A stretch of DNA of 64,000 nucleotides from Enterovibrio norvegicus DSM 15893 (GTDB taxonomy: Bacteria; Pseudomonadota; Gammaproteobacteria; Enterobacterales; Vibrionaceae), in the NCBI RefSeq assembly GCF_900115495.1, contig NZ_FOWR01000017.1:1-64000 (forward strand). The letters are read 5' to 3'. Shown in pieces: positions 1 to 64,000 of this stretch. Each line of letters begins with the position of its first letter. Position 1 is the stretch's first letter. The position numbers were made by a program, and so were the translations under genes. The notes beneath the pieces were generated by a model. It saw nothing but the letters and a program-made list of their open reading frames with translations. It was not told the DNA's origin and searched no databases.

Positions 1-243
1 CTTCATGGCATGGTTTTCCAAACTGACGTCGGCAAACATTTTTTTGAGCTTGGCATTTTCTGCCTCTAGCTCCTTGATGCGCTTCAGTTCAGACGCGTCA
101 AGCCCACCATACTTGGCTTTCCAATTGTAATAAGTTGCGCTGCTGATGCCGTGTTGGCGACAAATATCGTCAACTTTCATGCCTGCGTCGGCTTCTTTGA
201 GGATCGTGACTATCTGTGATTCAGTAAACCGTGACTTCTTCAT
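1..243 (-). CDS. IS3-family transposase OrfA (cut by window edge)
   Basis: The first 81 residues of OrfA, the DNA-binding subunit made before the programmed frameshift that yields the OrfAB transposase of IS3 elements. It starts MKKSRFTESQIV, followed by the helix-turn-helix core DICRQHGISSATYYNWKAKY and then the leucine-zipper-like segment rich in ELEAENAKLKK. OrfA proteins are usually 85-100 residues, so only the last few codons are missing. The start ATG at 241-243 is preceded by AGGAGATCATC. The truncation is due to the window edge, not necessarily to decay. Confidence 0.85.
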   Translation of the reverse strand, partial: MKKSRFTESQIVTILKEADAGMKVDDICRQHGISSATYYNWKAKYGGLDASELKRIKELEAENAKLKKMFADVSLENHAMK

Positions 244-315
244 GATGATCTCCTGCTTTTTCTGTGGCAGAAAACTCCAGTTTAGACTGTCTCAGCATAG
301 GGGAAGTGGACACCA
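1..315 (-). mobile_element. End of an IS3-family insertion sequence
   Basis: The element carries a leftward orfA and continues past the left edge of the window. Its outer end is placed by inference. On the minus strand the sequence beginning TGGTGTCCACTT (about 304-315) has the TG start typical of IS3 termini and lies about 70 bases before the orfA start. The other end, the orfB transposase and any target duplication are outside the window, so intactness cannot be judged. Confidence 0.65.
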
Positions 316-1051
316 GCAATCCTCTGGTTCTAATTTCCCTCGTCGAGTATTCGGATGTTTTCCGGCCTTACCCATCTGGCTTTTCGAATATTGGTGTAAT
401 TTCTTAGCTGGCGCAGATTATCCCTTGCGGCGGGTCCCTTTGAGAAGAGACGTTCAGTGGCATTGTCAGCGGGAAATACTAACGCTGCTGAAACATCATA
501 ACCCGGCATGGAGCAATTGCTGCGCTACCATGGGTTAACCTAGCAGGGCTGTTCTCCACGTTGGCCTCTGTATGCGGTTTAAAGAACGCTTGGCTGGCTG
601 CATTCGCTTGCGCTTCCAGCGTTTTCTGACTGCAGACAAGGGCGTGTCCGAGGCGAGAAGAGAGTATTTGTTGCGGCTTCGAAACGCTATGGCTATGCAC
701 GCCTTTGGAACAGTACCCAAAAGGCTATGTTGCACTTTCATTCATTTCGTTTTTAATTTCACTTTTTCTATCTGAAAAAAGCCATTAAAAGGTTTGTTGT
801 GCGGTATAGGTAAATAGAGAAACGACAAAGCTATGAATGCTCCGTTATATATGATGATCATCGGTGAGATGAGGTTAAATAACTATGCTTAATATTTGGG
901 TGGCATTAGGAAATAAAAACATGCAAGTCGTATAGGAATTTATACTTGCACGTGGTCGATACGGATTTGTCGAGATCAGAATGAATAGGATGTTATTTTT
1001 CGTTTATACTTTTATATTATTTGGTCGTTTTTTCAAAGGTTAATTTTAAAT
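316..1051. other. Long stretch with no recognisable gene
   Basis: 736 bases between the insertion sequence end and the globin-fusion gene. Open frames exist on both strands at about 479-775, but they overlap each other, lack convincing ribosome-binding sites and match no family I know. The last 250 bases are AT-rich and probably hold the promoter of the downstream gene. The 440-760 part is GC-richer than its flanks and could be a remnant of a displaced gene or a multicopy extragenic sequence. Confidence 0.5.
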
Positions 1052-2236
1052 ATGGATACGATTGAATTGGTTGAGGAAAGCTTTGCGAAACTGCCCGACG
1101 GAAAGAAGTTCGCAGAGCTTTTCTATCAGCGGATTTCAGAGCATTCGCCACACCTGATGCCACTTTTCGCGAACACCTCGATGACAAAAATGGCCGACAA
1201 ACTGCTTGCCGCGTTGACGGCAATGGTTGCTGCTTTGCATGATCCGGAAAAGTTGCAGAATATGCTGGGACCGTTGGGGCAGCGGCACTTGTCTTACGGT
1301 GTGTTGGAGTCGCATTATTCGATAGTCGGTCAAACCCTGCTTCAGACGTTTGAGGAAGAGTTAGGCGAGGAATGGACGGATGACTATGCGGCTGCTTGGT
1401 CAGAGGTCTACAGCAACGCCGCTCAGATAATGCAAGAGGGTGCGGCAAAAGCGAAAGCGCAAAACCAAAGCACAACTGAGACAGTCAAGAAACCCATAAA
1501 AACAGGCGCTTTGGCGTGGCTTTATTCTCTGCCAGTGCCAAAGCTATTGATTTTGTGGTTGGCACTGTCGGTGGTTGTTTTGGAGATTGCCGCCATATAT
1601 GGGGTTCCGAATTGGACGAGGTTACTCAGTGCCTGCTCTTTGGTGCTGTTAATCATGACTATGCTACGAGGAAATAACGATGCAGAAAAAGCCGGAATCC
1701 TTGAGTGTTGGAAAACCATTGACAGCTCGCATGGCGTGAAAACATCCCGGGCGAGACAGATCGCGATGGAGCGCCTGAATGAAAAGAAATGCGCAATGAA
1801 CAGACTGGATCTGGCAGAAGTGTGTTTGATCAAAATATCATTGGATGGTTCTGACCTGAGTGATTCAAATCTGAGTGGGGCAGACCTAACGGAGTCATCG
1901 CTGGCGGGCGCGAACTTTACAAAAGCGCGATTAGACAAAGCGCTATTGGTGAGTGTCTATGCGCCGCAAGTAGACATGTCATTTGTCACCCTGGCCAAGG
2001 CTAACCTTTCATCATCCAATTTGGAAAAGGGCTCGTTTCTTTTCTGCAACATGAAAGGGGCCAATCTATCGGGTGCAAATTTGCAGGGCGCAAATCTAAC
2101 AGGCGTACTAATGGACAAAAATACCTACCTATCGGGTGCTGATCTTCGTGGGGCGATCATAGACGACAGCATGTTGGATCAAGCCTATACCATTGGAATG
2201 ATCAGGCCTGACGGGAGTGTGGTTACCGAGGTATAG
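1052..2236 (+). CDS. Globin domain fused to two membrane segments and pentapeptide repeats
   Basis: A 394-residue three-part protein. Residues 1-130 form a bacterial single-domain globin related to Vitreoscilla haemoglobin and neuroglobin: Phe39 in PLF fits CD1, and His79 in GQRHLSYGV fits the haem-binding proximal F8 histidine, followed by HYSIVGQTLL. Residues about 161-206 hold two hydrophobic segments (LLILWLALSVVVLEIAAIYG, then LLSACSLVLLIMTML). Residues about 251-375 are pentapeptide repeats of the A(D/N)LxG type, for example GADL and GANL, which fold as a right-handed beta helix. The globin and repeats probably both face the cytoplasm. A role in sensing or handling O2 or NO at the membrane is inference. 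The likely distal E7 position is Met47 rather than Gln or His. The gene stands alone. Confidence 0.85.
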   Translation: MDTIELVEESFAKLPDGKKFAELFYQRISEHSPHLMPLFANTSMTKMADKLLAALTAMVAALHDPEKLQNMLGPLGQRHLSYGVLESHYSIVGQTLLQTFEEELGEEWTDDYAAAWSEVYSNAAQIMQEGAAKAKAQNQSTTETVKKPIKTGALAWLYSLPVPKLLILWLALSVVVLEIAAIYGVPNWTRLLSACSLVLLIMTMLRGNNDAEKAGILECWKTIDSSHGVKTSRARQIAMERLNEKKCAMNRLDLAEVCLIKISLDGSDLSDSNLSGADLTESSLAGANFTKARLDKALLVSVYAPQVDMSFVTLAKANLSSSNLEKGSFLFCNMKGANLSGANLQGANLTGVLMDKNTYLSGADLRGAIIDDSMLDQAYTIGMIRPDGSVVTEV

Positions 2237-2536
2237 AATATATGAAAGGAGTCAGCTCTTTGATTTATGCTCAGATAATCAAAGCCGCTCGGACCATAAA
2301 CCATAAACCAAAAATCTGACTCCAATTCCTCTTCGAAGAACCAGCGTACTTTGCCGTGATGCAAGATCTTGTTCATCATGCTAAAACACTGAATAAGCGG
2401 TCACTGAAAATCGGCGACTGGGCAGCTAAGCGCGCTGCTTCTCACCAAAAATGCCCAACAAATACGCCTTAGCACGTTATTATAAGCCTCTTGGTTCATT
2501 CCAATATTCAACGTCGCACAAAAAGGAGTGCATAGC
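2237..2536. other. Intergenic region with nested inverted repeats
   Basis: 300 bases without a gene. Just after the globin-fusion stop codon lie two nested perfect 8-base inverted repeats: outer arms GGAGTCAG (2248-2255) and CTGACTCC (2316-2323), inner arms CTTTGATT (2258-2265) and AATCAAAG (2277-2284). A short direct repeat ACCATAAACC follows inside the outer loop. There is no T-tract, so it is not a standard terminator. The rest probably holds the promoter of the methyltransferase gene. Confidence 0.5.
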
Positions 2537-3136
2537 GTGAAACCACAGCAGGTAGGTCAGGCTTATAACCAAATTACTCACCTTTGGGAGAGTGAGCGCT
2601 TCAATATGAACAACGGTATTGAGCAGCACAAGAAAGCCATCGCGTTTGTTGATGCGCGAGGAAAAGCGCTGGATATTGGGTGTGGTTGCACAGGCCGTTT
2701 TATTGAGCTGTTGTCTCATGAAGGCTTTACGCCAACAGGGCTTGATGTATCGACCGAAATGCTAAAAATTGCGCAAAAGCGCTATCCTGATACCGACTTT
2801 GTTCTGGCGGATATTTGCGAATATACCCTGCCTGAAAAGTATGACTTTATTACTGGATGGGACAGCATTTGGCATATCCCGCTCTCGGAGCAACGCGCAG
2901 TACTCACCAAAATTGTTGAGAGTCTGAATGTGGGCGGTGTGTTTATCTTTTCTTTCGGCGGTACCGCCGCTGAGGGCGATCACACTGACGATTATATGGG
3001 GCCAGACGTTTACTATTCATCGTTAGGCACGAATGGCTTTTTGTCTTTGTTCATCGAACTAGGTTGTGTGATCAGACATTTGGAGTTTGATCAACATCCA
3101 GAGCTTCATACCTATCTGATTGTCCAAAAAGCGTAA
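2537..3136 (+). CDS. Class I SAM-dependent methyltransferase
   Basis: 199-residue soluble methyltransferase. Motif I is ALDIGCGCTGRF near residue 40, the acidic residue of motif II is in GLDVS, and the usual VGGVFIFSF strand follows. It belongs to the broad Methyltransf_11/25 group; the substrate cannot be read from sequence. I take GTG 2537 as start because AAAAGGAG (2521-2528) lies eight bases before it; an in-frame GTG at 2528 overlaps that ribosome-binding site. It is followed within 40 bases by a GNAT gene and both share one terminator, so they probably form a two-gene operon. Confidence 0.8.
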   Translation: MKPQQVGQAYNQITHLWESERFNMNNGIEQHKKAIAFVDARGKALDIGCGCTGRFIELLSHEGFTPTGLDVSTEMLKIAQKRYPDTDFVLADICEYTLPEKYDFITGWDSIWHIPLSEQRAVLTKIVESLNVGGVFIFSFGGTAAEGDHTDDYMGPDVYYSSLGTNGFLSLFIELGCVIRHLEFDQHPELHTYLIVQKA

Positions 3137-3176
3137 ACACGGCCCATTTCCGGCTCTTTACTCAGAGAGAGGCATC

Positions 3177-3734
3177 ATGACCTTAGAAACCACCAGACTC
3201 TTACTCAGGCAATGGAAAGAGGACGATTACTTACCGTTTGCCGCACTGAATGCAAACTCGGAGGTCATGCGCTATTTTCCGGCTCAATTATCTCGCTCAG
3301 AAAGTGATGCACTCGCAAAGCGATCACAGTCCCTTATTACGGAAAGAGGGTGGGGGTTCTGGGCGGTTGAGCTTAAAGCCACGGGGCAGTTCATTGGTTT
3401 AGTTGGCCTCCATACGCAAGACGAGAATAGTGGTATTCCTCAAGCGTCTCTTGTTGAAATCGGTTGGCGTTTAGCGTCAGAATTCTGGGGGAAAGGCTAC
3501 GCGTCTGAGGCTGCCGAGAGGGCATTAAGGTTTGCCTTTGACGAGCTTAATTTATCATCCGTATATGCGTTTACCGCGTTAGAGAATGTGCCCTCTCAGG
3601 GGGTGATGATAAAAATTGGCATGGCGGATAGCCATAATGACTTTGATCATCCGATGCTACCAAAAGGACATCCGCTAGAACGGCACTGTTTATACAAAAT
3701 CACGCGAGAGCAGTTTTTAGCCAAATATGAGTGA
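3177..3734 (+). CDS. GNAT acetyltransferase, RimJ/RimL type
   Basis: 185 residues. The N-terminus LETTRLLLRQWKEDDYLPF is the hallmark of RimJ/RimL-like GNAT enzymes, which acetylate N-terminal amino groups or small amines from acetyl-CoA. The acetyl-CoA loop is WGKGYASEA near residue 105. The start ATG 3177 follows AGAGAGAGG; the upstream extension of the frame overlaps the methyltransferase gene and is not needed. The substrate is unknown. It lies second in the putative operon and ends just before a strong terminator. Confidence 0.85.
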   Translation: MTLETTRLLLRQWKEDDYLPFAALNANSEVMRYFPAQLSRSESDALAKRSQSLITERGWGFWAVELKATGQFIGLVGLHTQDENSGIPQASLVEIGWRLASEFWGKGYASEAAERALRFAFDELNLSSVYAFTALENVPSQGVMIKIGMADSHNDFDHPMLPKGHPLERHCLYKITREQFLAKYE

Positions 3735-3747
3735 TGGGTTTTACGAA

Positions 3748-3788
3748 ATAAAAAAGCCGAGTGCATCACTGCACTCGGCTTTTTTTGT
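3748..3788. terminator. Bidirectional intrinsic terminator
   Basis: Perfect stem GCCGAGTGCA / TGCACTCGGC with a short loop, flanked by A-tract and T-tract on either side. It serves the GNAT gene on the plus strand and pyrC on the minus strand. Confidence 0.9.
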
Positions 3789-3801
3789 TGGTCAACGTGG
3801 C

Positions 3802-4830
3802 TTATTTCACTGTCCAACTAATGCTTTCGCCTGCGCGAATAGGCACAACAACATCTGAACCAAACGGCATGGTGTCGGCAACTGACCACTCTTCTTTGGT
3901 CAGTGTTACTGTGTCACTGTTACGTGGAAGGCCATAGAAGTCTGGGCCGTTTTGGCTTGCAAACGCTTCAAGGTTTTCCAGCTTGCCTTCTTGCTCAAAC
4001 ACTTCAGCGTAAAGTTCAAGTGCGGCGTGTGCGGTATAAGAGCCAGCACAACCACAGGCTGCTTCTTTTGCACCTTTAGCGTGCGGTGCTGAGTCAGTAC
4101 CCAGGAAGAACTTTTTGCTGCCGCTGGTGGCCGCTTCGACCAAGGCTTTTTGGTGTGTGTTGCGTTTTAGGATCGGCAAGCAGTAGAAGTGAGGCTTGAT
4201 GCCACCGACCAGCATGTGGTTGCGGTTATACATCAGGTGATGTGCTGTGATGGTTGCAGCAACATTGTCGTTGGCATTTTTCACAAAGCTTGCAGCGTCC
4301 GAGGTGGTGATGTGCTCTAGAACGATTTTTAGCCCTGGGAAATCGTTAACGATAGGGGCTAATACGGTATCGAGGAATGCTTTTTCACGGTCAAAAATAT
4401 CAACGTCATGGGTGGTCACTTCACCGTGGATAAGAAGCAGCATACCCACTTCTTGCATCGCTTCTAACACTGGGTAGATATTGCGTGCAGAGGTAACCCC
4501 TGAATCTGAGTTCGTTGTAGCACCGGCAGGGTAAAGTTTCGCTGCTACAACCGCGCCTGATGCTTTTGCTTTTTTAATTTCGTCAGGGGTGGTGTTGTCG
4601 GTGAGGTATAAAGCCATGAGAGGCTCGAACTGTGCAGAAGGCTTTTCGGCCATGATGCGATCACGGTAGGCGATAGCCATTTCGGTGTTGGTAACAGGAG
4701 GAACAGTGTTTGGCATGATGAGCGCGCGACCATTGTAGCGGCTGATGTCTTTGACGGTATTTGTCAGTACGTCACCATCGCGAAGGTGAACATGCCAGTC
4801 GTCAGGGCGTGTAATTGTTAGTGTGGTCAT
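3802..4830 (-). CDS. pyrC: Dihydroorotase
   Basis: 342 residues, the length of the class II enzyme of E. coli (about 348). It closes carbamoyl-aspartate to dihydroorotate in pyrimidine synthesis in the cytoplasm. The zinc ligands are visible: DWHVHLR (His13, His15), the carboxylated lysine in AAKLYPAG, histidines in LIHGEV and LEHITT, and the catalytic Asp in GTDSAPH. The start ATG is preceded by a strong GGAGGG. A PurR-like operator lies about 65 bases upstream, and the leader can fold so that the ribosome-binding site is paired. Confidence 0.97.
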
Positions 4831-4850
4831 TAAGGCGTCCCTCCATAGCT

Positions 4851-4867
4851 AAAATATCGGATTGGAG
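4851..4867 (-). promoter_or_regulatory. Possible leader hairpin covering the pyrC ribosome-binding site
   Basis: In the pyrC mRNA, CUCCA (plus-strand 4863-4867 complement) can pair with UGGAG (complement of 4851-4855), which contains the Shine-Dalgarno sequence. In E. coli, pyrC is controlled by start-site switching that includes or omits the 5' arm of such a hairpin. The stem here is only 5 bp with a 7-base loop, so this is a weak analogy. Confidence 0.35.
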
Positions 4868-4892
4868 CCTGTCAGCAAGGAATGTGAGAAAA

Positions 4893-4908
4893 AAGCAAAC
4901 GCTTGCGC
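4893..4908 (-). promoter_or_regulatory. PurR-like operator upstream of pyrC
   Basis: The sequence AAGCAAACGCTTGCGC matches 13 of 16 positions of the PurR consensus ACGCAAACGTTTGCGT, including the central CAAACG. PurR is an established repressor of pyrC in enteric bacteria. A -10-like TATTAT on the minus strand (4921-4926) lies just upstream of the site. Confidence 0.65.
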
Positions 4909-5204
4909 TCAGGCGGCAGGATAATAGAGTAAAAGCCGCGGTATTTCATCTTCTTTCTCATGTAAGTGTCATGTCGGTCGGCAATCAAATGCGTTCATGC
5001 CGTTTAAAAAGTCATGCGGCATGTCTTTGTTTTTTCAGTCTTGGTAAGGCGTTTAAACGTAACAAAGTCGGCAGTGTCAGCGGCTTTTCTAACATATGAA
5101 GGTGTAAATAATTCTTGCAGGGTGCGTTCAACAATTGAGCGATTGTTCCTGATTTGGACTATTCTGCTTTTTATAATGAATTGAAAATGCTTGGAGTTTT
5201 TTGA
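4909..5204. other. Gene-free region between pyrC and a conserved small gene
   Basis: Probably holds the pyrC promoter and the promoter of the rightward gene. A TATAAT hexamer at 5172-5177 lies 28 bases before the start codon at 5205, but no convincing -35 is found at standard spacing. An open frame across 4815-5099 has no ribosome-binding site and is not supported. Confidence 0.5.
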
Positions 5205-5543
5205 ATGGGAAGCGCGTCTCTTGTACCTGAAGGAATGAAGTTAAGTATTATCTGTCGCCTTGAACCAGGATGCCTTGGACCTCAAGGGGCAAGCAAAATC
5301 GATGATTTTTGTCAGTACATTGAACAAGAAATGCTGACACTAAACACCGATTACATTGCTTTGAATGTGGTACCAAGAAACGACAAAAGCCTTCCAGAGA
5401 TGCAGTTTAATGTGATGGGTAAAAAAATGAGCCGCGCACAAGCTTCTCAGTATCTGTCACGCTTAGAGAAAAGCCTGGATGATTTCGAGGCCTCGCTTGA
5501 GGGTAAGCTTGAAACATTGATCGACAAATACATGGGGTATTAG
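5205..5543 (+). CDS. Conserved protein of unknown function, 112 residues
   Basis: A small soluble protein that I cannot assign to a function. It has a distinctive N-terminal block, CRLEPGCLGPQG, then VVPRNDKSLPEMQF, and a C-terminal amphipathic helix (LEKSLDDFEASLEGKLETL). The look is of a conserved gammaproteobacterial family rather than a chance frame, and codon use matches its neighbours. The start ATG follows TTGGAG nine bases upstream. A terminator follows at once, so it appears monocistronic. Confidence 0.75.
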   Translation: MGSASLVPEGMKLSIICRLEPGCLGPQGASKIDDFCQYIEQEMLTLNTDYIALNVVPRNDKSLPEMQFNVMGKKMSRAQASQYLSRLEKSLDDFEASLEGKLETLIDKYMGY

Positions 5544-5590
5544 TTTCCTTTACCCAACGCGCAACAGGTTTTAGAACGTCACTCAACTGG

Positions 5591-5618
5591 CAACGGACTG
5601 TTGAAGTCCGTTGGTTTT
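5591..5618 (+). terminator. Intrinsic terminator
   Basis: CAACGGACT / AGTCCGTTG stem with a short loop followed by GTTTTT, about 50 bases after the 112-residue gene. Confidence 0.85.
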
Positions 5619-5728
5619 TCTCCCCATTTCCACACTCATAAACAAAAACCATGCTTCTGCATGGGGGGCAAATGTTATAACGCCTTCATGCCTATTCCCC
5701 ATTCACTTGATTTCCGCGCTGTACACTT

Positions 5729-6102
5729 ATGATCACATTCAATGGAAAGTACTTTCTCGCAAGTATGGTATTGCTCGCTGTTCTTATTGGCATTGCTTTG
5801 TTTGTGAAAGATAGCTTTGTTCGCCCGTTTCTGGGGGATGTATTGGTCGTGGTATGGATGTATGCGTTTCTCGCGGCATTTCTTTTGGTTCGCCCTTTGG
5901 TGTTGTCGTTGTTGTGCTGGTGTTCGCGTACTGTGTTGAGATTGGCCAATATTTTCGTTTTGTTGAAGTGGTTGGCCTGCAAAGTAATAAACTTGCGAGC
6001 ATTGTTATCGGTTCAACATTCGATTGGCTTGATCTACTGGCTTATACGCTAGGGTGGGGTGTGATTTGGGTGTTTCAAAAACAACAGGGAAAAGAAGTAT
6101 GA
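5729..6102 (+). pseudogene. DUF2809 family membrane protein, split by a frameshift
   Basis: Two overlapping frames together make one DUF2809 protein. The first (from ATG 5729) gives MITFNGKYFLASMVLL, then FVRPFLGDVLVVVWMYAFLAAFLLV, typical of the N-terminal half. The second frame, ending at 6102, gives VFAYCVEIGQYFRFVEVVGL, then SNKLASIVIGSTFDWLDLLAY, the conserved C-terminal half. The switch must occur at about 5885-5915 and is a -1 shift, equal to loss of one base. The family consists of small inner-membrane proteins of unknown function with about four helices. A disrupted gene, a sequencing error in the TTTCTTTTGG / CCCTTTGG run, or a real recoding site are all possible. The stop overlaps the next start (GTATGA). 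Confidence 0.8.
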
Positions 6103-6413
6103 TCGCAAGGGAATGGAAAGCGACGTGTCCAAAGAAGCACGAAGAAGGGTTTATTGGATATCTGTACGAAACGGGTGTGAAAGAGTCGTCTGAGACACCT
6201 GGATTTCTCGGCGCGCAAATATTTCAACGGGACGTGGATGAGGGCGTTGAAATTACGCTAATAACGTATTGGGAAGCGCTCGAATGTATTACTGCATTTG
6301 CTGGTGAGAATATCGACGTGGCTAAATTATACCCTGAGGATGCTCACTACGAGCTGGTGCCTGATCGCCATGTGAATCACTACCACGTGGTTGAAAACAC
6401 GTGGCAGCGATAA
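6099..6413 (+). CDS. Antibiotic-biosynthesis-monooxygenase-like (ABM fold) protein
   Basis: 104 residues that resemble dimeric alpha/beta-barrel ABM proteins: ETPGFLGAQIFQRDVDEGVEIT, then TYWEALECITAFAGENIDVAKLYPED. Members act as small monooxygenases or have no known reaction; the substrate cannot be predicted. The ATG at 6099 overlaps the stop of the DUF2809 gene by four bases (ATGA type), with GGGAAAAGAAG as ribosome-binding site, so translation was presumably coupled to the upstream gene. Confidence 0.7.
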   Translation: MIAREWKATCPKKHEEGFIGYLYETGVKESSETPGFLGAQIFQRDVDEGVEITLITYWEALECITAFAGENIDVAKLYPEDAHYELVPDRHVNHYHVVENTWQR

Positions 6414-6421
6414 AGCAGCAA

Positions 6422-7192
6422 TTAAGACTTTTTCACACAGACTAATAGCGCATTACCAGATGCGTTATCCAAAGGAATGATTTTGTCGTAATCGTGCTCG
6501 AACATGTAAACATCAAAGTAAGGCGCAAGCAGCGTTTGTAGCTCGCTAAAGCTCACTGCAACCATCGGGTGTTCGTCATGCCAGATTTGCGTTTCGTCAT
6601 CGATTGTTTTCTCGATGTTCAATCGTAGCGATTGCTTTTCGCCTTCGCCGCCGTAATGCCAGCATGATTGAAACACAAAATGGCTTCCCTCGTTGTCAGC
6701 ACTGTGACGAACAAACGAATCATTGTTGATCTTGTCTTTGTCCACCGCATTAAAACAAAAAATGCCTTCAGGGCTCAGTGCGTGATAGACGCTTTCAATC
6801 AAGGCTTTTAAGCGTGCAATCTCACCGCTGTAGTGCATGGAATACAAGAAGCAGGTGATCAGATCTGTTGGTTCATCCACCGCGAAAGTACACATATCTT
6901 GAAGCGAAAACTGGGCTTCAGGGCAACGTGTTTGCGCGATGTCGAGCATGGGTTGGTTGATGTCCAATCCACTGCTTTGATAGCCATAGTCAAGGAAATA
7001 GCGAACATGCGGGCCTGTACCACAAGCAAGGTCAAGGTGGCGGTTTCCCTTGTTTCCAAACAGTTGATGCAGCCTTTGAATGGTTTGACTTTGTGCTTCG
7101 TAGTTGATGTCGACGCACATCAAATCATAGTAGCCAGACAAATCGGTATAGAGAGCATTAGACGACGCTTCAGAGGACGTGTTGAACGACAT
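6422..7192 (-). CDS. Class I SAM-dependent methyltransferase
   Basis: 256 residues. Motif I is HLDLACGTGPHVRYF near residue 53, the acidic ribose-binding residue is in GLDINQPML, and the strand SPEGIFCFNAV follows. The C-terminal third (HYGGEGEKQSLRL, DDETQIWHDEHP) is an inserted beta-sheet typical of small-molecule methyltransferases of the Methyltransf_25 group. The substrate is unknown. The gene converges on the ABM-like gene with only eight bases between stop codons. Confidence 0.8.
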   Translation of the reverse strand: MSFNTSSEASSNALYTDLSGYYDLMCVDINYEAQSQTIQRLHQLFGNKGNRHLDLACGTGPHVRYFLDYGYQSSGLDINQPMLDIAQTRCPEAQFSLQDMCTFAVDEPTDLITCFLYSMHYSGEIARLKALIESVYHALSPEGIFCFNAVDKDKINNDSFVRHSADNEGSHFVFQSCWHYGGEGEKQSLRLNIEKTIDDETQIWHDEHPMVAVSFSELQTLLAPYFDVYMFEHDYDKIIPLDNASGNALLVCVKKS

Positions 7193-7382
7193 AATAACCT
7201 GGAGGCTTGAGCCGAAAAATTGGGGTGGCGCATAGTATACTAATCGAACGAAAATGCGAAGTGTGTCACATCAAAAGATTCGCTGTTTTCATTCATTTTT
7301 CCTCTATATGGTTTCGCGTTTACTATCTTGAATACAGCACATGCATGCTACTGAAACAAAGAAGTAGATAGAGGACAACACA

Positions 7383-7847
7383 TTGGATAACCTCGTTATT
7401 TCGTCGCTGTGTTTGGAAGACAAGCGCGCGATATTTGAATTTCTTCAAGATCCTGTGGTGATGCGATTTCTTGGCCCTCGAAGGCCTTTGACCGATGAAG
7501 AAGCATCAGAATGGTTCGAATTGGAATTGAACGCTGCAACGCGGCATGTATTCCGCACAAAAGACACGAATGATCTCGTCGGATTTTGCGGGGTAAAAGT
7601 CATCGATGGCGTTGAAGATTTTGCTTATTTTTTGCTAAAAGCACACTGGGGGAAAGGCTACGCTGCGGACATGTGTCGCATGGCGGTAGATAAACTGCCG
7701 GACACAACGGATTTAGACAAGGTGCAGGTGTTTATCGCCAATGACAATACAGCGAGCCGAGCGGTTGCAAGGAAGTTGGGCTGGCTTTGTGTTTGTGAAT
7801 CAGAAAATCAGTATGAAAAAGGGCACCGTTATCGCATCAAGCGATAA
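7383..7847 (+). CDS. GNAT acetyltransferase
   Basis: 154 residues with the acetyl-CoA loop HWGKGYAADM near residue 90 and the C-terminal NDNTASRAVARKLGW motif shared by RimJ/RimL-like enzymes. The best start is TTG 7383, preceded by AGAGGAC eight bases upstream; no ATG gives a complete N-terminus. The substrate is unknown. It has about 190 bases of upstream sequence and seems to be transcribed alone. Confidence 0.8.
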   Translation: MDNLVISSLCLEDKRAIFEFLQDPVVMRFLGPRRPLTDEEASEWFELELNAATRHVFRTKDTNDLVGFCGVKVIDGVEDFAYFLLKAHWGKGYAADMCRMAVDKLPDTTDLDKVQVFIANDNTASRAVARKLGWLCVCESENQYEKGHRYRIKR

Positions 7848-7957
7848 ACGAGACCAGGCAATAAGCGAGACAGGCACTTTTTTGCGAGCACTTTTTGCTT
7901 AGGTGGGGGCAGGAGCATAGTGCCGCGAAGCCACTGTGAACGATGAAAAATAGCGCA

Positions 7958-7992
7958 ATAAAAACGGGCAGCGAGAAGCTGCCCGTTTTATT
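7958..7992. terminator. Bidirectional intrinsic terminator
   Basis: AAAACGGGCAGC / GCTGCCCGTTTT stem with loop GAGAA, T-tracts on both strands. It lies between the rightward GNAT gene and the leftward chemoreceptor gene. Confidence 0.9.
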
Positions 7993-8010
7993 TGAGGAAC
8001 TGTGTAGCGG

Positions 8011-10014
8011 TTATACCGTGAATTTATGCACCAACTCGTTTTGGCTAACGGCTTGTTGGTCTAAACGTTCACTTGCCCCTGCGACATTTTGCATTGCGCT
8101 GTAGCTGTTATCGGCAATGAAGCTGATGTGTTCAACGTTACGGGCAATGTCTGCTGAGGTGGTGCGTTGTTCAGACGCTGCTTGCGCAATTTGGCTGCTC
8201 ATGTCGCTGATCATCATGATGATGGCTTCAATTTCTTCCATGGCAGAATTGGCATCGGATGCTTGCGTGACGCTGTTGCTCATCTCATCCACACACTCCT
8301 GCATCACAGACACGGCTTCGCGAGATTGCTGTTGAAGCTTGCTGATCATGTCTTCAATTTCAGAGGTGGAATCAGAGGTGCGCTTTGCGAGAACACGCAC
8401 TTCATCGGCAACCACAGCAAAGCCTCTGCCTTGTTCGCCAGCGCGTGCGGCTTCGATCGCAGCGTTTAGCGCGAGCAAGTTTGTTTGGTCGGCGATGTTG
8501 CTGATGACATCCAAGATGGTTTCAATACTGGCAGACATTTCTTGTAGAGATGAAACCACAGCTACCGATTGGTCTAAACGGGTGGATAGCTGGTGGGTTG
8601 TGCTGATACTGCGCGTCATGATCTCACGACCTTTCGCGGCGGCATCGCTCACTTCCATCACTTTATCCATGGTTTGTTGCGCGCTGTTGGCGACGTCTTG
8701 AACAGAATGCTCCATCTCGGTCATGGCCGCTGCAACAGCCGTCGTCTGTTGACGCTGTTCGTTGAGCTGTGTTTTCGCTTCAAGCGTGGTGGTTTGGTTC
8801 TGGGCTGCCACTTCTGCTTGGTCTTCAGCTGCATCACGGATTTGACGAAGGATGCCCTGCAGGTTCGCCGCCAAGGTATTGATGTGATCAGCCAGCTGAC
8901 CAAATTCATTGTGCTCTTTCACATCGATGCGTTTGGTCATGTCACCTTGCGTCAACGACTCAAGGACTGACAAGGTACTCACCAGCGGTTTACGAACGCT
9001 GCGCGCAATGTGCCAACCGATCAAGAAGGTAATGGCGAGTACCAATACACCGATGAAAATGGTTTGTTTTACCCCGTTTTCAAAGGAGGCATTCGCTTGT
9101 TCGATGGACGATGCCATCACGGAATTTGCTTGATTGCGGAATTGATCCAGGATGGACATCGCGTTATCAACTTCTACAGCGAGATTGCCAATGTTGTTAT
9201 ACAGCTCATTGGTTGCGACGAGGTAGGCGTAATGTTGATCCAGTACGCCGCCTTCACGGCTCACATCACGGGTGAATGCATCGAGGTCTTTTTGAAATTT
9301 CTCTTTTAGCTCAGGTAGCTGAGAGTTCAGTGAGCGGAAAGAGTAATTGAGTTGCTTGACGCTGCGTTTGTTTTCAGACATCGCTTTGGTTATATCATTT
9401 AGCTTGTTGCTCGCCAGTGCATCAGACGTGTGCGTTTCGGTTTCTTGCAGCTTCTTAAAGTAGGTTTTTGAAATGATTTTTACTGTGGTGGAGCCATTGT
9501 TCGCAATGAAGTCTTGCATGCCTAGTGCAAGCGCTGTGTTCATGCGTTGGAATTGGCGAGCGGCTGTTACACCTTCATCTTTTGCGGTTTGCTGACGCTG
9601 ATAATTGCTGATAGCGACAGAGGCTTCAGAAAAATACCGTTTCTCGATTTCTCGTAAGGATTCTAGCTGAGAGGTAAGCTCTGCTTGCTGTGACGTCGCG
9701 GTATAGAGTTGACTCAGGGCGATGTCGAACTTTTGTTGGGCGGCGTTAAACTTCTCAAGCACCTGTTCACTTTGGGTCACATTGCTGCTTGTAAGGTAGT
9801 CTTTGAAGATTTTGTCAGCCGCAAGAAGGCTAACACTGGCTTCATTGGACAAAGATACCAAGGGCAATGCTTCAGAGGTGACGACCTCGAGTTGACCGTG
9901 AATTTTTTCTGAACTGCTTAAATTGAGGGTGTTCGTCGCCACAAGACTGACGGCGAGCACAGCAAACCCTGCGTACATCCTACGGATGACGGAGCTTTGA
10001 CGCGTTTTAGCCAT
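8011..10014 (-). CDS. Methyl-accepting chemotaxis protein
   Basis: 667-residue chemoreceptor. There is a membrane segment at about 13-31, a mainly helical periplasmic domain to about residue 317, a second membrane segment at 318-337, a HAMP domain starting [10 protein letters not shown], and the cytoplasmic signalling hairpin whose tip has [20 protein letters not shown] near 512-531. The start ATG (10012-10014) has an excellent GGAGGA six bases upstream; the longer reading frame is not needed. No C-terminal CheR-docking pentapeptide is present. The ligand is unknown. It is flanked by unrelated genes and is monocistronic. Confidence 0.95.
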
Positions 10015-10466
10015 TTGAATTCCTCCCACCAGAGTATTCTCTAGTGCTTCCCTAAAATGCACTCGCTAAACAGATGGCGAGTTGCAATAAATGCAGCAAT
10101 CAATACGTAAGCGCCTTTTGCTTTCGTATTTATTTGTGCGCATGACGCTCACACGACGCTTAGGCGTTGCTCTTCTATGTCATCCGCCAGTATTTCAAAA
10201 TCTTTATGGTAAAAAATCGTCAGACTTCCGAGTATTTGAACCTATTCGCAAAATTTATGAGAGTTTGGTTAATAAACAACAGGTCAATGACACAAATGGA
10301 AAAAGCGCGTTGTGAAATAGACATTTGCAGTGGCGGATATGGAGGGGAGTGAGCGAAGCGCAACAATTCTAGACACATACCCTTTTAAAACACTGTTCAA
10401 TATTGCTCATTGCGACAGTCTCTAGCATACTGACAACTTCATGAAATCATTCATTTGGAGTATCCC
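10015..10466. other. Gene-free divergent region between chemoreceptor and hinT
   Basis: 452 bases. It must carry the chemoreceptor promoter (leftward) and the hinT promoter (rightward). I find no strong repeats, operators or hairpins. Two short frames at 10091-10352 have no ribosome-binding site or recognisable content and are rejected as genes. Confidence 0.45.
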
Positions 10467-10817
10467 GTGGCCGAAGAAACCATTTTCAGTAAAATCATTC
10501 GCAAGGAAATCCCTGCTGACGTGGTTTATCAAGATGATCTCGTGACTGCATTTCGAGATATCAACCCTCGAGCGCCTAGTCATATTCTCATTGTTCCTAA
10601 CAAGCTAATCCCAACGGTCAATGACATTGAAGCTGATGACGAATTGGCATTGGGTCGTATGTTCACTGTTGCGCGTAAGTTGGCGAAAGCAGAAGGCATT
10701 GATGAAGATGGTTACCGCCTGATCATGAACTGCAACGTTCATGGTGGCCAAGAGGTTTACCACATTCACATGCATCTTGTGGGTGGCCGTCCTCTGGGCC
10801 CGATGCTCATCGGTTAA
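10467..10817 (+). CDS. hinT: Histidine-triad purine nucleoside phosphoramidase
   Basis: 116 residues, the usual HinT length. It hydrolyses adenosine phosphoramidates and aminoacyl-adenylates in the cytoplasm. The histidine triad [10 protein letters not shown] is near the C-terminus, and [16 protein letters not shown] is the nucleotide-binding strand. GTG 10467 is preferred over TTG 10455 because GGAG ends six bases before it and the resulting N-terminus [10 protein letters not shown] is the family's. It heads the gene set hinT-lipoprotein-ycfL-lpoB-kinase, as in E. coli. The next start overlaps its stop codon. Confidence 0.95.
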
Positions 10818-12280
10818 TGCGCCGTCATGTTAAATCAGCTTTCACATGTCGATTGAAAGCTGCTGTTAAAACGACAAGACAGAATTTCGGGCGTTCGCGA
10901 ACCCTGACCGTCGCTGTGTTTAGCTTGGCGTTAGTGGGCTGTGCCAATCTTTCTGTCCAGACGCTGTTTAGCCATTATTCGGCAGCGTTGCAAAGTACGC
11001 ATGCACTCGCAAAGCAAGGTGAATGGAACGCGGCGTTAGCATCGCTCCCCGACACACCTGACAGTCCTATATTGGACGGCATGGAACGTGGTCGTGTCGC
11101 TATGCTGGCCGGTGACCAAGTGGCGAGTGAAGAGGCGTTACAAACGGCTGACGCGGCTGCTGTCGAACAACAACGTGCAGCGGTTATTCAGTTGTCTGAA
11201 GGGTTGAATCAGGTCGGCTCCTTGTTAAGTAATGACAACATGCTGACGTATTCTCCACCAGATTATGAACTGGGCTTTCTGCATCTTTACTTGATGTTGG
11301 ATTACCTTCAGAAAAACGACTTAGAAGGCGCGTTAGTTGAAGTGCGACGAGCAAATCGCGTGCAAGAAGAAGCACGTAAATTGCGCGAAAGTGAACTTGA
11401 GCAAACCAAAAAATCGGTGAAACAGAACGGTATATCCGACAATGTGGGTGCGATCCTGTCTCGTTATCCCGATGCAGGGAAAATGCTCAGTAGCGTTCAA
11501 AATGGATATCTTTTCTATCTATCCGGCCTACTGTATGAAGCAGAGCGGAATTTGAATGGCGCATTCATTGACTACAATCGCGCACTTGCGGTTGAGCCAG
11601 ACAATACCTTTGTCGCGAAAGCAGCGATGCGAGTGGCGTTTAAGCAAGGCAGAAAAAGTGAATTGAAACTGCTCGAGAAGCAGTACGGCAAATATAAAAA
11701 GCCGGCGAAATCTCAAGCGCAGTTGGTGATCATCAACGAGCAAGGCGTCGTAAATGCCCGTGATGCTTGGCGTTTACCGTTATGGCTATACGACAGTGCA
11801 GGTAATCTGGTGTCGTACTCTGTGTCGCTGCCTTATTATCGCTCTACATCGAGCGCGACTCAAAAGGCGTTAACCATTGATGGAAAAGCAGTGACACCGT
11901 CGCGGTTGACCAATGTAAACGCCATGGCGCAGCAGTCTCTAAATGAGGCGATGCCTGCAATTGCTGTTCGACAAGTCTTGCGTGTTGTGGCGAAAAACGA
12001 AGTGCGTAAGTCGTTAGCGGAACAAGATGAAAGTGGTGTGGGCAACTTGGTTGCGAACATCTTTAACGCGTTGAGTGATCAACCCGACACGCGCAGCTGG
12101 CAAACCTTGCCGCAAACTGCGGGTGTCTACAGTGGTTTTTATGCCGCCGGACAGCATGCAGTGACCGCTGATGGCAAAACAATTAACGTTACACTTAACC
12201 CCGGCCAAACAACGCTTTTGTGGTTGTCACGACAAGGTGGAAATGTTGTTCATTGGCAGGGTAACTTAGGAGGAATCTGA
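10817..12280 (+). CDS. COG3014 family lipoprotein
   Basis: 487 residues. After a basic N-terminus comes a signal sequence ending in the lipobox LVGC (Cys about 42), so it is probably a lipoprotein of the envelope. A helical tetratricopeptide-like part follows (LYLMLDYLQKNDLEGALVE, SGLLYEAERNLNGAFIDYN). The function is not known. The ATG overlaps the hinT stop by one base (TAATG), which suggests coupled translation; the stop in turn overlaps the ycfL-like gene. This gene is absent from the E. coli cluster but sits between hinT and ycfL here, next to the PBP1B activator LpoB. Confidence 0.85.
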   Translation: MRRHVKSAFTCRLKAAVKTTRQNFGRSRTLTVAVFSLALVGCANLSVQTLFSHYSAALQSTHALAKQGEWNAALASLPDTPDSPILDGMERGRVAMLAGDQVASEEALQTADAAAVEQQRAAVIQLSEGLNQVGSLLSNDNMLTYSPPDYELGFLHLYLMLDYLQKNDLEGALVEVRRANRVQEEARKLRESELEQTKKSVKQNGISDNVGAILSRYPDAGKMLSSVQNGYLFYLSGLLYEAERNLNGAFIDYNRALAVEPDNTFVAKAAMRVAFKQGRKSELKLLEKQYGKYKKPAKSQAQLVIINEQGVVNARDAWRLPLWLYDSAGNLVSYSVSLPYYRSTSSATQKALTIDGKAVTPSRLTNVNAMAQQSLNEAMPAIAVRQVLRVVAKNEVRKSLAEQDESGVGNLVANIFNALSDQPDTRSWQTLPQTAGVYSGFYAAGQHAVTADGKTINVTLNPGQTTLLWLSRQGGNVVHWQGNLGGI

Positions 12281-12666
12281 TGCGTATCTCAGTGATACTG
12301 TTCAGTGCAGCAATGGTCTTAAGTGGATGTGCGCAAAACACATCGGGGATCAGCATAGACAGCAGCAACCAAAACGTCGTACTTGGCAATGAAGTGCTGG
12401 GTAAGTCTTTGGAATTCGGTAATGCGAAAACCAGCGAAGTGAACGAGCGTTTGTTGGCGCAAGTGATGGTGACGAACAAAAGCAGCGAGTCGCAAAATCT
12501 GCAATACCGTTTTAACTGGTACGACGAACAAGGGTTAGAGGTCGACAGCGGCAAATCACCTTGGCGACAGTTTATTGTCTACGGTAACGACACGGTGACG
12601 CTTCAAGGTGTGGCATTAAATCCAAATGCTAAGAATTTTCGTGTGTCATTGCGTAATGTTCAGTGA
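12280..12666 (+). CDS. ycfL: YcfL family lipoprotein
   Basis: 128 residues with signal peptide and lipobox VLSGC (Cys17), followed by an immunoglobulin-like beta domain (ERLLAQVMVTNKSSESQNLQ, YRFNWYDEQGLEVDS). It is a DUF1425 family member of unknown function, always next to lpoB in enteric bacteria. The start is preceded by AGGAGG. It overlaps the previous gene by one base and lies 34 bases before lpoB. Confidence 0.9.
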   Translation: MRISVILFSAAMVLSGCAQNTSGISIDSSNQNVVLGNEVLGKSLEFGNAKTSEVNERLLAQVMVTNKSSESQNLQYRFNWYDEQGLEVDSGKSPWRQFIVYGNDTVTLQGVALNPNAKNFRVSLRNVQ

Positions 12667-12700
12667 TACGTCTGATTAGAGACTACAACAGGAAAGTAAA

Positions 12701-13291
12701 ATGAATAAGAGCGTAATAGCGCTGATGAGTGTTGCACTCATCATGGGGGGATGTTCGCAGAAAGTGAGCTACGGTGACGCGCAGGAAGTGGAAACCACCA
12801 CCATCGAGTTCGGTTCAACCGACCTGCAAAAAATCGCCGTTGATATGACGGATAGCATGCTTTCTTCGGGCGCAATTTCTGCCATTACCCGTAACGATCG
12901 TCCGATTGTTTTTGTTGAATCCATCAAGAACAAAACGGCAGAGCATATTGATACGGAATCCATCACTGATAGCATCAGCACGCGCATGCTGAAATCGGGC
13001 AAGTTCCGTTTCGTGGACATGACACGTGTTGACGCGGTGCGTGACCAACTTGACTTCCAGAACAACGATGCCTTGGTTAACCCTGGTACTGCAATCCAGT
13101 TTGGTAAGATGGTAGGGGCGCAGTACATGCTGTATGGCAACCTTTCAAGCATCAACAAACGTGCTGGCAGCGACGAAGACGTTTATTACAAAATGACCAT
13201 GCGTTTAATGGATCTGGAAACAGGTTTGATTGAATGGGCTGATGAAACTGAAATTCGTAAGAAGCAGTCTAAATCAGTGCTTGGCTGGTAA
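12701..13291 (+). CDS. lpoB: Penicillin-binding protein activator LpoB
   Basis: 196 residues. It is an outer-membrane lipoprotein that reaches through the peptidoglycan to stimulate the synthase PBP1B. Signal peptide and lipobox MGGC (Cys18) come first, then a short linker and the LpoB/CsgG-like domain: RPIVFVESIKNKTAEHIDTE, then FRFVDMTRVDAV, and YMLYGNLSSI. The linker is shorter than in E. coli LpoB (213 residues), which has a long proline-rich stretch. The start ATG has AGGAAAG upstream. The C-terminal EWADETEIRKKQSKSVLGW is the family ending. Confidence 0.93.
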   Translation: MNKSVIALMSVALIMGGCSQKVSYGDAQEVETTTIEFGSTDLQKIAVDMTDSMLSSGAISAITRNDRPIVFVESIKNKTAEHIDTESITDSISTRMLKSGKFRFVDMTRVDAVRDQLDFQNNDALVNPGTAIQFGKMVGAQYMLYGNLSSINKRAGSDEDVYYKMTMRLMDLETGLIEWADETEIRKKQSKSVLGW

Positions 13292-13294
13292 TAC

Positions 13295-14137
13295 GTGCAC
13301 AGCAACGCAATAGATGAAAAGGCCGCAGTGATAGAAACACTGCGGCCTTATTGCATTATTACATCAGCAGAATATTTGGTTGGTGGGCTAAGTAATCGCT
13401 GTATGGTGTTGCAAGACGTTGAAGGACATCGTTACGTGTGGCGACCGCAAGGCGAAGGTGCTCGGGTTTTTGGCGCGAACAGGGAACATGAGTTCAATGC
13501 CCTTGTCCTAGGTTATGACGCCGGTTTAACCAGCAAGCCTGTGTGTGTGATACCAGAAGGGCTGCTCACGGCTTGGATTGACGGTGAAGTCCTTGGCAGT
13601 GCCGATGTGGAGACAGTGATGCCACTGTTGGTGCGTATCCATGACATGACGCCACCCACTAATACGTTTGACCCGTTTGAAAAGGCGCAGCACTATTTTG
13701 CGCATCTCAGTGATTCAGCGAAAACGGATAGGGTGACCAAGATCCATGCATATTTTCAGCGACACGCGTTCAAAAGCGGTTTAGCGCTGACCATGTGCCA
13801 TTACGATTTGGGCTATTACAATCTGATCAATACGCCGAATGGGCAGCTTTCTGTGATTGATTGGGAATATGCCGCGCTGGGGGATCCGGCGTTGGACATC
13901 GTGATGACGGCGTTGGCAAATGACATCAAGCTATCGTTGGCGGTAAACCATTATTGCGCGCATCGACGTATAGACGATGTGGCTCACTGGATGGATGCCT
14001 GTGAACAGTGGGTGCCTGTGGCGAAATACCTTGGCTTGCTTTGGTTTTTGCTTGGCTATGAACTCTATGGTTTAACCTTGTACAAGGAACGTGCTGATAC
14101 GTATCTGCATGAACTGGACAACATCATGCATGGTTAA
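13295..14137 (+). CDS. Choline/thiamine kinase-like phosphotransferase
   Basis: 280 residues of the aminoglycoside phosphotransferase/choline kinase fold. The Brenner motif is CHYDLGYYNL (catalytic Asp) and the metal-binding Asp is in VIDWEYAALGDPALD. In E. coli the same position after lpoB holds thiK (thiamine kinase), and this is the likely equivalent, but similarity is only at motif level so I give no symbol. The GTG start at 13295 lies three bases after the lpoB stop and has a weak ribosome-binding site, suggesting coupling. No other start in frame gives a better site. Confidence 0.8.
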   Translation: MHSNAIDEKAAVIETLRPYCIITSAEYLVGGLSNRCMVLQDVEGHRYVWRPQGEGARVFGANREHEFNALVLGYDAGLTSKPVCVIPEGLLTAWIDGEVLGSADVETVMPLLVRIHDMTPPTNTFDPFEKAQHYFAHLSDSAKTDRVTKIHAYFQRHAFKSGLALTMCHYDLGYYNLINTPNGQLSVIDWEYAALGDPALDIVMTALANDIKLSLAVNHYCAHRRIDDVAHWMDACEQWVPVAKYLGLLWFLLGYELYGLTLYKERADTYLHELDNIMHG

Positions 14138-14200
14138 GACTAATCGATTAAAGACAAGTCGATAAAAGACTCAGCGATAAAAAAAGGAGAGAGGCAGTAA

Positions 14201-15052
14201 ATGAAAAGGTGGCGACTGGATGTCAGACTAACGTTGCTGGCTATCGTGACGGTCCTGTTTCTTTCTGCGTGTACGAACAAGTTGGCGTATAACACCTTAC
14301 CCTTTTGGATAGATTATTATCTTTCTGACTATGTCGACATGACATCGACACAGCAAAGACAGCTCGATCGAGACCTTGATGCCTTTCATTCTTGGCATCG
14401 CCAGAACGAACTTCCTAAGATCCGCGCTTTGCTGGAAAACATGGAAAGCCAACTCGAAACGCCACTCAGTTATTCTGAAATCAATGATTACCATGGGGTC
14501 GTGAATCAAACCATTCTCGCGTCCCTTCATGGGCTCACGCCCGCGTTAGCAAACTTGATCGCATCACTCAGTGATGAGCAAGCCGAGCAATGGTTGAAAA
14601 CCATCCAAACCAATGTCGATGAGGCTGTTGAAAAAGCCAATGAGGGTTCGTCTAGCGAACAGCTTGTTCGACGCCAAGAAACGCTCATTGAACGTGCTGA
14701 GTATTGGATTGATTCGGTAAACAGGAAGCAGTCTGACCAATTCAAGGAAATGGCGAGCTACCAAATTGAAATGCGCCCTGTATTTTACTCGATTCGTGAT
14801 GGCTTATTTGAAGAGCTAACCCTTATATTCGAAGAAAGGGATGATCCAGCGTTAGAGCAGCGTCTCAATGCCTATTTTGGCAAGCTGGTGGTGTTCAAGA
14901 GTGACGATTTTCAGGGCGACATGTCACTGTACCTAGCAAGGCGTTATGAATTGTTGCAACGCATGGACAAACATCTCACCGAAACGCAGCGAAAAACGCT
15001 CAGAAATACGCTCGCTTCACTTAGTGACGATCTCGGTGCTTTGGAAAACTGA
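14201..15052 (+). CDS. DUF6279 family lipoprotein
   Basis: 283 residues. Signal peptide and lipobox LSAC (Cys24), then NKLAYNTLPFWIDYYLSDYVDMTSTQQ, the characteristic start of this family, followed by long amphipathic helices. Function unknown; probably an outer-membrane lipoprotein. The start follows AAAGGAGAGAGG. In the E. coli cluster the place between thiK and ycfP is held by nagZ, which is not here. Confidence 0.85.
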   Translation: MKRWRLDVRLTLLAIVTVLFLSACTNKLAYNTLPFWIDYYLSDYVDMTSTQQRQLDRDLDAFHSWHRQNELPKIRALLENMESQLETPLSYSEINDYHGVVNQTILASLHGLTPALANLIASLSDEQAEQWLKTIQTNVDEAVEKANEGSSSEQLVRRQETLIERAEYWIDSVNRKQSDQFKEMASYQIEMRPVFYSIRDGLFEELTLIFEERDDPALEQRLNAYFGKLVVFKSDDFQGDMSLYLARRYELLQRMDKHLTETQRKTLRNTLASLSDDLGALEN

Positions 15053-15244
15053 TGGGTTCACGCAAAAACGGTGACTGGTTAATTCGTCGACAAAGAGTGT
15101 CAAATTTGTTGACCGCTTTCGGGCTTTGTCTTTTAACCTTATAAAAAGTATGTGATAGCGGGATGATTTATGTTATCACGTTGACTCACACGAAGAAGGT
15201 CATGGTGCTCAATCTCACTATGAGCGACTTGAGAGGGAATTTTT

Positions 15245-15787
15245 GTGATTATTTATCTTCACGGCTTTGACTCCACAAGCCCAGGCAACCATGAAAAAGT
15301 ACTGCAGTTGCAGTTTATCGATCCTGACGTGCGCTTTATCAACTACAGCACACTTCATCCAAAACATGACATGCAACATTTGCTCAAAGAAGTCAGCAAG
15401 CACATGTCGCTGTCTGATGATAAAAATCCACTGATCTGTGGTGTCGGACTCGGCGGTTTTTGGTCTGAGCGCATTGGATTTTTAAGCGGCATTAAACAGG
15501 TCATTTTCAACCCTAACCTTTTCCCCGAAGAAAACATGGAAGGCCGTATCGATCGTCCTGAAGAATATCGCGACATCAGCACCAAGTGTGTTGAGAGCTT
15601 CCGTCAAAAGAACGCAGGTCGTTGTATGGTGGTGTTGTCTTCAGAAGATGAAGTGCTCGACAATCAACGTAGCGCTTCTTTACTGAGCCCACACTACGAT
15701 GTTGTTTGGGATGATAACCAGACACACAAATTCAAGAGCATTTCTTCTCACCTCCAAGCAATGAAAGCATTTAAAGAAAGTGCATAG
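15245..15787 (+). CDS. ycfP: YcfP family esterase-like protein (UPF0227)
   Basis: 180 residues with an alpha/beta-hydrolase fold: [18 protein letters not shown] at the start and [14 protein letters not shown] where the nucleophile elbow would be; in this family the elbow serine is often replaced, and here it is GLG, so catalysis is doubtful. GTG 15245 follows GAGAGGGA. In E. coli ycfP also lies directly before ndh. A terminator follows. Confidence 0.92.
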
Positions 15788-15800
15788 CAAATGTGCATAG

Positions 15801-15842
15801 GACAACACTGGTTGTAACTACCAGTGTTGTTAAGTGTTTTTC
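15801..15842 (+). terminator. Intrinsic terminator after ycfP
   Basis: ACAACACTGG / CCAGTGTTGT perfect 10-base stem, then TAAGTGTTTTTC. It separates ycfP from the ndh promoter. Confidence 0.75.
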
Positions 15843-15920
15843 ATTTGTTTCTCGTTGTTACTCAGTTTGATTGGTTTGGCGTTTTTTACTGCAACAGGTG
15901 CATATGTGCAGATTTAAAAA

Positions 15921-15934
15921 TTGATTGAGATCAA
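15921..15934 (+). promoter_or_regulatory. Perfect FNR-type box over the ndh promoter
   Basis: TTGATTGAGATCAA matches the FNR consensus TTGATnnnnATCAA at every defined position. It overlaps the -35 region of a promoter with a perfect -10 TATAAT at 15943-15948 (16-base spacer from TTGATT). In E. coli FNR represses ndh anaerobically, and this arrangement fits repression. Confidence 0.85.
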
Positions 15935-15948
15935 GTGAACTGTATAAT
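15921..15948 (+). promoter_or_regulatory. ndh promoter (-35 TTGATT, -10 TATAAT)
   Basis: Sigma-70-type promoter: TTGATT at 15921-15926, 16-base spacer, TATAAT at 15943-15948. The transcript would have a leader of about 185 bases before the ndh GTG, in which I see no riboswitch. Confidence 0.65.
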
Positions 15949-16141
15949 GATTAGGTCTGAAATGAGCAACAAATCAAAAAATAACATGCTCATCCGCGGA
16001 AACAGAACAACGAACGAATCCGCAAGATAGAAGGCTGAAAAGCCAATTCAAAACCTCACCCACATTACCCAATTTTTAGCTTCGTGCTACTGCACGAAGT
16101 GATCAACAGTTTGAATTTAAAATCATGGTGAGGAAATAATC

Positions 16142-17434
16142 GTGACCAAAATAGTAGTAGTAGGTGGCGGTGCTGGTGGCCTGGAGCTAGCGACAAAGCT
16201 TGGCCGTACGCTCGGACGTAAGGGGCGCGCACAAGTCACACTTGTTGACCGTAAATCGAGCCATTTATGGAAACCATTGCTTCACGAAGTTGCAACGGGT
16301 TCATTAGATGAAGGTGTAGACGCAATCAGCTATCGCGCGCATGCAAAAAACCATCATTTCGAATTCCAACTAGGTAGCCTTTCTAGCATTGACCGTGACA
16401 CGAAAACCCTGACACTTGCAGAGCTACGTGACGACGAAGACGGTGAATTGCTGATGCCACAACGTGAACTGTCCTATGACATTCTTGTGATGGCGATTGG
16501 CTCAACATCGAACGACTTTAATACTGAAGGTGTTCGCGACAACTGTATTTTCCTTGATAGTCCAGAACAAGCGCGTCGTTTCCGTAATGAAATGAACAAC
16601 GAGTTTCTGAAACTTCACGCGAAATCGGGCCTCGGCTCTGTTGATATCGCCATCGTGGGTGGTGGCGCGACGGGGGTGGAGCTGTCTGCAGAGCTTCACA
16701 ACGCAATCAAAGAACTGCACAACTACGGTTTCCAAGACCTAGACAGTTCTAAATTGAACGTGACCTTGGTAGAGGCCGGTGAGCGCATTCTTCCTGCATT
16801 GCCACCACGTATTTCTGGCTCTGCTCAGCAAGAATTGATCAAGTTAGGCGTAAACGTTCGCACGGCAACCATGGTTGTTAAAGCAGATGCAGAAGGCCTC
16901 ACGACCAAAGATGGCGACAAGATCCCAGCACAAATCATGGTGTGGGCGGCGGGCATTAAAGCCCCTGACTTCATGAAAGACATTGCGGGTCTTGAAACCA
17001 ACCGTATCAACCAATTGGTGGTGAAGCCAACGCTACAAACCACACGTGATGACGATATTTTTGTTATCGGTGATTGTGCAGCGTGCCTGCAAGAAGACGG
17101 TTCAATGGTGCCACCACGCGCGCAAGCCGCGCACCAAATGGCGAGCCGTTGTTTCAGCAACATTGTTGCGAAGCTAACAGACCGTGAACTGAAAGCGTAC
17201 ACGTATAAAGACCATGGTTCTTTGGTGTCACTCAGCCGTTTCTCTACCGTTGGTAGCTTGATGGGCAATTTGACCAAAGGTTCGATGATGGTTGAAGGCC
17301 GCATGGCACGTATTGTTTATGTGTCGCTGTACCGTATGCACCAAATCGCGTTGCACGGTCTGCTACGTACCGGTTTGATGATGCTGGTTAGCCGCATTAA
17401 CCGCGTATTGCGTCCATCGCTAAAGCTGCACTAA
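16142..17434 (+). CDS. ndh: NADH dehydrogenase II
   Basis: 430 residues, family length. A single-subunit, non-proton-pumping flavoprotein that passes electrons from NADH to quinone at the inner membrane. The FAD-binding motif [13 protein letters not shown] is at the N-terminus, the NADH-binding motif [17 protein letters not shown] is near residue 180, and FVIGDCAA is the second FAD motif. The C-terminal amphipathic part ([20 protein letters not shown]) anchors to the membrane. The GTG start has GTGAGGAAA upstream. It is expected to be repressed without oxygen through the FNR box. Confidence 0.97.
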
Positions 17435-17467
17435 ATCGATACCGTATCGAAACAGCACGTATTTTTA

Positions 17468-17498
17468 AGCGCCCAGACATGTTCTGGGCTTTTCTTTT
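17468..17498 (+). terminator. Intrinsic terminator after ndh
   Basis: GCCCAGA / TCTGGGC stem with loop CATGT, then TTTTCTTTT. Confidence 0.85.
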
Positions 17499-17526
17499 CC
17501 TGCCATATGTCCTTTGTTCATTGATG

Positions 17527-19848
17527 TTAATTTTCTCGGATAGGTGGTTTCTCATGGCATGCACGGTGCCAATAAACGAGCTGTTCTTTAGGGAGCGGCC
17601 TTGATTTAAGAAACCCTTGTACATAATCACAGCCTTTTTCAGATAGCCAATCGAGCTGTACCTGCGTTTCAACACCTTCTGCGACGACATCAATGTCGAT
17701 GGCGTGCGAGAGGTTGATGATCGCAGAGCATAAACGGGATGATTTACTGTCAGGGAGCGCGACATCGGTGATGAAGCTTCGGTCTATTTTCAATACATCA
17801 AACGGATACAAACTCAGCAAAGACAATGAAGAGTAGCCTGTTCCGAAATCATCGAGGTATAAACGAATACCGAGTGCGCGAAGTCCGTTGAGTGCCTCTA
17901 AGGCAACATTTTCGTTACCAATGAGTGTCGATTCAGTGATTTCGATACCGAGCTTTTGCGCTGGGAATGAATGACGAGAGAGCAGAGTTTTAACGAAGTC
18001 GACAAAGCTTGGAGATTGAAGTTGCTTGGCTGACACGTTGACTGTTATGCCGGGAAACGTGTCGTTCTCCGCGTTGATGTACCAGTTATCGAGCTGCTTA
18101 CACACTTCAACAAACACCCAGTTTCCAATGCGATGAATGTGATTTGTATCTTCCGCAATGGGAATGAAATCGGCGGGAGAGACTTGCCCAATGTTAGGGT
18201 TGTTCCAGCGAAGAAGGGCTTCGAAGTGTTCAACGCGATTGCTTTTCAAGATGGGTTGGTACATGAGGTAGAGCTGTTCGAGCTCAACGGCCTGACTGAG
18301 CTCTTGTTCAATGTTAAACCTTGCTTGAACTTGTTTAAGCATGCGTTCTTCATAAAAAGAGATGGATGCGCCGCTCTCCTTGGCATGATACATCGCGATA
18401 TCGGCTTGTTGGATGATATCCAGCAAGGTGAATTGTGGGTCTGTGATTGCAGAAATGCCGATGCTAGCGCCCAGTTGTATGTTGTGTTCATCGATAATGT
18501 AATTGTCGCTGATCGCGCTGAGGTAACGGGTGGCGAACGTGAGTGACGTTACTTTGCACGTTATGCCGCTTAGACAAACCACAAATTCATCCCCCCCAAA
18601 CCTGAAAACTCGATGATTGTCTTGTGTGATGTTTAACAAGCGTTTTGCAACTTCTCTCAGTAGGCGATCACCGATCAGATGGCCGAGCGAATCATTGACA
18701 TTTTTGAATCGGTCTAAATCTATGAAAAGCAGTGAGAAACCGTCGCTAACACCTTGGCTGATCTTTTGTTTTTCTTCTTTAAGGTTTTTCTCGAGCGCGA
18801 CGCGATTGTGCAGGGTAGTTAGTTGGTCGTGGCGAGCCTGAAAACGGAGTTTCTTGGTTTGTTCTTTCACAAGTTTGCTTGCGAGCTGCAAGCGATTGGA
18901 ATATGACCAAATACAGGCTGCTGTTGCGACGGTAAGCAACATGGTGAGAATCATGACGATTAAACTATATATGCTTTCTACTTCGCCGTAGTTCAGAGGC
19001 TGAAACTCAATCCATACGCCTTCTTCGTTACCAGGGATTGCCACTAAATGTCGCACACTCGGGTAGGAGGCATTGATATTTTCCAATGATGTCGTTTGAT
19101 ACAGAGCAGAGGTGCTGCCTTTGTTGCTAAACTGAGGCGTGACGGTGATATGCAGGCTTTTACCGATTTTTTCGTGTGGCCAAATAGCACCAAAAAAATC
19201 CTCAAAATACAGGGTGGATGTGAGGAAGCCTCGCAATGCATTTTTATCCACTATCGCAGAAAATAGTCGCAATCCTCCACCGTGTTCGTCTTTGAAAAAG
19301 TGGCTTTCTGGACTTCGCTGGAAAAAAGCGCGCTCCATGGCAAAAACAAATTCGCATTGAGAATCGGCGCGCCATCCCACATAGGTTTTGGTATGTGTTT
19401 CGGGGGAAACATACAACACAGGAAACGTGTATTTGTTTAGTGCTGATCCACAGCGAGTCGGTGTTTCAGGATAAAGAGTAAACTGCGCATAGTCCTTATC
19501 TTCCTGCTCAACCACGTCACGAACAAATTGATGTGCTGTGTTTTTATCTACCTTAGGTGTCCAAAATACAGCATGAATGCCGTCATTTTTTTTCGTTCTT
19601 GACGCCAGGAATTGTTGAAAGGTTTCCTTATCCAATGTTTGACTGTTTTGAAAATACAACTGTCCGGAGAATTGTAATTCTTGGAAGGAATACAGGGATT
19701 TCTCTAACGCATTTAATCGTTGTTCGACTAACGCTTCAAACGTGCTGAGTTGTTTCTCTTTCTCTAATTTTTTTACTGATAGCCCACTGAAGTATGCAAG
19801 GCCTGCGCCTATAAGAAATATCGCCCAAGGTAACGTTGTTATTCGCAT
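17527..19848 (-). CDS. CHASE-GGDEF-EAL c-di-GMP enzyme
   Basis: 773-residue inner-membrane protein. Membrane segment at 6-23, periplasmic CHASE sensor at about 60-285 (GIHAVFWTPKV is typical), second membrane segment at 292-314, GGDEF domain with intact FRFGGDEFVV (418-422), then EAL domain with intact FEALLRW (543-545), DDFGTGYSSL and EGVETQVQ. Both cyclase and phosphodiesterase motifs look usable. No RxxD inhibitory site precedes GGDEF (the four residues are QDNH). The net activity cannot be told from sequence; the CHASE ligand is unknown. Monocistronic. Confidence 0.95.
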   Translation of the reverse strand: MRITTLPWAIFLIGAGLAYFSGLSVKKLEKEKQLSTFEALVEQRLNALEKSLYSFQELQFSGQLYFQNSQTLDKETFQQFLASRTKKNDGIHAVFWTPKVDKNTAHQFVRDVVEQEDKDYAQFTLYPETPTRCGSALNKYTFPVLYVSPETHTKTYVGWRADSQCEFVFAMERAFFQRSPESHFFKDEHGGGLRLFSAIVDKNALRGFLTSTLYFEDFFGAIWPHEKIGKSLHITVTPQFSNKGSTSALYQTTSLENINASYPSVRHLVAIPGNEEGVWIEFQPLNYGEVESIYSLIVMILTMLLTVATAACIWSYSNRLQLASKLVKEQTKKLRFQARHDQLTTLHNRVALEKNLKEEKQKISQGVSDGFSLLFIDLDRFKNVNDSLGHLIGDRLLREVAKRLLNITQDNHRVFRFGGDEFVVCLSGITCKVTSLTFATRYLSAISDNYIIDEHNIQLGASIGISAITDPQFTLLDIIQQADIAMYHAKESGASISFYEERMLKQVQARFNIEQELSQAVELEQLYLMYQPILKSNRVEHFEALLRWNNPNIGQVSPADFIPIAEDTNHIHRIGNWVFVEVCKQLDNWYINAENDTFPGITVNVSAKQLQSPSFVDFVKTLLSRHSFPAQKLGIEITESTLIGNENVALEALNGLRALGIRLYLDDFGTGYSSLSLLSLYPFDVLKIDRSFITDVALPDSKSSRLCSAIINLSHAIDIDVVAEGVETQVQLDWLSEKGCDYVQGFLKSRPLPKEQLVYWHRACHEKPPIREN

Positions 19849-20186
19849 GGTAGCTATTTGGTAGATTACTGATAGACAACATTATATTGAGAAAAGTGAC
19901 AGTTTCTTTTTGAATATATTGCAATAAGGTTTCAGTCTATCTGGCCTTTTTCATCTCTTTGTATATTGACTATTAATTTCAATGACTTGAGGTTTTTTTC
20001 GTTGCGGGGCAGCTTTTGATGCAGAAAGCGTCGTTTTGGATATTTGCGACAAATCTGAGCCTTTCATGTAATCACATGAAATGTTGGAATGGGGGTGGGG
20101 TTATACCCAAAACAAGCGCGCTTTCTCTGCGGGCTGCTTGATAGTTTGGGTATAAACTCTATGAGGACGCGTTTGAGTATGTAAAG
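19849..20186. other. Intergenic region with a palindromic extragenic repeat
   Basis: 338 bases between two leftward genes. At 20101-20111 and 20145-20155 lie perfect 11-base inverted arms TTATACCCAAA / TTTGGGTATAA around a 33-base loop. The rest, AT-rich, presumably holds the promoter of the CHASE-GGDEF-EAL gene. Confidence 0.6.
20101..20155. repeat. TTATACCC-type inverted repeat
   Basis: 11-base inverted arms TTATACCCAAA and TTTGGGTATAA. A related motif (TTTATACCCGAG, later GGTATACG) occurs at 29312-29362, so this may be a dispersed extragenic palindrome of the genome, as is common in Vibrionaceae. It could also serve as a weak terminator for the GNAT gene. Confidence 0.5.
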
Positions 20187-20750
20187 TTAGTGAGTTATAA
20201 ACCCAAGGTCACTGGGCACCAAACTGTAAACCAAACCTTCTTTGGCTTCGCCGTTATACATGTAGCGATTTCTCGCGCGGCACTCATAGGTAGCTTGAAG
20301 TTTTTCTGCTATGCGAATGCTGGCTGTGTTTGCAGGGTCCATCACCAGTTCTAAACGGGTGAGCAATAAGTGGCTGAATGCGAGGCTGGCAATGGCTTCT
20401 GTGGCTTCTAAGGCATATGCGCGCCCTTGATACTCGGTTGCTATCCAATAACCAAGGTTTGCAAGGTTAGCGACGCTATCAATGCTTGATACATAAACAC
20501 AACCGACGAGGTCTCCGCTGCTTTGCTCGAAGACGGCAAGTTCATAGCTGCTGCCCGTTAGCCAGCCTTGTCGGCTGCGGTTTATCCACGCTTCTGCATC
20601 CAATTCATCAAAGCCCTCACTGCACCAATCGAGCCAAGGCGAAATGCTGTCGGCTGAGGAACTGATGGCACGTTGTAGTGGTTGAACATCCACACGCTTT
20701 AATGCGCGAAGAAGTAGGCGATCTGTTTGAAATTCCAAGTTTGCTTGCAT
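20187..20750 (-). CDS. GNAT acetyltransferase, RimJ/RimL type
   Basis: 187 residues. LEFQTDRLLLRALKRVDVQPL is the RimJ/RimL N-terminal signature, GYWIATEYQGRAYALEA the acetyl-CoA loop region, and NTASIRIAEKLQ the C-terminal motif. The glycines of the usual QGRGYA loop are partly changed (QGRAYA). Substrate unknown. It is transcribed alone, before csiV's terminator. Confidence 0.82.
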   Translation of the reverse strand: MQANLEFQTDRLLLRALKRVDVQPLQRAISSSADSISPWLDWCSEGFDELDAEAWINRSRQGWLTGSSYELAVFEQSSGDLVGCVYVSSIDSVANLANLGYWIATEYQGRAYALEATEAIASLAFSHLLLTRLELVMDPANTASIRIAEKLQATYECRARNRYMYNGEAKEGLVYSLVPSDLGFITH

Positions 20751-20811
20751 GGTGTCAAATGCACTTAATTAGGATAAGAAAGGACTTCAATGCGTAACAT
20801 TGAATGTAGTT

Positions 20812-20839
20812 GAATAAAAACGCCCTCAGTGAGGGCGCT
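20812..20839 (-). terminator. Intrinsic terminator of csiV
   Basis: On the minus strand GCGCCCTCACTGAGGGCGTTTTTATTC: an 8-base GC-rich stem followed by a T-tract. Confidence 0.9.
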
Positions 20840-20844
20840 ATGTA

Positions 20845-21663
20845 TTAGTTTGCTTTCGTGACCTGAATGATCAAGCCCATGAGAGGGTGGTCGAGGTAGT
20901 GGATTTCACCACTGCGCATGCGGCGCTTCTGCTCAAAGGCGTAAGGCTGAAGGAACTTCTCAATGGCGTAGCTACGTTCTAGCTTTTGCAGACCCGCAAA
21001 GCTCACGTCATCATTTGGTGTGCCAACAGCAGCAACATTGGTCGCTTCACCATCTTGTGCGATGTCTTGTAATACAGTGTCTGATTGACCCGCCAATGGG
21101 GCAGGGGCTGCACTGACATCTTGAAGCACTTTACGTTCGCCCGGCTCACGCAGCACAAGATCGGTTTCTATAAACAGGTAGTGCTGAACGTATACACGGA
21201 TGAAACCGTCGAGTTCATACATCGAACCGCTTTTCTTTTCGGTACCATCACTACCAACGGTTTGCATGCCTTTCGGTGTACCGTCTTTGTAATAGTCTTT
21301 GCCGTAGTTGTTACCCGCAGCCATACGCATTTTTGGCATTGCGCCTCTGCTTCCGTCATTTTGACGCCAAGCAACATGCACCAAAGGCTTAAAGCCTGCA
21401 TGGCGTGATAAGCGATTATATTCAGCGTTTAACTTCCATTCGCTTTTCGGCAAAAGGGTCAGTCCACGCGCAGCCATTGATGCAGCGTCATAAGGGGAAA
21501 CTGCGTTAGACAAGTTGATACCACCCGGCGCTTCTGGCCAGTTTTCTTTCACTGCATCAGGGCTCTGGTTTCTTTTAAAGACGATAACTTCAACGTCATA
21601 GAGGCGTTCAGCCATCGTTTGCCAGCTAATGGTGCACAGCAGCAGGAAAATTAGCTTCTTCAA
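20845..21663 (-). CDS. csiV: Peptidoglycan-binding protein CsiV
   Basis: 272 residues. CsiV is a periplasmic protein of Vibrionaceae needed for PBP1A-mediated wall synthesis through LpoA. The N-terminus MKKLIFLLLCTISWQTMA is a signal peptide, followed by ERLYDVEVIVFKRNQSP, the family start, and YVQHYLFIETDLVLREPG. I choose TTG 21663 because GGAGT lies seven bases before it and the signal peptide then begins at once; the ATG eight codons upstream lacks a site. It lies directly downstream of mfd (gap about 40 bases), as in Vibrio cholerae, and ends in a terminator. Confidence 0.88.
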   Translation of the reverse strand: MKKLIFLLLCTISWQTMAERLYDVEVIVFKRNQSPDAVKENWPEAPGGINLSNAVSPYDAASMAARGLTLLPKSEWKLNAEYNRLSRHAGFKPLVHVAWRQNDGSRGAMPKMRMAAGNNYGKDYYKDGTPKGMQTVGSDGTEKKSGSMYELDGFIRVYVQHYLFIETDLVLREPGERKVLQDVSAAPAPLAGQSDTVLQDIAQDGEATNVAAVGTPNDDVSFAGLQKLERSYAIEKFLQPYAFEQKRRMRSGEIHYLDHPLMGLIIQVTKAN

Positions 21664-21702
21664 AGCATTACTCCGTTTCGAATACATATGACTGCCTTAG
21701 AC

Positions 21703-24700
21703 TCAGGCAACCAATAAATTGTCAGCAAATTGCGTTAAAAGTGTTTCGATAAACGCGACTCGCTCACGTCTATCTGTCAGCGGTTCAGCGATTTTTAGCT
21801 TTGTGGGTCCATCAAAACGGTAACGGCTTGGGTGGGATTGTAACAGACCCACTAAGAAGCCGGGATCAATTTGGGCGTTTTGAGTAAACTCGATCACACC
21901 ACCTCTGTCGTGCGCGTCAATTTTTCTTACGCCCAGACGTGCAGCGTCTAGTTTTATTTGCTGAATCGTCAGCAAGTTTGTGGCCGCATCTGGCAATAAG
22001 CCAAAGCGATCAATCAGTTCAACACGTAACTCTTCCACATCATCTTGTGATTTAGAGCCCGCGATACGCTTGTACAATGACAAGCGCGTGTTGATGTCAG
22101 GAATGTATGCATCTGGCAGCAAGGCAGGCAAACGCAGTTCCACATCGGTTTGTTGATTCAGCAGTTCTTCCAATGACGGTTCTTTGCCTTCCTTCAATGC
22201 TTCAACAGCTTGCTCAAGCATTTCCATGTAAAGGGTAAAACCGATGGATTGGATTTGACCGCTTTGCTCATCACCCAGTAACTCACCCGCGCCTCGAATT
22301 TCGAGGTCGTGGGTTGCCAGCGTGAAGCCTGCGCCCAAATCTTCCAAAGAGGCAATGGCTTCAAGACGTTTTGCGGCGTCTTTGGTCATGCGTTTTGGAT
22401 GCGGTGTAAGCAAGTACGCATAGGCTTGGTGATGTGAACGACCCACACGGCCGCGAAGCTGGTGTAGCTGCGCCAAGCCGAAGCGATCGGCGCGATCCAT
22501 GATGATGGTGTTCGCGGTCGGTACATCAATGCCTGTTTCGATGATGGTGGTACACACCAGGACATTAAAACGCTGGTGATAGAAATCCGACATGATGCGC
22601 TCAAGTTCGCGTTCACGCATTTGCCCATGAGCGACGGTAATGCGCGCCTCTGGCACCAGTTCTGCCAGCTCATCCGCGGTTTTCTCGATGCTGTCGATGT
22701 CGTTGTGTAGGAAGTACACCTGACCACCACGCATGATTTCACGCAGCATGGCTTCTCGCACCAAGTTCTTATCGGTTTCACGCACAAAGGTTTTGATGGC
22801 GAGACGGCGTGAAGGTGGTGTGGCGATTATCGAAAGATCGCGCATACCACTCATTGCCATGTTCAAGGTACGAGGGATTGGCGTTGCGGTCAGCGTGAGA
22901 ATATCGACATCTGCACGCATTGCTTTCACTTTTTCTTTCTGACGCACACCAAAGCGGTGTTCTTCATCGACGATAAGTAAACCAAGGTCTTGGAACTTCA
23001 CGTCGCTTTGCAGCAATTTGTGGGTGCCGATCAAAATGTCGACTTTCCCTTCTGCGGCATCCGCAAGGATGAGTTTTTGCTCCTTGGCGGACTTGAAGCG
23101 TGAAAGCACTTCTACGCGAACGGGTTGGTTGGCAAAACGGTCGCGGAAGTTTTCAAAGTGTTGCTGTGCCAATAGCGTCGTCGGCACGAGCACGGCAACT
23201 TGCTTGCTGTTGTTTGCAGCCAAGAAGGTCGCGCGCATTGCGACTTCAGTTTTACCAAAGCCCACATCACCACAAACAAGGCGATCCATGGCAATAGGCT
23301 GACACATATCAGACAAGACGGCATTGATCGCTTGTTTCTGATCAGCGGTTTCTTCAAACGGGAAGTTGGCACAAAAATCCAGGTACGCTTCTCTATCGTG
23401 CTTAAAGGCAAAGCCCGGCTTAGTGGCGCGTTTTGCGTATACATCCAACAGCTCAGCCGCCACGTCTCGGACTTTTTCTGCCGCTTTCTTGCGGGCTTTT
23501 TCCCATACATCACCACCTAAGCGGTGCAGTGGGGCGGTTTCTTCCGCACCGCCGCTGTAACGGCTGATCAAGTGTAGTGAAGCGACCGGAACATACAGTT
23601 TTGAGCCTTGCTGATATTCTAAGGTGACGTATTCAGTTTCAATGCCGCCTGCTTCGAGTGTTTGTAATCCAATGTAACGACCCACACCGTGTTCAAGGTG
23701 AACGACGGGCTGACCTGGCTGCAGCTCTGCAAGGTTACGGATCAAGGTATCGCTATTGCTGGTGGCTTTTTTGTTGTCGCGACGGCGTTGCTGCACGACG
23801 CGCGCACCCAGTAAATTACTTTCACAAATCAGTGCGAATTTCGGATCTTCTGAGATAAAGCCTATCTCAGCCGGGCCAACAACCAACGCGAACAGACTCG
23901 GGGAGGCAATGGCCTCATCCAAGGATTCACAGACCATAGGGCGGATTTTAATGCGCGCCAACAGATCGAGCATGGCTTCGCGACGGCCTTCCGTCTCAAC
24001 AGAGAAAACGATTTTGCCGTTGAACTCTTCTGAGAATTTGCGAAGCGCACCCAGCGGCTCTTTGAGTTGCTGATTAACGGTCAGTTCAGGCAACAGCGAA
24101 ATGGCGGCATTTTGACGACCGGCTTTATTGTCTGTGGTTTCGCGCTCTAGCTTAATGCGTGGATAGGCTTTGAATGCAGAAAACAGTTCGTCGATGGTTT
24201 GCCACAATTCATTCGGCGCGAGCAATGGGCGCATCGGATCGACGCGTCGTTGATCAAAGCGGTATTCGGCGTCAGAGAGGAAACCGCGTACCGAGGTTTC
24301 TAAATCGCCTGAGGTTAGAAGTAAGGTGTTTTCTGGCAGATAATCAAACAGCGTTTCTGTTTGATCAAAGAAAAGTGGCTGCCAATATTCGATGCCTGAT
24401 GGCCACGTTTTCTTGCTGACCTGTTGGTAAATCGATTCCGGTTCACGGCGCGCGTCAAAGCGCTCGCGCCAGCGACCACGGAATTGCTCTACAGCATCAT
24501 CGTCGGTTGGGAATTCGTGCGCTGGAAGCAGGTTGATCTGATCAAGTTCTTGTGTTGAACGTTGGTTTTCAGGGTCGAACTCACGAATAGTATCGACTTC
24601 ATCATCAAAGAAATCGATACGAAAAGGCTGATTTGAACCCATCGGGAACAAATCAATGATGGAGCCACGACTGGCGTATTCACCGTGTTCGATCACCTGA

Positions 24701-25167
24701 TCCACATGTCGATAGCCCGACAGCTCAAGCTGATGACGCAGTTTTTCCAGTGAAACGCGGTCGCCTTTCTTTACGATCAACGCGTGTTGAACCAAGAATG
24801 AGCGCGGCATGACACGCTGTAACAGTGTGCTTACTGGAATAATTACAATGCCAGACGTTTGCTGAGGCAATTGGTACAAGCGCGCAATGCGGTCAGAAAT
24901 AATGTCTTGATGCGGCGAGAAATTGTCGTAAGGCAATGTCTCCCAATCAGGAAACACATGGCATTCGCTACCAGTGAATTGGCTAATTTCTGGCTGTAGC
25001 TTCAATGCGGTTTGATTGTCAGGCACCACGAGCAACATCATTCTGTGTTGCTGATTGGCGAGTTGTGCAATCGTAAGGGGCAGCGCAGCGCCGAGTAAGT
25101 TGGCAATAACGCGCGTGTCGCCGGCCTTTTCTGGGGCAGGCAAAGTAAATAAGGCTGAGTTAGTCAT
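21703..25167 (-). CDS. mfd: Transcription-repair coupling factor
   Basis: 1154 residues, the usual length. Mfd removes RNA polymerase stalled at DNA damage and recruits UvrAB. In order: UvrB-like N-terminal domain (FVFPDWETLPYDNFSPH region), polymerase-interacting CarD-like domain (LVHLEHGVGRYIGLQ), superfamily 2 translocase with Walker A VCGDVGFGKTEVAMRA and Walker B LLIVDEEHRFG, motif VI HQLRGRVGRS, and the C-terminal autoinhibitory domain. The next leftward gene is csiV; the PilZ gene lies 11 bases upstream, so the three form a likely operon. Confidence 0.97.
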   Translation of the reverse strand: MTNSALFTLPAPEKAGDTRVIANLLGAALPLTIAQLANQQHRMMLLVVPDNQTALKLQPEISQFTGSECHVFPDWETLPYDNFSPHQDIISDRIARLYQLPQQTSGIVIIPVSTLLQRVMPRSFLVQHALIVKKGDRVSLEKLRHQLELSGYRHVDQVIEHGEYASRGSIIDLFPMGSNQPFRIDFFDDEVDTIREFDPENQRSTQELDQINLLPAHEFPTDDDAVEQFRGRWRERFDARREPESIYQQVSKKTWPSGIEYWQPLFFDQTETLFDYLPENTLLLTSGDLETSVRGFLSDAEYRFDQRRVDPMRPLLAPNELWQTIDELFSAFKAYPRIKLERETTDNKAGRQNAAISLLPELTVNQQLKEPLGALRKFSEEFNGKIVFSVETEGRREAMLDLLARIKIRPMVCESLDEAIASPSLFALVVGPAEIGFISEDPKFALICESNLLGARVVQQRRRDNKKATSNSDTLIRNLAELQPGQPVVHLEHGVGRYIGLQTLEAGGIETEYVTLEYQQGSKLYVPVASLHLISRYSGGAEETAPLHRLGGDVWEKARKKAAEKVRDVAAELLDVYAKRATKPGFAFKHDREAYLDFCANFPFEETADQKQAINAVLSDMCQPIAMDRLVCGDVGFGKTEVAMRATFLAANNSKQVAVLVPTTLLAQQHFENFRDRFANQPVRVEVLSRFKSAKEQKLILADAAEGKVDILIGTHKLLQSDVKFQDLGLLIVDEEHRFGVRQKEKVKAMRADVDILTLTATPIPRTLNMAMSGMRDLSIIATPPSRRLAIKTFVRETDKNLVREAMLREIMRGGQVYFLHNDIDSIEKTADELAELVPEARITVAHGQMRERELERIMSDFYHQRFNVLVCTTIIETGIDVPTANTIIMDRADRFGLAQLHQLRGRVGRSHHQAYAYLLTPHPKRMTKDAAKRLEAIASLEDLGAGFTLATHDLEIRGAGELLGDEQSGQIQSIGFTLYMEMLEQAVEALKEGKEPSLEELLNQQTDVELRLPALLPDAYIPDINTRLSLYKRIAGSKSQDDVEELRVELIDRFGLLPDAATNLLTIQQIKLDAARLGVRKIDAHDRGGVIEFTQNAQIDPGFLVGLLQSHPSRYRFDGPTKLKIAEPLTDRRERVAFIETLLTQFADNLLVA

Positions 25168-25178
25168 CGAATTGAGGC

Positions 25179-25745
25179 TTAGTTATTTCGTTCCATTGCG
25201 CGTTGACGAAGAAGCTTTTGCTGCTGATGCAACGCGGCACGAATAAGGACATCTTTGTCGTCTTCTTGTAATCGTGTGTATTTTACACCCACGGCATACT
25301 TACCATTCTTTTCTTTTATACCGTAGACGCTACCGTAGCAGTAAATCGCTGAGGGCGGGTTCTCAAGAAAGAGTTTAAGACGAACTTGCTGACCTTTTTG
25401 GAAGGGCTTTTTGGCGATAAAGGTTAAGCTACTGGCACCAAAGGTCTCGGTTTGATGACGCAATGTCGGGTCGTCTTGCTGAGACAACATGAAACCGAGT
25501 AAAAGATTAATTTTTTCATTTTGGGCATGCAAAAATTTCGACAGCGCTTGGCTGTTGTCATGGTGCAGTGTGTGAAGTTCTTTTTCAACGCCGCCATCGA
25601 GCTCGCTACATTCACTGGCGATCCGAAAGGCAATAGGGGTTTCACGTTCAAATTCGACATCAGAGGGAACGCGCTCACCTTCACCCAATACTTCTACATT
25701 GATCTTTAGATGTGCGTGTACCGAAAAATATTCATCCTGAGTCAT
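25179..25745 (-). CDS. PilZ-domain protein, PlzB-like
   Basis: 188 residues with an N-terminal all-beta YcgR-N-like part and a C-terminal PilZ barrel (GQQVRLKLFLENPPSAIYCY, YAVGVKYTRLQEDDKDVLI). PilZ proteins bind c-di-GMP through RxxxR and (D/N)xSxxG; in this protein I see LRHQTETFGASSLTF, where neither motif is canonical. In V. cholerae the gene next to mfd is plzB, and the position here matches. It may therefore be a non-binding or altered PilZ protein. It lies 11 bases before mfd on the same strand. Confidence 0.8.
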   Translation of the reverse strand: MTQDEYFSVHAHLKINVEVLGEGERVPSDVEFERETPIAFRIASECSELDGGVEKELHTLHHDNSQALSKFLHAQNEKINLLLGFMLSQQDDPTLRHQTETFGASSLTFIAKKPFQKGQQVRLKLFLENPPSAIYCYGSVYGIKEKNGKYAVGVKYTRLQEDDKDVLIRAALHQQQKLLRQRAMERNN

Positions 25746-26096
25746 GATGTTTCCTAATACCTTGTAATCTGTTGATTATCACGCAGTCCCCTCGATTCCT
25801 CAACCTGTAGCCTGAGTTCAGGGCATTTTTCTCGCGTTTGGTTATTTTTTCTTCTGGTTATATGAAACAGAACCGATGGCGCTGAACAAAATTCCCGCAA
25901 TTGGCACATTATTGATCTGAATTGCTCCGGTCTTAAATCCTGAGAAGGCCACGAAATTGTTGAAAACCCGTCATGGTGAACGGGCTATCGTGGCAATCCG
26001 CTGACCTTAAAGGTATTCTTGCACATCCTTGGTGTCAGGTTGTGTCACCAAGGAATTTGCATTCAACTGCCTATTACTTTGTCGAGAATTCTCATT
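25746..26096. other. Gene-free divergent region between the PilZ gene and lolC
   Basis: 351 bases that must carry promoters for the leftward PilZ-mfd-csiV set and the rightward lolCDE operon. I see no clear operator or hairpin. The upstream open-frame extension of lolC has no ribosome-binding site. Confidence 0.45.
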
Positions 26097-27293
26097 ATGT
26101 TTCACCCTTTACCGGTGTTTATTGGCTTGCGCTACTTAAAAGGTCGCTCGGGCGATAAGTTTGGCCGGTTTGTTTCTTATATGTCGACGGCTGGCATTAC
26201 GATCGGTGTGATGTCTTTGATCACAGTACTTTCTGTTATGAATGGCTTTGAAGGCCAGCTAAAGAATCGAATTCTTGGTGTTTTGCCCCAGGCGGTTATT
26301 GCTGGTGATGCCGAGCTTGCGCCCGATGTGAATACTATCGCGCAGTGGGACGGCATCGTTGGAACAGCGCCTTTGGTATCAACCGATGCGGTTGTACAAA
26401 GCGCGTTATCATTGGGTGCAGGACGTTTGCTGGGCGTTGATCCGCAAAGCAAGGAGCCCGTGCGTGCGTTCATGGTGCGAGGTCAATTTGAAGCCTTAAC
26501 CGCGGGCAGTTACGCACTGGTTCTTGGCCGAAAAACAGCAAGGCAGCTTGATGTGTCTGTCGGCGACAAAGTGCGCGTGATGATCACCAGTGCAAGCCAA
26601 TTTACGCCGATTGGCCGAGTGCCTTCTCAACGGAATTTCACCGTGGCGGGCATTTATGACACCGCAACGGATGTTGATGGGCAGTTGATGTTTGCCAATT
26701 TGAATGACGTGGCGCGTTTAATGCGTTTGCCGCGCACGCAACCGGCTGATCTTCGTCTCTTTGTGGCTGAACCTTTTGATGTGCCCAAACTGAAAGTGAA
26801 GGCGGAATCGCTCGGGTATGAATGGTCAGATTGGCGTGAATTGCGCGGCGAATTGTTCCAAGCGGTGAAGATGGAAAAAAACATGATGGGGTTGATGCTG
26901 AGCCTCATCATCTTAGTGGCGGCATTTAACATCATTTCTGCACTGATCATGGTGGTGATGGAGAAGCAATCAGAAGTTGCCATATTAAAAACCCAAGGCA
27001 TGAAACAACGTGACGTGGTGTATTTGTTTGTTGTTCAAGGGGCAAGCAGCGGTGTGATTGGCGCCATTTTAGGGGGCATCGCAGGCACGCTGTTGGCAAT
27101 GAACATCAATGGCATCATGGCGGTGCTCAATATCAGTTTATTGGGCAATGGTATTTCTTTGCCTGTGGTTGTAAAACCCGAACAAATCTTCTCTGTTGTG
27201 GTTGGCGCGATTGTCTTAAGCCTTCTTGCTACCTTGTTCCCTTCGATTAAAGCGGCGTCTGTTCGCCCCGCTGAGGCTCTTCGCTATGAGTAA
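26097..27293 (+). CDS. lolC: Lipoprotein-releasing ABC transporter permease LolC
   Basis: 398 residues (E. coli LolC 399). Inner-membrane permease that with LolE and the ATPase LolD extracts outer-membrane lipoproteins and hands them to LolA. One membrane helix near residues 25-50 ([20 protein letters not shown]), a large periplasmic domain, then three helices from about 265 ([21 protein letters not shown]). The start [17 protein letters not shown] is the family's. Its stop overlaps lolD by eight bases. Confidence 0.95.
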
Positions 27294-27990
27294 TGCATTG
27301 CTAACCTGTTCAAACGTTGTCAAAACCTACCAAGAAGGTGAGCTGGAAACGCATGTACTGAAAGGCGTTTCGTTTTCAATCAACAAAGGCGAATTGGTAG
27401 CGATTGTTGGTGCATCGGGCTCGGGCAAAAGTACCTTACTTCACATCCTTGGCGCGTTAGATTCGCTGACCAGTGGCGATGTGCAGTTTGAAGGGAAAGA
27501 TCTGGTAAACATGCGTGCGTCTGACCAAGCCACGCTGCGTAACCAGAACATCGGTTTTATTTATCAGTTCCACCACTTGTTAGCTGATTTTACGGCGATT
27601 GAAAACGTCGCAATGCCATTGTTGATCGGTGGAGAAAAGCCCGCCGAAGCCAAACGTCGTGCGTTGGAAATTTTAGATGCCGTAGGCATGGCGCACCGTG
27701 GTGAACATCGTCCTTCAGAACTATCTGGCGGTGAGCGCCAACGTGTTGCGATTGCACGCGCTGTGGTGAACCGTCCAGCGTTGGTGTTGGCGGATGAACC
27801 AACGGGCAACCTTGATCATAAAACGGCGTTAGATATCTACGATCTGATGCGTCAGCTAAACAAAGAATTCAACACCGCCTTCTTGGTTGTTACGCACGAT
27901 CAAGAACTGGCTGGTAAAATGGATCGCCAACTGTCGATGTTGGATGGTCAGTTTGTCGAAACGTCTAAGCCAGAGGTAAACCCAGCATGA
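27286..27990 (+). CDS. lolD: Lipoprotein-releasing ABC transporter ATPase LolD
   Basis: 234 residues. Walker [13 protein letters not shown] signature LSGGERQR, Walker [13 protein letters not shown] and the switch histidine in VVTHD are all present. It powers the LolCE permease at the cytoplasmic face. ATG 27286 lies within the last codons of lolC, and its stop overlaps the lolE start (ATGA), so the three genes are translationally coupled. Confidence 0.97.
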
Positions 27991-29231
27991 TGGAACCTTT
28001 GGCGCTGTTTATTGGACGCCGATTTAGCAAGGCGAAGCGTCGCAATAAACTTGTTTCGTTTATCTCAGTGTCCTCAATGATCGGCATCTCTGTCGGTGTC
28101 ATGGTTATCATTGTCGGTCTGTCGGCGATGAATGGCTTTGAGCGCGAACTTGAAAAGCGCGTGCTGGCGGTGATCCCGCATGCCCAGCTTGAAGGGGTGG
28201 ATGCGCCGGTCGCTTCTTGGCGTACGATGCAGGAAACCGCGATTGCTAATCCGAACGTCGAGGCGGGCGCGCCGTATGTCACCTTCACGGCATTGCTGGA
28301 AAAAGGGGCAAACCTCAAACCTGTGCAAATCCGTGGTATTGACCCGAAAGCGGAAGAAACCGTCAGCAACATTCATCAGTATGTGCTGGATAACGGCTGG
28401 CAACGTCTACAGCCGGGTGAACAAGCGATTGTATTGGGCAAAGGCATTGCAGATGGCCTTGGCGTGAAGGTAGGAGATTGGGTGACGGCACTCATTCCAT
28501 CGCCGGATCCCGATTTGAAACTGCGTGCGCCAAAACGTATTCGATTGCAGGTTTTAGGCATTTTGAGCCTAGGCGGACAAGTTGATCATGGCTTGTCACT
28601 TATCCCTATTCAGGACGCACAGTCTTATATTGGCATGGGCGATGCGGTAACGGGTGTTGCGCTGAAGCTGTCTGAGCCACTTGAAGCGCGTCATATCGTT
28701 CGTGAAGTGGGGAAAACACTCAAAGAATACGTTTACTTAAAAAACTGGACACAGGAATATGGCTTCTTGTATCGCGACATTCAAATGGTGCGCACCATTA
28801 TGTATCTCGTGATGGTTTTAGTGATTGGCGTGGCGTGTTTCAACATTGTCTCTACCTTGATGATGGCGGTAAAAGACCGTGCTGCAGACGTGGCTGTGCT
28901 GCGTACCATGGGCGCGAAAGATGGTCTGATTCGTTCGATCTTTATTTGGCACGGCTTGTTATCCGGATTGTTCGGTAGTTTGATTGGCTCCGTGATGGGG
29001 TGTTTGATTGCGTTCAATTTGACCAGCATTGTAGGGTGGATTGAATCGCTGACAGGGCAAGACTTCTTGTCTGGCGATATTTATTTTGTTGATTTCTTGC
29101 CGACCGAACCGCACCTGATGGATGTGTTTCTCGTGTCGACAACAGCGGTGGTGTTGAGCTTGCTTGCCACTTGGTACCCAGCACAACGCGCATGTAAGTT
29201 GCATCCGGCGTCTGTGCTGAGCGCGCGCTAA
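27987..29231 (+). CDS. lolE: Lipoprotein-releasing ABC transporter permease LolE
   Basis: 414 residues, paralogue of LolC. N-terminal helix [21 protein letters not shown], periplasmic domain, three C-terminal helices ([20 protein letters not shown], then [19 protein letters not shown]). It starts at the ATGA overlap with lolD and is followed by a terminator, so it closes the operon. Confidence 0.95.
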
Positions 29232-29269
29232 TCGTGTAGCCCTTTCTCTGATTTTAACGCGTCAATTTT

Positions 29270-29306
29270 AAAAGCCCGCAGACATTCGTTTCTGTGGGCT
29301 TTTTGT
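29270..29306 (+). terminator. Intrinsic terminator of lolCDE
   Basis: AAAAGCCCGCAGA / TCTGTGGGCTTTTT stem, nearly perfect, followed by TTTTTG, 40 bases after lolE. Confidence 0.9.
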
Positions 29307-29311
29307 TTGCG

Positions 29312-29362
29312 TTTATACCCGAGTCACTTGAAATCCTGCATATAGAGGCTTCTTAGGTATAC
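29312..29362. repeat. TATACCC-type extragenic repeat
   Basis: TTTATACCCGAGTCACTTG followed at 29354-29362 by GGTATACG, an imperfect inverted pair. The TATACCC arm resembles the repeat at 20101-20155. Such elements with a GAGTCACTTGAA core recur in Vibrionaceae genomes in my recollection; copy number cannot be counted here. The surrounding 29232-29569 region holds no gene. Confidence 0.45.
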
Positions 29363-29523
29363 GTTTCATTTTTTCAGGTATTGATGCTTAGTACTGGCAA
29401 GAAGAGATGATGAGCAAGAGAAGATGATCAGCAAGGGAAGAGTTAAGTGAATCGCAACGGGATGTTTGCGAGGGAGACAAATTAAGGCACGTATAGCAAG
29501 TCACTCGCAGTCGCATGGCAAAA

Positions 29524-29567
29524 AGAAAATACCCCGCCTTTGTTTTTGCAGAGGCGGGGTATTTTGT
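29524..29567. terminator. Intrinsic terminator of the DUF2062 gene
   Basis: AAAATACCCCGCCT / AGGCGGGGTATTTT 14-base perfect stem with T-tract on the minus strand, ending three bases before the DUF2062 stop codon. Confidence 0.9.
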
Positions 29568-29569
29568 TG

Positions 29570-30121
29570 TTAGGACTTGTCTTTTTTCAGAACGTCTTTG
29601 AGTTTCTTCGGTAAACGTAAGCGGCGTTTTTGCCAGCTTCTGACCACGGAATAACGCCAGATACCACGCACGCTGAAATAACCAATAAGGGAAAAGACAA
29701 TGCTCAATACGAGGCAACCCAACAAGAAAGGAGGCCCAATCTGACTCATTTGGTTAAACAGGAATTCCCATGTCAGCTCAAAATGAAAATGCTGATTGGG
29801 CGTGTCCATCAAGAACGTGCCCACTTTGTAAGCGGCATAGAAAATGACGGGCATTGTCACTGGGTTCGTGATCCAGACCAAAGCGACAGAAAGTGGAAGG
29901 TTAACACCGAACATGATGGCAAGACCTGCCGCCATGATCATCTGGCTGGGAAGCGGGACAAATGCCATGAAAAGACCAACCGCAAACGCCCCAGAAGCGG
30001 AACGTCTGTTAAGACACCAAAGGTTTGGGTCGTAAAGCAAATTGCCAAACACAGCGAGCGCTTTCTGCTTGCGAATGACTTCATGCTTAGGGAGAAATTT
30101 TTTAAATATTTTTCTTGGCAT
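29570..30121 (-). CDS. DUF2062 membrane protein
   Basis: 183 residues. The family core is visible: AVGLFMAFVPLPSQMIMAAGLAI, then LPLSVALVWITNPVTMPVIFYAAYKVG, and a third helix PPFLLGCLVLSIVFSLIGYF. Inner-membrane protein of unknown function that in Vibrio lies between lolE and comEC. It is divergent from comEC with only 32 bases between start codons, so promoters probably lie inside the coding regions. Confidence 0.9.
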   Translation of the reverse strand: MPRKIFKKFLPKHEVIRKQKALAVFGNLLYDPNLWCLNRRSASGAFAVGLFMAFVPLPSQMIMAAGLAIMFGVNLPLSVALVWITNPVTMPVIFYAAYKVGTFLMDTPNQHFHFELTWEFLFNQMSQIGPPFLLGCLVLSIVFSLIGYFSVRGIWRYSVVRSWQKRRLRLPKKLKDVLKKDKS

Positions 30122-30153
30122 ACGTCTTCATTTCACACGGGGTCGATACCGAC

Positions 30154-32418
30154 ATGAAGCTGTTGTTCGGCATCGTGGTAGCTATAATCACTCTGAAATG
30201 GTGGCCGAGTATTCCTAGCATAGGCGTTGTCATCGCAACGCTGCTCATCCTTATAGCATTACATAGGTTCGTGTCAGAGATCGTTATCGGTGCAGCCATT
30301 GGGTGTCTTATTGCAACAGGCGCGGTGGCTATTTTTCAACACAAAACCGATACTGCACTGACGGTTGATGTGAATACTACCATAGCAGGTAAAGTTGGCA
30401 GCCTTTTTACCAAGGAAAACGGGCAAACAAGTGTAATCTTTGATGTCGACACAGTGAATGGACGCAAACTGACCATTTTTGAGACATTTAGAGCACGTCT
30501 CTACTGGCGAACAGAGTTGCCTGTGAAACAAGGACAACACTGGTCTGTTACCGCAAGATTAAGAGAGCCTTACGGTCGTGTTAACGAAGCAGGCTTTGAT
30601 GCCGAGACCTATTTTCTTTCCCGCCACATTCATAGCAAAGGGTCTGTCCGATCCGCGAATGTGTTGAATGAAAGGGTGTCTGTTCGTCAGCAACTCTATG
30701 ACACTGTTTACAAAAATGTCGCGCATTTAGACAGCGCACGATTTTTGATTGCGTTGGCCTTTGGTGAGCGGGGCATGTTGTCGAGCGAAGATTGGCAGCA
30801 ACTTCGTGACAGTGGGCTAGCGCATTTGATGGCGATATCCGGGCTGCACATCGGTCTGGCCTTCTTTTTCGGTTACACCGTCACTCGCTATGTATTTCCA
30901 CTGATCGTCAAGCGTGATACTCACCTGTGGATCCCACTCGTGATGGGCTTGGTGGCGGCATGCTTATATGCATGGATGGCGGGGTTTTCGTTAACTACGC
31001 AACGCGCCTTGATGGCACTTCTCGTCGTGTCTCTTATTCGCCAAAGTGGTTACAGCGCCAGTCCTTTCTCTACCTTCTTTTTGGTATTGGCTGCAGTGCT
31101 GGTTTTTGACCCACTTTCTATTTTCTCTGCCAGTTTCTGGCTGTCTTTTGGTGCGGTTTACGCACTTTGCATCATGGCGCTGTTTCGGCCAACGGCCCCT
31201 CTGGAAGAAAGTGTCATCCAGAAGGTTGCTCGGTACGTAAAATCTTTGCTTATCATGCAGTGTGTACTGATGATTGGTATGTTGCCTCTCATGTGGACGT
31301 GGTTTGGTGGGGTCAGTTTGACGGCGCTGTTTTTTAACGTGTTGGCAGTGCCTTTGATCAGTTTAATCACAGTGCCGCTCATCTTGTTGGGACTCATACT
31401 CACGCCATTCGGTGCGTCATCCTACGTTTGGCACGCTGCCGATCTCTCGCTTCAGCCCTTAATGTCACTCCTTGGTGTGGCGTCATTTGGTTGGTTAGAG
31501 ACGCAAGGGCCTTCCACCGTTTTTCCCATCGTTGTAGTGCTCCTGGCTTTTGTGCTGTGGTTGGTCGGTTTTCGCACTATACCAATTGCCGCGGGGGTCA
31601 TCGGTCTTTCGTTGTTTACTTGGAAAAACACGCAAACCGACACTACCGCATGGCGCGTCGATGTGTTTGATGTAGGGCATGGGTTGGCAGTGTTGATTGA
31701 AAAAGAAGGGCGCGCTGTTTTGTATGACACCGGGGCGGCTTGGTCTTCTGGCACTGTTGCGGCGTCGGTGATAGCCCCTGTGTTAACCCAGCGTGGCAGC
31801 AAACTCGATGGCTTGATATTGAGTCATGGCGACAACGATCATGCTGGCGGAGAAGCGTGGGTCACCAAACATTTAGTGCCTCAATGGGTGCGCTCTAGCG
31901 AAAACGACCTGGGCCATTTGGCTTGCTTGCGTGGAAACCGTTGGCGATGGCAACAACTCGAATTTGAAGTTTTGTATCCATTGACCTTGTCAGACCGGGC
32001 GAAGAACGCATCATCGTGTGTGATCAAAGTGTCTGATGGGAAGCATGCCGTGCTCCTTACTGGCGATCTCCCCAAAGCGCAGGAAACCTATTTGTTGACA
32101 CAAAACGACGATGTATCCGCTGATGTGCTGATTGTGCCACATCATGGTAGTAAAACATCGTCAAGCGAGGCATTCATTGATCATGTAAACCCGAAGGCCG
32201 CTATCGCGTCGACAGGACGTTATACGCCGTGGAACTTACCTCATCCTGATGTCGTTTCGAGGTATGAGAACAGAAGCATTGAGTGGTTTGAAACGGGGTA
32301 TGACGGGCAGGTGAGTGCACAATTCTCGGACAAAGGTTGGAGAGTTCTTAGTCAAAGAAACGATACAGAGCCTTTTTGGTACCGTAAGAAGTTTGGAGCG
32401 CCCAAAAGAAAAGAGTAG
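30154..32418 (+). CDS. comEC: ComEC/Rec2 DNA-uptake channel
   Basis: 754 residues. Inner-membrane protein that carries single-stranded transforming DNA into the cytoplasm. N-terminal membrane and OB-fold part, then the competence domain with many helices (GLAHLMAISGLHIGLAFFF is the family signature), then a metallo-beta-lactamase-like domain with LILSHGDNDHAGG and IVPHHGSKTSSSE. Start ATG 30154 is chosen by length and position; an upstream in-frame ATG at 30115 would overlap the DUF2062 start. It precedes msbA by 35 bases. Intact, so natural transformation is possible in principle. Confidence 0.93.
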   Translation: MKLLFGIVVAIITLKWWPSIPSIGVVIATLLILIALHRFVSEIVIGAAIGCLIATGAVAIFQHKTDTALTVDVNTTIAGKVGSLFTKENGQTSVIFDVDTVNGRKLTIFETFRARLYWRTELPVKQGQHWSVTARLREPYGRVNEAGFDAETYFLSRHIHSKGSVRSANVLNERVSVRQQLYDTVYKNVAHLDSARFLIALAFGERGMLSSEDWQQLRDSGLAHLMAISGLHIGLAFFFGYTVTRYVFPLIVKRDTHLWIPLVMGLVAACLYAWMAGFSLTTQRALMALLVVSLIRQSGYSASPFSTFFLVLAAVLVFDPLSIFSASFWLSFGAVYALCIMALFRPTAPLEESVIQKVARYVKSLLIMQCVLMIGMLPLMWTWFGGVSLTALFFNVLAVPLISLITVPLILLGLILTPFGASSYVWHAADLSLQPLMSLLGVASFGWLETQGPSTVFPIVVVLLAFVLWLVGFRTIPIAAGVIGLSLFTWKNTQTDTTAWRVDVFDVGHGLAVLIEKEGRAVLYDTGAAWSSGTVAASVIAPVLTQRGSKLDGLILSHGDNDHAGGEAWVTKHLVPQWVRSSENDLGHLACLRGNRWRWQQLEFEVLYPLTLSDRAKNASSCVIKVSDGKHAVLLTGDLPKAQETYLLTQNDDVSADVLIVPHHGSKTSSSEAFIDHVNPKAAIASTGRYTPWNLPHPDVVSRYENRSIEWFETGYDGQVSAQFSDKGWRVLSQRNDTEPFWYRKKFGAPKRKE

Positions 32419-32453
32419 AATGCCCGCTACTTGCAGAAATATAAGCAATTCAC

Positions 32454-34208
32454 ATGACAAAATACCAAGATAGAACCACCTGGGATACGTTTAAAAAGCT
32501 GTGGCCATTTATCGCGAATTATAAATCAGGCCTCGTGGTTGCCATTATCGCTTTGGTGATCAACGCAGCAAGTGACACCTTGATGCTTTCTATGATTAAG
32601 CCACTGCTTGATGAAGGCTTTACGTATGACAAGGTTGACGGCGATTTTCTGAAAATGATGCCTGTTTATCTCGTTATTCTGATGTTGGTGCGCGGTGCAT
32701 CGAGCTTCGTCTCAACATACGGTCTATCTTGGGTTTCTGGTAACGTTGTGATGGTGATGCGTCGTCGTATGTTCAACCATTTCATGAAGATGCCAGTGAG
32801 CTTCTTCGATCAAGAATCGTCAGGTGCACTACTTTCGCGCATTACCTATGATTCTGAACAAGTTGCCAATGCCACCAGTGGTGCACTGATCAGTCTAGTG
32901 CGTGAAGGTGCGTCTATCATCGGTCTCATGACCTTGATGTTTTATTACAGCTGGCAGCTCTCTGCGATATTGCTGTTGATTGCGCCGGTTGTGGCGTGGG
33001 CGATTGGCTTTGTCTCTAAACGCTTCCGTAAAATATCCTCAAACATGCAAGAAGCCATGGGCTCTGTGACATCATCAGCAGAGCAAATGCTTAAGGGCCA
33101 CAAAGTGGTCTTGAGCTTTGGTGGTCAACAGGTTGAGCAGACACGTTTTGAGAGCGTCAGTAACCGTATGCGCCAACAAACCATGAAATTGGTGTCGGCG
33201 CAGGCAATTGCCAACCCAGTTATTCAGTTGATTGCGTCTTTTGCGCTGGTGGCCGTATTGATGCTGGCAAACACGGAATCTATTCGTTCAGAATTGACGG
33301 CGGGTACGTTTGCGGTGGTCTTTGGTGCGATGTTTGGCTTGATGCGTCCACTCAAAGCGCTGACCAATGTGACCTCTCAGTTCCAACGTGGTATGGCTGC
33401 ATGTAATAGTCTGTTCGAACTGATGGAAATGGAAACCGAGAAAGACAACGGCCTACACACCATTGAACGTGTGAAAGGCAACGTCACCGTTAACGACGTT
33501 GTCTTTACTTACCCAACCAAAGATACCCCAGCCCTGAAAAGCGTGAGCTTTGAATTGCCCGCGGGTAAAACATTGGCTTTGGTCGGGCGCTCAGGTTCGG
33601 GTAAAAGTACGATTGCTAACCTGTTGACGCGTTTTTACGACATAGACAGTGGTGATATCACCATTGATGATGTTCGCATTCAAGATTACACCCTGAATAA
33701 CCTGCGTGATCACGTTGCGATTGTGTCTCAGAATGTGCATCTGTTTAACGATACTGTTGCGAATAATATTGCTTATGCAGCAGAAGAAAACTTCACCCGT
33801 GAGCAAATCGAACGTGCTGCAGAATTGGCATATGCTGCTGACTTTGTGCGCGAAATGGATAATGGTTTTGATACGATGATTGGCGAAAATGGTGTCAGCT
33901 TGTCGGGCGGCCAACGTCAGCGTATTGCAATTGCCCGGGCATTGCTCCGTGATGCACCTATCTTGATTTTGGATGAGGCAACATCTGCGTTGGATACTGA
34001 ATCTGAGCGTGCGATTCAAGCCGCGTTGGATGAACTTCAAAAAGACCGCACCGTCTTAGTGATTGCGCACCGCCTTTCTACCATTGAAAACGCCGATGAG
34101 ATTTTGGTGGTGGATGAAGGTGAGATTGTTGAACGTGGTGACCACCCAACCTTGATTCAAAAAGACGGCGCATACGCGCAGTTGCATCGCATCCAATTCG
34201 GAGAATAA
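32454..34208 (+). CDS. msbA: Lipid A/LPS export ABC transporter MsbA
   Basis: 584 residues (E. coli 582). Half-transporter that flips lipid A-core across the inner membrane. Six-helix membrane domain to about residue 325, then the ATPase with Walker [17 protein letters not shown], signature SLSGGQRQR, Walker [12 protein letters not shown] and H-loop VIAHRLSTI. lpxK starts three bases after its stop, so they are co-transcribed. Confidence 0.97.
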
Positions 34209-34211
34209 GCC

Positions 34212-35240
34212 TTGGCGGGATGGGTAGAGAGAATTTGGTTTGAAAACCACCCGCTAGGTCTACTTGGTGCGCCACTGTTGTGGCCTCTGAGTAAAGTGTT
34301 TGGCGCGATTGCTCGAAAACGCCGAGCCTCTTTCCTTGAAGGTAACGGCGCTTATCGCGCGCCTGTGCCTGTTATTGTTGTCGGCAACATTACGGTGGGT
34401 GGTAACGGTAAGACACCTGTTGTGATTTGGCTAGTGGAGCAACTAAAAGCCATGGGAATGACGCCAGGTGTCGTGTCTCGTGGTTATGGCGGCAAAGCGG
34501 AAAGTTACCCGTTTGTGTTGGATGAAAATACCACCACAGATAAAGCTGGCGATGAGCCAGTGCTGATTTATCAACGCACGGGCGTGTCAGTTGCCATTTC
34601 TCCCGTGAGAAGCGAAGCCGTTAAAGCATTGCTGCCGCTTGGGGTTGATATCATCATTACTGATGATGGCCTGCAACATTACAAACTCGCGAGAGACATT
34701 GAGTTTGTCATTGTCGATGGTGAACGCCGATTCGGTAACGAACATTACATGCCTTTTGGCCCACTGCGAGAGCAGACTGATCGGCTCCAAAGTGTCGACT
34801 TTATCGTGTGCAATGGGGGTCAGCCTGAGGCTGGCGAAATCGCCATGAACCTCGCGCCAAGCCAATTTGTGAACCTCAAAACAGGTGAAAAAGCGCAAGC
34901 GTCTTCGTTTGACAATGCCGTTGCTATGGCGGGCATTGGAAACCCTCAGCGCTTTTTCAATACCTTGAGTGCCCTGGGCATCACGCCAGTACATTGTGAA
35001 CCCTTTGCTGATCACAAAGCCTTTGAGTATGACCAGTTGGCGGCGTTGGCAGAAAAAGGCCAACACCTGTTGATGACAGAAAAAGACGCGGTGAAATGCC
35101 GTGATATGTTGTCTCAATACCCTAATATTGAAAATTGGTGGTATCTTCCTGTTGATGCAAATATCAGCGAGAAAGACACCATCAATATGATGAATATCAT
35201 TAAGAAAGTTAAGGATGGATATGGATCACCGACTGCTTGA
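34212..35240 (+). CDS. lpxK: Tetraacyldisaccharide 4'-kinase
   Basis: 342 residues. Phosphorylates the lipid A precursor at the 4' position on the inner membrane. Membrane-associated N-terminus ([21 protein letters not shown]), P-loop [15 protein letters not shown], and [20 protein letters not shown]. The start is TTG 34212, with GGAGAATAAGCC before it; no closer ATG gives a full N-terminus. The 3' end overlaps ycaR by 20 bases. Confidence 0.95.
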
Positions 35241-35400
35241 AATCGTTGCTTGTCCCGCGTGTAAGGGAAAACTGAACTACAACAAAGAAAACAACGAACT
35301 GGTGTGTAAGTTTGACCGATTGGCGTATCCCATTCGCGAGGGTATTCCTGTCATGTTAACGACAGAAGCCCGCGAAATGACGTCGGAAGAGGTGAAGTAA
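35221..35400 (+). CDS. ycaR: Trm112-like protein YcaR
   Basis: 59 residues: [18 protein letters not shown], then [21 protein letters not shown]. The Trm112 zinc-ribbon fold retains only part of the cysteines (CPAC and one more). ATG 35221 matches the E. coli start MDHRLLEI and has AAGGATGGAT before it; an in-frame ATG two codons upstream is possible. Its stop overlaps the kdsB start. Confidence 0.92.
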
Positions 35401-36152
35401 TGAAATTCACGGTTGTTATCCCTGCCCGTTATGCCTCGAGCCGTTTGCCAGCCAAGCCGCTAGTAGACATTGGCGGAAAGCCAATGGTGCAGTGGGTGTA
35501 CGAGCAATCGGTAAAATCAGGCGCGGACAAAGTCATTGTCGCGACCGATGATCAACGTATTGTTGATGCGGTAAAAGCCTTTGGTGGTGAAGTGTGCCTA
35601 ACGCGAGAAGATCACCAATCGGGCACTGAACGCTTGGCAGAAGTGGTAGAGCTTTACAACCTAGATGCGAACGAAATCATCGTGAACGTTCAAGGTGACG
35701 AGCCATTGATTCCGCCCGTTGTTATTCGTCAGGTCGCTGAGAATCTCGCGAACAGCGTTGCGCCTATGTCGACGCTTGCGGTCAACATTGACCATGCAGA
35801 TGAAGTGTTCAATCCGAACGCTGTTAAAGTCGTGACGGATAAAGATGGCTACGCCATGTACTTTAGCCGCGCAACCATTCCGTGGGATCGCGACAATTTC
35901 GCCAAAGCGCCGATGGAAATTCACCATAACCTGAAACGTCATATCGGCATTTATGGCTACCGTGCTGGCTTTATCAACACTTACATCAATTGGGCACCGA
36001 GCCCGATTGAGCACATTGAATGTTTAGAGCAACTTCGTGTGCTGTGGTATGGCGAGAAGATCCACGTTGATGTTGCGATTGAAGCGCCGCCAGCGGGTGT
36101 TGATACACAAGAAGATCTAGACGCAGTGAGAAAGATTATTGCTGCTGGCTAA
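35400..36152 (+). CDS. kdsB: CMP-KDO synthetase
   Basis: 250 residues. Activates KDO with CTP for LPS inner-core synthesis. Signature [19 protein letters not shown] at the start (nucleotide-binding), then [10 protein letters not shown] and [15 protein letters not shown] overlaps the ycaR stop by one base (TAATG). Last gene of the comEC-msbA-lpxK-ycaR-kdsB series. Confidence 0.97.
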
Positions 36153-36183
36153 TCCATTAGCGACAAAATAGATTGGCGAGTAA

Positions 36184-36222
36184 AGAAAAACGCCCTGATG
36201 AAAGTCAGGGCGTTTTTTTATG
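36184..36222 (+). terminator. Intrinsic terminator after kdsB
   Basis: AAAAACGCCCTGA / TCAGGGCGTTTTTTT stem with loop TGAAAG; strong T-tract. Confidence 0.9.
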
Positions 36223-36256
36223 TTTTATCGCAGTGAACAGCACGGGTTGTCTTGGA

Positions 36257-37105
36257 TCAGCCTGGAACAGGCGCCAACACTTCCGTGACAGGAGAGGCTG
36301 GCTCAGGCGAGGTGACAGGGTCGCCTTGTACCTCGGCTTCTTGCTGCGCCACTTTGTCGCGTAGACGCTGCCACAGTTGGCCTAAACGCTCATGCCAGTA
36401 ACGTTCGAATTGCTCTAAGTATTGCGCTCGCGGTGAATACTTAATCCACGGCTGATGAATCTCTTTTTGTGCCATGTAGTTCGTGGGTGCAGGCGTCGGG
36501 TCAAGACCCGCGCTTTTAAATTCATAAAGCGCTCTTGGCATGTGGCTCGCAGAGGTGACCAACACCAAATTGCTACGGCCGACGACAGACGCGGCTTGGA
36601 AAGCTTCTTCCCACGTATCCTTCGCGGTTTCCAGCAACAGAATATTGTTCTTGTTCACACCCATTGCCATTGCAACACGCGCTAGCATGCGCGCATGGCT
36701 CACTTCATTGCCGCCATCGTATCCAGAAAGGATCAGTTTTGACGTCGGATACATGAAGTGAATACGAATACCTTCAATCAATCTCATTAGCGCAGTACGT
36801 GACAATTCTGACGTGGGAGGAATCTCATCATCAACGACGTGTCCGTGTCCGAGTACCATAACGTAGTCAACCGGTTCACTGGGTGTGAGAAATCCGGTGT
36901 GTTGACGTTCAAGCTTCATCAACAACGATGAAGTGATCGGTTGAAAAGACGCTAGAGCAATTAACAGTAATGAAACAAAAACGAGGAACGAACCAAACCC
37001 TTTGCGCTGCGTGAACCAGATGAGGAACAAGCCGAAAAAACCAACAAGGAGTAGCGCAGGGAGCGGCATCAGTAAAGTTGATATAAGTTTTTTTAGTTCA
37101 AACAT
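36257..37105 (-). CDS. elyC: Envelope biogenesis factor ElyC
   Basis: 282 residues. Two N-terminal membrane segments (STLLMPLPALLLVGFFGLFL and SFLVFVSLLLIALASF), then a DUF218 domain (VDYVMVLGHGHVVDDE, KLILSGYDGGNE, LVLVTSASHMPRAL). ElyC affects peptidoglycan synthesis and undecaprenyl-phosphate use in E. coli. The C-terminus is extended by a proline- and glutamate-rich tail of about 25 residues. It diverges from cmoM, as in E. coli. Confidence 0.92.
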   Translation of the reverse strand: MFELKKLISTLLMPLPALLLVGFFGLFLIWFTQRKGFGSFLVFVSLLLIALASFQPITSSLLMKLERQHTGFLTPSEPVDYVMVLGHGHVVDDEIPPTSELSRTALMRLIEGIRIHFMYPTSKLILSGYDGGNEVSHARMLARVAMAMGVNKNNILLLETAKDTWEEAFQAASVVGRSNLVLVTSASHMPRALYEFKSAGLDPTPAPTNYMAQKEIHQPWIKYSPRAQYLEQFERYWHERLGQLWQRLRDKVAQQEAEVQGDPVTSPEPASPVTEVLAPVPG

Positions 37106-37217
37106 GAAATGTCGCCCGAAATATAGTCAAACAGGGGTCAATATGTGCATCAAGCCTTTATTAACGGCAAGCATATGCGAAAATAAACCCCTTGAAGAAT
37201 ATGATAACGAAGGCACT

Positions 37218-37997
37218 GTGACTGAGGATAGAAATTTCGACGACATTGCCCACAAATTTGTTAAAAACATTTATGGGTCGGGCAAAGGAGAAATTCGCCA
37301 AGCTGTTGTTTGGCAAGATCTCGAGTCAATATTAAAAACACTGGGTGAATCCACTTCACTAGATATTTTGGACGCTGGCGGCGGTTTAGCGCAATTATCG
37401 CAACAAATCGCACATCGCGGACACAAAGTGACCTTGTGTGATCTTTCTTCACAGATGCTTGCATTGGCCGAGAAAGACATCGAAGACGCAGGTCTTCTGT
37501 CGCAATATCGCTTCGTTCACGCACCTGTACAAGACATTGAGCAACATATAGACAAACAGGCTGATTTGGTGCTTTTCCATGCAGTGATGGAATGGTTGAA
37601 GGATCCGCGTGAAGCCCTAGACGTGGTGTTATCACAGGTTAAGCCTGGGGGCATTGCATCAGTGATGTTCTATAACCAAAATGGCTTACTTTTTAAGAAT
37701 TTGATTTGTGGCAATTTAACCCATATTGAAGAAGGGATGCCGCACAGAAAACGTTTCAAACTTCAGCCTCAAAAAGGGCTGCCACCGGAAGATGTTTACC
37801 AGTGGCTAGAAGACGCTGGATTTACAATTTTGGGGAAAAGCGGTGTACGCACCTTTCACGATTACATGAAAGACACGCGAACAGGCGAGTACACCTTTGA
37901 ACAGGTCGTGGCGATGGAGCAAAAACTTTGCCGCCAAGAACCTTTTATTTCGTTAGGGCGCTATATCCACGTATACGCGCAAAAACCTCTCGATTGA
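37218..37997 (+). CDS. cmoM: tRNA 5-carboxymethoxyuridine methyltransferase
   Basis: 259 residues (E. coli CmoM, formerly SmtA, 261). Methylates cmo5U34 in tRNAs. Start GTG 37218 is chosen because the family begins with DRNFDDIAxKFxxNIYG; the much longer upstream frame overlaps elyC on the other strand. SAM motif ILDAGGGLAQLS, then LCDLSSQML and LFHAVMEWL. It is the first gene of the cmoM-mukF-mukE-mukB series. Confidence 0.94.
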   Translation: MTEDRNFDDIAHKFVKNIYGSGKGEIRQAVVWQDLESILKTLGESTSLDILDAGGGLAQLSQQIAHRGHKVTLCDLSSQMLALAEKDIEDAGLLSQYRFVHAPVQDIEQHIDKQADLVLFHAVMEWLKDPREALDVVLSQVKPGGIASVMFYNQNGLLFKNLICGNLTHIEEGMPHRKRFKLQPQKGLPPEDVYQWLEDAGFTILGKSGVRTFHDYMKDTRTGEYTFEQVVAMEQKLCRQEPFISLGRYIHVYAQKPLD

Positions 37998-38052
37998 TAA
38001 CAAAAATACCTGAACGCGATTTGGGTAAATAATTAGACAACAAGGATTACGG

Positions 38053-39375
38053 ATGAGCGAAAACTCTCAGACTGTTCCTGAGTTGGTTGGTTGGGTGAAA
38101 CAAAATGACTTCTCTCTCAATCTGCCGCCGGAACGGCTGGCATTCCTTCTAGCGATTGCTGTGTTAAGCAGTGAACGTTTTGATGAGGAGCTTGGAGAGG
38201 GTGAACTGATCGATGCGTTTCGCATCGTCAGCGACCAATTTGAGCAAAGCAGCGAAACCATCGCTTTTCGTGCTAACAACGCCATTAATGATTTAGTTCG
38301 TAGCCGTTTGTTAAGTCGCTTTACCAGCGAACTGACCGACGGCGCGAGCATTTATCGCTTAACGCCGCTTGCCCTGGGGATCAGTGACTATTATGCGCGC
38401 CATCGCGAATACAGCTCATTGAAGCTGTCTATTCAGCTTTCGATGGTGGCGGATGAAATCGATAAAGCGCTTTCCGCTGCCTCCGAAGACGGAGATGAAG
38501 CCTATTGGCGGAAAAACGTCTATGCCGTGTTGAAGTATTCGGTGGCCGAAATTTTCGACCGTATCGATCTCAATCAACGCACCATGGATGAACAGCAGCA
38601 GAAAGTGAAGGAAGACATTGCGGCCTTGCTGAACCAAGATTGGCAGGCAGCCATTGCTAACTGTGAGCATCTGCTTAACGAAACGTCGAGCACGCTTCGC
38701 GAGCTTCAAGATACCCTGCAATCTGCAGGCGACCAGTTACAAACGCAGCTTCTTAACATTCAAGAGCAAGTGCATGGTCGTGACGATCTCGATTTCGTCG
38801 ATGCCATGATTTACAACTTGCAGATGAAGCTCGACCGCATCATCAACTGGGGTCAACAAGCCATCGATTTGTGGATTGGCTATGACCGCCATGTTCATAA
38901 ATTCATTCGTAATGCCATCGACATGGACAAAAACCGTGCGTTTAGCCAGCGTTTGCGTCAGTCGGTGACAGAATACTTCGATAGCCCTTGGTTCTTAACC
39001 TTCGCAGATGCGGATCGCTTACTAGATATGCGTGACGAAGCCTTGGTGCTTCGTGATGACGAAGTCATGGGCGAAATGCCGGCAGAGGTTGAATTTGAAG
39101 AACTGACCGTGGTTAACGATCAACTGAGTGATCACATCGCCGACATGTTGTCTGGGCACCGTACGACGGGGGCAGGCATCGATTTAGGCTCTGTTTTGAA
39201 AGATTATTTGGCTCAACACCCACACGCTCGCCACTTCGATTTGGCACGGATTGTTATCAACCAAGCAGTACGTCTTGGTTATTCGCAATCTGATTTCAAT
39301 GCGATTCAGCCAGACTGGCAAGCAATTAACGATTATGGAGCCAAGGTACAAGCAAATGTCATCGATAAATATTGA
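38053..39375 (+). CDS. mukF: Chromosome partition protein MukF (kleisin)
   Basis: 440 residues, equal to E. coli. The kleisin of the MukBEF condensin: N-terminal winged-helix dimerisation domain ([24 protein letters not shown]), helical middle part, C-terminal winged helix binding the MukB head ([19 protein letters not shown]). 55 bases after cmoM. The 3' end overlaps the mukE start by 20 bases. Confidence 0.97.
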
Positions 39376-40111
39376 AGATTTGATGCCGGAAGAATTGGCG
39401 AAAGCTATCGCCAACCCATTGTTCCCGGCGTTAGACAGTGTTTTGCGTGCTGGCCGCCATATCGCTAGCGAAGACTTAGATAACCATGCGTATCTGATCG
39501 AATTTGAAATGCCACTACAGCACTTTTATCAGCGTTATAACGCTGAACTTGTGCGTGCACCGGAAGGTTTCTTCTACCTTCGTCCACGTTCAACGTCATT
39601 GATTGGTCGCAGCGTATTGTCTGAAATGGACATGCTGGTGGGTAAAGTGCTTTGTTTCTTATACCTCAGCCCAGAACGTTTGGTGCAAGAAGGGATTTTC
39701 ACCACCCAAGAGCTGTTCGATGAACTGCTGACATTGGCGGATGAAAATAAACTGATGAAGCTGGTCACGCTGCGCGCAACAGGGTCAGATCTTGATCGTG
39801 AAAAGCTGTACGACAAAGTGAAAACCTCACTGCGTCGTTTACGTCGTATCGGCATGATTGTTCCGATTGGCGAATCCGGCAAATTCCGCGTGAGTGAAGC
39901 CACATTCCGCTTCGGTGCGGATGTGCGCTCTGGCGATGACGTCAAAGAAGCACAACTTCGCTTGATTCGTGATGGTGAAGCCGTGTTGCACAGCCAAGGC
40001 CACGCACAATCGAGCCTTTTGAATGACCACGATGCAGACGAAGCCATTGATGCAGGCATTCTGGAAGACAATGAAAATCTAAACGATGACGGGCAGGAGG
40101 TTCAGGCATGA
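39356..40111 (+). CDS. mukE: Chromosome partition protein MukE
   Basis: 251 residues. Dimeric winged-helix protein that bridges MukF and [15 protein letters not shown]-like start ([20 protein letters not shown]), then [26 protein letters not shown], and [15 protein letters not shown] 39356 lies inside the end of mukF in another frame; the longer frame is not needed. The stop overlaps mukB (ATGA). Confidence 0.96.
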
Positions 40112-43100
40112 TCCAACGCGGTAAATATCAATCGCTGACGATGGTCAACTGGAACGGCTTCTTTGCACGTACGTTTGATATCGATAATTTGGTGACCACA
40201 TTGTCCGGCGGTAATGGTGCGGGTAAATCCACCACCATGGCGGCATTTATCACTGCCCTTATCCCTGACCAAAGTCTCCTGCATTTCCGTAACACCACGG
40301 AAGCGGGCAGTTCTAACGCGTCTCGTGATAAAGGTCTGCACGGTAAGTTGAAACCTGGTGCGTGTTACGCCGCCTTGGATGTGGTGAACTCGCGCAATCA
40401 ACGCATTCTATTTGGTGTGCGCTTGCAGCAAGTGGCTGGTCGCGACAAGAAAGTGGATATCAAACCTTTCATCGTTCAGGGCTTGCCTGCGAACGTGAAG
40501 CCGACAGATGTGTTGATTGAAAACGTTTCGTCTAACCAAGTGCGTGTTCGCCAGCTTAACGAAGTGAAAGACGCGCTAGGTCAATATGAAACGGCGCAAT
40601 TCAAAGCGTTTAACTCGGTCACCGATTACCACGCGCAAATGTTCGAATACGGTGCGTTGCCGAAGAAACTGCGTAACCAAACAGACCGTTCGAAGTTCTA
40701 CCGTTTGATCGAAGCCTCGCTCTACGGCGGTATTTCAAGTGCGATCACCAAATCATTGCGTGATTACTTGCTGCCGCAAAACGGCGGCGTGAAGAAAGCC
40801 TTCCAAGACATGGAAGTGGCACTTCGCGAAAACCGCATGACGCTAGAAGCGATCAAACTGACACAGCGTGACCGTGACTTGTTCAAACACTTGATCACCG
40901 AATCAACCAACTACGTTGCGTCTGACTACATGCGCCATGCGAACGAGCGTCGTAAGAAGCTTGAGCTTGCACTGCAACGCCGTGGTGAGTTGCTGGGCTC
41001 ACGCCGCCAGTTGGACGATTTCCAAGGTACGTTTGGTCGTATGACCGACGAGCTAGATGCATTGTCTGATAGCCAGACACACCTTGAACTCGATCACCAA
41101 TCCGCGTCTGACCACCTGCAATTGGTGCAGACCGCTGTTCGTCAACAAGAGAAAGTAGAGCGCTACCAAGAAGATTTGGAAGAGCTTGCTGTTCGTCTTG
41201 AAGAACAAATGATGGTGGTGGAAGAGGCGACTGAACAGCTAGTGATGCAGGAAGAACAAGCGCATCTTAGCGAAGAAGAAGTCGATAGCCTTAAAACGCA
41301 ACTTGCGGACTACCAACAAGCGTTGGATATGCAGCAAACGCGTGCGCTTCAATATCAACAAGCGGTTAAAGCGCTTGAAAAAGCCCGTGAACTGACGGGT
41401 AACGAAGAGCTGGATCAAAACAATGCAACCAGCGAACTGGGTGCATTGAAAGCGGACGAAGACAAACAAACGTCTGAGCTGCTGAGTTTGAAACACAAGC
41501 TGGACATGTCTTCGGCGGCGGCAAAGCAATTCGAGCGTGGTCTTGAGTTGGTTCGCAGCATTGCGGGTGACGTTTCTCGTTCAGAAGCGGGACAAAAAGC
41601 CCGTGATGTGATTGTGAAAGGTCGTGAGTATGGTCACGTCGCACAAAATGCGGATCAGTTGACGGCACAGCACCGCGATCTTGAGCGCCAAATGCGTAGC
41701 TTCCAACAAGCGAAAACCTTGTCTGAGCAATACCAGCGTCAGTTCAATGCATCGGTTGTGTCGGAAGACGACGTTGAGCTTGAACTGAACCGCCAGCAAG
41801 AACGTCTTGAAACTGCAGAAGAAGCGGTAGGCGAACAAGCAGACAAAGTGCGTGAACTTCAACGTAACGAAAATGACGTTAACGCCAAGATTGCTGCGTT
41901 TGAAAAAGTTGCGCCAGCGTGGATTGCTGCACAAGACGCGTTGGAAAAATTGGCAGACCAAACTGATGCTGAGCTTTATGACAGCCAAGCGGTGCTGGAC
42001 ACCATGCAGCAAGTGATGGTTAACGAACGTCAAACCTTGGATACCCGAGACAAACTGGCGGTTGAAAAACAGGCGCTTGAAGCTGAAATCGAACGTTTAG
42101 CACAACCTGGCGGCAGTGGCGATGCACGATTGCAATCTCTTGCGGATACCCTGGGCGGCACGCTGCTTTCTGAAATTTACGATGACATCACCATGGAAGA
42201 TGCGCCGTATTTCAGTGCCATGTATGGCCCCGCTCGTCACGCGATTGTGGTGCCTGATCTAAAAGGCATCAAAGAAAAACTGGTCGATATTGATGATTGC
42301 CCCGATGATCTTTACATCATTGAAGGCGAGGCCGAAGGCTTTGATGACAGTGTGTTCGACGCGGATGAAATGGAAGGGGCGGTGTGCGTTCACTTGAACG
42401 ACCGTCAACTTCGCTACTCGCGCTTCCCGAAAGTGCCATTGTTTGGCCGTGCAGCACGTGAACACCGTTTGGAAAACCTGCGAGAGAAACGTGAAGAGCT
42501 GGTCGAAGGTTACGCGAAAGCCTCTTTTGATTCTCAGAAGCTGCAGCGTCTAACACAAAGCTTCAACCAGTTCGTGTCTGTGCACTTGAACGTGGCGTTT
42601 AACGAAGATCCAGAAGCGGCATTGAAAGTGCAGCGTGAAAAACGCAGCAGCATTCAGCGTCAATTGGGTCAATTGCGTGAAAACGAACAACAGGTTCGCA
42701 GCCAATTAACGGGCTCGAAAGAAGCCATGGCGTTGTTGAACAAACTGCAACACGTGGTGAACGCGCTTGAAGACGACACGTTAGAAGTGCGACTGGAAGA
42801 AATTGAATCACGTCTTTCAATGGCGGACGAAGCGCGTCACTTTATGCGTGAGCACGGTAAAGCGTTGGCGGAGCTGGAAGGTCTGGCATCAACACTTGAT
42901 GCTGACCCAGAGCAGTTTGATGCACTTACGGCGTCATACCAACACGCTGACGAGGCCCTGCAGCTGCTCAAGAAGAAGCTGTTTGCCTTGTCTGACTTGG
43001 TTGAGCGTCGTCATCACTTTGGTTATGAAGATGCCGTTGCCTTGCTTGATAAGAGCAGTGAGCTTAACGAGCAATTAAAAGCCAAGCTGGTGGATGCAGA

Positions 43101-44568
43101 ACGCGCACGTACACGTTCACGCGATACCGTGAAGCAAGTGCGTGACCAAGTGAACCAGTACAACCAATTGCTTGCCTCACTGAAAAGTTCGCACCAAGCG
43201 AAGCAAGAAACCGTGACTGAATTCAAGCGTGAATTGGTTGAGCTTGGCGTGCGTGCCGATGTTGAAGCAGAAGAGCGCGCACGTATTCGTCGTGAAGAGC
43301 TACATGCACAATTGACACAATCTCGTCAGCGTAAGAGTGAGTTAGAGAAAGGGTTAACCGCGATCGAGCTTGAAATGAAATCGCTGGTGAAAACCCTCAA
43401 GAAAGCGGGCAAAGAATACACTGAACTGCGTACGTTCGTGGTTAACGCTAAAGCCGGTTGGGTGGAAGTGCTGAAAATTGCGCGCACTAGCAATGTTGAG
43501 AAGCAGCTAAACCGTCGCGAAATGGCGTACATGTCTGCCGATGAACTGCGTTCGCTGTCAGATAAATCCTTGGGTGCGTTGCGCCTTGCGGTATCAGACA
43601 ACGAGATTCTGCGTGATGCGTTGCGCGCGTCAGAAGACATGGCGCGCCCAGAGCGTAAAGTGCTGTTCTATGTTGCGGTATACCAACACCTTCGTGAACG
43701 TATTCGTCACGACATTATCCGTACTGACGATCCTGTTGAGGCGATCGAAGAGATGGAAGTGGAGTTGGGACGTCTGACAGAAGAACTGACACAACGCGAG
43801 AAGCGTTTGGCCATCAGCTCTGAATCAGTCGCGAATATCATTCGCAAAACCATTCAGCGTGAGCAAAACCGTATTCGCTTGTTGAACCAAGGCTTGTCTA
43901 ACATAGGCTTTGGTCAGGTTAAGGGTGTGCGTTTGAACGTATCGATTCGTGATACGCACGCACAACTTCTTGCTGGTCTGGCAGAAAATGCAGAGCAACA
44001 CCAAGATTTGTTCGGCAACAATCGACTGACCTTCTCTGAAGCGATGGCGAAATTGTTCCAACGTTTGAACCCACATATCGACATGGGTCAGCGTTCACCG
44101 CAAATCTTGGGTGAAGAGCTGTTGGATTACCGTAACTACCTAGAGCTAGGCATCGAAGTTAATCGCGGTACAGACGGTTGGCTACGTGCTGAATCAGGCG
44201 CATTGTCTACCGGTGAAGCGATCGGTACTGGTCAGGCAATCTTGTTGATGGTTGTTCAGAGCTGGGAAGAAGAATCACGTCGCTTACGTGGTAAAGACGT
44301 GATCCCATGTCGTCTTCTGTTCCTCGATGAAGCCGCGCGTCTGGATACGAAATCCATTTCGACTTTGTTCGAGCTTTGTCATCGTCTCGACATGCAGTTG
44401 CTGATTGCAGCGCCAGAAAACATTAGCCCAGAGCAGGGGACAACCTACAAGCTCGTGCGTAAGATCTTTAATGATAAAGAACACGTGCATGTGGTGGGCT
44501 TACGCGGCTTTGGCGAAGTGTCTAAAGCTGAGTTACCGTTTGATGGTGAGCTTGAAAATGCGAGTTAA
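40108..44568 (+). CDS. mukB: Chromosome partition protein MukB (SMC-like)
   Basis: 1486 residues, equal in size to E. coli MukB. Structural-maintenance-of-chromosomes ATPase that organises the nucleoid. N-terminal head with Walker [10 protein letters not shown] (34-42), coiled coil to about 640, hinge ([19 protein letters not shown]-like block [16 protein letters not shown]), return coiled coil, and C-terminal head with signature [18 protein letters not shown] and Walker [12 protein letters not shown]. Translationally coupled to mukE and followed by a terminator. Confidence 0.98.
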
Positions 44569-44599
44569 GTGAACGCTTGTTCGTGTGTGGATCAAATAG

Positions 44600-44627
44600 A
44601 TAGGCCAGCGAAAGCTGGCCTTTTTTG
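44600..44627 (+). terminator. Intrinsic terminator of cmoM-mukFEB
   Basis: AGGCCAGC / GCTGGCCT stem with loop GAAA and TTTTTT. Confidence 0.92.
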
Positions 44628-44650
44628 ATCATAGTAATAAGCGAATCACT

Positions 44651-46966
44651 TTAAGCAATTTTGAACATACCAATCTGCTTGGTTAATTGTTGTGTTTGTT
44701 CGTTAATCAGATGTGCTGTGGTGTCGGTATCATGGGTTTTCTCGGAAACCGAATTCGCCGATCGTGCGATGTTGTTCACATTCGATGTGATCTCTTCTGT
44801 GACCGATGACTGCTGACTTGCGGCAGTAGCAATTTGAGTGTTCATGACACTGATTTCTGTCATCATGTTTTCGATTTCGGCCAGCATGCTGTTGTTTTTA
44901 CCGCAATTGTCTACGCTGCTGGCAACAAACTCGTTAGCACTTGTAATGCCCGCCACGGCTTTTGTCGTTTCAGCCTGCAGAGATTGCACCTTGGCGCGGA
45001 TTTCTTCTGTGGATGTTTGCGTTCGAATTGCTAGTGAGCGAACTTCATCAGCCACCACGCTGAAACCACGTCCTTGCTCACCAGCACGAGCCGCTTCAAT
45101 CGCAGCATTCAACGCCAATAGGTTGGTTTGTTCTGCTATCCCTTGGATCACATCAAGCACAGTACCTATGGAATCGCTTTCTGCGGAGAGTTGCTCCATA
45201 GATGCTGTTGCATCACGCATTTTCTCAGAGAGATCGGTAATCTCTTTTACTAATTGTTTGCCGACACTCGTGCCTTGTTTTACCGAGCTCACGACATTTT
45301 GCGATGATTCAGATGCATTATTGGCAAAACTAGCCACTTCTGAAATGGAGGAGTTCATTTCAATGGCGGCTGTCGCCACTTGGTTAGAGTTCGCCGCTTG
45401 CGCATCAACTTCAGTTTGCATGCCATTAATGTTGCCCTGAATATCAGTAGACGCACTGTCTAACGCTTTCACTGTATTGTCAGCGCCTTGGATCACCGTC
45501 AGGAAATCTTTCAACATCACATTCATTGATTTTGAGAGTTCGGTGAGTTCGTCATTCCCTCGTGTGTCTAGTTGAACCGTTAAATCATGTGTCGTGGCGA
45601 TATGTGCAATGCGTTTGCTCAATGATGTGATGGGTTTACTAATACTGCCTGCAATAATCCAGGCGATGACTAGAGACAAGGAAATAATAATGGCACCTAT
45701 CATCGATGACGTTTTATAAAGGGTGTTGTTAAGCAAAACAACTTCATGGAGAGCTTCTTCTTTTTCTAATTCAGAGACCAAGGCCCACTTTTTGCCAAAA
45801 ATACTCACCATGCTGTACGCGGCAAAGACTTCTTTGTTTGCGTGATTCTGGCCAACAGAAAACCCTGTTTCTCCGGCGAGAGCCGCGTTGACATGTGTGG
45901 ATTTAATGGGTTGTTGCCCCGATGAAGACTCAGTGACGTCAATACGCTCAATGGTGTCGCTTTTCACACCGGTTCGGCGCAACATATCGATATAAGCGGG
46001 CTTGTCTTGTTCAAGGAGGCGGTTTTGAGAACGCATCAGGTTATCTGGGCCAACAATAAATGTTTCCCCCGAATTGCCGAGTCCATTGTCTTTCCAGTGT
46101 CCGCCGTAGGTCATGATGTGGTTGATGTTGTCAATTGGCATTTGGAATATCAACACACCGATGGTTTGACCGTTTTTGGCAATGGGTGCTCCAACGAAGG
46201 AAGCTGGGCTGTCATAAGAAGGGAAGTAAGGCGAGAAGTCTTCAAAGCTGAACTCGCCTTTGCTAAGGGTCTTTGAAGCATTGAAAACATCCGCGATACC
46301 GCTTTTCGCGTAAGGGCCAGATTCTAGATTGGTCGCGTAATCGAGCTCTTTAAATACTGAATAAACGATGTTGCCATTGAGATCGACCAGGAAAATGTCG
46401 TAGTAACCAAATGACTCCAAAAAAGTCCGGTAATTTGAATGAAACACTTCATGCACTTCGCTGTATGTGGTTTGGTCTGTCGCTTTGTCGAGGAGGTGTT
46501 TGTTTCCGAGCGAGTTTTCATTAACGCCGATGTAGGCTTGCTGCAACAGCTGACCAGCAACGCTGATATCATTCAAGCTCGACAAAACATCAACAGATTT
46601 TGCATTGGTGTCTTGGTAAGCTTTCCCAAACTCATTAACATAGTAATCGCGTAATTTGTTAGCTTGGTTGTCTGTGATGACTGCCTCTGTTGGCACACTT
46701 TGAAATGATTGCGCAAACTGCAACATCGCGTCTTCTGTCATTGTTGAATTTGCTAAGTTAGTTAATTGCTTACCAATACCTTCAAAGTATTGTTCTATTT
46801 CAGCTTTCTTCACTTCTCTCACGGAAAGCAGCTGATTTTGAATTTGGTGCTCAAGTGCGAGGCTCGATGCGCGGTTTGCAGTCATTGTCATGATCGTCGT
46901 GGTTACAATGACGGTAACAATGCTCATGGCAATGAATGCTGTTCTTATTTTTGTGGATATTCTCAT
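44651..46966 (-). CDS. Methyl-accepting chemotaxis protein with Cache sensor
   Basis: 771 residues. First membrane segment at 9-30, large periplasmic region to about 418 with a Cache-like fold ([48 protein letters not shown]), second membrane segment at 420-440, HAMP domain ([13 protein letters not shown]), and signalling hairpin with [20 protein letters not shown]. Domains of this type usually bind small organic ligands directly; which one is unknown. No CheR-docking tail. Monocistronic. Confidence 0.95.
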
Positions 46967-47117
46967 TTCACATCGTCCCTTTCATGAACCGAATGTTTCA
47001 AAATTAACAAGTTAAGTGTAGGTGGGAACGATCCACTTCGTGGCTTTTTGTCTAGAGTTGGCACGAAAAGATATTGTTAGGGCGATGAAATAAAAGGCGG
47101 AAATTTGGTGCAGCTCA

Positions 47118-47154
47118 GAATACAGGGAAAACAGACGCTGTTTTCCCTGTATTC
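47118..47154. repeat. Perfect 17-base palindrome between chemoreceptor and GNAT genes
   Basis: Arms GAATACAGGGAAAACAG and CTGTTTTCCCTGTATTC with a three-base loop ACG. It lies 25 bases downstream of the leftward GNAT gene, where a terminator would be expected, but no T-tract follows on either strand. Terminator, mRNA 3' stabiliser or protein-binding site are all possible. Confidence 0.7.
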
Positions 47155-47179
47155 GTGGTGTTGGATTAAGCGTTAGGGA

Positions 47180-47686
47180 TCAGAAATCTGACACGGCAGC
47201 TTCCAATATGGCAACGGAGTAATATTGGTCGAACTTGAATCCGACGTCGGTTAAATAGCCGACCTGCTCAAAGCCAAATTTTCTATGAAGTCCAAGTGAG
47301 GCATCGTTCGGCAAGGTAATGACGGAATACGCACGTTTGACGGGGGAGTTAGCCATTTGTTTGAGAAGTGCCTGCATTAACATAGAACCAAGGCCTTTGG
47401 CTTTTAGATCATGACGCAAGTAAATAGTAATTTCGGAGCTGATGCGATATGCGAGCTTTTCACGAAACTCGCTATTGTAAGCAAAACCAATAACATCACC
47501 GGCCTTGTCTTCTTTTACCAAAACATGGTAGTAGTCATCGCTGTTGGTGAGCTTCTCAAACCACGTTTTTCTTCGCTCGATTGACCACGGCTCGTAGTCA
47601 AACGTGATGGCTGTGTTGACCACATAGTGGTTGTAAATGTCGTTGATGGCTTCAATGTCATCGACAGTGGCGGTTCTTATTGTCAT
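47180..47686 (-). CDS. GNAT acetyltransferase, phosphinothricin-acetyltransferase-like
   Basis: 168 residues. The N-terminus MTIRTATVDDIEAINDIYNHYVV followed by TAITFDYEP is typical of the Pat/YncA group that acetylates amino-group substrates such as phosphinothricin or methionine sulfoximine. Loop LKAKGLGSMLM binds acetyl-CoA (family form HRGKGLG). HRKFGFEQVG is near the C-terminus. The physiological substrate is unknown. It lies 32 bases downstream of the racemase gene and may be co-transcribed with it. Confidence 0.85.
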   Translation of the reverse strand: MTIRTATVDDIEAINDIYNHYVVNTAITFDYEPWSIERRKTWFEKLTNSDDYYHVLVKEDKAGDVIGFAYNSEFREKLAYRISSEITIYLRHDLKAKGLGSMLMQALLKQMANSPVKRAYSVITLPNDASLGLHRKFGFEQVGYLTDVGFKFDQYYSVAILEAAVSDF

Positions 47687-47718
47687 CGCTTTACTTCCTA
47701 TTTAAACGAGACGCGCTG

Positions 47719-48411
47719 TTACTCGGCGAGCGCAAGTTTGATTGCCGCCTCAGCATGCAACTCAGTGGTGTCATACAAAGGGACAGTGGTATGGTTTTGT
47801 TGAACGAGCAAACCAATCTCAGTGCAACCTAAAATAACACCTTCTGCGCCCAGTGCTTTTAAATCGTCAATGATGGATAGATACTGCTTGCGCGAATGCA
47901 CTGACACTTCGCCTTGGCAAAGTTCTTGATAAATGACTTCATGTACCACGTCTTGTTGCCATGCTGGCGGCACAGAGACGGTAATGCCGAAAGATTCAAT
48001 ACGCTCTTTATAAAAGGGTTCTGACATAGTGAAGCGCGTACCGAGCAATCCAACGTGGCTAATTTTGTCTTTCAACAAGCGTTCCGCAGTGGCATCTGCG
48101 ATATGAATAAGTGGGACAGAAATAGCATCAGACACTTCTTTAGCAACTTTGTGCATGGTGTTGGTGCCGATCATCATAAAATCTGCCCCCGCTTTCTCTA
48201 GTCGTTGCGCTTCATTGATCAAAGCATCTGCAGACTTATCCCATGCATTGCTGCGCTGAAAGGCCTCAATCTCTGCAAAATCCACACTACTGAGCAATAT
48301 CTTTGCTGAATGGTGTCCACCAAGCGTGTTTCTGGTCTGTTGATTTAAGAGCCGATAATAGATGGATGTGGATTCCCAGCTCATCCCTCCGATTAAGCCA
48401 ATGGTCTTCAT
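47719..48411 (-). CDS. Aspartate/glutamate racemase family protein
   Basis: 230 residues. Starts KTIGLIGGMSWEST, the family signature. The two catalytic positions are Thr83 in GTNTMHK and Cys196 in LGCTEIG. Most aspartate racemases have Cys at both; a Thr/Cys pair is the feature described for the E. coli racemase YgeA, so this is probably the same type, acting on acidic amino acids with one side preferred. Start ATG has AAGGA seven bases upstream. Likely operon with the downstream GNAT gene. Confidence 0.88.
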   Translation of the reverse strand: MKTIGLIGGMSWESTSIYYRLLNQQTRNTLGGHHSAKILLSSVDFAEIEAFQRSNAWDKSADALINEAQRLEKAGADFMMIGTNTMHKVAKEVSDAISVPLIHIADATAERLLKDKISHVGLLGTRFTMSEPFYKERIESFGITVSVPPAWQQDVVHEVIYQELCQGEVSVHSRKQYLSIIDDLKALGAEGVILGCTEIGLLVQQNHTTVPLYDTTELHAEAAIKLALAE

Positions 48412-48630
48412 TTGCGCATCCTTACTCGTTGAACATTCTCTCGTTATAACACACTGATTGTCTGTGAAACATAGGGATAAAAGGGGATGGTGTGCGTTGC
48501 TAACGATGTTTAAAGACGAGAGAGTATGAGAAGAGTGGGAATTGAGAAAAAGTAGAAAACAAAATCATGCTCCATCTCAGGTTCTGTGTAAAAACGTTGC
48601 TTTAATGAGCATGCTCGCCGAATCAGCAAG

Positions 48631-49845
48631 CTAGACACTTTTGACGGTGGCACCGACGCCTTTGAGCCAGTTTCTATACCAACTTGACAATGACTCAATC
48701 GGCTTAGGTCGGCAGATCAAAAAACCTTGCAAGAGAATGCCGGGGTGATGTTTGGTTAAGTAATCCAAATCTTCAAAATGCTCTATGCCTTCCGCAACTA
48801 AATCGACGTCAAATGATTCAGTAATACCCACTAAGGATTGGACGATAACTTGGCTGAATTGGTCAGCATGGATGTGATTGATCAACGTGCGGTCTATTTT
48901 TACTTCCGTGAATGGCAGGCTTCTAAGCTGTTGAATGTTAGTAAAACCGGTTCCAAAATCATCGAGCGACACACCATACCCATGTATACGCAGTCGGTTC
49001 AATGACTCCATTTGCTCTGAAGACTTGAGTTCATATTCTTCAGTGATTTCTAACACGATGCGGGATTTTTCGATGTTTCTATCTTGGAAAAGGTTTTCAA
49101 GGCGGTTCGGAATATCAAGATCTGACAATTGGGATGGCGATAAATTAATGCTGATTTTAACTGTATCACCAAAAATATGAGACAGTTCTTTCATATGGTC
49201 CGCAGTTGCTTCCGCTAACTGCATGGTAATCAAATCCATGAGGTCAAAACGGATTGCGGTTGGGATGAACCTACCTGGAAGAATGGCATCCGGTTGACCT
49301 GGGGAAACGATTCGTGCGAGCACTTCTAAGCTTTCCACTCGGTTTGTTTCTGGATTGAGCTTGGGTTGGTAGTAAGGCATTACCTGTCGGTGGACGATGT
49401 AGGTGATCAGTTCTTTTTTTGATATTTGATCGTAATTCAAAAACTTACGTTCTTCGGCTTGATGTAGCCTGTCCATCACCAACTGTAATGCATCCATCTT
49501 GATGGGTTTTGAAATGTTGCCGATTAAACAAACGTATTGTTGACGGGCGACCTCCGCTGCCAACTCAATGATTCGAATATCCAATTCGGACACAATGCAG
49601 ATCCCCCCCTTGTAGTGCATTTCACCAAGGTGGCGAATAAGGCCCATTCCGTCGATATCAGGCATGTTTAAATCTGTGAATACGACATCATACCGCGTAG
49701 GGTACTGATGCAATTCCGCCAATGCTTTGATCGGAGAGGAGAAAGCCGTGACATTGTGGTAGCCAAGATCATTGAGCATTGTATTAATCATGACCAACAT
49801 CGCCTCTGAATCATCGATTATGATGATGCGGATTGTTTCATCCAT
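48631..49845 (-). CDS. Response regulator with EAL phosphodiesterase domain
   Basis: 404 residues. REC domain at 1-125 with the acidic pair DD11-12, phospho-acceptor Asp58 in FTDLNMPDIDG and Lys113, then an EAL domain from about 150: YYQPKLNPETNRVESLEVLARI (EVL in place of EAL, catalytic Glu174 kept), NLSPSQL, DDFGTGFTNIQQL and VAEGIEH. There is no GGDEF and no DNA-binding domain, so the output is probably c-di-GMP hydrolysis controlled by phosphorylation. No histidine kinase is nearby, so the partner is unknown (orphan). Confidence 0.92.
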   Translation of the reverse strand: MDETIRIIIIDDSEAMLVMINTMLNDLGYHNVTAFSSPIKALAELHQYPTRYDVVFTDLNMPDIDGMGLIRHLGEMHYKGGICIVSELDIRIIELAAEVARQQYVCLIGNISKPIKMDALQLVMDRLHQAEERKFLNYDQISKKELITYIVHRQVMPYYQPKLNPETNRVESLEVLARIVSPGQPDAILPGRFIPTAIRFDLMDLITMQLAEATADHMKELSHIFGDTVKISINLSPSQLSDLDIPNRLENLFQDRNIEKSRIVLEITEEYELKSSEQMESLNRLRIHGYGVSLDDFGTGFTNIQQLRSLPFTEVKIDRTLINHIHADQFSQVIVQSLVGITESFDVDLVAEGIEHFEDLDYLTKHHPGILLQGFLICRPKPIESLSSWYRNWLKGVGATVKSV

Positions 49846-50165
49846 GTATCCGATCCTAAAGAGAGAGTTATATATAAAACTAGATGCTTATGGTGCGTTT
49901 TCAACACCAAATGTAGGGCTTATTTTGCAATTCGTCGTCTAGACAGCCTTTTAATTAGACATATGAGTGAGTTAGCGAGTAGAAATGTGACGAGTATAAC
50001 CTTTTAGGCTTTGTGTTTGATAATCATTACAATTACAGCGACTTCTTAAACCGTATGTAATGCCCGAAAATGGCCAGTCATTAGAGATAAATCACAGTAA
50101 TCTTGCTGCTACATGTAAGGTATCTCAGCATGCTGGAGTAAAAAGTAAGGGAAGAGGGAAAGAAG
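49846..50165. other. Gene-free divergent region
   Basis: 320 bases between the REC-EAL gene (leftward) and the DMT transporter gene (rightward), AT-rich. It must hold both promoters. I see no distinctive operator or hairpin. Confidence 0.45.
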
Positions 50166-51062
50166 ATGGAAATGAAGCAAAAAGACGTTGCTGAACTGCT
50201 TTTACTCGCAGCCTTGTGGGGAGCTTCATTCCTTTTTATTCGATATGCGGTGCCAGATTTTGGTCCCTTTGCGTTGATCATGGTGCGTGTTGTGTTGGCG
50301 TCTGTCCTGTTATTGCCGATATTGATGCTAAGAAAACAGCTACATGAATTTCGTGCGAACTGGTTTCATTCCTGTTGCGTTGGCTTATTCAGTTCGGCAA
50401 TTCCTTTTGTGTTGTTTGCCTTTGCGATGATGAATGTGTCTAGTGGTTTTGCTGCCATTCTTAATACAAGTACGCCGATTTGGGGGGCGATCATCGCTTA
50501 TTTTTGGCTGGGCGACAAACTCACATACACACGCATGACTGGGCTATTTATAGGGGTTGTTGGCGTGATGGTCTTGGTATGGGGCAAGCTTGATTTTGGT
50601 TCAAGTGGGCTAGGGTGGTCTTTGCTGGCTGTCATTGGTGCGACCGTGTTTTATGGCATATCAGCCAGCTATGCAAAACGCTTCCTCAAAGGGGTTCCAC
50701 CTCTTGTCACTGCTGCGGGCAGTCAGATTGGATCTTCCATCGCGCTATTACCCTTGGGTCTTCTATTTTGGCCTGAGGTTAACCCAAGCCAAGCAAGTTG
50801 GATTGCAGCCGTTATTTTGGGGTTTGTGTCAACTGGGTTTGCCTACATCTTATATTTTCGACTGATTGAGCGTGTCGGGCCGACCAATGCGATCACTGTA
50901 ACGTACCTCATTCCTTTGTTCGCGGCGGTATGGGGGTATTTCTTGTTGGATGAGAGCGTCACGCTGAGAATGATTTTAGGTGCTGGCACGATCTTCCTAG
51001 GAACAGCGCTTGCAACGGGGTTGGTCAAGTTCGGTAAACGCACGCCTTCTAAGGAGAGTTAG
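50166..51062 (+). CDS. DMT-superfamily transporter (EamA type)
   Basis: 298 residues with ten predicted membrane helices in two EamA repeats (first ends near residue 135, second begins LGWSLLAVIGATVFYGISASYAKR). LLLLAALWGASFLFIRYAV is the typical start. Probably an exporter of amino acids or other metabolites; the substrate cannot be read. Start ATG follows GAAGAGGGAAAGAAG. Followed by a terminator shared with the MarR gene. Confidence 0.88.
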   Translation: MEMKQKDVAELLLLAALWGASFLFIRYAVPDFGPFALIMVRVVLASVLLLPILMLRKQLHEFRANWFHSCCVGLFSSAIPFVLFAFAMMNVSSGFAAILNTSTPIWGAIIAYFWLGDKLTYTRMTGLFIGVVGVMVLVWGKLDFGSSGLGWSLLAVIGATVFYGISASYAKRFLKGVPPLVTAAGSQIGSSIALLPLGLLFWPEVNPSQASWIAAVILGFVSTGFAYILYFRLIERVGPTNAITVTYLIPLFAAVWGYFLLDESVTLRMILGAGTIFLGTALATGLVKFGKRTPSKES

Positions 51063-51112
51063 GAAGGTTGATTCACGAGCGTTGAATGTTGCGAGTGAAA
51101 AAGAACGATGAT

Positions 51113-51139
51113 GAAAAAAGGCCCTAGGGCCTTTTTTTT
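51113..51139. terminator. Bidirectional intrinsic terminator
   Basis: AAAAAAGGCCCTAGGGCCTTTTTT, a perfect palindrome with A- and T-tracts on either side, between the DMT gene and the leftward MarR gene. Confidence 0.9.
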
Positions 51140-51624
51140 TAATGTGTTTCATCGAACTTGGTAAGAGGGGTAACTTCAAGAAGTGGTGCAGCGTCGATGT
51201 TTTCAGCGTTCATCATTGATGAGATACGCTGTACAGAAGAAATGAGCAGAGATTGTTCCCATTCTTCGAGAGACTGAAAGCGCGAAATAAAGCTTTCCTG
51301 CAAGGGTTTTGGTGCTTGTTGCAGGGCTTGTTGGCCTTCTGGCGTCAAGTGCGCATGGACCTTACGTTTATCCAAGTTGCTTCTTACACGCACAATAAGG
51401 TTACGGCTGGCAAGGCGGTCCAATATTGTGGTCGCGGTTGCCTGGCTCATGTTGGTATGGTTTGAAAGTTGGCGAATAGTCACTTCATCTAATTCGTCAA
51501 TGGCTCTCATTAGTACGAGCTGCGGGCCTGTTAGACCTGCCTCTTTATTTAGCTTTCTTGAGTGCAAATCGATGGCGCGAATGATTTGCCTAAGCGCTAC
51601 CAACACCTCTTCATGCTTCTCCAT
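51139..51624 (-). CDS. MarR-family transcriptional regulator
   Basis: 161 residues. Winged-helix DNA-binding core: AGLTGPQLVLMRAIDEL, then TIRQLSNHTNMSQATATTILDRLASRNLIVR and the wing SNLDKRKVHAHLTPEGQ. Start ATG 51624 has AAAGGAGA upstream at ideal distance; the longer frame is unsupported. MarR proteins are usually repressors relieved by small molecules. The target is unknown; the convergent DMT transporter and the divergent iron operon are the nearest candidates. Confidence 0.9.
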   Translation of the reverse strand: MEKHEEVLVALRQIIRAIDLHSRKLNKEAGLTGPQLVLMRAIDELDEVTIRQLSNHTNMSQATATTILDRLASRNLIVRVRSNLDKRKVHAHLTPEGQQALQQAPKPLQESFISRFQSLEEWEQSLLISSVQRISSMMNAENIDAAPLLEVTPLTKFDETH

Positions 51625-51865
51625 CGAAGCGTCTCCTTTAAACAGCTGTAGGATGTTAAAAATCCGGCGAATTATCTGTTCTATACGTAAATATTTAAAG
51701 GTTTTTTCCGTATTTCTTACCAAACCTTACACATGAGTCGCTGATTATGCGAACTCATTTGGCTTCAATCTCGCTTGTGTCCTAATTTGGTTACGTAGCA
51801 ATTGCATGAGGTATGCAAACTAAGGCGTAAAAGAGTGAGAGGAAAGAGTGAAAACTAAAACTAAA

Positions 51866-51880
51866 TGATATTATTTATCA
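51866..51880 (+). promoter_or_regulatory. Fur box 1
   Basis: TGATATTATTTATCA matches 12 of 14 defined positions of the 7-1-7 Fur consensus TGATAATnATTATCA. It lies just upstream of the -35 element of the imelysin operon. Confidence 0.75.
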
Positions 51881-51887
51881 TTAGCAT

Positions 51888-51916
51888 TTGAAATTAACTG
51901 AGTATGAATGTAATAA
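51888..51916 (+). promoter_or_regulatory. Promoter of the imelysin operon
   Basis: -35 TTGAAA (51888-51893), 17-base spacer, -10 TAATAA (51911-51916). It is flanked by Fur box 1 upstream and overlapped by Fur box 2, the layout of an iron-repressed promoter. Confidence 0.55.
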
Positions 51917-51925
51917 TCGTTATCA
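51911..51925 (+). promoter_or_regulatory. Fur box 2
   Basis: TAATAATCGTTATCA matches 12 of 14 defined positions of TGATAATnATTATCA. It covers the presumed -10 element, so Fur-Fe binding would block transcription. Confidence 0.75.
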
Positions 51926-51967
51926 ATTGCAACAACTGGTAACAATTCACATACTCAAGGAAAGATT

Positions 51968-53224
51968 ATGATGCGCACCCCTTTGGCTTCAGCCTTCTCA
52001 GTTTTGGCATTATCAGCCGTTTCTTTCGCCACTTTTGCCGCCACACCAAAAGCCGTCGTTGAAAACTATGCAGACATTGCTCATGCAACGTTCAGCGACG
52101 CACTTGTCACCTCAAAACAACTGGACAGCGCCATTGATGCGTTGATTGCTAAACCATCAGAAAAAACACTTAACGAAGCACGTCAGGCGTGGCTGGTTTC
52201 TCGTGTGCCTTACCAACAATCGGAAGTGTTTCGTTTTGGTAATGCTGTCGTTGACGATTGGGAAGGGCAGTTGAATGCTTGGCCGTTGGATGAAGGCTTG
52301 ATCGATTACGTTGCGCAAGATTACCAATATGAGCTGGGCAACGCGGGCGCTGTCGCTAACATCGTTTCAAATACTTCATTGAAAATCGGTAGTGAAACGT
52401 TAGACGTAAACACCATTACGCCAGAGCTGCTTGCATCACTGAACGAACTTGGTGGTTCTGAAGCCAACGTTGCAACCGGTTACCACGCCATTGAGTTTTT
52501 GCTTTGGGGTCAGGATCTAAACGGCACAAACCCAGGTGCGGGTGAGCGTCCTTACACAGATTTTGCGTCAGGTGATTCATGTACCAATGGAAACTGTGAC
52601 CGTCGTGCTGACTACCTAAAAGCAGCGTCTGAGCTTCTTATTACTGATCTTACTTGGATGGAGGGCCAGTGGTCTGCCACCCAAGCTGACAATTACCGCG
52701 CGGCACTATTGAACGATTCTGCTCAAAACGGTTTGCGCAAAATGTTGTTTGGCATGGGGTCACTCTCTCTTGGTGAACTTGCTGGTGAGCGCATGAAAGT
52801 CGCACTGGAAGCAAACTCTACGGAAGATGAGCACGATTGTTTTTCAGACAACACACATAATTCACACTTCTACAACGAGCAAGGTATTTACAACGTCATG
52901 ACGGGGACTTACCAGCGTTTAGACGGTGAAAAACTGTCTGGGCCATCGGTGCTTGAGTTAGTGAAAGCGTCTGATCCAAAAGCAGCAGCGATGATCAAAG
53001 CTGATTTTGATAACGCGCGCAGCGAAGTCTTTAAGCTGGTGGAATCTGCAGAGAAAAACAATGTTTACTTTGACCAACTGATTGCTGCAGACAATGCAGA
53101 AGGCAACGCGTTGGTAAATGGCGCCATTGCCGCATTGGTTCAGCAAACACGTAGCATTGAACAAGCAGCGGGCGCGATTGGTATTACCAATCTGAGCCCA
53201 GATACCGCTGATCATCAGTTCTAA
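51968..53224 (+). CDS. Imelysin-family iron-regulated protein (peptidase M75 fold)
   Basis: 418 residues. Signal peptide ending near AFA (residue 24), then an imelysin domain: FSDALVTSKQLDSAIDALI, ARQAWLVSRVPYQQSEVFRF, the conserved GxHxxE as GYHAIE (171-176), and the second helical repeat with a FGMGSLSLGELAGERM block. Related proteins (IrpA, ICMP) are iron-repressed periplasmic or surface proteins of uncertain action; peptidase activity is doubtful. Two Fur boxes precede it, so induction in low iron is expected. Ribosome-binding site AAGGAAAG. A terminator-like hairpin follows before the next gene. Confidence 0.92.
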   Translation: MMRTPLASAFSVLALSAVSFATFAATPKAVVENYADIAHATFSDALVTSKQLDSAIDALIAKPSEKTLNEARQAWLVSRVPYQQSEVFRFGNAVVDDWEGQLNAWPLDEGLIDYVAQDYQYELGNAGAVANIVSNTSLKIGSETLDVNTITPELLASLNELGGSEANVATGYHAIEFLLWGQDLNGTNPGAGERPYTDFASGDSCTNGNCDRRADYLKAASELLITDLTWMEGQWSATQADNYRAALLNDSAQNGLRKMLFGMGSLSLGELAGERMKVALEANSTEDEHDCFSDNTHNSHFYNEQGIYNVMTGTYQRLDGEKLSGPSVLELVKASDPKAAAMIKADFDNARSEVFKLVESAEKNNVYFDQLIAADNAEGNALVNGAIAALVQQTRSIEQAAGAIGITNLSPDTADHQF

Positions 53225-53241
53225 TGTCACCATGCTTATTC

Positions 53242-53267
53242 GAAGCCCCCACATGGGGGCTTTTGGC
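53242..53267 (+). terminator. Terminator-like hairpin inside the iron operon
   Basis: AAGCCCCCA / TGGGGGCTT stem with short loop followed by TTGGCGTTTTT. It lies between the first imelysin gene and the cytochrome gene and probably makes the first gene more abundant than the rest by partial termination. Confidence 0.7.
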
Positions 53268-53374
53268 GTTTTTCTGAATCGATAATTCTGTTTCGTGCTT
53301 TATCGCATTTGGTGTTGCTGAACGGCGACAAAAACAATCAAAGAATACATGTATATTTTCAATTGGACGAAATA

Positions 53375-54754
53375 ATGAAGTATCCGGTACTTAGCCTTTT
53401 AGTGGCGTTCGCCATGCCTTCCTTTGCCGATGATGTTCGTTCTGGTGGCGCGACTACCACATTCAAACAAGGCGCAAATGCCTTTTCGCAACCCGCATCG
53501 AATCTTCCTTTATCCGAACGCATCGATTTCAGTGTTGGGAACAGCTTTTTTAGAAACCCTTGGGTGAGTGCACCCGCATCAACAGATGCGAGAGATGGTC
53601 TTGGTCCGCTTTTCAATACCAACGGTTGTCAAAACTGTCATATCAAAGATGGGCGCGGTCATTTACCCGAAGCGGGGGATGATAATGCGGTTTCTATGCT
53701 CATCCGCTTAAGCATTCCCGCGATGACGGCGGAACAGCAAAAACAATTGATCATGGATGGAAACATTCCTGAACCCAATTATGGTGGCCAACTACAAGAT
53801 TTTGCGTTGCCGGGCGTTGAACCCGAAGCAAAGGTCAATATTCATTTTGAAACGCACGTAGAAACCTTTACGGATGGCACCGAAGTAACGTTGCGAAAGC
53901 CCATCATCGTGCTGTCTGATTTGCATTACGGCGACATGCACCCTGACACAGAAATGTCGTTGAGGATCGCACCGCCAATGATTGGGCTCGGGCTGCTTGA
54001 GGCTGTGCCAGCATCGCAACTTACCGCAATTGCCGAAAAGCAGACGAAAGCGAACCGAGGCATCTCAGGGCGTGTAAACAGGGTTTGGGATATCAAGAAG
54101 AATGCATCCGTCATAGGCCGATTTGGCTGGAAAGCAGGTCAGCCCACGTTAATGCAGCAAAACGCGGCAGCTTTTAACGGTGACTTAGGCTTAACAAGTC
54201 ATCTTTTTTCAGTCGAAAACTGCACTTCTTCTCAGTCTTCCTGCGATACCTTACCCAACGGTGGTAAGCCTGAGGTTTCTGAAAAGATTCTGAATTTTGT
54301 GGAATTTTATAGTCAGCACCTTGCTGTGCCAGCGCGTCGGAATATCGACGACCCGCAAGTAATGGCCGGTGAAACGCTGTTCGCCGAAGCGGATTGTGGA
54401 AGCTGTCACCAGACAAGCCTTAAGACAGCATCCATTGAAGGTCGTCCCGCGTTGAGCAACCAAACCATTCATCCTTATACCGATCTTCTTTTGCATGACA
54501 TGGGAGAGGGGTTAGCAGACAACCGGAATGAATTTATCGCGAACGGACAAGAGTGGCGTACCGCACCTCTATGGGGTTTAGGTTATACGCAAGAGGTGAA
54601 TGGGCACACCCACTATTTGCATGATGGTCGAGCGCGAAACGCGTTAGAAGCTGTGTTATGGCATGGTGGAGAGGCGAAAGCCAGTAAGCAACGTGTACTG
54701 AAAATGAACAAACAAGAACGAGAAGCACTGGTTGCTTTCCTTAATTCTATGTAG
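53375..54754 (+). CDS. Di-haem cytochrome c, DHOR/COG3488 thiol-oxidoreductase family
   Basis: 459 residues. Signal peptide to about residue 18 (ending SFA), then two c-type haem motifs, CQNCH (85-89) and CGSCH (341-345), as in the di-haem oxidoreductase family that resembles cytochrome c peroxidase. Other family marks are DGLGPLFNTNGCQNCH and HDMGEGLADNR, and AALWGLG-like APLWGLGYTQEV. It would sit in the periplasm and pass electrons; a ferric-reductase or oxidase role in iron uptake is inference from its neighbours. Start ATG 53375 gives the signal peptide at once. The next gene lies nine bases on. Confidence 0.9.
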   Translation: MKYPVLSLLVAFAMPSFADDVRSGGATTTFKQGANAFSQPASNLPLSERIDFSVGNSFFRNPWVSAPASTDARDGLGPLFNTNGCQNCHIKDGRGHLPEAGDDNAVSMLIRLSIPAMTAEQQKQLIMDGNIPEPNYGGQLQDFALPGVEPEAKVNIHFETHVETFTDGTEVTLRKPIIVLSDLHYGDMHPDTEMSLRIAPPMIGLGLLEAVPASQLTAIAEKQTKANRGISGRVNRVWDIKKNASVIGRFGWKAGQPTLMQQNAAAFNGDLGLTSHLFSVENCTSSQSSCDTLPNGGKPEVSEKILNFVEFYSQHLAVPARRNIDDPQVMAGETLFAEADCGSCHQTSLKTASIEGRPALSNQTIHPYTDLLLHDMGEGLADNRNEFIANGQEWRTAPLWGLGYTQEVNGHTHYLHDGRARNALEAVLWHGGEAKASKQRVLKMNKQEREALVAFLNSM

Positions 54755-54763
54755 GAGAAGACA

Positions 54764-55810
54764 ATGACATTTATATCTACCCCTTCTCGTTATTCAATGG
54801 CAGCTATTTTGGTTACAACGTCACTAATGTCAGGCTGCGATATTGACGCTCCATTCAATATTAAGGTTCCAGTGGCATTTGCTGGCGAAGAAGAACACTC
54901 AATATGGTTGCTGCAAAAGACGCATGCCGCGACGTTTGTTTCTCAAGCAACCGGTTTGTCTTCAGCCGTTGAAAAAGCATGCAGTGCAGGTTCATTGGAC
55001 ACGACGGAGGTGAAATCAGCGTGGGTCGATACGATGAAAGCCTGGATGCCATTGCAAGGTATTGAAACAAGTAATCCTGCAGCCGCTTCGTTAAATTGGC
55101 AAATTCAATTCTACCCAGATAAGAAAAACACGACGGGGCGGAAGATAACGGCATTATTGAAATCAGAAGGCCCATACTCCGCTGAAGCCTTGGCAAAGCA
55201 AAGTGTGTCTGTTCAAGGGGTAGGTGCGCTTGAATGGCTGATTTATGAACCTAAAACAACGGGCGACACAGAAAATAGATGTGCATTGGCACGTGCTGTT
55301 TCTCAGCGTCTTATTCAATCGGCGGAAGGCTTATCCCAAGCTTGGGAACAAGACCCGTGGAAAGATCAGTCAGAGAAAGCACTCAATGCAGCAAGTGTCA
55401 GCATGTTGGCAGGTCAGCTTGATTTCGTGATGAAGAAGTTGTCCTTACCAATGGGTAAGCCGGGCTATCCAAAACCTTTTCAAGCGGAAGCGTGGCGATC
55501 AAAGGTTTCATTGACGCTTATTAAAGACAATGTCGCGGCAATGTATGCGTTATATTTGACTGATCTGGATGTTGTTCTGCGCGCCAAACAAAAAACAGAA
55601 CTGGCAGATAGATTGACCAAGCATTGGCAAGACACGGTGACGAGTGTGCCATCGGGCGATGCACTCAAGCCACTACTAGACACCCCCGAAAATTATCGAT
55701 CATTGATTGGTCTTTCAAATAACCTTGAATACCTGAAGTTGGCTTTATCTGATGAAGTTGGCCCAGCGTTGGGTATGGTGGTTGGGTTTAATTCGACAGA
55801 CGGAGACTAG
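54764..55810 (+). CDS. Second imelysin-family protein, lipoprotein
   Basis: 348 residues with lipobox LMSGC (Cys25). Imelysin fold: WLLQKTHAATFVSQATGL, VKSAWVDTMKAWMPLQGIE, then SVQGVGALEWLIYE at 149-162. The GxHxxE motif of the first imelysin is here GVGALE (152-157), so the histidine is lost. The paralogue may bind a different ligand or act as a partner. GGAGAAG lies upstream, and the gap to the cytochrome gene is nine bases; the DUF1513 gene starts four bases after its stop. Confidence 0.88.
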   Translation: MTFISTPSRYSMAAILVTTSLMSGCDIDAPFNIKVPVAFAGEEEHSIWLLQKTHAATFVSQATGLSSAVEKACSAGSLDTTEVKSAWVDTMKAWMPLQGIETSNPAAASLNWQIQFYPDKKNTTGRKITALLKSEGPYSAEALAKQSVSVQGVGALEWLIYEPKTTGDTENRCALARAVSQRLIQSAEGLSQAWEQDPWKDQSEKALNAASVSMLAGQLDFVMKKLSLPMGKPGYPKPFQAEAWRSKVSLTLIKDNVAAMYALYLTDLDVVLRAKQKTELADRLTKHWQDTVTSVPSGDALKPLLDTPENYRSLIGLSNNLEYLKLALSDEVGPALGMVVGFNSTDGD

Positions 55811-55813
55811 ATC

Positions 55814-56917
55814 TTGGCTTCATCCCCTCACGGCGTCAGCATGAAACGACGCCGCTTTCTTTCCCTTTCCATTGCTGGACTTGTTGTAGGAAGTGGTATT
55901 GCAGGTTACGCAACGTACAAAAAGTGTGAAGACGACAATACGGTAGCCTTTCTTGGCTGTGCGCAAGATGGCAACGACGGCTACGTGTTTACCGGTGCGA
56001 ATGCGCAGGGAGAACCCTGTTACACAGTACCTTTGTCCACCCGTGGTCATGGTGTTGCCATTGACCGTATTCGAGACTTCGCCTTTATTTTTTCGAGACG
56101 ACCAGGTGAGTTCATCACGGTTGTAGAGATCCAAACCGGTAAGTTGCTTTCTACATACAGTGTGTCAGAGCGTTACCACCTCTATGGGCACGGCGTGGTG
56201 GTGGGCGACAAGCTCTACACCAGCGAAGGAGAGCGAACGACAAGCAATGGTGTGATTGGCATTTACCAAATCTGGCAAGATGGCACCCTTGATAGGGTGG
56301 GAGAGCATACAGGCTTCGGGCTTGGGCCTCATGAAATCATGGCGATTGATCATTCCACATTGGCGTTAGCGGTGGGCGGCATTCAAACGCAAGGCCGCGA
56401 GCCATTGAATATCGAGACCATGTCACCGTCATTGGTGTTGATTGACATTCATTTTGGAAAAGTTCTGGGTATTCACACTTTGCCTGACCACCAAATGAGT
56501 ATTCGACATTTGGCCATGTCGACAAAAGGGGAAATAGTCACGGCGCAACAATACAGAGGCAGCAAAGATGATGTCCAACCTTTGCTCGCGATTCGCCGAT
56601 TAAGTGGTGAGTATCAACAACTTGTCGCCACAACTGAACAGTGGAGCCGTTTTAATCAATACATCGGCAGTGTGGCGTGTACAGAATCACAGATTGTGGC
56701 GACCTCACCTCGCGGCAATTGTTATGGAATTTGGAACATTGAATCCGGTGAATTGGAAGAGCTTGGCCCCTTGTTGGATGCATCGGGAGCAGCCGCAAAG
56801 CCAGATAGATTCGCGCTTAGCGCCGGAAGTGGTAGATTAGTAATACAGAATGTACAAAAAAACATTGAATTTCAGACATCTGAGGTTCATTGGGATAATC
56901 ATTGGGTAATGCTTTAG
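55814..56917 (+). CDS. DUF1513 protein with twin-arginine-like signal
   Basis: 367 residues. Twin-arginine-type leader MKRRRFLSLSIAGLVVGSGIAG, then a beta-propeller-like DUF1513 domain (LSTRGHGVAIDRIRDFAFIFSRRPGEF, HLYGHGVVVGDKLYTSE, GFGLGPHEIMAIDHSTLALAVGGI). Family members lie next to imelysin and COG3488 genes in many bacteria; function unknown. Start TTG 55814 has GGAG eight bases upstream; ATG 55841, which begins the Arg-Arg signal, is the alternative. Last gene of the operon. Confidence 0.85.
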   Translation: MASSPHGVSMKRRRFLSLSIAGLVVGSGIAGYATYKKCEDDNTVAFLGCAQDGNDGYVFTGANAQGEPCYTVPLSTRGHGVAIDRIRDFAFIFSRRPGEFITVVEIQTGKLLSTYSVSERYHLYGHGVVVGDKLYTSEGERTTSNGVIGIYQIWQDGTLDRVGEHTGFGLGPHEIMAIDHSTLALAVGGIQTQGREPLNIETMSPSLVLIDIHFGKVLGIHTLPDHQMSIRHLAMSTKGEIVTAQQYRGSKDDVQPLLAIRRLSGEYQQLVATTEQWSRFNQYIGSVACTESQIVATSPRGNCYGIWNIESGELEELGPLLDASGAAAKPDRFALSAGSGRLVIQNVQKNIEFQTSEVHWDNHWVML

Positions 56918-57018
56918 AATGACGCTTTTCTAACTCTTTGTTTTGAAAGATTCATAAAAAATCCGATAACGAAAATTGTGACGTTTGCCATACTATGATC
57001 TCTAAATGGAGGTGGTGC

Positions 57019-58665
57019 ATGGTTTTCGCTCGCATGCTTTTTAAGACACTACTGGTTTTCGCTTTGCTCCCTCTTCCAGTGTGGGCAAATGTAGGCAATG
57101 TTGAGCCAAACAAACCGTCTGAAAATGCAATTACATGGATACAACAAGCTGAAGCTGAATCGGGTGTAGTGACCTACACCCAAGATTTGGCGATGATCTA
57201 CGAGTACTTTTCTTTTTCCCCAATTTGGCACGATTACCGTGCCAAAGATGAGCTCGAAACGCAGATCAATATCATTTCATTAGCTGGGATCAGTCAAGAA
57301 TTTGAGTGGCGTGCTGTGCTGCTCAGAGAATTGAGAGTGAGTGGCGATTGGCGCGCCTATGACGTGTTCGCAACAGACAGTCTACTTGCGTTGATTAGCT
57401 ACAACTCCCAAGTGCCTTTGCACGGCAAAAGCTGGTTCTTCGGTACGGACATTAACGACACATTCCCCTCACCAACAAAAACGCAGACCACAAACCTTTT
57501 GATGGCAGCTAGCCGCAATGCACTTTATGACTATGCGTTTTCGTTGCGTCCTGAAACATCACAGTACCGTGAAATGGCAAAAGCCATCGTGGCATTGCAA
57601 GATGAAAACACCAGCTACTGGCCTAAGTTTACTCAGCGTGGGTTGATCAAACACGGTAACAAGCTGGTGGACTCGGATAGCTTGATCACGAGCTTAGAGC
57701 GTCACGGTGTATTAAGCACAGAAGAAGCACAACGCTTAAAACTCAAGCATGTAGGTTTCTATAATGCGGTGATGGTGCAAGCGGTGAAGCGCTTCCAACA
57801 AAGCCACGGCCTAAAAACTGATGGCGTGATTGGCAACAAGACCCGTTATTGGTTGAATAAGTCCGTTGATAATCGCATTCAGATCCTTGCGCTGAATATG
57901 GAACGTTTGCGGCTGTGGCCAACAGGGCGCGATCGCATTTTGCTGGTCAACATCCCAAATTACGAAATGGAATTGTGGATGGATAAACAGCTGATTCTCG
58001 ACAGTAAAGTGGTGGTGGGAAGACCAAGTCGCCGCACGCCATTGTTCACATCACGTTTGGATTCCGTGGTTTTCAATCCTCATTGGAATGTGCCTGTGAC
58101 CATCATGCGCAAAGACATTTTGCCTAAAGTCAGTGTGGATAATGATTACCTGTCCAAACACAGCTATACCGTGTTAAGCAGCTGGTCTAACGGTGAAGTG
58201 ATTCCACCTGATTCGATTGATTGGGAAACGGTAACACCCAACAATTTCCCGTATCGACTACAGCAATCGCCGGGTAACTTTAACGCGTTAGGTCGCTACA
58301 AATTTAATACGCCGAATGGTAACGCGATTTACCTTCACGATACGCCTGCTAAAGGTTTGTTTAATCGCGCAAGCCGAGCATTCAGTTCAGGGTGTATTCG
58401 TGTTCAAAAAGCGGAGGTGTTGGCTGAGGTGTTGTTAGATAAATCAGGCCTTGAAATGGGTGACTACGATTACTACCGTAAAACCCCCAAGACCAAGTGG
58501 GTTACGCTACGCAAGAAGATTAGCGTGCACACGATCTATCAAACCGCATGGGTGAACGAGGACGGTGAAGTGCAATTCCGTGATGATGTGTATGATTACG
58601 ACGCTCGACCAAAGCGTACTATCGATCCATCAGCGTCTTTAACGGCGAGCACAAATCAATCGTAA
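57019..58665 (+). CDS. ldtD: L,D-transpeptidase LdtD (YcbB-like)
   Basis: 548 residues. Makes 3-3 crosslinks in peptidoglycan in the periplasm. Signal peptide MVFARMLFKTLLVFALLPLPVWA, N-terminal scaffold, peptidoglycan-binding domain (about 247-282, AVKRFQQSHGLKTDGVIGNKT), YkuD catalytic domain with His440 in IYLHDTP and catalytic Cys459 in AFSSGCIRV. ATG 57019 is preferred because GGAGG stands seven bases before it; an in-frame ATG eight codons upstream has no site. In E. coli ycbB is followed by mepK and gloC as here. Confidence 0.93.
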   Translation: MVFARMLFKTLLVFALLPLPVWANVGNVEPNKPSENAITWIQQAEAESGVVTYTQDLAMIYEYFSFSPIWHDYRAKDELETQINIISLAGISQEFEWRAVLLRELRVSGDWRAYDVFATDSLLALISYNSQVPLHGKSWFFGTDINDTFPSPTKTQTTNLLMAASRNALYDYAFSLRPETSQYREMAKAIVALQDENTSYWPKFTQRGLIKHGNKLVDSDSLITSLERHGVLSTEEAQRLKLKHVGFYNAVMVQAVKRFQQSHGLKTDGVIGNKTRYWLNKSVDNRIQILALNMERLRLWPTGRDRILLVNIPNYEMELWMDKQLILDSKVVVGRPSRRTPLFTSRLDSVVFNPHWNVPVTIMRKDILPKVSVDNDYLSKHSYTVLSSWSNGEVIPPDSIDWETVTPNNFPYRLQQSPGNFNALGRYKFNTPNGNAIYLHDTPAKGLFNRASRAFSSGCIRVQKAEVLAEVLLDKSGLEMGDYDYYRKTPKTKWVTLRKKISVHTIYQTAWVNEDGEVQFRDDVYDYDARPKRTIDPSASLTASTNQS

Positions 58666-58729
58666 TGGCTGAGTTTTGACGAGCTAGATTCTTAAAAGGA
58701 TCGGGTATCTACAAAACAGATAAATGATT

Positions 58730-58770
58730 TAAAGCGCAGTGATGACACTTCTCATCACTGCGCTTTTTTG
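58730..58770 (+). terminator. Intrinsic terminator after ldtD
   Basis: AAGCGCAGTGATGA / CATCACTGCGCTT stem followed by TTTTTT. Confidence 0.9.
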
Positions 58771-59046
58771 TGGCAATAAGGGCGTGTGATCGGGTGGAAA
58801 TATGCTCAAGGCAACACAATTGCATATTTTTACACTTTACTGACAATGATAAAAAGTGATGATAAATCATCATGAAACGCTGCTATTTACAGCGATTGAC
58901 TCACTAAAGATACACGTACGAGTTTGATTCCTTCCCTCTCTCCCGTTAGATTTCACGGTGTTTCGAGAGTCTTTCTTAAACAAAGGCGTGTTTCGCTAGT
59001 CGTTCGGACTCTTTTTATAAGATTTACCTTTGGGAAGTTGTAACTT
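58771..59046. other. mepK upstream region
   Basis: It contains a perfect 7-base inverted repeat TGATGAT-AA-ATCATCA at 58857-58872 that could be an operator. No other gene-like feature. The region probably carries the mepK promoter. Confidence 0.5.
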
Positions 59047-59607
59047 GTGAAAAATGGTTTGGATACCCAACGTCGTCGCCTAATTCTTGGCGGTGCGGCG
59101 TGTGTAGTTGCGGTAGCACTACCGAATGCAGCGTTTGCGCTGCCCCTAACGGCAGGGAAACCGCGTAATTTGGCAATGACAAGCATAAACACGGGTGAGC
59201 ACCTTGATGTTTGTTATTTCAATGGCCAGCAGTACAATGAAAAAGAACTGCAAGCCCTTAACCACTTATGTCGCGATCACCGTCGAAATGTTGAAACCGA
59301 CATGGACCCACTGCTTTATGATCAACTCGCTGCAATCTGCGGGCTAGTGAGCGCCAAATCGCCGATTACTATGGTATCGGGTTATCGCTCGCCAGCAACG
59401 AATGAGATGCTAAGAAAGGGCGGTGGTGGTCAAGCGAAGAAGAGCTATCACATGACAGGGCAAGCCATGGATATCTTCATTGAAGGCGTGCCGCTCGCAA
59501 CGTTAAAAGATGCTGCTCTCTCATTAAAAGCTGGTGGTGTTGGTTATTATCCGCGAAGCGGTTTTATCCACGTTGACACGGGCCCTGTAAGGACCTGGAG
59601 AGGGTAA
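59047..59607 (+). CDS. mepK: Peptidoglycan meso-DAP endopeptidase MepK (YcbK-like, M15)
   Basis: 186 residues. Cleaves L,D-crosslinks in peptidoglycan, the bond type made by LdtD. N-terminal signal with DTQRRRLILGGAACVVAVAL (twin-arginine-like), then the M15 zinc site: VSGYRSPATN, SYHMTGQAMDIFI (His, Asp) and FIHVDTGPVRTW (His). GTG start with GGGAAG ten bases upstream. Ends in a terminator. Confidence 0.93.
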   Translation: MKNGLDTQRRRLILGGAACVVAVALPNAAFALPLTAGKPRNLAMTSINTGEHLDVCYFNGQQYNEKELQALNHLCRDHRRNVETDMDPLLYDQLAAICGLVSAKSPITMVSGYRSPATNEMLRKGGGGQAKKSYHMTGQAMDIFIEGVPLATLKDAALSLKAGGVGYYPRSGFIHVDTGPVRTWRG

Positions 59608-59642
59608 CTTCTCACGTCAGATAACCTCATCCTTTTGGGAAA

Positions 59643-59672
59643 GAGAAAGGCACATTACGTGCCTTTTTTTGT
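59643..59672 (+). terminator. Intrinsic terminator after mepK
   Basis: AAAGGCAC / GTGCCTTT stem with loop ATTAC and a run of T. Confidence 0.85.
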
Positions 59673-59725
59673 GGTCGTCTTTGACCTTTTTAACCGCGAA
59701 GTCTGCCCCTCAATGAAAGCGCACT

Positions 59726-61468
59726 TTAAACGGTTTCTGGTTCGGCCTTTTTCAGGTTCGTTGTGATGTATCGCTGACGTTTCTTCTCCTTTAGCTTAGT
59801 CATGTCCACCATGACCAAGCCATCAATACAATCTGCAAAATCTGGGTCAATATTAAAGTCAATGAACTGCACTCCCCCGGGTTCGCAAAGCTCACTGTAT
59901 TGTTTGTAAAGGGTGGGAATACCCGTTCCGAGATTGTCTAACAGTGCTTTGAGGGTTTTCAAATCTGCTGGGTAGTCATCGCCTCGAAAATGCCGAACCA
60001 ACTCATTTTCTTTTTGTGTATCCATATGGAAAGGGCGCTTAGATCGCGCGACTGACTGATCTGAACCAAAGTAGGTGCGATAAAAAAAGATAAGCAACTC
60101 TTTGGCGGGTTGCGGCAAAGCGTTACTGATGGTGACTGGGCCAAATAAATAACGATAGTGAGGGTGTTTGGTAAGGAAAGCACCTATGCCGAGCCAGAGA
60201 TACTCCAAGCTGCGTTTGCCCCAGTATTTCGGCTGAACAAAGCTGCGGCCTAATTCAAGGCCTGAATCCAGTTTTGACGTCATACCTTGTTCAAAGTTGA
60301 AAAGTGAATGTGTATACAGGGCTTCTTTACCGTGCTGCGCAATCACGGCTTGGGTATCACAGAATCGATAAGCGCCAACAATATCCAGCGCTGCTGGGTC
60401 CCAAAGCACTAAGTGGAAATAGTGTTGGTCGTACTTATCGATGTCCCTTCGCTGTCCTGTTCCCTCTCCTACAGCGCGAAAGGCCACTTCTCGTAATCGC
60501 CCTATTTCTCGCATTACATGAGACTCTGCGTGATAACGGTATAAGTAGATTTCTTTTCCATCCGGCGTCTCACCAAGGCGTTCACTTTGCGCAATCTCTT
60601 CTTTTAGCGCCAACCTTGGCTCGGGAGATGCGATGGCTGACTCGGTGGGGAACACACCCTCTTTGCCTTTACCGATGTTGTAGAGGTGTTTCTTGAACAA
60701 CTTGACGCGGGTTTTATGGGGTAAATTGGCGCTGGTGTTATAGCTTGAATAAGGAATGCTTTCACCGATAGTAAAGGTGATTTTGTTGTCCTCTTGCGCA
60801 AACATTTCATTGACGAGGAGTAAGGTTGATAGGGGCTTGTACACCAAGGAGGCCCCATAAAACATCGCCGAATTTCGCCCATCGACATGAATGGGCAAAA
60901 TAGGGGCGCTCGCTTTGCTCGCCATGCGAAGAAAACCGCTGTGCCATTCTTTATCTCTCACGCCAGTCGCGCCCAATCGCGACACTTCGCCTGCGGGGAA
61001 GATGATTATAGCCCCCTCATTACGCAGCCAAGCATCAATGTTTCTGAGGTTTTCTTTTGGCGTGCCCCCTGACATGTTGTTCACGGGGAGCAGGCAACTG
61101 TGAAGCGGTTTAATCTGCATGAGCAGGTTATTGGCGACCACTTTAACGTCAGTGCGAATCTCGCGAACCAATTTGAGTAAGGCCAAGCCATCAAGCGAGC
61201 CAATAGGGTGATTGGCGATAATGACAACGCGCCCGGTGGAAGGAATACGTTCGCGCTCTCTGTCACTCGTTGCGTAGCTGAATGTGAAGTAATCCAGAAC
61301 TTGTTCTACAAACTCAAACCCTTTGAGGTATGGGTATCGCTCGGCAAAATCGACAAAGGCTTGTTGATGCAGAAGACGTTGAAGCGTAGCGCTGACGGGG
61401 CGTGCCAACCAAGGTTTATCCGCTATCGTTGGGTATTTGTTTTCTAAAAGTGCATCGATACTAAACAT
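59726..61468 (-). CDS. olsF: Bifunctional ornithine-lipid synthase OlsF-like (acyltransferase fusion)
   Basis: 580 residues. N-terminal PlsC-like acyltransferase (about 60-300) with IANHPIGSLDGLAL (His87, Asp93) and IIIFPAGEVSRLG, then a C-terminal GNAT-like OlsB domain (about 330-540; REIGRLREVAFRAVGEGTGQR, LGRSFVQPKYWGKRSLEYLW). In Serratia and V. cholerae the fused OlsF makes ornithine lipids, phosphorus-free membrane lipids used under phosphate limitation. Start ATG 61468 follows AAAGGACC. It lies 26 bases downstream of a metallophosphoesterase gene, so the two are probably one operon. No clear Pho box was found. Confidence 0.88.
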   Translation of the reverse strand: MFSIDALLENKYPTIADKPWLARPVSATLQRLLHQQAFVDFAERYPYLKGFEFVEQVLDYFTFSYATSDRERERIPSTGRVVIIANHPIGSLDGLALLKLVREIRTDVKVVANNLLMQIKPLHSCLLPVNNMSGGTPKENLRNIDAWLRNEGAIIIFPAGEVSRLGATGVRDKEWHSGFLRMASKASAPILPIHVDGRNSAMFYGASLVYKPLSTLLLVNEMFAQEDNKITFTIGESIPYSSYNTSANLPHKTRVKLFKKHLYNIGKGKEGVFPTESAIASPEPRLALKEEIAQSERLGETPDGKEIYLYRYHAESHVMREIGRLREVAFRAVGEGTGQRRDIDKYDQHYFHLVLWDPAALDIVGAYRFCDTQAVIAQHGKEALYTHSLFNFEQGMTSKLDSGLELGRSFVQPKYWGKRSLEYLWLGIGAFLTKHPHYRYLFGPVTISNALPQPAKELLIFFYRTYFGSDQSVARSKRPFHMDTQKENELVRHFRGDDYPADLKTLKALLDNLGTGIPTLYKQYSELCEPGGVQFIDFNIDPDFADCIDGLVMVDMTKLKEKKRQRYITTNLKKAEPETV

Positions 61469-61494
61469 ACTGGTCCTTTCACTCATCATGCCGC

Positions 61495-62313
61495 TTACGC
61501 GGCCTCTTCTTCCTGAGCGGGTTGTTTGTAGGAGGCTTGTGGAAACAAGGTGTTGTATGCCGCAATTAGCTCTGGCTTTTCTGTCCACCGAATCAATTCA
61601 AGCGCGCCGTCGTCTTGTTCAATTAACGCTGTGCAGTTTTCAATCCAATCACCATCATTCAGGTACAAGGTGTCACCCATGGTTTTCATGTCTGGGTGAT
61701 GGATGTGCCCACACACGATGGCGTCAGCATTTTTTCGCTGGGCAAATTGAACTGCGGCGTTTTCGAAACGAGAGATTGCCACGTTGGCAGATTGCACACG
61801 CAGTTTGATGTAGGACGCGAGCGACCAATAAGGGAAACCAAGTTTCTGACGGATCCTCGACATCCAGCGATTGAGAAAAAGCAGAAAGTCATACCCCATA
61901 TCACCAGCGATGGCGGTCAAGCGGCTGTGGCATACCGCGCTATCAAACTCATCACCATGCACGGCCAATATCTTTTTCCCTTGCACTGTTTCGTGTATGT
62001 GATGTGCACGTACTTCTATTTTACCAAAATCGAATTTTAAGTATTTCCTTACAACATCATCATGGTTGCCTGGAATGTAGATGACGCGTGTGCCTTGGTG
62101 AGCGCGATCAATCAGGAGTGATAACACTTGGCTGTGGCTTTCTGGCCAATGGCGTGAGAATTTCATTGAATAGAAATCAACGATATCACCGACCAAAACA
62201 ATGGTGTCTGCTTGGTGGCGATGTAGAAAGTTAAGCAGGTAGTGGGCTTTGCAATCTTTGTTACCTAAATGGAGATCAGATATCCAAATCGTTCGAACGT
62301 GTATGGGGTTCAT
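61495..62313 (-). CDS. Metallophosphoesterase, LpxH-like family
   Basis: 272 residues. Calcineurin-like metal-binding motifs in order: IWISDLHLG, VLVGDIVDFY, YIPGNHDDVV, VHGDEFDS and CGHIHHPD. It resembles UDP-2,3-diacylglucosamine diphosphatase homologues, but is not the classic LpxH; the real substrate is unknown. Start ATG 62313 is chosen over two upstream ATGs by spacing to CGGA. It precedes olsF by 26 bases, which suggests a lipid-related role. Confidence 0.8.
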   Translation of the reverse strand: MNPIHVRTIWISDLHLGNKDCKAHYLLNFLHRHQADTIVLVGDIVDFYSMKFSRHWPESHSQVLSLLIDRAHQGTRVIYIPGNHDDVVRKYLKFDFGKIEVRAHHIHETVQGKKILAVHGDEFDSAVCHSRLTAIAGDMGYDFLLFLNRWMSRIRQKLGFPYWSLASYIKLRVQSANVAISRFENAAVQFAQRKNADAIVCGHIHHPDMKTMGDTLYLNDGDWIENCTALIEQDDGALELIRWTEKPELIAAYNTLFPQASYKQPAQEEEAA

Positions 62314-62581
62314 AAGCATCCGTTGATGAGTGATTAACAAGTTGATTCACGGCTTTACGCTACTGATCCTTAATGACGTTGTTGTTTCAGTGCAGTGACA
62401 AGCTGGTGGCAGGGTTCTTTCAGAGGGATGACAATCGAGGATGTACAGCAGTAACCTTATGATTATTATTGTCAAATGCCATGTATGTGCGCGCAGCACA
62501 TTGTGTGGCGTTAAACTCTTCGCGCACCCATGCTATGCTTTGCCCGTTTTCAGTATTTTTCGATAATTCACGGATTCTTTT

Positions 62582-63235
62582 ATGGCATTGAAGTTTGAAA
62601 TTGTTCCCGTTACCGGCTTTCAACAAAACTGTTCTATCGTTTGGTGCGATAAAACTCACGAAGCAGCGTTGGTTGATCCAGGCGGCGATGTGGCAAAGCT
62701 CGTCGCGAAGGTGAACGATCTGGGTGTGAATATCACAAAGGTGTTGCTGACGCATGGTCATTTAGATCACGTTGGCGGCACAGAAGAAGTCAGATCTGCC
62801 TATTCAGTGCCAGTGATTGGCCCTGAGAAACAAGATGCATTTTGGCTGCAAGCATTGCCTGCTCAAAGTGACATGTTTGGCTTTGCACGCACTGAACCGT
62901 TTGATCCTGACCAGTGGCTTCAAGACGGTGATGAAATCACCTTGGGCGAAAGCACGCTTAAAGTGATCCACACGCCGGGACACACGCCAGGTCACGTGGT
63001 GCTTGTGAGTGAAGAAGATCAATTGGCGTGGGTGGGTGATGTGCTGTTCAACGGCAGCATTGGTCGTACCGATTTTCCGAAAGGGGATCATGCGACATTG
63101 ATTAGCTCAATCAAAAACAAGCTGTTCCCACTGGGTAACGACATCACTTTCATTCCGGGACACGGTCCAACGTCGACGTTTGGTAATGAAAGAAAGAACA
63201 ACCCTTACGTGGCTGATGAAATGCCAATTTGGTGA
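62582..63235 (+). CDS. gloC: Glyoxalase II-type hydrolase GloC (YcbL-like)
   Basis: 217 residues. Type II glyoxalase that hydrolyses S-lactoylglutathione. Metallo-beta-lactamase fold with THGHLDHVGG, HTPGHTPGHVVL and WVGDVLF, and IPGHGPTSTFG at the end. In E. coli it follows mepK directly; here the OlsF operon has been placed between them on the other strand. Own promoter probable in the 268 bases upstream, which contain no other gene. Confidence 0.93.
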   Translation: MALKFEIVPVTGFQQNCSIVWCDKTHEAALVDPGGDVAKLVAKVNDLGVNITKVLLTHGHLDHVGGTEEVRSAYSVPVIGPEKQDAFWLQALPAQSDMFGFARTEPFDPDQWLQDGDEITLGESTLKVIHTPGHTPGHVVLVSEEDQLAWVGDVLFNGSIGRTDFPKGDHATLISSIKNKLFPLGNDITFIPGHGPTSTFGNERKNNPYVADEMPIW

Positions 63236-63277
63236 TACACCTCGTGTGAAAATGGCGCAGCAGCGAAGGCTGCTGTG

Positions 63278-63970
63278 TCATTGTTCTAAAGCTGAAAGCC
63301 TGCCTGCTGATGCTAAGTATTGGCGTGTTAACCCCACAAAATCTTCCAACGGCCTGTCCAGTAAATCTTCGCTAACAAAAACGTCGTAACCTAACAGTTC
63401 TCGGTTATAGGCCATGCGATTTGCCAACATCGCTACCAAGCCTTTGTAGGTTTTTCCCGTAGGAGACACATAAGGTTTATCATCAAACATCATGTCTTCT
63501 AGTGGTGTGGTGTTGGGCTCCTCTGCTCGCCGATATGCACTCAGCAATAATCCTCGTTGTTCCATAATGATATGGCTTGCTAAGCGAAAACTGATGCTGT
63601 CCAAGAGCGGTTCGTAGTCTTTCAGACGAATACCTACCCAAGGTAAAGGGTGATGCCAGCCTTCTTGCGACACACTCGGAATACCGATCTCGCGAATGTC
63701 TCGCCATTTCACGCTCCAGCCGCCTTTGGGGGTGTGATGTTGGAGGTGCATGTTTGACAGAGAGAAGGAAATTCGCTGTTCATCGATAACGCGTGAAATG
63801 TACAAACCCAAGCCACACAATAGACAAAGGCCCAAGAAGGCGGGTACAGCTTTTACCTGTGGATTTATCAGAATTAGGGACAACACGATGATGGCGAGCG
63901 CGACAACCGCGACCGTAAAGTATTTACCGACATGTTGATTCGGGGGATAAATCAGCAAATTCTTTTTCAC
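63278..63970 (-). CDS. DUF2982 membrane protein
   Basis: 230 residues. Two adjacent N-terminal membrane segments (YFTVAVVALAIIVLSLILI and AFLGLCLLCGLGLYISRVI), then a soluble domain (WSVKWRDIREIGIPSVSQEGWHHPLPW, ISFRLASHIIMEQRGLLLSAYR). A family confined to Vibrionaceae and relatives, of unknown function. Convergent with gloC. Start ATG close to the right window edge; its upstream region is not seen. Confidence 0.88.
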   Translation of the reverse strand: MKKNLLIYPPNQHVGKYFTVAVVALAIIVLSLILINPQVKAVPAFLGLCLLCGLGLYISRVIDEQRISFSLSNMHLQHHTPKGGWSVKWRDIREIGIPSVSQEGWHHPLPWVGIRLKDYEPLLDSISFRLASHIIMEQRGLLLSAYRRAEEPNTTPLEDMMFDDKPYVSPTGKTYKGLVAMLANRMAYNRELLGYDVFVSEDLLDRPLEDFVGLTRQYLASAGRLSALEQ

Positions 63971-64000
63971 TTCTGTGTGGGCTTCCTTTCTATTACTTTT

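Follow-up and report, generated by a model that had tools for sequence, protein, structure and literature searches.

A flavohaemoglobin-lineage globin joined through predicted membrane helices to a pentapeptide-repeat rod in Enterovibrio: a protein shape without known description

A single gene of Enterovibrio norvegicus DSM 15893 encodes a protein in which a globin is followed by two predicted membrane helices, a connector and a pentapeptide-repeat rod. We found no description of this protein shape; it belongs among the chimeric globins and has an odd haem-pocket residue, Met at position E7. The gene lies in a 64,000-nucleotide stretch of DNA, called the window below. Every part of the gene is under purifying selection, and it is a selected gene.

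Architecture, conservation and locus of the fusion gene

The fusion gene divides into the following features (window coordinates, with strand).

1052..2236, +: whole fusion gene (394 aa, ATG start), comprising globin, two predicted membrane helices, connector and pentapeptide-repeat rod
1052..1444, +: globin domain, residues 1-131, a flavohaemoglobin-lineage 3/3 globin by its matches (PF00042, E 1.1e-13; PDB 3s1i and 3wfw)
1445..1537, +: basic linker, residues 132-162 (net charge +4)
1544..1600, +: predicted membrane helix 1, residues 165-183 (hydropathy)
1610..1666, +: predicted membrane helix 2, residues 187-205 (hydropathy)
1670..1795, +: connector, residues 207-248, similar to membrane pentapeptide proteins of Scytonema and Calothrix (pairwise blastp)
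1796..2185, +: pentapeptide-repeat rod, residues 249-378 (PF00805, E 2.3e-21; repeat phase)
2186..2233, +: C-terminal tail, residues 379-394 (sequence)
906..1051, +: upstream stretch, presumed promoter and leader (similarity to the other locus, in genome G026)

An earlier note on this DNA had claimed a globin domain, a two-helix membrane hairpin and a pentapeptide-repeat domain in one chain, and all three parts were recovered, the hairpin as a prediction from hydropathy. The Pfam globin model matches residues 25-125 (52.2 bits vs a cut-off of 22), and the pentapeptide model scores 75.4 bits vs 20.2, with an additional Pentapeptide_4 match at residues 313-378. From residue 249 the rod carries Leu, Phe, Met or Ile at 11 consecutive repeat centres, then one Ala, then 10 further such centres, which amounts to 22 repeats if the single Ala centre is counted as the sole break. 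The longest phase in 2000 shuffles of residues 206-394 was 7 at most, and the 11 unbroken repeats exceed the at least eight contiguous ones by which membership of the pentapeptide-repeat superfamily is set (PMC8145042). In each of the four orthologues hydropathy peaks at residues 165-183 (mean over 19 residues 2.3-2.5) and again, after a very short loop, at 187-205 (1.46-1.70), the second peak being modest. Together with their basic flanks, the two peaks agree with an N-in/C-in hairpin. The AlphaFold2 model, built on a 3-row alignment, has a mean pLDDT of only 37.2 (pTM 0.30), so fold, topology and pocket geometry are argued here from sequence alone. Another protein of the window's own genome (contig C31, L082:2883-6407, minus strand), a frame of 1175 aa, combines a long pentapeptide domain with DUF2169, probably a type VI secretion neighbour.

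The full-length 394-aa protein occurs in 4 of 18 Enterovibrio genomes: that of the window (G000), Enterovibrio baiacu A649 (G071, locus L009; 96% identity to the window protein), E. norvegicus FF-33 (G026, L010; 94%) and G055 (91%). A chance fusion or assembly artefact is ruled out by these four genomes with conserved sequence. Six pairwise comparisons by the NG86 method gave dN/dS values of 0.018-0.068 for residues 1-135, 0.089-0.240 for residues 136-215 and 0.034-0.099 for residues 216-394, the globin part being lowest in every pair. A search for the same architecture, which the earlier note had suggested, returned it at full length in the three further Enterovibrio genomes and nowhere else among the matches listed. 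This search used whole-protein queries against 296 genomes of the family (E 1e-5) and 394 of the order, 398 of the phylum and 274 of the class (each E 1e-14), samples that overlap, with distinct genomes uncounted. A short-peptide scan of an 84,980-species collection, which detects close relatives only, returned L009 and L010; none of 96 matching plasmid records covered 80% of the query, and the architecture was absent from viral contigs. To check the local matches, frames of at least about 300 aa that carry a globin were opened, taken from the class search and partly from the order and phylum searches. Two of the 55 globin frames in loci L089-L163 are the fusion itself, and the other 53, some of which overlap one another, have a five-residue phase of 5 at most, vs 11 in the fusion. 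The pentapeptide frames of L157, L158 and L160 carry no globin, and internal stops were found at two places (L156, with a cut frame, and L154, with no frame). Within the genomes, plasmids and viral contigs searched, the whole architecture is confined to Enterovibrio, with the proviso that fusions carrying a very distant globin would escape such searches.

The gene appears to be a single-gene accessory unit that has moved. Its placing among accessory genes in the earlier note agrees with its presence in 4 of 18 genus genomes, where it occupies two loci and, at one of them, stands in either orientation. In the window and G071, it precedes genes for a methyltransferase, an acetyltransferase and a dihydroorotase-like amidohydrolase; the last has matches in 14 of the 18 genomes, and only G071 has the whole preceding stretch in one piece. 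At the other locus, that of G026 and G055, the gene is flanked on one side by a long repeat-rich protein and on the other by what looks, judged by eye, like an ABC-transporter operon. The neighbourhoods of these two genomes are collinear in opposite sense and the fusion gene has the same sense in both, so it is the gene by itself that is inverted from one to the other. The part of the window that resembles the G026 locus begins 146 bp ahead of the ATG and ends 2 bp past the stop, and the part that resembles the G055 locus begins 36 bp ahead of the ATG and ends 30 bp past the stop; positions 906-2238 match L080 at 90.5% (blastn). The gene had also been described as standing alone beside an insertion sequence, which holds in part: a transposase OrfA gene (HTH_Tnp_1), presumably of IS3 type, is present at 1-243 on the minus strand and cut by the contig end, but it lies about 800 bp off, and G071 has a Y1-type transposase gene upstream instead. 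Genes of this second type adjoin the fusion gene in G026 and G071, with 77% amino acid identity between the two and a PF01797 match of 21.1 bits, just below the cut-off of 23; none was found in the window or in the 20-kb stretch of G055.

L010:7411-8373, -: Y1-type transposase gene (PF01797)
L009:2-892, +: Y1-type transposase gene, upstream of the fusion gene in G071 (PF01797)

No operon partner was seen, the fusion gene standing alone at both loci. A scan of 700-2600 for sigma-70-like promoters gave 2 sites, vs 2.8 on average in shuffled sequence. Comparison of 701-1052 with 2237-2480 showed no 10-base repeat, direct or inverted, and the window has no tRNA genes. Right after the fusion gene lies a long imperfect hairpin (window 2248-2323, arms GGAGTCAG and CTGACTCC; -18.6 kcal/mol for 2233-2330). 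It was considered as the end of a mobile unit and rejected, L081 having the right arm only and L079 and L080 neither arm. Several features of the surroundings are recorded for themselves. A DUF2809-like gene of the window (5729-6102, plus strand) is broken into frames of 107 and 82 aa; in L009 (6184-6558) it forms a single open frame of 124 aa. Beside the other locus, L010:8657-13084 (minus strand) encodes a protein of great length in which Gly-Thr-Asp-Gly repeats occur in runs; similar DNA occurs in L079, and similar repeated DNA in the G055 neighbourhood. In E. norvegicus FF-33 a delta carbonic anhydrase gene (L010:4681-5538, minus strand; PF10563, E 3.5e-84) lies not far from the fusion gene.

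Haem pocket and kinship of the globin

Judged by its sequence matches, the fusion globin belongs to the flavohaemoglobin (M/F) 3/3 lineage. The nearest solved chains in a phmmer search of the PDB are HGbI (3s1i, E 1.6e-20, residues 5-128) and HGbRL (3wfw, E 1.2e-17), followed by flavohaemoglobins, and the NCBIfam flavohaemoprotein model gives 66.5 bits over residues 16-140 (cut-off 432). The haem pocket was read from alignments with first 37 relatives (35 loci and two solved chains) and then 60, which were picked by similarity to the query and are no sample of all globins.

1124..1126, +: Tyr25, B10 by alignment with HGbI Tyr29; Tyr in 60/60 relatives
1166..1168, +: Phe39, CD1 as labelled in the earlier note; Phe in 60/60 relatives
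1190..1192, +: Met47, E7 by alignment with HGbI Gln50; Met in 4/4 orthologues, Gln in 60/60 relatives
1199..1201, +: Lys50, E10, aligned with the HGbRL haem ligand Lys52; Lys in 60/60 relatives
1286..1288, +: His79, F8, expected proximal haem ligand; His in 60/60 relatives

The two residues that had been singled out from the sequence at the outset, Phe39 and His79, align with residues invariant among the relatives, and B10 Tyr, CD1 Phe, E10 Lys and F8 His are kept in all four fusion orthologues as well. E11 is Leu51 in the fusion and Leu in 59 of 60 relatives. Tyr89, which we take to be G5, is also kept in the alignment with the 60. Among the haem-side positions examined, E7 and B14 alone separate the fusion (4/4) from its relatives, B14 being Ser29 in the four orthologues vs Phe in 59/60; nine further positions elsewhere in the globin differ from at least 85% of the first 37 relatives. 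A rough pattern applied to the 53 other globin frames, a set that overlaps the 60, read Gln at E7 in 50 and was unreadable in three. Gln at E7 is thus the usual residue among the aligned relatives, although it does not strictly define the lineage. In HGbI, Gln50 (E7) and Tyr29 (B10) hydrogen-bond the ligand (PMC11203436, PMC4476040), and in HGbRL Lys52 (E10) is the sixth haem ligand of the closed form (PMC4476040). With loss of the E7 amide, O2 stabilisation should weaken in the fusion globin, leaving Met47 and Lys50 as candidate internal ligands.

By score, the nearest kin of the globin are parts of sensory proteins, and our tree places the fusion clade on a branch between the sensory clade and the stand-alone globins, not inside the former. 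The best-scoring kin in the class search (94.7 bits) are domains of long gammaproteobacterial proteins, and stand-alone globins score up to 73 bits in the genus and 81.5 bits elsewhere. Five of the long kin were assigned by Pfam.

L097:351-3116, +: globin-PAS-HAMP-MCP protein
L099:568-4164, -: globin-PAS-HAMP-MCP protein
L095:715-3228, +: CheA with an internal globin between its Hpt and dimerisation domains
L109:3682-4623, -: CheW with an inserted globin
L111:3586-4530, -: globin-STAS protein

In a 64-row tree that carries long-branch warnings and whose root serves for drawing only, the four fusion globins group as a single clade (100/96). The clade lies outside the stand-alone globins of the same genus, and it branches between stand-alone globins and an 18-row clade (99/99) of globins from long gammaproteobacterial proteins. 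Another family contributes five globin-PAS rows, which cluster with stand-alone globins; joinings of this kind have therefore arisen more than once. As an observation in its own right, several types of gammaproteobacterial chemosensory protein contain PF00042-type globins, and many more long globin frames were seen; an MCP with PAS and globin domains has been described in a myxobacterium (PMC6194562).

Rod module and candidate functions

The rod, its connector and its membrane anchor may be read as one module carrying different N-terminal units. A phylum-wide query with residues 146-394 had matches in 48 of 398 genomes, for the most part in the repeats. Among the 15 plasmid matches listed in the plasmid search, two proteins match from residues 218-220, ahead of the repeats: Scytonema BAY50581.1, with an nSTAND1 NTPase, a membrane segment, the connector and a rod in that order, and Calothrix WP_015173982.1, with two hydrophobic segments, the connector and a rod. 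The Enterovibrio connector without repeats gave E 8.7e-8 with Calothrix and E 4.9e-6 with Scytonema in pairwise blastp, values that are generous for short chosen segments, and a third candidate, G667, gave no match (E 3.7). Because the connector is common to proteins with a different N-terminal half, the N-terminal unit seems to be interchangeable, which is typical of input units and speaks for a sensor.

As the likeliest explanation we tentatively propose, with somewhat less than even confidence, that the fusion protein is a membrane-tethered haem sensor, of redox state or gas, whose rod docks a partner, and we infer its haem binding, topology, relay, docking and signal as follows. The globin (residues 1-131) would lie at the cytoplasmic face of the inner membrane and bind haem via His79, with a distal pocket of Tyr25 (B10), Met47 (E7), Lys50 (E10) and Leu51 (E11). 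When the haem changes its redox state or its bound gas, the loop before helix E, helix E itself and helix H would move, as has been proposed for HGbRL and its kin. The HGbRL authors suggest that certain multi-domain globins form a subgroup where binding of a ligand shifts loop CE and helix E, and perhaps the domain next to them (PMC4476040). The movement would be relayed via the basic linker to the two-helix hairpin in the inner membrane, and from there through the connector to the rod on the same, cytoplasmic, face. The rod would dock a partner protein, and the haem state would decide whether this partner is brought to the membrane or let go.

Several results count for this haem-sensor and scaffold reading: the scores of globin and pentapeptide domains far above their cut-offs, the retention of F8 His, CD1 Phe, B10 Tyr and E10 Lys, and purifying selection on all parts, on the globin most. 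The sensor reading is further strengthened by the best-scoring globin kin being domains of chemosensory proteins. Simple NO or O2 handling may be the task of other proteins of the host, which also encodes a globin that stands alone and, in a 417-aa frame, a flavohaemoglobin-like protein. Counting against the reading are the lack of an operon partner at either locus, the position of the fusion clade outside the chemosensory clade together with the long-branch warnings, the low-confidence structure model, the modest hydropathy of membrane helix 2, and the mismatch of the G667 connector. In a cytochrome-like form of the mechanism, the E7 Gln-to-Met change would make a redox switch, with His79 and Met47 (or Lys50) ligating the haem when closed, and the protein would sense O2/NO or the redox state at the inner face of the membrane, signalling via the hairpin to a partner-recruiting rod. 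We consider this redox switch rather improbable; if true, it would be the first membrane-bound globin-coupled scaffold and the first pentapeptide rod as a signalling output.

The protein might otherwise be a membrane-tethered NO or O2 enzyme, an explanation that is on the whole unlikely, with an appreciable chance all the same. The globin would oxidise NO (or store O2) near the respiratory chain with a reductase in trans, and the rod would merely fix or cluster it. Its descent within the flavohaemoglobin lineage, to which the flavohaemoprotein model points, and the retained B10 Tyr, F8 His and Tyr89 would suit such an enzyme. However, the protein has no FAD or NAD domain by Pfam, its E7 is Met and not the Gln of 60/60 relatives that bonds the ligand in HGbI (PMC11203436), and the other two globin frames of the genome weaken the enzyme reading.

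It is more doubtful that the globin fold senses another molecule or the membrane without haem, as in Bacillus RsbR. RsbR provides the precedent (PMC4476040), and both pocket changes, Gln to Met at E7 in all four orthologues and Phe to Ser at B14, would be in keeping with haem loss; but F8 is Ala in RsbR (PMC4476040), whereas the fusion keeps F8 His, CD1 Phe and B10 Tyr, and its globin is the most constrained part. We give little credence to a role in conflict with other elements, in which the gene would be a mobile accessory one or of defence type. Its patchy occurrence (4 of 18 genomes, two loci, opposite orientations at one) and the Y1-type transposase gene adjoining in two of four cases fit that explanation, but PADLOC gave no match at E 1 or better on the nearest neighbours scanned, and Pfam found no nuclease, NTPase or toxin domain in the protein. 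A gyrase-directed DNA mimic of Qnr/MfpA type controlled by the globin, in line with the DNA-mimic scaffold of the earlier note, is scarcely credible, as the generic likeness of the rod to the NCBIfam Qnr/MfpA models reaches 45.2 bits at best vs cut-offs of 240-500, about 200 bits or more short of all those listed, its net charge is only about -5 to -6, and it is joined directly to predicted membrane helices.

Comparison with known systems

The earlier note had known of no described system with this domain order, and none came to light in the literature examined on bacterial and chimeric globins, pentapeptide architectures, globin chemosensing, His-Met globins and Enterovibrio, as far as the texts available extend (they include few subscription journals); the word globin occurs 0 times in the main text of a review of pentapeptide-repeat proteins (PMC8145042). 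Pentapeptide rods are very common and mostly without a known job, according to that review. In the fusion a rod is joined to a domain that probably binds haem; spectroscopy could follow the state of such a domain, and rod output could then be tested against a known input. The fusion globin is also a natural E7 Gln-to-Met variant kept in four orthologues.

The closest counterpart in a solved structure is HGbI of Methylacidiphilum infernorum (3s1i, 3ubc), which has B10 Tyr, E10 Lys and F8 His in common with the fusion but is a single domain with Gln50 at E7 instead of Met. HGbRL of the same species (3wfw, 3wfx) belongs to the same globin lineage (phmmer E as above) and resembles the fusion in its N-terminal globin with a non-reductase partner domain, in its confinement to one genus and in its E10 Lys, which ligates the haem in HGbRL (PMC4476040). 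It differs in having Roadblock/LC7 as the partner and Gln at E7, and the text of PMC4476040 available to us mentions no membrane part. Flavohaemoglobins of the Hmp type, unlike the fusion, carry C-terminal FAD and NAD domains.

Globin-coupled sensors of the S lineage such as HemAT and RsbR likewise join an N-terminal globin to another domain (PMC1457004, PMC13401364). Their globin is of the protoglobin type (PF11563 for HemAT, PMC6194562), for which the fusion has no match at E up to 1, and their outputs are signalling domains. The PF00042 chemosensory fusions listed above (L097, L099, L095, L109 and L111) have the closest globins by score, and most have, like the fusion, a loop one residue longer before helix E; in contrast, their outputs are MCP, CheA, CheW and STAS, E7 is Gln in those aligned, and they show no pentapeptide phase.

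On the side of the rod, HglK (PMC8145042) and the Scytonema and Calothrix proteins resemble the fusion in that the pentapeptide rod follows membrane segments in the chain. For HglK, 36 repeats and four potential membrane regions are described (PMC8145042), vs two hydrophobic peaks in the fusion, and Pfam finds no globin in BAY50581.1 or WP_015173982.1. The Caenorhabditis elegans protein CE31132 combines a globin with a receptor-like, membrane-type part in one chain, but it is an animal protein with a C-terminal globin and a GPCR-like part, and the available text of its description reports no pentapeptide rod (PMC1457004). Among these systems, the fusion shows that globins of the flavohaemoglobin lineage, beside those of the classical S lineage, are also joined to varied non-reductase domains.
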